Virus record (IMG/VR): IMGVR_UViG_3300027977_000226
Span: 1-21,590 of that record
Reading direction: 5' to 3' (one strand)
DNA from: a virus
DNA: 21,590 nucleotides
Positions within the stretch are counted from its first letter, which is position 1. The number at the start of each line of letters is the position of its first letter. The translations under genes were made by a program, and so were the position numbers. Of the stretch, positions 1 to 21,590 are shown in pieces. The notes under the pieces are model-generated. The model was not told the origin of the DNA. It saw nothing but the letters and a program-made list of their open reading frames with translations, and searched no databases.

Positions 1-2
1 TC

Positions 3-3000
3 AGCGAAATCCAAGAACGCCTTGTTCAAGATTCGTTAAAACGCGGAGAGCTTGCCCAAGCCGGACGCAAGTGGGGGCAGTTCGCAGATCCCAAGACACA
101 GCCCAAGTGGAAAGATCTTTCACCTGAACAGCAAGAGCAGTGGCGTCAGGCTGTGGCTGATGGTAAGCCCACGATTGCGGCGACTGAGGAAATTGCACCC
201 TCTAAGAAAGAGGGTACCCCGCCAAAAAAAGTCGTAGCGGCACCAGCCGCAGCAGTGGAGGTTGAGGCATTAACTCCTGCTGAAGCTTGGGAGGATATGA
301 AACCTGACGGCGCACCTGTGTTCGCTGACTTACCACGTGCTATGCAAGACTCATGGACACGTACCGTTGAGCGCAACCGGGCTACCATAGAAGAAGCAAA
401 TCTACTTGCTGAGCAGTTCGCAGAGATAGACGCGGACACAGTTACTCCATTGCAGTTTATATCAAGTGAGATTACTGACGCAGAAACAGCGGTCGATCAA
501 AAAGATTTTGCAGGTGCGATCCGAAACATAGTGACCTATGCTTTTGTCATGGTTAAGGAGTCCAGTACCAGTGCAGCGGTTCTTCGTGCACGGGAGTGGT
601 TGCGCAATACTTCGTTTACTGCATCGCAACAAAATGCAATTGACGCTATGGCAATAGAACTCTTGAACGCCGAGCAAAATATCGAAGCAGTGTACCGTGC
701 TGATACTAAGGATGGTGATAGCAAGGGCGATCCGAAGCCGTGGTTTAACTACGCTTCACGCAGAGGACTGTTACCTAAAATCAATACAGTAATTACAGGA
801 TTGTCGTTGGAACAAGCAACCGATCTAATTAACAATGGGTCGCTGCGTACCGCTAACTTACCTGACAGTACGCTCAAAGCATACAAAGCTGCCAACCCTG
901 ACGCCGTAGCCGGTGGCGCTGCCAACGCACGTAACGATACCAAAGCGAACCCCGCAATCTCGCTTGCGAATTACATTCGTGAAGTTAACAGCCATACCGG
1001 GCAACCGTTTAATCCTCAGAAGCGAACCGCTGTTATCAAAAAACTTAGGGCGATGTGGCAAGCTGTCGAAGATATCGGTATGACAGACTTCACTGACCAG
1101 AACGGAGTGCCACTAGCTGATTACTTCACTGAGAATGGTGAGCCCATGACTGGGCGTATTGATGGGCAGTTCCGTATTGCCACGGAAGTAATTACACCGG
1201 AAGTCCAAGCTCGTCGTGAGAAAGCAATTGCTGAAGACGCGGAAGTTGCCGAGGACTACGACGCTCCGTTTAGTTTAGATGACTGGAACGTGGGTAAGAA
1301 GGATGATTACAGTGACGGCAGGAACAGTCTCTTCCGTGATGATGGGACACCTATCACTGGCCCTATCCCCATTGGTCGTGTAAAAATGTTGGTGAGTTTG
1401 TTCCTGTCTAAGCTTGGTGTTCGCCCCAAGGTACAGATCTACGCAAACCAAGCTGACTTCAAAGCTAAAAACCCCCAACTCTATAAGCGAGCCGCCGCCG
1501 CGCGTCCGCAAGGAGACTTCGATACTGCCCCTGCTGTTGGTTACTCCTTCGGTGATGGCAATGTAATAATCTTCTCTGATCGCGTGGTCACTGAGAAGCA
1601 GCTTAAGTTCGTACTAGCGCACGAGACTCTCGGTCACTTCGGTTTCCGTGGGTTGCTGACAGAGAAAGAACTGAACGCAGCACTCGACGCTGTGTACAAC
1701 GCAAGCGATAAGGTCAAAGCTGCTGTTGATACGATTGTGGCTACGCAGGGCATTCCCCGTCGAGAGGCAGTGGAAGAATATCTTGCTGACTTTGCCGGTG
1801 TATTAGATACCAACGTCCTCGCAAGGTTCTGGAACAGTATTAAGAACGGATTAAATAAACTTGGTGTACGGTTTGACGATGACACAGCTCGCTACCTCGT
1901 GAGTCAAGCTCGTCGCTACGTGCGCAACGGAGATACCGCGGGGTCGTTTGTGGACTTCAAGGCTATAGTCAACCGCATGGCTGCGGTAGAAGGAATGCAA
2001 GACCCTGATGGTGCAGGACGCTTTGCGCTTAACGGTGAGTACTACGATCAGGTAAACCGTATGGCTGCACTAGATGCCTTTGGTCAGCGCAGTGCAAAAC
2101 TTTTCGATCTGACTAACCTGTTCCAACAAGCGCAAGATCGTGGTATCAACATCAAAGATACTGTCAGTAGATTTATCAGCGAGCTGCGTACGATGAACTT
2201 CTTGGCTCGTGAGAACCAAGGGTATAGAGAGTTGTACAACATCTTTAAAGATACAAGCAAGACCGCAGCGCAGCTACGCGCAAAGTACAACATCATTATG
2301 AACACCGTGCTGTCTCCATCGGTGGAGTTGTTTGGTACGAAGTTTACCAAGGGCGCGACCAAAGCTCAGCTCGACACCGCTGCTACTATGCTTCGTGCAG
2401 CGAACACAGCCAAACGTGCAGAGGCTAGTGCTGCGAGCATCCGTGCTGTCGAGCCGATGGTTAAGATCGTCAACGGCCAACCCACTATTAATCAAGCTGT
2501 CTTCGATAAGCTCGCAGCCCGTGGCAAGATAACACTAGACCAGTTTAAAAAAGGGTTTAAGTACACCGTTAAGCGTACGATCCCTGCCACTGAAGCGTAC
2601 CGCACTGGGTTACGTACCGAGCGTGATGCGGAATTAAAGAAAGCCACAACGGACGCAGAGCGCAAAGCCATTGATCGCGACTACGAAGCACAACTTGCTG
2701 AACCATCTATGGTGGTAAACGAGGATGTAGATTTCCCTGCGATGCCCGACATCACAGACAAGAGCCCTGAGTGGATCATGTACAGCGAAGTGCGTGACGC
2801 TATGAATCAATCGGCGGCGGACTTATTGCTCGCTAACTTCAGTGCTGCTCGGGCTGCGCGGGTAAACGTCGAGCGCAAGGCAACACAGTTTCTTGCTCGT
2901 GCTTTGACTGAGAACGACAAAGCGTTTTTACAAAAGATATCCGATAGGTACCTTGAGCTGTATAAGGAAGGTGCTGTGGTGTCTGACCTTGGTAGTATCA

Positions 3001-5729
3001 CGCCAAATAAAGAAGCCATCAAGAAAGCTAACGATTTTGTTAAAGCGTTTAACACTGCGTTGCTTGGTAAAGAGTCTGACCTCAATGCGGATGTACAGAA
3101 GTTCTTCGAGCAAGCTGAAGCTGACGATGTGTTTAAAGGAATCGAAGCACTGAAGAAAGACTCTACGATCCAACGCAACGATGCGCAGTTAAAGTTTGCT
3201 GTGCAACAAGCCATCTCCAACTTAACCCTTAACGAGTATAGTAAAGATGGCGCAGAGAAATTCGCTGCTGAAACAATCGCCACTGGGTACGTACCGTTTG
3301 GTCGTGAAGGTTCGTGGCAAGTGCGTGTGCAAGCAGTAGACCCTAAGACAGGGCGCATCTACAAACTATCTGAGTCCTATCGCTCCCAATTATTCTTCGC
3401 ACAAGTGGATGGTAAAGCTGATGCGCTTCGTATGTCCGAGCGAGCTCAAGCACTGTTCGATTCCATAAAGTCCAAGGATGCTGACGGCAATGAAGCCTCT
3501 GGTATCTACGATATGGAAGTGTTAGACGGCGATAAATATGTGATCCGCAAGGTCAAGCTCGTTGCCAAACCAGAAACCGCGCGACAAACCCCCGCCGTTG
3601 TATCCGAGGCAAACTTAAACGAGATTGTCTCTGCGCTTACACGCTTCTCTATAACTATTACTCCTGAAGAACGTGACCGTTTGATTCAAGGTCTAAAAAG
3701 CCAGAACGATAGTGCACGTAGACGGTTAAAGCGGGAGAACACCCCCGGTGAAGACCCCAACACAACCAAATATGTTTCACAACATCTTGAGTCAACCGCT
3801 TCAGTGGTGGCACGGAAAGAGAATCGTCATAGACTTGATCGGCTGTTCGATGAAAGCGACCCTGACTCTAAGAACCTTTGGTACGGTAGTGAGGTAGAGT
3901 ACAACCGCCGCAAGAACAACTGGGAACTTGCACAGAAAGACCCGAACATGTCGGAGCAGCAGAAACTTGCAGCAAAGATGGAGTACATAGACTACCACTA
4001 CACTTACAAGATTAAGGAAGCCGAACAGCAAGGCAATCGGTTTATGGATCGCGGTCGCCGCGCCGTAGCGTTCATGGAGTCACAGACCAACGTGGACTAC
4101 ACAGACTTCGGTTCCGGTGAAGCCGCCTCCACGGCGCGGACATGGACAACCTTTGCCTTTATGGGAGCATCGGTTGCTACCGCCGTACTTAACTACGTAG
4201 CACTAGCTACTAATGTGCTGCCGTCGTTTAGCGGATACAACGAGAAGAATAACTTTGGCGGTGGATTCGGTTGGGGTAGGTCTTCTATCGAGTTAACCAA
4301 GGCCATCACCGATACCAAAGGAATTAAGCAAAGCGATACGAAGTTCTGGGACGATTTACTTAGCGACCCTGCCAAGCTTAAAGCATCGGGGTTTACTGAG
4401 GTTGAAGCTCGCTTTATGCAGAAGGAAGTCTCCGGCGGTACGATGCAAGCCGCATTGACCAACGCTATGCTCGGCTCCGCACGAGGTATGTTTAAGTCCG
4501 GACTACGTAAAGCTGCGGCTGAAACATGGATGTCGCTATTCAATTACACAGAACAACATAGCCGTAGAGCCACTGGACTGTCTGCGTTCCGTATGGCCTA
4601 CGCTCGCGCGATTCAGGAAGGAAAGACACCTGATGCGGCGTTTGAGGTGGCAGACAGAGTTGCTGTGGAGATGATTGATAACACTCTTGGCGAGTACGCC
4701 ATGTTCAACCGCCCTGCCATGTTCCGTGGAGATGTCCGTCAGTTCCTGTTTATGTTCAAGATGTTCCCAGTTAACAGTGTGCAGATGTTGGCTGCGCTAC
4801 CGCGCAAGGAGCAGCTACTCGCCCTTGGTATTCTTACTTTGTTCTCGGGCTTAAAGGGTCTGCCGTTTGCTGAAGATCTGATGGACTTGATTGACACCAT
4901 TGCCCAACGACTTGGGCTTGGTCCAAACGCATTGTGGAAAGGGAGTGCGGAACGCACACTAGCAGAAGCTCTAGACGCTATCGCTCCGGGTATGTCACCG
5001 GTACTACTACGTGGAGTGTTAAACACTATTACTCCTGCCAACGTGGCAGACAGAACATCCCTCTCGAACATAATACCCGGCACTGGCATTGCACTGGCAG
5101 GTGCAGATGTGGGTAGAGAACTGATTGAGATCGGTGGTCCTTTGGCTTCGTTCTTACAAGGTGCGATTGCCACGAGTACTGACGTAGCTAAGTATGGTCT
5201 TGAGACAGTGGGTCTAAAAGACGACACAACATCTATCAGTAAGATCGCAAGAGAGTCACCCGTGGCTATGGCTCGTGCACTTGGAGATATGTACGCCTAT
5301 AACAACGCCGGAGCAATCGTCAACCGCAAAGGGTACGTGGTTAGTAACGACCTACATATTGGCACCATGCTTACACGCGCGTTAGGGTTCTACCCTGCGT
5401 CCGCTGTGGTACAGAACGATGTAGTGCGGATGTCCACGCGTATCGGTGACTACCAGAAAGAAATCTCTGGGATGTACCGTGGGTTGTACGTGGCTGCGAA
5501 ATTATCCAAGGACGAAAATCGCGCTAGTGAGATTCTAGAAATGGTGCGCAACTGGAACGAAGCTGCCCAAGGTACGGGACTAGACATACCAAGGTTCAAC
5601 CAGTCAGCTAACCGTGCGTTGCGCGAAGCAAGACGGACAGCCTCTGAGCGGTATCTCAAAGCTGCACCAAGAAACATGCGGCCTGAGACTCAGAGGATAT
5701 CGAACTTGCTCGGACTAGACGAAGACTAA
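3..5729 (+). CDS. Giant phage polyvalent protein, 5'-truncated (zincin motif + PLxRFG/LPD38-like C-terminal half)
   Basis: The frame is open from base 3, so the gene begins left of the window. The GTG at 153 is only an internal valine codon, and 1908 codons are visible. The first part is a Lys/Pro/Ala/Glu-rich linker (about 100-300). A zincin-like motif HETLGHFG lies at 1620-1643, followed by a Glu-rich helix (REAVEEYLADFAG, 1761-1799) that could supply another metal ligand. A long helical middle follows. PFGREG at 3294-3311 looks like a degenerate PLxRFG box. Two hydrophobic stretches (4152-4220 and 4812-4900, the latter with GLPFAEDLMDLIDTI) and a C-terminal ALGFYPA element (around 5380) match what I recall of LPD38/PLxRFG proteins. 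Such proteins are thought to be packaged in virions and ejected into the host with the DNA. Role here is inferred: an internal virion or ejection protein, perhaps a protease effector. Family assignment is fairly sure; enzymatic activity is not. Confidence 0.82.
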   Translation, partial: SEIQERLVQDSLKRGELAQAGRKWGQFADPKTQPKWKDLSPEQQEQWRQAVADGKPTIAATEEIAPSKKEGTPPKKVVAAPAAAVEVEALTPAEAWEDMKPDGAPVFADLPRAMQDSWTRTVERNRATIEEANLLAEQFAEIDADTVTPLQFISSEITDAETAVDQKDFAGAIRNIVTYAFVMVKESSTSAAVLRAREWLRNTSFTASQQNAIDAMAIELLNAEQNIEAVYRADTKDGDSKGDPKPWFNYASRRGLLPKINTVITGLSLEQATDLINNGSLRTANLPDSTLKAYKAANPDAVAGGAANARNDTKANPAISLANYIREVNSHTGQPFNPQKRTAVIKKLRAMWQAVEDIGMTDFTDQNGVPLADYFTENGEPMTGRIDGQFRIATEVITPEVQARREKAIAEDAEVAEDYDAPFSLDDWNVGKKDDYSDGRNSLFRDDGTPITGPIPIGRVKMLVSLFLSKLGVRPKVQIYANQADFKAKNPQLYKRAAAARPQGDFDTAPAVGYSFGDGNVIIFSDRVVTEKQLKFVLAHETLGHFGFRGLLTEKELNAALDAVYNASDKVKAAVDTIVATQGIPRREAVEEYLADFAGVLDTNVLARFWNSIKNGLNKLGVRFDDDTARYLVSQARRYVRNGDTAGSFVDFKAIVNRMAAVEGMQDPDGAGRFALNGEYYDQVNRMAALDAFGQRSAKLFDLTNLFQQAQDRGINIKDTVSRFISELRTMNFLARENQGYRELYNIFKDTSKTAAQLRAKYNIIMNTVLSPSVELFGTKFTKGATKAQLDTAATMLRAANTAKRAEASAASIRAVEPMVKIVNGQPTINQAVFDKLAARGKITLDQFKKGFKYTVKRTIPATEAYRTGLRTERDAELKKATTDAERKAIDRDYEAQLAEPSMVVNEDVDFPAMPDITDKSPEWIMYSEVRDAMNQSAADLLLANFSAARAARVNVERKATQFLARALTENDKAFLQKISDRYLELYKEGAVVSDLGSITPNKEAIKKANDFVKAFNTALLGKESDLNADVQKFFEQAEADDVFKGIEALKKDSTIQRNDAQLKFAVQQAISNLTLNEYSKDGAEKFAAETIATGYVPFGREGSWQVRVQAVDPKTGRIYKLSESYRSQLFFAQVDGKADALRMSERAQALFDSIKSKDADGNEASGIYDMEVLDGDKYVIRKVKLVAKPETARQTPAVVSEANLNEIVSALTRFSITITPEERDRLIQGLKSQNDSARRRLKRENTPGEDPNTTKYVSQHLESTASVVARKENRHRLDRLFDESDPDSKNLWYGSEVEYNRRKNNWELAQKDPNMSEQQKLAAKMEYIDYHYTYKIKEAEQQGNRFMDRGRRAVAFMESQTNVDYTDFGSGEAASTARTWTTFAFMGASVATAVLNYVALATNVLPSFSGYNEKNNFGGGFGWGRSSIELTKAITDTKGIKQSDTKFWDDLLSDPAKLKASGFTEVEARFMQKEVSGGTMQAALTNAMLGSARGMFKSGLRKAAAETWMSLFNYTEQHSRRATGLSAFRMAYARAIQEGKTPDAAFEVADRVAVEMIDNTLGEYAMFNRPAMFRGDVRQFLFMFKMFPVNSVQMLAALPRKEQLLALGILTLFSGLKGLPFAEDLMDLIDTIAQRLGLGPNALWKGSAERTLAEALDAIAPGMSPVLLRGVLNTITPANVADRTSLSNIIPGTGIALAGADVGRELIEIGGPLASFLQGAIATSTDVAKYGLETVGLKDDTTSISKIARESPVAMARALGDMYAYNNAGAIVNRKGYVVSNDLHIGTMLTRALGFYPASAVVQNDVVRMSTRIGDYQKEISGMYRGLYVAAKLSKDENRASEILEMVRNWNEAAQGTGLDIPRFNQSANRALREARRTASERYLKAAPRNMRPETQRISNLLGLDED

Positions 5730-8575
5730 CGTACTGCCCTTAGCTGCCCGGGGATGAGGTCTTCAATGGCCTCATCTGCATCTGTAAGAATCCCTTGCAG
5801 TCGGGGGTGGTTAAGATTCAGCCCAAGCACATACGTCTGCCCCATCTTGATCTGTGAATCCTTAGTTAAGTACGCCTTGTTCGACTTGGGCGTGGCGATA
5901 ATGTTCTCTTCCATAAACTCGTTGACAAATGTTTTATAGTCAGCACCTTTCTTGGATAGCCATCGACGTAGGTGCGCACGGTCTATCATTACTACGCCGT
6001 TGTCTATGGGCTCTATCGCAGACTTACGAAACAGATCGAAGCGTACCCTGACTTCACCACGTGGTACACGGAAGTAATCCATCATGGGTTTACTAAGACC
6101 AATGTGTGTAAACGAGAGCTGCATATCGGATGTTTCGTTTAGGTACTCTGCCAATAGATCAAACGAGTCTGTCTTAAACTCAGAGACTGTGCGCCTAATT
6201 GCGCCTACCTGTGACAGCACCCACTCGATCCCCTCCTTGTAGTCAAACGCAATCAGTCCCCAGTCCTTAGCCAGTTTGGCTGCTAGGTCTGCAAGGATAA
6301 TGGATTGCTCCCAGTAGCGTTCTTCCCCAGAGAAGTTCGCCTTGTACTTCTTATGGAAGTCTTCGGTCGCTTGGGCAATAGCCGCACGTACACCTGCTTC
6401 ACCCATCTCTAGGAGCTTACTAATAAATACCCGCCCGATGTGCCCGTAGTTGGTAGTAACGAACTCATATATCTTTCGTCCGGCGGTACTGTCTTTGGTA
6501 AACAACTTGCTAGGTGGTATGCTGACTTCAAGGATGCGCGCCATCTGTGCGTCCGTGTCCAGCCCGCTGGCGATTAGCTTGGAATTCATAGACTTGTTGG
6601 TGGATACAATGACAGGCATTGCCCAAGTCTTAGCGTCACGCTCCTCGGCGTTGCGGTTCATCCGTGCCTTGTCTCGACCTTGGCTTACCCAATAGGCGAA
6701 GTCACCTACATCCTTGTCGTCCATCATGGTTACTTCGTCAATAGTCATTGGCATGTGTGCATACAAACCCATGCGTCCAAACAAAGTGTTCTGTGTGAAC
6801 TTAGCAGCGAAGTGCAGCTTGTCGGGGTTGCCATATAAAGACTGTATCCACATCTGTGCCAGTGTCTTGCCGCCTCCAGTCGGTCCATAGAGTGAGACAG
6901 TCAGTCCCTTCAGACCAGTGAACGCGTAGAGCGGACCAGACAACCCGACCGACAACGCAAACATATGTCCACGTAAGTCTGCCTTGGTCAAGAGCGATGT
7001 GAAATTCACACTGGCTTCGAGTGTACCCGCCGTACCCCACAACTCATGCCCTAGTCGGGTGGATGAAGCAGACAGACTGGTGGATTCTTCGCTCACCGTG
7101 CCGTCAGGGTTGCGCCGCAGCACTGTGTCCCCGATCACAAACTGTGAGAAGTTATCCTTCCATCCCATTGAGGAATAGATGTTGGTCATTGCGCGTTTCT
7201 GCCGCAACTCTTCCATGTATGAGCGCAACATAATTTGAAAGTATCCTGTTTGGTTTTTGTTCTGAAGCACTATGCCTTGGTCAGCCAGTGCCGTGGGGAA
7301 ATCCCGATGTCCTTCGGTGAGTAGCGCTTGACGCATAACAAGCTCAGTCCATCCAACGTGCGGACGTTCCCAACAAAAGCAAACCGTCTCATAGCCAAGT
7401 CCCTCGTCCTTACCGTAGGATATAGGGTAGATATCGAACTTACATATATCCAAATCAGTATCGTCGATTGTCATCTTGATACCGGCTTGTGTGCGCTTAA
7501 ACGGTTTGGGTAGTGGTACGTCTACCGCCACAGTAACTGGTGCTGTATCAGACGGTGCGACCTCTGCGTACTGCACACCCAGTCTTGCGGGAGTGCCGAC
7601 CTTATCCTTGTACTTACATCCCTTACATCCACCGGGGCGCAGGTCTTCCAACTTGCTGCACGTTGTCGGCCCTGTTGTGGACTGCTTCCAATGCGCCATC
7701 TTGCGCAGTGTCTCAGTGGGGTTATGCCCTGCATGGTTCTCAGACCAAGAGATTGCCACCGCATCAGCAGTATCGCAGTACGCAGCCACACCCATCAGCC
7801 CATACCAAAGTGGTTCTTGTACTTCACCTTGGTTCTTGACAGCCCACCCAATCTGCTGACACTTGGCAGCGATCACAGTTCCGTTAGCCGGAGGGAACTC
7901 CTGCTGAATCTGTAACGCTTGTGCCAACCCACTGTTGGATGCTGAGCGTGTCGGCTGTGTCACTGGGTGAGCCACCATGTACGGACTCAACACAGCAACA
8001 AGTTGCTCGACAGTTACGGGGGGTGCATCCAGTAATAGCTTAACGATGTTGCCGCCCTTGGGATTCTTTGTTCCAACGGGGCGTAGCACCCGTGCCGAAT
8101 CGGCCGGCACAGTAGGATCAACATCGAACAACTTATCCTTGGTTGCTGCCTTCATCGCTTCAGCCAACGGCTTCCACTGTGCAGGGGCAAGCGCCTCGGT
8201 CAGTACCCAGTAAACGTGCAGTCCGTTACCCGAGTGGATAATCATAGGCTTGGGTAGGCGCATCGTGGCAACAAAACCGCCAAGCGCCTTGAGTCCTTCT
8301 CGCCATGTCGGGAACGGCTTACCCTCACCACAATCCACATCAAGCGCCACCACCTTGGTAGCACGGACGTTCTCCTGCTTGCGACTACCCTTCTCTATAA
8401 AACTAGAAAGTGCGAAGTATGTGTTGTTGCCACGTTGGTCTAGTCCGACCACTGCTTTTGCGAGTTCATCTACCGAGGAAAAGAATCCCTGTCTGCGTCC
8501 ATCTTCATTGATGACCGTAGTGACATAGAAACCTTCCGTTGGTAGGACTCGTTGAAGAAAGCTCAACGTATCCAT
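5726..8575 (-). CDS. AEP primase (PrimPol-like) fused to DUF927-like/SF3-type helicase ATPase
   Basis: This 949-residue protein probably primes and unwinds DNA for phage replication. The N-terminal third is an archaeo-eukaryotic primase domain: catalytic DVD at 79-81, the SGNGLHVYW segment with H120, a likely third acidic residue near D153, and RVLRPVGTKNPKG at 162-174. A cysteine group (C306, C317, C320) may bind zinc between the domains. The C-terminal half is an ATPase with Walker A GPTGGGKT (564-571), Walker B TIDE (611-614) and a sensor-like STN ending at N660, closest in feel to DUF927-type helicases. ATG at 8575 has AGGGG four bases upstream. A 10-bp stem-loop lies just before that site and separates the gene from the HTH gene. 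Its stop codon overlaps the stop of the convergent + strand gene by 4 nt. It is the last gene of the leftward block. Confidence 0.9.
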   Translation of the reverse strand: MDTLSFLQRVLPTEGFYVTTVINEDGRRQGFFSSVDELAKAVVGLDQRGNNTYFALSSFIEKGSRKQENVRATKVVALDVDCGEGKPFPTWREGLKALGGFVATMRLPKPMIIHSGNGLHVYWVLTEALAPAQWKPLAEAMKAATKDKLFDVDPTVPADSARVLRPVGTKNPKGGNIVKLLLDAPPVTVEQLVAVLSPYMVAHPVTQPTRSASNSGLAQALQIQQEFPPANGTVIAAKCQQIGWAVKNQGEVQEPLWYGLMGVAAYCDTADAVAISWSENHAGHNPTETLRKMAHWKQSTTGPTTCSKLEDLRPGGCKGCKYKDKVGTPARLGVQYAEVAPSDTAPVTVAVDVPLPKPFKRTQAGIKMTIDDTDLDICKFDIYPISYGKDEGLGYETVCFCWERPHVGWTELVMRQALLTEGHRDFPTALADQGIVLQNKNQTGYFQIMLRSYMEELRQKRAMTNIYSSMGWKDNFSQFVIGDTVLRRNPDGTVSEESTSLSASSTRLGHELWGTAGTLEASVNFTSLLTKADLRGHMFALSVGLSGPLYAFTGLKGLTVSLYGPTGGGKTLAQMWIQSLYGNPDKLHFAAKFTQNTLFGRMGLYAHMPMTIDEVTMMDDKDVGDFAYWVSQGRDKARMNRNAEERDAKTWAMPVIVSTNKSMNSKLIASGLDTDAQMARILEVSIPPSKLFTKDSTAGRKIYEFVTTNYGHIGRVFISKLLEMGEAGVRAAIAQATEDFHKKYKANFSGEERYWEQSIILADLAAKLAKDWGLIAFDYKEGIEWVLSQVGAIRRTVSEFKTDSFDLLAEYLNETSDMQLSFTHIGLSKPMMDYFRVPRGEVRVRFDLFRKSAIEPIDNGVVMIDRAHLRRWLSKKGADYKTFVNEFMEENIIATPKSNKAYLTKDSQIKMGQTYVLGLNLNHPRLQGILTDADEAIEDLIPGQLRAVR

Positions 8576-8588
8576 ATTGCCCCTGCTG

Positions 8589-8612
8589 AACGGGAGGATG
8601 GCTCCTCCCGTT
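8589..8612 (-). promoter_or_regulatory. Perfect 10-bp stem-loop directly upstream of the primase-helicase ribosome binding site
   Basis: Bases 8589-8598 and 8603-8612 are perfect reverse complements around a 4-base loop. As mRNA one arm carries GGGAGGA and the other TCCTCCC. It sits in the 43-nt gap between the HTH stop (8619) and the primase-helicase ATG (8575), ending two bases before the AGGGG ribosome binding site. No T-run follows on either strand, so a classical terminator is unlikely. A role in translation control, RNA stability or processing is inferred. Confidence 0.7.
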
Positions 8613-8618
8613 ACCGTA

Positions 8619-8900
8619 TTACTTCTGGTTTAGAATCTCAATGAGCCGCTCCTTGCGTTGCTTCTGGTCAGACGCAATCACTTCAGGCATAGGCCATCCG
8701 TGGTCTGTCATCACAGCAAGCAATCGTCTAAGCATTGTCCTCACCGCCTCATCATTAGATTTGCGAAGGGGCTTGCCCTTCACCCACCCATAATACGTCA
8801 TACGGGAGACTTTTAACAACTCCGACATATCCGAAGTTGTTAAAAGCATATGCTTGCGAAGCGCCTCAACCTTTCTAAAGTCGAGTGGCTTAGGCGTCAT
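8619..8900 (-). CDS. Small Cro/CI-like helix-turn-helix DNA-binding protein
   Basis: The protein has 93 residues. A helix-turn-helix spans about residues 17-46: TTSDMSELLKV as first helix, then SRMTYYGWVKG as recognition helix, the pattern of Cro/CI-type and XRE-like domains. The C-terminus is basic and helical. I chose ATG at 8900 because GGAGGTGA ends six bases upstream; a GTG two codons earlier abuts that site and is unlikely. The gene starts inside the last codons of the ssDNA-binding-like gene (11-nt overlap), so it is probably translationally coupled. Its position just before the primase-helicase suggests it tunes replication gene expression. A 12-13-12 palindrome lies inside its own reading frame. 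The target site is unknown. Confidence 0.8.
   Translation of the reverse strand: MTPKPLDFRKVEALRKHMLLTTSDMSELLKVSRMTYYGWVKGKPLRKSNDEAVRTMLRRLLAVMTDHGWPMPEVIASDQKQRKERLIEILNQK
8810..8846. repeat. 12-13-12 interrupted palindrome inside the HTH gene
   Basis: The left arm CTTTTAACAACT (8810-8821) and right arm AGTTGTTAAAAG (8835-8846) are perfect reverse complements separated by 13 bases. The spacer region also holds two TCCGA copies (8821-8825 and 8830-8834). On the coding strand it covers HTH residues 19-30. It could be an operator for the encoded regulator or an mRNA hairpin; neither is shown. Confidence 0.75.
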
Positions 8901-9888
8901 CAGCACTCACCTCCCCAACGAGAGCAGCAATCTCGTCAGCTAAAGACATCGCATCAGCAGCAGCCGCAGGGGCAGGGGCAGCAGGTTTAGCGGTAGGTTT
9001 AGCAGCAGGTTTAGTAGCAGCAGGAGCAGCCTCAGCCTTGGACGCACCAAAACCACGCTTAGGAGCAGCAGCCGGTGCGGGTGCAGGGGCAGGTGCAGGT
9101 TTCTCAACGGGGACTACCGCTTTCACAGCGGGTTTCGGTGCAACTTGTGGAGCAGCAATCCTAGGGACTGCCACTGCTTGACGAGCGCTCTCGCCAGTAA
9201 CTTCCTTGACCTCATCCGAACCGAACAGCTTGTCCACAATCTCTTGTGTGTCAGCCTCAAGGAATCCGCCGAAGGTAAACTTCAGCTTGGGAAACGATGC
9301 GTCAGTGTCAAATGATACACGTGTCTTGACAATCTCTGGCGGGATGCCACGTACTGACAACTCTTTCTGGTACTGATTCAAACCTTTCAGTGCGGCAGGT
9401 GTTACTGACAACAGGTAGACAGGGCCAGATGGATCGTCAGCCGACACAACAGCCAGACGCTTGAGGTCAGCACACGCCTTGATCTCTTGCCCTTGTGGCG
9501 TTACCTTGGAACCCCATGCGTTCTGTGGGCAGGAAGCACACACATCATTTTGTGGGTCTTTAGATTCAGCATCAGGGCCGATACCATCCAACGAGAAACA
9601 GTCAGGTGATTGTGGCTCAGCGTCAGGTGTCCACTGCTTGGCGTACCAAGTCTTAGACAGGCGGGGGTTAGCGCCGACAACAACAACATCCAGTGTGGTG
9701 GATTCCAATACAGTCTCAGTGTCGCCTTCGACGATACGGAAGCGAGCGCCCTTGATGCTAATACGTGGGAACGAGTTGCCAGATGACAAGCCACCCGTCA
9801 TGGACTGGGCCAGTGCTGACGGAACTCCGACACGTGCCGCAAGGTGGGCGGGGATCTGAATGTTTGTAGGGATAAGTGCATTGCTCAT
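8890..9888 (-). CDS. Probable phage single-stranded DNA-binding protein with Ala/Pro-rich acidic tail
   Basis: The protein has 332 residues from ATG 9888, chosen because AAGGAGAA lies four bases upstream; an in-frame ATG at 9936 would add 16 residues without such a site. The globular part (to about 235) includes cysteines C97, C117, C120 and C139, which could form a zinc site, in a spacing unlike the standard bacterial SSB fold. Residues 240-312 are a low-complexity Ala/Pro/Lys linker. The last 20 residues are acidic (ADEIAALVGEVSADDA). A globular core, flexible linker and acidic tip is the usual design of phage ssDNA-binding proteins such as gp2.5 and gp32, where the tip contacts replication partners. 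The neighbours are replication genes. The function is inferred from layout and context, not from a recognised domain. Confidence 0.6.
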   Translation of the reverse strand: MSNALIPTNIQIPAHLAARVGVPSALAQSMTGGLSSGNSFPRISIKGARFRIVEGDTETVLESTTLDVVVVGANPRLSKTWYAKQWTPDAEPQSPDCFSLDGIGPDAESKDPQNDVCASCPQNAWGSKVTPQGQEIKACADLKRLAVVSADDPSGPVYLLSVTPAALKGLNQYQKELSVRGIPPEIVKTRVSFDTDASFPKLKFTFGGFLEADTQEIVDKLFGSDEVKEVTGESARQAVAVPRIAAPQVAPKPAVKAVVPVEKPAPAPAPAPAAAPKRGFGASKAEAAPAATKPAAKPTAKPAAPAPAAAADAMSLADEIAALVGEVSADDA

Positions 9889-9916
9889 AGGGTTCTCCTT
9901 AAGGTGAGCGGGGGGT

Positions 9917-10333
9917 CTAGTCTTCTGCTTTGGCACCGGGTTTACGGACGTTTATTTCCAACTTAGTGCCATAGTTGATTCCGGGTGGTACTGCTTTAGT
10001 CTGCTCGATGTATCCTCGTACTGCCATCTTACTGACTCGCTTCTCTAACATATCGTATGCTTCGTTGGTACGGATAAAGTCCAACACACTATCCCAATCC
10101 GCCACGCTTGCATAGTCTGTGGTGGTTAGGAACGCAGTGCCGTGGTCTGACTTGAAACTTGTCAGCCCCTGCGCATCCATCTGTGCCTTGAGGAAGGCTT
10201 CCAACTTCTCCATCTTGGCTTTAATGTCGGAGACACGCTCCTTAACTTCGCCTTCAATGGCTGCCTTCTGGTCACGTAACTTCATGTAGGTACGGATAAC
10301 ATCCCCTACGTTTAATCCTGCGGCTTCGCTCAT
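9917..10333 (-). CDS. Conserved phage hypothetical protein with N-terminal coiled coil
   Basis: The protein has 138 residues. Residues 12-55 (KLRDQKAAIEGEVKERVSD onward) form a charged helix likely to be a coiled coil. The rest is a small mixed domain with a conserved-looking VADWDSVLDFIRTNEAYDML segment and RRVS-like basic residues. I recall similar proteins beside ssDNA-binding genes in other phages, but know no function. The helical N-terminus faintly recalls Gam-type nuclease inhibitors; this is too weak to name. ATG 10333 follows the SNF2 stop by one base (TGACATG) with GGAAGA upstream, so translation is coupled. The next gene starts 28 bases downstream. Its position between helicase and probable SSB suggests a replication or recombination accessory. 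Confidence 0.72.
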   Translation of the reverse strand: MSEAAGLNVGDVIRTYMKLRDQKAAIEGEVKERVSDIKAKMEKLEAFLKAQMDAQGLTSFKSDHGTAFLTTTDYASVADWDSVLDFIRTNEAYDMLEKRVSKMAVRGYIEQTKAVPPGINYGTKLEINVRKPGAKAED

Positions 10334-10334
10334 G

Positions 10335-11888
10335 TCATCTTCCTGTTTGTTGTTGGATCATATCAAGCAGTAGTCCCTGCAACTTCTGCTTGTTCTTCAG
10401 TCGTTCATATGCCATATGCTCAAGCTCTGTGCTCTCGATGTGGATGACGTTCGACACGTGCTTCTTACCGATACGTTCGATGCGACCGTTGGCTTGGACA
10501 TACGTTTCGTTACTGTTGCTTGGCCCATACCATATGATCGTGGACGCAGAGGTAAGTGTCAGTCCGTGTGCCATCGTTCCGGGGTGAGCGATCAATACTC
10601 TAGGGTCTGCGCTGTGTTGGAAGTCATGGAATATCTGGTTGCGTTTGCCACTAGATACTTCTCCGTTGACCACAGCCACAGTAAAGTGCTTGCCTAGTTC
10701 ACGCTCCAACATATGCAGCGTTCCCGTCAATGGTACGAACACGATTACTTTCTCTCCGGCTTCTTCAATAAGCTCCTTCACAAGGTTGACTCGTGGTGAA
10801 CAGTCGATCTGAATATGCTGACCGTCATCGCCATACGCCACGCCGCAAGCGATCTGTACTAACTTCTGAATCTTCACTGCCTCGTTGACCGCGGTAATCG
10901 TACCCTCGGTCTGCATCTCAGTCACAAAGTGTTTCAACATCTGTGAGTAATGCTTCTTCTGCTCCGGTGTTAAGTCCACCTGTCTAGTCTGGATGATGGT
11001 GTCTGGTAAATCGAAACACTCATCACGGGTATAACGTACAGCAGGTTGCAGGATGTGCTTCACAATCTCGGCTGACTCAGGGCGGGGTACGAACTTCCAC
11101 TGTCCAATCTTCATCATCACCTGCTCACGGAACGCCGTGAATGTCTTGGTCAGGAACGGTGAGTTAGCCAGTCGTGCCAGTGCCCATGAGTCTGTCGGAT
11201 CATTCGGTGTCGGTGTGCCAGTCATCAACCATAAACGTGTATCAGGATTCTTGTCCATCCAGTTACGAAAGATCTTGAACCTACGTGTCGATGGGTTACG
11301 CAGCACTGCTGCCTCGTCCACAATCACAAGGTCGAACTTACCAATGGCTTCATCTGCAATGATCGGAAACCCGTCATGGTTCACAATGTAGAAGTCAGCC
11401 TCAGTACGTAGTAACTTCGTGCGCTTCTCTGCCGTACCATGCAGCACTACAAACCTACGGTGGATGAGCCCAGTAAATATCCCATCGCCCCACACTCGTT
11501 CCAACGTGGACAGTGGTGACAAGATCAGAACCTTCTTGACCTTACCCATCTTAATCAGATAGTCTGCTGCCCACAGTGCGCTTTGTGTCTTGCCTGTACC
11601 AATCTCATTCAATACCAAACCTCGATGCTGTAGTGTCAGGAACGCTGCGGTCTGCCGCTGATGCTCATACGGTGTGAACTGTCCCGGCCAGTCATAGTAG
11701 TGCAGGATTGGAGAGGGTGCCTTGATGCCGAGGTTATTCAACACCTTAACCTCATCCAACCGATGCGGTGTAATGACCAGTGGCACACCACGCACTTCAT
11801 AGGTACGAGCTGACGGGATACTATCGAGTACTCTGTTCGGATTGTTTAACTTCAACGCCAGTGCATGGGCTTTCTCAACGACCAACAT
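10335..11888 (-). CDS. SNF2-type superfamily 2 helicase / ATPase
   Basis: This 517-residue protein has both RecA-like lobes of an SF2 translocase. Lobe 1: a PYEHQRQT Q-like motif (73-80), Walker A NEIGTGKT (94-101), Walker B VDEAAVLRNP (190-199) and motif III MTGTP (222-226). Lobe 2: the VNGEVSSGKR region (407-415), HPGTMAHGLTLTSAS (435-449) and motif VI QANGRIERIGKK (465-476). The DEAA box with the LRNP extension and the C-terminal order fit SNF2/RapA-like ATPases, which translocate on double-stranded DNA. In phages they usually accompany replication or recombination genes, and fork remodelling is the likely job. The start overlaps the VRR-NUC gene by 14 nt, with only a weak AGGAC site about 12 bases upstream. 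A strong promoter-like sequence just inside the VRR-NUC gene could add transcription of this gene. Confidence 0.92.
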   Translation of the reverse strand: MLVVEKAHALALKLNNPNRVLDSIPSARTYEVRGVPLVITPHRLDEVKVLNNLGIKAPSPILHYYDWPGQFTPYEHQRQTAAFLTLQHRGLVLNEIGTGKTQSALWAADYLIKMGKVKKVLILSPLSTLERVWGDGIFTGLIHRRFVVLHGTAEKRTKLLRTEADFYIVNHDGFPIIADEAIGKFDLVIVDEAAVLRNPSTRRFKIFRNWMDKNPDTRLWLMTGTPTPNDPTDSWALARLANSPFLTKTFTAFREQVMMKIGQWKFVPRPESAEIVKHILQPAVRYTRDECFDLPDTIIQTRQVDLTPEQKKHYSQMLKHFVTEMQTEGTITAVNEAVKIQKLVQIACGVAYGDDGQHIQIDCSPRVNLVKELIEEAGEKVIVFVPLTGTLHMLERELGKHFTVAVVNGEVSSGKRNQIFHDFQHSADPRVLIAHPGTMAHGLTLTSASTIIWYGPSNSNETYVQANGRIERIGKKHVSNVIHIESTELEHMAYERLKNKQKLQGLLLDMIQQQTGR

Positions 11889-12201
11889 ATTGTTTCATGT
11901 CCTGTGCTATCGTCACATAATCTAATAGCTCTGCCAACGTCTCATCATCGTAGACCAGTAGCCATACCCCACCCGCTTGCCTGATCTGCTCTCCGCACTT
12001 TAGCTGCAATGCGGTAGGCTTCTTGGTCTTGTCTGCTTTACATTCGACACCGATAAAGTACCCATCCACACAAGCCACGAAGTCTGGTACACCTGACCTA
12101 CCGAACCCATTGTTACCCGGTAGAAAATACCAAACCTTGTGCTCCTTGAACAGAGCCTTAACCTTATCTTTAATCTTACCTTCTGGTGTTGAGCTACCCA
12201 T
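11875..12201 (-). CDS. VRR-NUC domain nuclease (PD-(D/E)XK superfamily)
   Basis: This 108-residue protein is close to a bare VRR-NUC domain. Catalytic residues are visible: E7 (TPEGK), the SGVPDF element with D40, ECKAD with E53 and K55, and Q66 in TALQ. Stand-alone VRR-NUC proteins of about this size are common in phages beside SNF2 helicases. Their cellular relatives (FAN1 family) cut branched DNA, and the small phage forms are reported as structure-specific nucleases. It probably resolves forks or recombination intermediates together with the SNF2 helicase, whose gene overlaps this one by 14 nt. ATG 12201 is preceded by AAAGGAGA with good spacing. The start codon is embedded in a TATAAT box. 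Confidence 0.93.
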   Translation of the reverse strand: MGSSTPEGKIKDKVKALFKEHKVWYFLPGNNGFGRSGVPDFVACVDGYFIGVECKADKTKKPTALQLKCGEQIRQAGGVWLLVYDDETLAELLDYVTIAQDMKQYVGR

Positions 12202-12227
12202 TATACTCTCCTTTACATCTGTGTCAA
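12200..12227 (-). promoter_or_regulatory. Full-consensus sigma70-type promoter overlapping the VRR-NUC start codon
   Basis: On the minus strand TTGACA (12227-12222) is followed after 16 bases by TATAAT (12205-12200). Both hexamers match the housekeeping consensus exactly. The last bases of TATAAT are part of the VRR-NUC ATG (12201-12199). Transcription would start near 12193, downstream of that ATG. It would therefore feed the SNF2 helicase and later genes but not a full VRR-NUC protein. The spacing is 16, close to the optimum of 17. Activity is inferred. Confidence 0.6.
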
Positions 12228-12242
12228 GTAATTTGTATTAGG

Positions 12243-12959
12243 TTAAACCCTAGCATAGTCACAATCATGTCGGCAAGGGCAGTACCCGCACAGCCCACTC
12301 GGTCTAGCCGGCCAGTTGCCATGCTCGTAAGCATCTTGAATACGTTGGATACGCTTCATAACCTCAGCCCAGATAGCGTTCATATCCAAGCGGGTGAACT
12401 GTTCAGTGTCCATCTCCATCGTCTTGAGCCACACCAGACTGGTCTTGACACGCTGCACTTCTGGGTAATGCTTGAACACCTGCGCTGCGAACAACTCCAT
12501 CTGAAAGTTATCTGCCTTGCGCTTGCCTGTTTTCCAGTCCATCACCACTGCGTCTGCACCTATGATTACAAAGACGTCAAGTTTACTACGCAGCCATGCG
12601 TCTGTGTCCCACCAACCTGTTGGTGTAAGGTTGTCGTTTAGCACTAGCTCATGCTCGATGAATAACTCACCCTGACTGGCAAGCTGTTCGACTGACTTGC
12701 ATAGGGGCTCGTACTGCGCCACTTCCACAGGCAAACCTGCACCCTTGAGTCGGTTCTCTAGGAACGCATGGATACGTTCGCCGTGCTTGGATGCCTCACC
12801 ACCCTCATCCTTCACATCCTTGGTGATACGTTGGCGGTAGTAGCGTAGAGGACAGTTCTCAAACAACTTAATGGATGAATACGAATGGCTTAGGCGCATG
12901 GCGGTGTGCCCCACGGGTGTCCGTGAGGTCTCGGTAGTCTTGGAATCTTGAGTATACAT
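12243..12959 (-). CDS. Cas4/RecB-like PD-(D/E)XK exonuclease with probable iron-sulfur cluster
   Basis: This 238-residue protein has the motifs of the RecB/Cas4 branch: GERIH (60-64), D136 and the VVMDWKTGK catalytic core (D141, K143), and QMELFA (153-158) as the QxxxY-like motif. Four cysteines are placed as in Cas4/AddB clusters: C36 (ENCPLRYY) near the N-terminus, then C224, C227 and C233 near the C-terminus (C-x2-C-x5-C). It is probably an exonuclease that trims DNA ends for recombination or degrades host DNA. It starts by TGATG overlap with the polymerase stop. The ribosome site there is weak, so coupling is likely; an internal ATG at 12899 has no ribosome site. There is no Cas1 or repeat array nearby, so a CRISPR adaptation role is not supported. 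Confidence 0.88.
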   Translation of the reverse strand: MYTQDSKTTETSRTPVGHTAMRLSHSYSSIKLFENCPLRYYRQRITKDVKDEGGEASKHGERIHAFLENRLKGAGLPVEVAQYEPLCKSVEQLASQGELFIEHELVLNDNLTPTGWWDTDAWLRSKLDVFVIIGADAVVMDWKTGKRKADNFQMELFAAQVFKHYPEVQRVKTSLVWLKTMEMDTEQFTRLDMNAIWAEVMKRIQRIQDAYEHGNWPARPSGLCGYCPCRHDCDYARV

Positions 12960-14794
12960 CAGGTATCGCCATAGTTCTTAGCTTTTCCTGACTCACACGC
13001 CACAGGTAAATCTGCTGCCCACTTGGGTGGGGCTGACATAATCTCCATGAGCTTGGTCTCGGCTTGCTCTGCCTCACCATCAGGTGCAGTGATGATGATT
13101 TCATCGTGGACTTGGAACGCTACGTGGTAGTGCTGCCCTGCTGTAGCCATCTGCTCACGGATAACGATTGCCGCCAGTGCTTGGACGATGTTCTCTGTTA
13201 CCTTGCCACCATAGATGCGTGTCCATGTTGCCTCAGCCCCAGATAAAAAATTCCTATGCTGTCGTGCATCGTTGATGTATTCAAATCCGTTAGTCGCCTG
13301 GCGCAGTGCAGGGTACTGAATCCTAAACTTGTTGGGGAGTGTTATGCCGGTGTTGTCATAGGTCAGTACGTCATGTAGGTTGCCACTTCCACCTTGCATC
13401 ATCGCAGTCAATGCGTGTCCACACTTCTGCCAGAACTGCACGATCTTAAAGTTCTTGGTGCGATAGATCCGAACGATGCGCTCTGCCTCACCGATGTCGA
13501 TGTTCACACTGATACCACCTGCACCAAGCTCTAGTGTGCGGCGTAACTTCTCAGCACCCATGCCGTAGCCAAGCCCAAGGATGCAGGTCTTACCTACAAA
13601 GCGTTCCACCTTGTCAGCCTTGGTGATCTTGCGACCATAGACTTCGGTGGCAAACTCTGAGTACACATCACGTGCCTCACGAAAGGCTTGCACTAAGTCC
13701 TCTTGCCCTGCGATCCACGCCACAGTACGAGCCTCAATCTGTGAGGAGTCTGACGAGATAACCGTGTGTCCTTCGGGAGCCTTGAGTGCCCGTCTAATCG
13801 TAGTGTTGCCCCTGCTTGGTAAGTTCTGAAGGTTCAGTTTGTCACCACCACTGAAGCGTCCAGTGTGCGCGCCGTAGTAGTTCAGCATGATAGGCAACGC
13901 ACCGCGTGCTGCCACCCCGATCAACGCCTCTGTACGTGTTTCCTCAAGTGTGGACTTCACACCTAAACGTGCTGCGACAAGAGCTTGCACACGCACATCA
14001 GTATGTTCTGCTAAGTCAGTGAACGCCTTGTCTGTCTTGGCAAACGCAAGTGTCTGCTTACCCGTAGTGGGGCTCGTCTTTGTAGGGGGCTCAACTCCAA
14101 GCTGTTGCAGTGCATCGGCAAACTTCTGGTTGGACATGATGTCCTCACGTGTAACTGCTACCTCCTCCATGAGCGCCACCTTCTTAGCACGTACCTGCAC
14201 CAAGTGTTCCTCAAGTAGCGGCACATCCAACTCGATGACAGGCTCGGTGTACATCCGCAGTGTCTGGTCAATAGCCAACAACTCACTGACAGGAAAGCCC
14301 ACCTTCAGCTTGTTAAACAACTGCCGAGTAAGTTCCACATCGTTAATGCAGTACTTGCCGTACTGTGCAAGGTCTTGTGGTGTGAAGTCTGCTCGGCGCT
14401 TACCTAACGCAGCTACTACCTCGTCGCCCTTCTTACCTAGCCCGTAGTACGTAGCCAACTTCGCAAGTGATCCACCTACAGTGAGTTGGTGTAAGGGTCG
14501 TGCCATACTGAGCGTATCCAACCAGAGCTTGGGGCGGATACCAAAGTGCCATGAGAGGATGGCACCATCGAACGCAGTGTGGTGGCATAGGATAGCCTTG
14601 TTCCTGTAATCAAGACTGTTGAGAAACTTGCCGGGGTTATCGCCACTGTACCAGTCGGTTGGGTAATCGTTGACCTTGATGCCGACCCCGATGATTTCAA
14701 AACTAGGGCTACGTACATACGCCTCCGTTGTCAGCTTCGATAGTGAGTAGTCCCGATCATAGTAAGTCTCGAAGTCGATCGTTACTACGTCCAT
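12959..14794 (-). CDS. Family A DNA polymerase with 3'-5' exonuclease domain (Leu at the '762' position)
   Basis: This 611-residue enzyme is the phage replicative polymerase. The proofreading domain comes first: Exo I DFET (D7, E9), Exo II AFDGAI (D76) and Exo III YCIND (Y148, D152). Polymerase motif A is SDSSQIEAR (D349), motif B is R398-x3-K402-x7-Y410-G, and motif C is QVHDE (D564). There is no 5'-nuclease domain, as usual for phage PolA. Aligning the O-helix without gaps on E. coli Pol I (R754, K758, F762, Y766) places Leu406 at position 762. The start overlaps the DUF3310 stop (TAATG), with AAGGAGG ten bases upstream. The stop overlaps the next ATG. It sits at the head of the replication block. 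Confidence 0.96.
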   Translation of the reverse strand: MDVVTIDFETYYDRDYSLSKLTTEAYVRSPSFEIIGVGIKVNDYPTDWYSGDNPGKFLNSLDYRNKAILCHHTAFDGAILSWHFGIRPKLWLDTLSMARPLHQLTVGGSLAKLATYYGLGKKGDEVVAALGKRRADFTPQDLAQYGKYCINDVELTRQLFNKLKVGFPVSELLAIDQTLRMYTEPVIELDVPLLEEHLVQVRAKKVALMEEVAVTREDIMSNQKFADALQQLGVEPPTKTSPTTGKQTLAFAKTDKAFTDLAEHTDVRVQALVAARLGVKSTLEETRTEALIGVAARGALPIMLNYYGAHTGRFSGGDKLNLQNLPSRGNTTIRRALKAPEGHTVISSDSSQIEARTVAWIAGQEDLVQAFREARDVYSEFATEVYGRKITKADKVERFVGKTCILGLGYGMGAEKLRRTLELGAGGISVNIDIGEAERIVRIYRTKNFKIVQFWQKCGHALTAMMQGGSGNLHDVLTYDNTGITLPNKFRIQYPALRQATNGFEYINDARQHRNFLSGAEATWTRIYGGKVTENIVQALAAIVIREQMATAGQHYHVAFQVHDEIIITAPDGEAEQAETKLMEIMSAPPKWAADLPVACESGKAKNYGDT

Positions 14795-15117
14795 TATCTC
14801 GCTGCCTCCTTGATGACTTCTAGTAACTTCTCAAGGTAATGGACACCCTTACCGATCTCCTCAATGCTCTCGTCCTTACTACCCATGCGCATGATGTACT
14901 TCAGCGCATTACCTCGGTAGAACCCAATGCGTTGGTGCAGTGGCCACGTATCAACCACATCCCAAGGCTGCACAGACATACTCTTGTAATGTTTACCGCC
15001 CACTTGCTTATCACGTGCAATAAGTACAGCGTTGGCAGTACGCACTTGGTGCTCATCGGCAAGGCGCGCCTCTTGTCTTGCTTCCATAATGTTAAATGCT
15101 TCATCTTCGGTCATCAT
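14794..15117 (-). CDS. DUF3310 family phage protein
   Basis: The protein has 107 residues. The core matches the DUF3310 pattern: GGKHYKSMSVQPWDVV (40-55), GFYRGNALKYIMRMG (64-78), then a Glu-rich link and HYLEKLLE (92-99). These small helical proteins are widespread in phages. They are sometimes labelled nucleotide kinases without biochemical support, and I would leave the function open. The tandem ATG ATG at 15117 has AGGAG six bases before the first ATG, so I start there. The stop is fused to the polymerase ATG (TAATG), so its translation may set polymerase output. Confidence 0.85.
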   Translation of the reverse strand: MMTEDEAFNIMEARQEARLADEHQVRTANAVLIARDKQVGGKHYKSMSVQPWDVVDTWPLHQRIGFYRGNALKYIMRMGSKDESIEEIGKGVHYLEKLLEVIKEAAR

Positions 15118-15220
15118 AATTAGCTCCTAGTAGTTGGACTCTTGGTTCGTGGAAAAGCCATGCTGATGCAGGGTCTGGGTGGGGCTTGAAGGTGGACAAC
15201 CATTTTTTATGCTCTGCCAT
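15101..15220 (-). CDS. Possible 39-residue small protein
   Basis: An open frame of 39 codons (starting MAEHKKWLSTFKPHPDP) fills most of the 116-nt gap between the DUF3310 gene and the next gene upstream, and overlaps the DUF3310 start by 17 nt. It has a plausible mixed composition with two Trp and several Pro and His residues. No clear ribosome site precedes the ATG; the upstream bases are AT-rich (GATATAAAGCTTAAA). I do not recognise a family. In so dense a region a gene here is likely, but this is a weak call. Confidence 0.35.
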   Translation of the reverse strand: MAEHKKWLSTFKPHPDPASAWLFHEPRVQLLGANYDDRR

Positions 15221-15233
15221 TTTAAGCTTTATA

Positions 15234-15485
15234 TCAATTAGCACGTTTAACCTCCCACTTCAGAATTTCGATTTCTTCATGTAAAAATTTGTCGCTTTCG
15301 TGTACACATTCTTCGAACGTGTCTACATTCTCCTGTTTTGTATACATATCTTCTTCGTCCTCAAAATGAAACCCCGATCCACGTAGGAATTGGTCAAACA
15401 TTTCTCGGATTTCGTCAATATGCGTAGCTTCAAAATTGATCTCGACCGTTGTGCCATACTGCTCTGATATGAATGTAAGTTTCAT
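15234..15485 (-). CDS. Small acidic phage hypothetical protein
   Basis: The protein has 83 residues. The first half (MKLTFISEQYGTTVEINFEA, then an FDQFLRGSGFHF element) resembles a small protein I recall from many proteobacterial phages, usually ending near that point. The second half, about 35 residues, is strongly acidic and helical (TFEECVHESDKFLHEEIEI) and may be an added coiled coil. Its ATG overlaps the previous stop by four bases (ATGA), with GGGGAGA just upstream, so it is coupled to the gene before it. The DNA here looks AT-richer than its neighbours, a possible sign of a different origin. Function unknown. Confidence 0.72.
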   Translation of the reverse strand: MKLTFISEQYGTTVEINFEATHIDEIREMFDQFLRGSGFHFEDEEDMYTKQENVDTFEECVHESDKFLHEEIEILKWEVKRAN

Positions 15486-15676
15486 TTCTCTCCCCTTGCT
15501 CTGATTGCTATGCTCATTGCTCGTACCGTTGGGTACGTTTCAACAATAGCAAAACACGCCTTTCGTTCATCTTGGCGCACCAACTCGGTAAAGCGTTCAA
15601 GTTCTACCCCATGCGCTACCTGTACTCCAACGTATAGCCCCGCCTGTTCAGCTAGTTCTTTGATTCGTTCGTTCAT
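15482..15676 (-). CDS. Small phage hypothetical protein (NERIKELAEQAG type)
   Basis: The protein has 64 residues, helical, opening NERIKELAEQAG and containing LERFTELVRQDERKACFAIV. This architecture is a familiar type among small phage proteins, where the LERF-xx-LV-R-DER-A-C segment recurs, but no function is known to me. There is no membrane segment or signal peptide. The ATG is preceded by AAGGAGAT in the two bases between genes and the end of the previous one. It ends in a 4-nt ATGA overlap with the following gene. It is probably expressed with its neighbours from one long transcript. Confidence 0.75.
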   Translation of the reverse strand: MNERIKELAEQAGLYVGVQVAHGVELERFTELVRQDERKACFAIVETYPTVRAMSIAIRARGEK

Positions 15677-15678
15677 TC

Positions 15679-15900
15679 CTATCTCCTTATGATGACTTCA
15701 GCTTCTGTTTCAATCCATACTCTCGCACCACACGACAGCGGCTTGTCAGGGGAGTACACAATCTTGCTGTCCCCCTTGATGTCTACTTCGTGTGCGTAGC
15801 GGTTCTCTTTGTAAGTCTTAACAGTCAACACAGGATTGTCAGTCCCATGTTTGACGTTAGCCTTGACAGCGTGTTGATTCACATGAATGATTGTTTTCAT
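15679..15900 (-). CDS. Conserved phage hypothetical protein (MKTIIHVNQH type)
   Basis: The protein has 73 residues, beginning MKTIIHVNQHAVKAN, with NPVLTVKTYK in the middle and SPDKPLSCGARVWIETEA at the end. The pattern of short strands suggests a small beta domain. I recall close relatives in many Caudovirales of Proteobacteria, always hypothetical. The single cysteine in SCGARVWIETEA seems a conserved feature. The ribosome site is weak (AGG twelve bases upstream). The next gene starts three bases after its stop. Function unknown; a structural or binding adaptor is as likely as an enzyme, as I see no catalytic motif. Confidence 0.8.
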   Translation of the reverse strand: MKTIIHVNQHAVKANVKHGTDNPVLTVKTYKENRYAHEVDIKGDSKIVYSPDKPLSCGARVWIETEAEVIIRR

Positions 15901-15910
15901 ACCACTCTAC

Positions 15911-16285
15911 CTATAGAAACACTCCGAACTTCTGGCGCAGCTTCTTACTCTGAGTACGACACACCTCATCGACTGCATCCAATACCTTGTGTACTGTCGG
16001 CTGCTTACGTGGTGTATAGAATGTTACCTCCGCAGTCTTGACGAACCCAAGCAGCAGGGCAGGTGGGTACTCATCATTTTTAATGCAAGTATACAGAAGT
16101 GTTACCCACTCGTCATGTGCCCAGTGTGGTGCGTCCCATCTAGCTACACCCTTACGTTCAGCAGCAACTTGTTCACAGTACGTATCGAATACGCCGAGCT
16201 TGGCACGTACCTTGATGCCGTACTTAAACCGGCGTAGGGCACGTAACCATTCTCGTCTACGATCACGTTGGTCAACCGTACCCAT
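15911..16285 (-). CDS. Hypothetical phage protein, basic, 124 residues
   Basis: The N-terminus is very basic (QRDRRREWLRALRRFKYGI), which could bind nucleic acid. The middle has a Trp/His-rich stretch (ARWDAPHWAHDEWVTLL), and the C-terminus is again Lys/Arg-rich. I do not recognise a family. ATG 16285 is chosen because GGAG lies seven bases upstream and it follows the previous stop by one base (TAGTATG). A TTG at 16297 would overlap that ribosome site. The gene is coupled to the 209-residue gene before it. No catalytic motif or membrane segment is visible. Confidence 0.7.
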   Translation of the reverse strand: MGTVDQRDRRREWLRALRRFKYGIKVRAKLGVFDTYCEQVAAERKGVARWDAPHWAHDEWVTLLYTCIKNDEYPPALLLGFVKTAEVTFYTPRKQPTVHKVLDAVDEVCRTQSKKLRQKFGVFL

Positions 16286-16286
16286 A

Positions 16287-16916
16287 CTAAGCTCCAAACT
16301 TTGCAGCCGTACTCATAGCAGTCAGTCTAGCCAAGTCAACATTGACTTCGATTTCCTTCTTAGTGCGGTTACTCAAGGCTCGGTGTTGATCCTTCACCTC
16401 ATCACTGATTAACTCCCACAGTGGAGGCCATGCCTTGAGAGCCGGAGCCAAGGTACTGTACGCCTCAAGTAGTTTAGTCACTGAATCTACGAACTCAGTT
16501 TGTCTTGACTTGGCATATGCCACTCGCTCGTTGTGTGCCTTAACTTCGAGGTACAAGTCATCCCAGACAGGGTTATCCAGAAGTTTAACGTCGCCACGGT
16601 ACGCACTCATAAGACACGCCAACGGGTTGGCAGGAAACGAATAAGGCCAGTGTAGTGCCCGTCCGAAATTAAACTCTAATACGCAGGGCTGATCCCCAAC
16701 TGTGCCGATGTTGATACTCTCGCGGAACGTAGTCCATCCGGCGGGGAGCTGAGTCAGGTATGGAATCTGATTTCCAAAGATCCTGTTGTATATGATCTCA
16801 CCCCATGAGTGGGCAGGGCGCTGCTCCATTGCTCGGTCTACCGCAGGTTGCATCTTATTTTTGGCAGATTTAAGGATGTTTTCTGTCAAGCCCTTCGAGA
16901 ATTTTACTGTTGCCAT
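16287..16916 (-). CDS. Hypothetical phage protein, 209 residues
   Basis: This soluble protein opens MATVKFSKGLTENILKSAKN and has a central aromatic region (LPAGWTTFRESINIG, then FGRALHWPYSFPANP) and a helical, charged C-terminal third. The short strand followed by a helix at the N-terminus faintly recalls Nmad5-like (nucleotide modification associated) phage proteins, but I cannot confirm this and give no function. The start is well supported: AGGAGAAG stands four bases before ATG 16916. The stop lies one base before the next start. No membrane segment or metal-binding cluster is seen. It sits among small accessory genes rather than the replication set. Confidence 0.75.
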   Translation of the reverse strand: MATVKFSKGLTENILKSAKNKMQPAVDRAMEQRPAHSWGEIIYNRIFGNQIPYLTQLPAGWTTFRESINIGTVGDQPCVLEFNFGRALHWPYSFPANPLACLMSAYRGDVKLLDNPVWDDLYLEVKAHNERVAYAKSRQTEFVDSVTKLLEAYSTLAPALKAWPPLWELISDEVKDQHRALSNRTKKEIEVNVDLARLTAMSTAAKFGA

Positions 16917-16929
16917 GTTACTTCTCCTT

Positions 16930-17163
16930 TTAGTTTACGAACTTAGGTCTGTCACCCATACGTGACATCAAATCATCTAGCTGTCCTGCAATAATTACAA
17001 CGAACTCCTCTTGTAAAAGGTCAGAACTTGTCCCTGCTAAGGCAAGCACAGTCATCACAGCATTGACTTGTACATCAAACGGCTCACCTTGCTCAGTGAG
17101 GAAAGCGTTGAGCTTGACTGCAAGCCGCAGTACTTGTTGGTGATACTCTCTAGCTTCACTCAT
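16930..17163 (-). CDS. Small helical phage hypothetical protein
   Basis: The protein has 77 residues and is predicted to be almost all helix (REYHQQVLRLAVKLNAFL, then a hydrophobic VMTVLALAG stretch and QLDDLMSRMG). The hydrophobic part is too short for a clear membrane segment. No family recognised. AAGGAA lies eight bases before the ATG, and the start overlaps the stop of the 56-residue gene by four bases (ATGA), so it belongs to the chain that begins with the VWA gene. Confidence 0.72.
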   Translation of the reverse strand: MSEAREYHQQVLRLAVKLNAFLTEQGEPFDVQVNAVMTVLALAGTSSDLLQEEFVVIIAGQLDDLMSRMGDRPKFVN

Positions 17164-17330
17164 GGATTCATTTCCTTTAATTTTTTGGCTAGGTAATCCA
17201 ACGCTTCACCGATACAACTATCCGCTGCCGACATCAGACTCTCCAGATTACTATCGGCGTCAATCAAAGCCTCGTGGTACACATCACTCAGCAAGGCTTG
17301 TGCTGCATTAAGTTTCTCTACTGTTGTCAT
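17160..17330 (-). CDS. 56-residue helical protein in the overlap chain downstream of the VWA gene
   Basis: A complete short gene (MTTVEKLNAAQALLSDVYHE... ending KLKEMNP) occupies the gap between the VWA-zincin gene and the next one. Both ends overlap neighbours by four bases: its ATG overlaps the VWA stop, and its own stop overlaps the next ATG. GGAG stands six bases before the start. The protein is acidic and helical with a single cysteine, resembling a small bundle or adaptor. No family recognised. The double ATGA linkage and good ribosome site make it a real gene despite its size. It may work with the VWA protein, though small phage genes are often linked without shared function. Confidence 0.85.
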   Translation of the reverse strand: MTTVEKLNAAQALLSDVYHEALIDADSNLESLMSAADSCIGEALDYLAKKLKEMNP

Positions 17331-18475
17331 AGCATCTCCACTACTTCACCGAAGGGTGCACTACCAGTCTCAGTCGTAACCCACAGCACTGGTGCATCAG
17401 GCTGAGTACCGAAGCTGTTACAGCACAGGTCAGTGAGGAACACCACAGCAACAGGATCGAGCCCAAGCTCCACGATCTTATCGAACACTGGTGCAAAGTC
17501 CGTACCTCCACCGCCATGTGGCTTGATGTTGAGCATATCGTCAGGTTCGTATGTCTCTACGTGACTGACCTCACTATCAAAGTACAACACGTGGATACGC
17601 TCAGGCATCAGGTCTTCCTTGACCCGCTTGATCTCAGCAGCAAACTGATTGACTGTATGTTGGTCAATAGAACCGGAGCAGTCCACTGCGAAGCACACCT
17701 CACCCATCGCCTCACCACTGACACTGGGCAGGTACATCCCTTGTGTAATGAAGCGGCGATTAAACCGAGAGAAGCTGCGGCTATCGTTGCGACACTTAAC
17801 TAAGAAGCGTTGCAGTACATCACGCCAGTCAACCTTGGGGGTCAGTGCCTCATCGACAAGACGCTGCATACCACCACTCAACTTACCCATCATCTTGGCA
17901 GCTTGTGCAGCCTGAGCCATCTTAACTTTCCACTCAGCTTGCTGCTGTGCTTGGTCAGCAGGGCTACCCTCACCGTCCTCGCAGTCATCAAGCATATCAC
18001 CCATGTCACCGTCTTCGTTCTGCTCTGGCAAGATGTTGTAGATACCCTCGCTTGTGCTACCCCCTGCACGGTAGATGTTGGGATCGTACAGTCCGACCTT
18101 GGGCATACGTCCGATGTTGTCATCGGTCAACAATTGGTTGATTACATAGTCTGCTGCCATGTTCCAACGCTTGCGCTGTCGTCCACTTCTACGGTAGTTG
18201 TGCTCAAGCATAGGGTGCAGACACTCATGTGCTACGAGAAACTTCAACTCATCATCAGTCAACCCAGTGATGAAGTCAGGGTTAAAGGCAACACGTTTAC
18301 CGTTGGTGGCAGCAGTGGGGATGTTCTCATCCAACACGAACGGCATACTCAGTGCAATGGTACCGATGAATGGGTGCTCCAAGATGAGCGAAGTCTTGGC
18401 TTTCGCCAAGCGTGTTACTAATCGAGCCTCATCAGCAGGGCTCAAGGTCTTAACTTCTTTAGGCATTACAACCAT
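17327..18475 (-). CDS. VWA domain protein with N-terminal zincin-like metallopeptidase domain (DUF2201/CobT-like)
   Basis: The protein has 382 residues. The N-terminal domain has HECLH (H83, E84, H87) in LVAHECLHPMLEHNYR and a following WNMAADYVINQLL helix with D109 as candidate third metal ligand, matching the putative metallopeptidase domain of DUF2201 proteins. An acidic linker (about 153-172) follows. The C-terminal VWA-like domain has a complete MIDAS: D265-x-S267-x-S269, T325 (GGGGTDF) and D349 (VFLTD). Such proteins act with MoxR/CobS-type AAA+ ATPases as metal-dependent chaperones or remodelling factors, and a MoxR-type gene lies upstream in the same run. I start at ATG 18475: GGAGGT stands five bases upstream, and the start overlaps the preceding stop (TGATG). 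All catalytic and MIDAS residues are intact, so it should be active. Confidence 0.9.
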   Translation of the reverse strand: MVVMPKEVKTLSPADEARLVTRLAKAKTSLILEHPFIGTIALSMPFVLDENIPTAATNGKRVAFNPDFITGLTDDELKFLVAHECLHPMLEHNYRRSGRQRKRWNMAADYVINQLLTDDNIGRMPKVGLYDPNIYRAGGSTSEGIYNILPEQNEDGDMGDMLDDCEDGEGSPADQAQQQAEWKVKMAQAAQAAKMMGKLSGGMQRLVDEALTPKVDWRDVLQRFLVKCRNDSRSFSRFNRRFITQGMYLPSVSGEAMGEVCFAVDCSGSIDQHTVNQFAAEIKRVKEDLMPERIHVLYFDSEVSHVETYEPDDMLNIKPHGGGGTDFAPVFDKIVELGLDPVAVVFLTDLCCNSFGTQPDAPVLWVTTETGSAPFGEVVEML

Positions 18476-19323
18476 CACACACCTCCCATGAATACGGACA
18501 TCTTGTCCATGATTGCCTTGGCTTCAGCCGCAGTATCTCGGCGTAGGTCAGGGTCGTTACGTAGTGCTTCAGGATGCTTGATTAACTTCATCTCAACCTC
18601 CTGTCGCATGGCTTCTAACTGCGGGTCATCGTTAAAGTTCAGTCGTGGTAACAGGGCACAGATCTCACGAGCATTGTCCACCATGCTATCTCGGAAGATT
18701 GCCTTGGGATCAGCGAGTTTCTCTGCCATGTGCTTGACTCGTTCAAACAACCTAGTCCATACCTCCTTGAGTGCTGCCTGCTCTGCGTCCTTCACACGCC
18801 GCTCAACATCTTGTTGGATACGTGTCAACTCCTCCGAGGCAATGCTCACCCGAAAGTCTGAGGACGGTACGGGGTACACCACCATGTCCATACGAAACTT
18901 ATCCATGATCTCCCACTTGGCAGGGTAGTCAGCAGCATCGTACAGATTACCAAGGAGCCGTTCAGCGTTGGTCTTGAGTTGATCGTAGTTATCCACAAAG
19001 TCATGCACAAGGGACTCCCACTCACCCTTTTCACGCCGGAACTCAGACATAAAGTTCAGGTAGTTGGCAGTGGGTAGCATCATCGTGCCATCAATACCCC
19101 AAGGCAGGGTATTCTCGTAGTACTTCTGACGGATCAGAGTTGCTTTCTTGTGGACATTATCCAAGTAATCGTTCATCGGAAGTAACGACTTGTTAAAGCG
19201 TCCTGCACTGGTGGCTGAGTTGTTGGCATCAGTCACTTGCTTGGTGGCTTTCTTGTCGTACTTACGTGCAGTCCACTGAGAGATGGACAACTGTACCAAT
19301 AGGGCTCGGTCATTCAAGTTCAT
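18475..19323 (-). CDS. Helical DUF3150-like protein of the MoxR-VWA module
   Basis: This 282-residue protein has an LSISQWTARKYDKKAT segment (12-27), a central SLLPMNDYLDNVHKKA helix, and long charged helices to the end, including an RIQQDVERRVKDAEQAALKE coiled-coil candidate. The W-x-ARK segment, length and gene order (MoxR ATPase, this gene, VWA gene) fit DUF3150-type proteins that I recall between CobS-like and VWA genes in mobile elements. That assignment is from memory and moderate. It may be the adaptor or substrate handler of the ATPase-VWA pair. ATG 19323 has GGAG seven bases upstream. The stop is fused to the VWA start. A stem-loop lies in the gap before it. Confidence 0.75.
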   Translation of the reverse strand: MNLNDRALLVQLSISQWTARKYDKKATKQVTDANNSATSAGRFNKSLLPMNDYLDNVHKKATLIRQKYYENTLPWGIDGTMMLPTANYLNFMSEFRREKGEWESLVHDFVDNYDQLKTNAERLLGNLYDAADYPAKWEIMDKFRMDMVVYPVPSSDFRVSIASEELTRIQQDVERRVKDAEQAALKEVWTRLFERVKHMAEKLADPKAIFRDSMVDNAREICALLPRLNFNDDPQLEAMRQEVEMKLIKHPEALRNDPDLRRDTAAEAKAIMDKMSVFMGGV

Positions 19324-19350
19324 AGTTTCACTCCGTTAAAGATGTTGGTA

Positions 19351-19366
19351 GGAGGCAAGCGCCTCC
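19351..19366 (-). promoter_or_regulatory. Intergenic stem-loop between the MoxR-type ATPase and DUF3150-like genes
   Basis: GGAGGC and GCCTCC form a 6-bp perfect stem with a 4-base loop, in the 58-nt gap before the DUF3150-like gene, about 28 bases upstream of its ATG. No T-run follows in the direction of transcription. It resembles the 8589-8612 hairpin in carrying a GGAGG/CCTCC stem and a 4-base loop. It could limit readthrough, stabilise the upstream message or alter translation; the function is inferred. Confidence 0.55.
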
Positions 19367-19381
19367 CCTTGTGGATAACTA

Positions 19382-20368
19382 TCAGAACAGCACATCCTGA
19401 TGCTTGAGTGACCACTGTGTAAAGGCTTGGGTGTTAGCCAAGTCAGGGTCACGCCGTGCTGCATAGCTCACTGTCAACACACTGAACTCAGCCGGCATAC
19501 GTTCAACGTACTGACAGACTCGTTCAAAGTTCGCCTCAGTAGCCCGTTGTGCCAAGGCACCGGACAAGGCGTAGAGTGTGGCAGGATCACTCGGTACATC
19601 AGAGGTGGTAGGGTTAAGCAGGATCGCATCAGGGTTAGGCAGCTTACGGAAGATACGGACATACCCCACAAACTCTGCTGCTGCACCCTCACCCACTGCA
19701 CCTTTGAAGCACTCGAACTCTGCTTCAGGAGGCACCGTACCCAGTACATCACTGATACCCTCCACCCATGATCTAGGGGTAGCGTTCTGATCCCGTTGTG
19801 CATCGAAGTCATGCAACAAGTTGGGACGAAAGCGAAGGAAGCTCACAACCTCTGGCTTAACACCGTTTCGCAGTGCCCATGCAGTCCAGTCATCGAGGTG
19901 AGTCTCAAGCTCTAGCACTGTCTCTCTGTTACGCAAGTGGGACAACACTCGGTTAGCACCTGCTCGGTCAGACTGTCTGTTGCCAGTGGAAATAACCTGC
20001 CATCCATCGGGCATCTCTACACCATGCAGAGTACGTGCTTGGCAGATGTTAGCCAGTACTTTTTGTAAGTCAGCACCTGCTTGGTTACGGTCATCGAACA
20101 GCAAGATGCCACGCTCTGGTGCTTTACCCTTGACAGGAAACCACTCAGGCAGCTTGTAATGTAGGCGGTCTGAACCATCAGGGAACAGGATACCGAAGTC
20201 CTCGACCAACATGGTTGGCATATGCCGTTCAATGCAGGTAATACCAAGTTCTTCTGCAACTTGGTGGACGATGGTAGTCTTGCCACCACCCGGTGGCCCT
20301 TCGATACACACTGTACGGTTAATGGGGAACAGTGCCTTGAGTGTGTCCTTCAGTGTCGATGCTCTCAT
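19382..20368 (-). CDS. MoxR/CobS-type AAA+ ATPase
   Basis: This 328-residue protein is nearly all one AAA+ unit. Walker A is GPPGGGKT (24-31), Walker B is GILLFDD (87-93, ending in Asp where most members have Glu), the sensor 1 segment is VISTGNRQSDRAGA (N130), and arginine-finger candidates are in SHLRNRE (143-149). The order and the LVEDFG / LPEWFP elements fit the MoxR branch, which works with VWA proteins to insert metals or remodel complexes. The downstream VWA-zincin gene strongly supports that pairing. ATG 20368 has GGGAG six bases upstream and starts one base after the previous stop. The Asp in Walker B is conservative and probably allows hydrolysis. Confidence 0.9.
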   Translation of the reverse strand: MRASTLKDTLKALFPINRTVCIEGPPGGGKTTIVHQVAEELGITCIERHMPTMLVEDFGILFPDGSDRLHYKLPEWFPVKGKAPERGILLFDDRNQAGADLQKVLANICQARTLHGVEMPDGWQVISTGNRQSDRAGANRVLSHLRNRETVLELETHLDDWTAWALRNGVKPEVVSFLRFRPNLLHDFDAQRDQNATPRSWVEGISDVLGTVPPEAEFECFKGAVGEGAAAEFVGYVRIFRKLPNPDAILLNPTTSDVPSDPATLYALSGALAQRATEANFERVCQYVERMPAEFSVLTVSYAARRDPDLANTQAFTQWSLKHQDVLF

Positions 20369-20369
20369 C

Positions 20370-20543
20370 TTAGACTCCCTTGTAAAGTTTATGGTCTACG
20401 CCTACTGATACTACGGTACTGCCACCTCGCTTATCCCTTGCAGCTTTCGCCTTTTGCTTGGTTTGGAAATAGATAGGATGCTTATCAGTTCCAAGCACTG
20501 CCGATCCACCTTTGCTGTGCCGCAACATAAACAAACGCTTCAT
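20370..20543 (-). CDS. 57-residue conserved phage protein (HSKGG type)
   Basis: A complete short gene encoding MKRLFMLRHSKGG..., with YFQTKQKAKAARDKRGG in the middle and SVGVDHKLYKGV at the end. The RHSKGG opening, central KAKAARD and closing DHK segment match a small basic protein I recall in many proteobacterial phages, function unknown. AGGAGA stands six bases before the ATG and contains the stop codon of the upstream membrane peptide gene. It ends one base before the MoxR-type start. The high Lys/Arg content suggests contact with nucleic acid, which is a guess. Confidence 0.88.
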   Translation of the reverse strand: MKRLFMLRHSKGGSAVLGTDKHPIYFQTKQKAKAARDKRGGSTVVSVGVDHKLYKGV

Positions 20544-20553
20544 AGTCACTCTC

Positions 20554-20646
20554 CTAGTACTCTGTGATTAACAACAAGTAAATAAATGCAAAGAACATCG
20601 TCCAACCTAGTACCCATGTAAGTGCCTCAATGATCTTTGACCACAT
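20554..20646 (-). CDS. 30-residue single-span membrane micropeptide
   Basis: The open frame starts MWSKIIEALTWV, is nearly all hydrophobic from residue 5 to 27 (FFAFIYLLLI near the end), and ends in the polar residues TEY. This is one transmembrane helix and little else. AGGAGA stands six bases before ATG 20646, a textbook spacing. A second ATG one codon earlier is possible but too close to that site. It overlaps the end of the previous gene by 20 nt and its stop lies within the next gene's ribosome site. Small phage membrane peptides can act in lysis, superinfection exclusion or host membrane modulation; nothing here singles out one of these. Confidence 0.75.
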   Translation of the reverse strand: MWSKIIEALTWVLGWTMFFAFIYLLLITEY

Positions 20647-20800
20647 CATCACTCTCCTTGAGTTCTTGGATTGGTTTCCATCCGAACTTACGCCATGTCC
20701 TCTGTATATCTGTACTGGCTGAGTTGTAATAGACGAAGGTTGGATCATCCTTCAGAGGGTAGGACAGGCGGGGCTTGGTAGGGGGTTCTAGTTCATACAT
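20627..20800 (-). CDS. 57-residue phage hypothetical protein
   Basis: A short gene starting MYELEPPTKPRLSYPLKDDP, with YNSASTDIQRTWRKFGWKPI toward the end. The Pro-rich head and STDIQRTWRKFGW element look like genuine coding sequence and recall small phage proteins of unknown role. A longer reading of the same frame upstream becomes a Thr/Ser/Arg repeat that is clearly the shadow of the neighbouring gene. ATG 20800 overlaps the end of the 80-residue gene by eight bases; the ribosome site is weak (GAAG), so translation is likely coupled. No metal site or membrane segment. Confidence 0.75.
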   Translation of the reverse strand: MYELEPPTKPRLSYPLKDDPTFVYYNSASTDIQRTWRKFGWKPIQELKESDDVVKDH

Positions 20801-21035
20801 CTTCTTTTTCCTTATCGGTTGTGTCTTGGGACTCGGTAATGTCTGTGATCTCGTTGATCTCGTTGATCTCGTTGATGTCGTAGATGTAGTTGGATACACA
20901 GTTGTCAGCATCAGCAGAGTCGTACTGTGCCCATGCCAAAGCCTCTGCCTCCTCCGCATCACGGGCTTCGATCTCATAGTAGGCATAGCCAGTACGTTCA
21001 ATCACAACTAGATAGGTTCGGGTTAGTGAGGTCAT
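20793..21035 (-). CDS. Small acidic protein with Ile-Asn-Glu tandem repeats
   Basis: The protein has 80 residues. The N-terminal half (RTYLVVIERTGYAYYEIEAR, then DAEEAEALAWAQY) looks like a small strand-strand-helix domain of the type seen in DpnD/PcfM-like and other short phage proteins. The C-terminal 35 residues are very acidic and contain INE three times, encoded by a 9-base tandem repeat, then a Thr/Asp/Glu/Lys tail. GGAGG lies four to five bases before the ATG. The start overlaps the previous stop (ATGA). A DNA-mimic or partner-binding role for the acidic tail is possible but only a guess. Confidence 0.78.
   Translation of the reverse strand: MTSLTRTYLVVIERTGYAYYEIEARDAEEAEALAWAQYDSADADNCVSNYIYDINEINEINEITDITESQDTTDKEKEDV
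20851..20877. repeat. 9-base tandem repeat (about three copies) coding for Ile-Asn-Glu
   Basis: The unit TCGTTGATC occurs in tandem at 20851-20877, the last copy ending TG in place of TC, with a GATC fragment just before. It keeps the reading frame, adding one INE triplet per copy. Such arrays change length by slippage without breaking the gene. Confidence 0.85.
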
Positions 21036-21187
21036 TTTTCCTCCGCATTGTTGTAAGTGTTCATTAAGTCCTCGGCATAGCTATAACTATTGAACAGGTT
21101 GTTACCACCACCATCACAGACATACTCACTAGTCTCGGTGTCGTATACCATGTAGCCATCAGGGGTTGTTTGTAGTTCGTATCTCAT
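21032..21187 (-). CDS. 51-residue acidic Tyr/Asn-rich phage hypothetical protein
   Basis: A complete short gene opening MRYELQTTPDGYMVYDTETS, then a CDGGGNNLFNSYSYAEDL segment and an acidic end. The repeated Tyr and Asp and the 'DGYMVYD' element suggest a small beta hairpin domain. No family recognised. It is linked on both sides by four-base ATGA overlaps: with the zinc-ribbon gene before it and the INE-repeat gene after it. AGAGGA stands about three to four bases before the ATG. The double overlap and coding-like composition support a real gene. Confidence 0.82.
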   Translation of the reverse strand: MRYELQTTPDGYMVYDTETSEYVCDGGGNNLFNSYSYAEDLMNTYNNAEEK

Positions 21188-21396
21188 GTTGTCCTCTTAG
21201 GGTTAAGGTGCTTCAGGTCTTCCACATCAGTGAAAAGCATATAGTTACTCTTGTTGATAGGTGCAACTGTAAACTTACGTTCCTTTGCTTTGGCTTGTCC
21301 ACAGGGCATACAGGTGCTGTACCCTAGCTTCCAACGCTCAAGGGGAACTATCCCCCCATAGCAAGCAGTGCATAGATAGCGGCTGTCCTCTGTCAT
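21184..21396 (-). CDS. Small zinc-ribbon phage protein
   Basis: The protein has 70 residues with two CxxC knuckles, C9-x2-C12 (LCTACYGG) and C29-x2-C32 (TCMPCGQ), spaced as in a zinc ribbon. They are followed by a basic helix (AKAKERKFTVAP) and a C-terminal NKSNYMLFTDVEDLKHLN segment. Very similar small zinc proteins with a MPCGE/Q second knuckle are common in proteobacterial phages; their role is unknown, with DNA, RNA or RNA polymerase contact most likely. Its start overlaps the previous stop and its stop overlaps the next start, four bases each, so it is part of the coupled chain. Confidence 0.88.
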   Translation of the reverse strand: MTEDSRYLCTACYGGIVPLERWKLGYSTCMPCGQAKAKERKFTVAPINKSNYMLFTDVEDLKHLNPKRTT

Positions 21397-21590
21397 TCAG
21401 TCTCCTCAAGATGTAGCTCGTTGGCTACGATGGTGTCCCATACTGCTTCGTCAGTGGTAAGAGTGTCATGGTCTTGCTGTAAATCTTTGTATAGCTGTCG
21501 CATCTCTGCTTTAAGGCAACTCTCAACCTCAGCCATAAACCTATCCTTCTCAGCATCGAGCAGGGTGTCGAAGCGCTCTACCACAAGCTC
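21393..21590 (-). CDS. Small helical phage protein, start beyond the right edge
   Basis: The frame is open to the window edge, so the true start is not visible. A GTG at 21584 is possible but has no clear ribosome site. The visible 65 codons encode an acidic helical protein (FDTLLDAEKDRFMAEVESCL, then MRQLYKDLQQDHDTL and ANELHLEETE). No family is recognised and no motif is visible. It ends in a four-base ATGA overlap with the zinc-ribbon gene. It shows that the leftward gene chain continues to the right of the window. Confidence 0.7.
   Translation of the reverse strand, partial: ELVVERFDTLLDAEKDRFMAEVESCLKAEMRQLYKDLQQDHDTLTTDEAVWDTIVANELHLEETE

Follow-up and report, generated by a model that had tools for sequence, protein, structure and literature searches.

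The stretch of viral DNA analysed here (the window; 21,590 nucleotides, positions 1 to 21,590 of IMG/VR record IMGVR_UViG_3300027977_000226) raises the question of what a phage does with three consecutive genes for a MoxR-type AAA+ ATPase, a DUF3150-related helical protein and a protein that fuses a zincin metallopeptidase to a VWA domain. A preliminary description of the window considered the role of this module unexplained. A MoxR/peptidase-vWA pair, to which gp24/gp25 of phage N4 correspond, had however already been published with a proposed role.

Three consecutive genes and their neighbours

The three open reading frames are found on the minus strand at 17327-20368, where the preliminary description had placed them: the ATPase gene (19382..20368, 328 aa, phrog_1297), the gene of the middle component (18475..19323, 282 aa) and the zincin-VWA fusion gene (17327..18475, phrog_1314). 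Both junctions reported for the chain are visible in the sequence. The middle and VWA genes overlap by TGATG, the stop codon TGA lying at 18477-18475 and the ATG at 18475, and as this overlap points to the ATG as the start, we assign the VWA protein 382 residues rather than the 383 counted from an upstream GTG. The ATGA overlap of the VWA stop with a 56-aa ORF (17160..17330, minus strand), taken earlier as a continuation of the chain, is likewise real, but among related viral loci no conservation of this ORF was found outside near-identical contigs, and we reject it as a part of the module.

Downstream, it is the gene of a 209-aa protein (16287..16916, minus strand) that is conserved in the phage lineage of the window, and it follows the module in nearly all viral loci of sufficient length. 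It evolves faster than the module genes, as judged by dN/dS, and appears restricted to phages, its product having no match in the plasmid or bacterial loci compared. Directly upstream of the ATPase gene, a 59-aa ORF (20370..20549, minus strand) recurs in many sister loci and is a candidate member of the module.

Motifs and relatives of the three proteins

Domain, homology and profile searches confirmed the identities first proposed for the three products. The ATPase matches Pfam AAA and AAA_5, both above cut-off, and combines this domain with the Walker A motif, sensor Asn and Arg finger of the MoxR clade; Walker A reads GPPGGGKT (20276-20299, minus strand), Asn130, Arg148 and Arg199 are invariant across 22 aligned homologues, and the best solved PDB match of the ATPase profile is midasin. 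The statement that all active-site residues are intact holds for Walker A and for the HExxH and MIDAS motifs of the VWA protein, but not for Walker B, which is FDD (20090-20107, minus strand) instead of the usual DE. This DD is a family feature that tracks the presence of DUF3150: among DUF3150-linked ATPases with a scorable Walker B it occurs in 136, with DE in two that are copies of one phage, whereas ATPases without DUF3150 have DE in nine out of nine.

The middle protein of the window has no significant Pfam match of its own, PF11348 at its gathering score included. A plasmid homologue reaches 22.1 bits against PF11348 (gathering score 24.9), and 13 of 25 homologues match that family weakly. 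The protein shares 33% identity (E 3e-45) with the plasmid protein WP_058698146, named DUF3150, and hhalign with broad alignments on both sides joined the middle-protein set to classical DUF3150 at 97% over 232 columns. As the window DUF3150 set gave 0.7% against the single pCAR1 sequence, the link to classical DUF3150 rests on the wider alignments. Transitive and profile-profile homology thus place the protein with DUF3150 and not in an unrelated family, which would have refuted the reading first proposed. Its structure model is of low confidence (pLDDT 66) and had no significant match in the PDB. On the tree, the presence of DUF3150 needs two changes, the branches being long.

The VWA protein matches the DUF2201_N metallopeptidase (3e-46, 158.6 bits against a gathering score of 23.2) and the VWA-like DUF2201 (4e-30, 104.9 bits against 26.4). 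In the homologue alignment its zinc motif HExxH (HECLH; 18215..18229, minus strand) is invariant at H84, E85 and H88 (numbered from the GTG), as is the motif NxAxDxxIN (NMAADYVIN; 18137..18163, minus strand) at N106, D110 and N114, and Asp110 is the probable third zinc ligand. The MIDAS motif DCSGS (17669..17683) and its partners Thr326 (17501-17503) and Asp350 (17429-17431), all on the minus strand, are invariant as well. Structure comparison supports the VWA fold (Z about 12). A sequence search for solved relatives returned MJ1213 selecase alone, weakly and around HExxH, and the same protein was also recovered by fold comparison. Since HExxH is not intact in three homologues, from Variovorax (ATVLH), Caballeronia (HDVLH) and one gut phage contig, peptidase activity is not universal in the family.

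As similar phage pairs are annotated cobST in published work (PMC8651126, PMC11288001) and share the MoxR and VWA architecture, the customary auxiliary-metabolic-gene label would make these proteins cobaltochelatase subunits CobS and CobT that raise host cobalamin. We reject this identity as exceedingly improbable. The VWA protein matches DUF2201, with no CobT or CobT_C match in Pfam; a genuine CobT lacks HExxH, and its profile comparison with the VWA protein gave 12% probability over 40 columns. A further CobT protein, read in a doubtful frame, is not used. Moreover, CobN was absent from the 12 sister phages searched.

Known MoxR and VWA systems

The MoxR and metallopeptidase-vWA pair of the group 2.2 jumbo phages was described by Iyer et al. 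2021 (PMC7824862), who proposed it as a virion-assembly chaperone by analogy with Acidianus two-tailed virus. The window has the same arrangement, with neighbouring genes for an ATPase of the same family and for an N-terminal metallopeptidase fused to vWA, and homologues were found in PA5oct and Munch. Unlike the window, the jumbo-phage pair has no DUF3150 gene detected nearby, its Walker B is DE and a virion role has been proposed for it. Phage N4 is similar in that gp25 is composed of DUF2201_N and DUF2201, gp24 is an AAA+ protein and the genes lie on the replication side, yet it has two genes and no DUF3150, and the Schitoviridae homologues are below about 35% identity. The genes gp24/gp25 are core genes of the Schitoviridae; the N4 record labels gp25 an HNH endonuclease, and a search of the CRISPRi-ART paper found no data on the two. 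Where the pair lacks DUF3150, as in N4, jumbo phages and pSYSA, its function may be another one.

The triad of the Burkholderiales plasmids (for example Cupriavidus pMTS2 and Burkholderia pBMC401) has three homologous proteins in the same order, although at about 32-40% identity, on conjugative plasmids and with other neighbours (PRTRC genes). The pCAR1/IncC set, and by report SXT/R391, has the three component classes, HExxH and VWA in the third and recombination genes as neighbours, whereas its VWA protein belongs to a separate, longer family of about 600 aa with an EDIRIER-type motif after HExxH, and its DUF3150 matches the window protein at profile level only. The ternary conflict systems (PMC7159879) also add a constant third protein to a MoxR-vWA pair, but this is VMAP, iSTAND or FtsH, or a vWA-fused beta-propeller, and not DUF3150; Pfam scans of the window proteins and their homologues showed none of the four.

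NorQ/NorD, RavA/ViaA and midasin share with the window a MoxR-clade ATPase with a MIDAS VWA partner, and differ in having no peptidase domain, no DUF3150 and cellular clients. Few MoxR/VWA pairs have been studied as well as NorQ/NorD and CbbQ/CbbO (PMC9976466), and the module could, like NorQD or CbbQO, insert a metal cofactor into, or activate, one enzyme encoded by the element. We regard this as very unlikely: no single enzyme gene was seen, by eye, to travel with the module across phages, plasmids and ICEs, and the 209-aa neighbour is confined to phages.

Distribution and proposed role

The three genes do travel together, as had been supposed. All 135 related viral loci through which no contig end cuts have them together, in the same order and on the same strand, and a search with the middle protein alone gave the full triad in 16 of 16 bacterial loci; in Bacteroidota the order is shuffled (ATP-VWA-MID) and the linkage retained. 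Their dN/dS values of 0.06-0.17, next to 0.10 for the DNA polymerase, place all three under strong purifying selection like that gene, in agreement with the earlier view that selection maintains the module. A DNA-level search in phages gave no match.

The MoxR/zincin-VWA pair was already known from jumbo phages; we show here the same triad on phages, conjugative plasmids and transposons. The CobS/DUF3150/VWA runs that the preliminary description mentioned for mobile elements were indeed found, with the triad on Burkholderiales plasmids and on Bacteroidota conjugative elements. Plasmid triads adjoin PRTRC or T4SS genes. Chromosomal elements with the triad hold CtnDOT tra genes and ParB, or RecT, SSB, primase and RadC, and the more distant MoxR/DUF3150/HExxH-VWA set of pCAR1 and IncC plasmids lies near ssb-bet-exo or recT(-exo) genes. 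The phage module adjoins genes for DNA polymerase, a PDDEXK nuclease and an SNF2 helicase. Gene neighbourhood indicates company, not substrate.

This distribution bears on the proposal published for jumbo phages, by which the MoxR ATPase and its peptidase-vWA cochaperone would assemble and cut structural proteins. The peptidase motif is intact across the phage lineage, and the annotation of the homologous ATPase of PA5oct notes its detection by mass spectrometry (ESI-MS/MS; presumably in the virion proteome), in keeping with a link to the virion in that phage. However, the full triad is carried by plasmids and conjugative transposons, which have no virion, the phage module adjoins replication genes, and in 12 near-complete sister genomes it lies within the DNA-metabolism arm, the large virion-type protein being encoded on the other strand in 12/12, and the terminase likewise in all nine where a terminase was found. 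We therefore consider virion assembly unlikely as the primary function, as the same module serves elements that build no particle, and its general job is probably another one.

Host defence confronts phages, plasmids and ICEs alike, and carriage by all three is also what would be expected of a counter-defence or host-takeover function, in which the machine would extract and cleave, for instance, a defence ATPase or nuclease of the host that blocks incoming DNA. Deletions of bet, exo, s067, s068 or s070 in SXT cut transfer at most 10-fold (PMC2791158); from pCAR1-SXT conservation (PMC2642839) and IncC gene order we infer that s067, s068 and s070 are the triad genes, and so modest an effect in laboratory hosts would suit such a function, although the reduction is equally in keeping with the DNA-stage role proposed below. 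On the other hand, the module is linked to core replication and recombination genes rather than to anti-restriction islands, every sister phage keeps it like a core gene, and a PADLOC scan, whose library holds defence and not anti-defence proteins, gave weak P-loop matches only. We consider a counter-defence role unlikely.

That the module is an AAA+ remodelling machine of three components is very probable. Its spread over mobile elements speaks for a function in the establishment, replication or recombination of element DNA, and we lean slightly towards action at the DNA stage rather than in virion assembly. By analogy with the MoxR/midasin clade the ATPase would form a hexameric ring, the C-terminal VWA domain would grip an acidic group of the substrate through the MIDAS metal and couple it to the ring, and ATP hydrolysis would pull or reshape the substrate, as with NorQ/NorD and midasin. 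The N-terminal zincin, when active, may cut the exposed segment, as its intact motifs suggest, and the DUF3150 protein, the constant third subunit by its linkage, is probably an adaptor or scaffold. The most likely targets would be protein-DNA complexes as the element establishes, replicates or recombines its DNA, or else a host factor that blocks these steps. A wider reading, to which we give a probability of about 0.35, sees in MoxR/DUF3150/zincin-VWA a machine general to mobile elements that exists in two diverged versions (DUF2201-type and pCAR1/IncC-type) and remodels or cleaves protein-DNA complexes while the DNA of phages, plasmids and ICEs replicates or recombines; phage 'cobS/cobT' pairs whose CobT carries HExxH and VWA would then belong to it and not to vitamin B12 synthesis.

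Hundreds of phages, the model phage N4 among them, carry parts of the system, as do over a thousand plasmid records if the distant DUF3150 genes of the pCAR1/IncC type are counted. Databases label the peptidase-VWA subunit 'HNH endonuclease' and similar pairs have been published as B12 auxiliary metabolic genes. A triad common to phages, conjugative plasmids and transposons shifts the question from virion assembly to the maintenance of mobile DNA, which is testable in N4 or a laboratory plasmid.

The module genes and their setting

In this 21,590-bp viral metagenome fragment, a minus-strand gene arm that takes up all of the sequence right of 5.7 kb encodes a DUF927/primase-like protein, an SNF2-type helicase, a PDDEXK nuclease and a family A DNA polymerase. 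The module lies upstream of the polymerase gene on the same strand and comprises a MoxR-type ATPase (19382-20368), a middle protein (18475-19323) and a zincin-VWA protein (17327-18475). A long plus-strand ORF (3-5729) abuts the arm at its end and is found in all 12 near-complete sister genomes; its last ~500 residues resemble a large F116-like phage protein, labelled structural in some records, and the remainder is without match. In 12 of 12 sister phages the module and the large virion-type protein are encoded on opposite strands, and terminase, located in nine of them, is in each case also opposite the module. In nearly all sister phages the module is followed by a gene for a 209-aa protein of unknown family (16287-16916), which evolves at a higher rate than the module and has no counterpart beside it on plasmids. 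An 80-aa minus-strand ORF (20793-21035) contains a repeated Ile-Asn-Glu run arising from 9- and 18-bp tandem repeats at 20839-20892.

Identity of the three proteins

In the zincin-VWA protein a DUF2201_N metallopeptidase domain precedes a DUF2201 VWA-like domain. An alignment of 28 members, Schitoviridae phages among them, shows the HExxH, NxAxDxxIN and MIDAS residues to be invariant. Its predicted structure (mean pLDDT 79) matches the VWA fold with a Z of ~12, and more weakly, around the HExxH, selecase (minigluzincin). Many phage records label this family (phrog_1314) 'HNH endonuclease'; as N4 gp25 (L183:2165-3307) contains DUF2201_N and DUF2201 and gives no match to an HNH domain, the label looks like an annotation error that has spread between records.

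The middle protein, described preliminarily as helical and DUF3150-like, has no significant Pfam match. It shares 33% identity (E 3e-45) with a plasmid protein of Cupriavidus carrying the name DUF3150 at NCBI, 13 of its 25 relatives show a weak PF11348 match, and broad profiles align it with classical DUF3150 over 232 columns at 97% probability, which makes it a divergent DUF3150 relative, as first supposed. A homologue 74% identical is encoded on a 7.4-kb contig (L164) that resembles the same phage group and is binned with an actinobacterium MAG, which may be a host hint or misbinning. A distant homologue in Tunturiibacter phage Tunturi_3 (L187:4707-5666), annotated as HNH endonuclease, lies downstream of a different AAA protein, and no DUF2201 gene was found nearby in the 10.5 kb examined.

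The ATPase profile gives midasin as the best solved relative. Walker B of the window ATPase (20090-20107) reads FDD, not DE. DD outnumbers DE by 136 to 2 where DUF3150 is linked, the lone exception being one phage (Pag-Yong1/MinM2), whereas ATPases without DUF3150 have DE in nine cases and DD in none; the 136 come mostly from one phage lineage and form a pattern, not 136 independent events. DD is also shared by plasmid and bacterial members, and goes together with the presence of DUF3150.

Linkage and distribution on mobile elements

Two scans of viral contigs yielded 152 loci, nearest relatives only and with some contigs counted twice, about half of them retrieved with the zincin-VWA query, independently of the middle protein. 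The three genes stand in one order on one strand in all 135 loci without neighbours lost at a contig end. The bacterial scan is the stronger test of linkage: with the middle protein as sole query, the ATPase and zincin-VWA genes adjoin its gene in 16/16 loci (Burkholderiales, a Dechloromonas, Acidobacteriota, Armatimonadota, Cloacimonadota and Bacteroidota), one further locus being a viral-looking contig binned as actinobacterium. The three genes do travel together, the point on which the preliminary description called for a neighbourhood survey. In Bacteroidota the order is ATPase-VWA-DUF3150, and as linkage is kept despite rearrangement, this fits the prediction of a functional complex. The dN/dS values of the module genes (0.06-0.17) are similar to that of the DNA polymerase, confirming that selection maintains the module.

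On Burkholderia and Cupriavidus plasmids the triad adjoins PRTRC genes and a type IV secretion operon, in Chitinophaga it lies between CtnDOT-type tra genes and ParB, and in Dechloromonas it is accompanied by RecT, SSB, primase and RadC. A distant parallel MoxR-DUF3150-VWA set is present on pCAR1, inside one transcribed operon, and is reported to be conserved in SXT, R391, R478 and Rts1 (PMC2642839); on an IncC plasmid, ssb-bet-exo is flanked by an AAA ATPase gene and a DUF3150-VWA pair. The CobS/DUF3150/VWA runs that the preliminary description mentions for mobile elements are real. The VWA proteins of the pCAR1/IncC set, unexpectedly, also carry an N-terminal HExxH. Two phage proteins annotated CobT (L194:3693-5645, L195:3453-5270) combine an N-terminal HExxH with a C-terminal MIDAS; one genuine CobT taken for comparison has no HExxH, and the published claim that the peptidase annotation of phage CobT is an error merits a recheck.

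Proposed role

Remodelling by a MoxR ring paired with a MIDAS partner is well established, as in NorQD (PMC9976466). The addition of a peptidase domain to this design has been described from jumbo phages and attributed there to virion assembly (PMC7824862). As plasmids and transposons also carry the module, virion assembly is unlikely to be its shared function, although the module may have a virion role in some phages: for jumbo phage PA5oct, the annotation of the ATPase notes detection by mass spectrometry. Beyond the identity, motifs, conservation, linkage, mobile-element distribution and strand position established here, we favour action at the DNA stage, in which a MoxR hexamer, with the DUF3150 protein as adaptor, would handle the substrate, remodelling or cleaving protein-DNA complexes. 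The HExxH is broken and the MIDAS motif kept in three family members, from Variovorax (L163:8013-9311, ATVLH), Caballeronia (L171:7615-8859, HDVLH) and a gut phage contig (L182:2175-3413, motif missing), natural variants apparently without peptidase activity. That two plasmid-type members and the phage contig have lost the catalytic Glu or His suggests that the core activity is remodelling rather than cleavage. Transfer of SXT dropped at most 10-fold when bet, exo, s067, s068 or s070 was deleted (PMC2791158); if s067/s068/s070 correspond to the triad, as we infer, these genes would be helpful rather than essential, on a par with the recombination genes.
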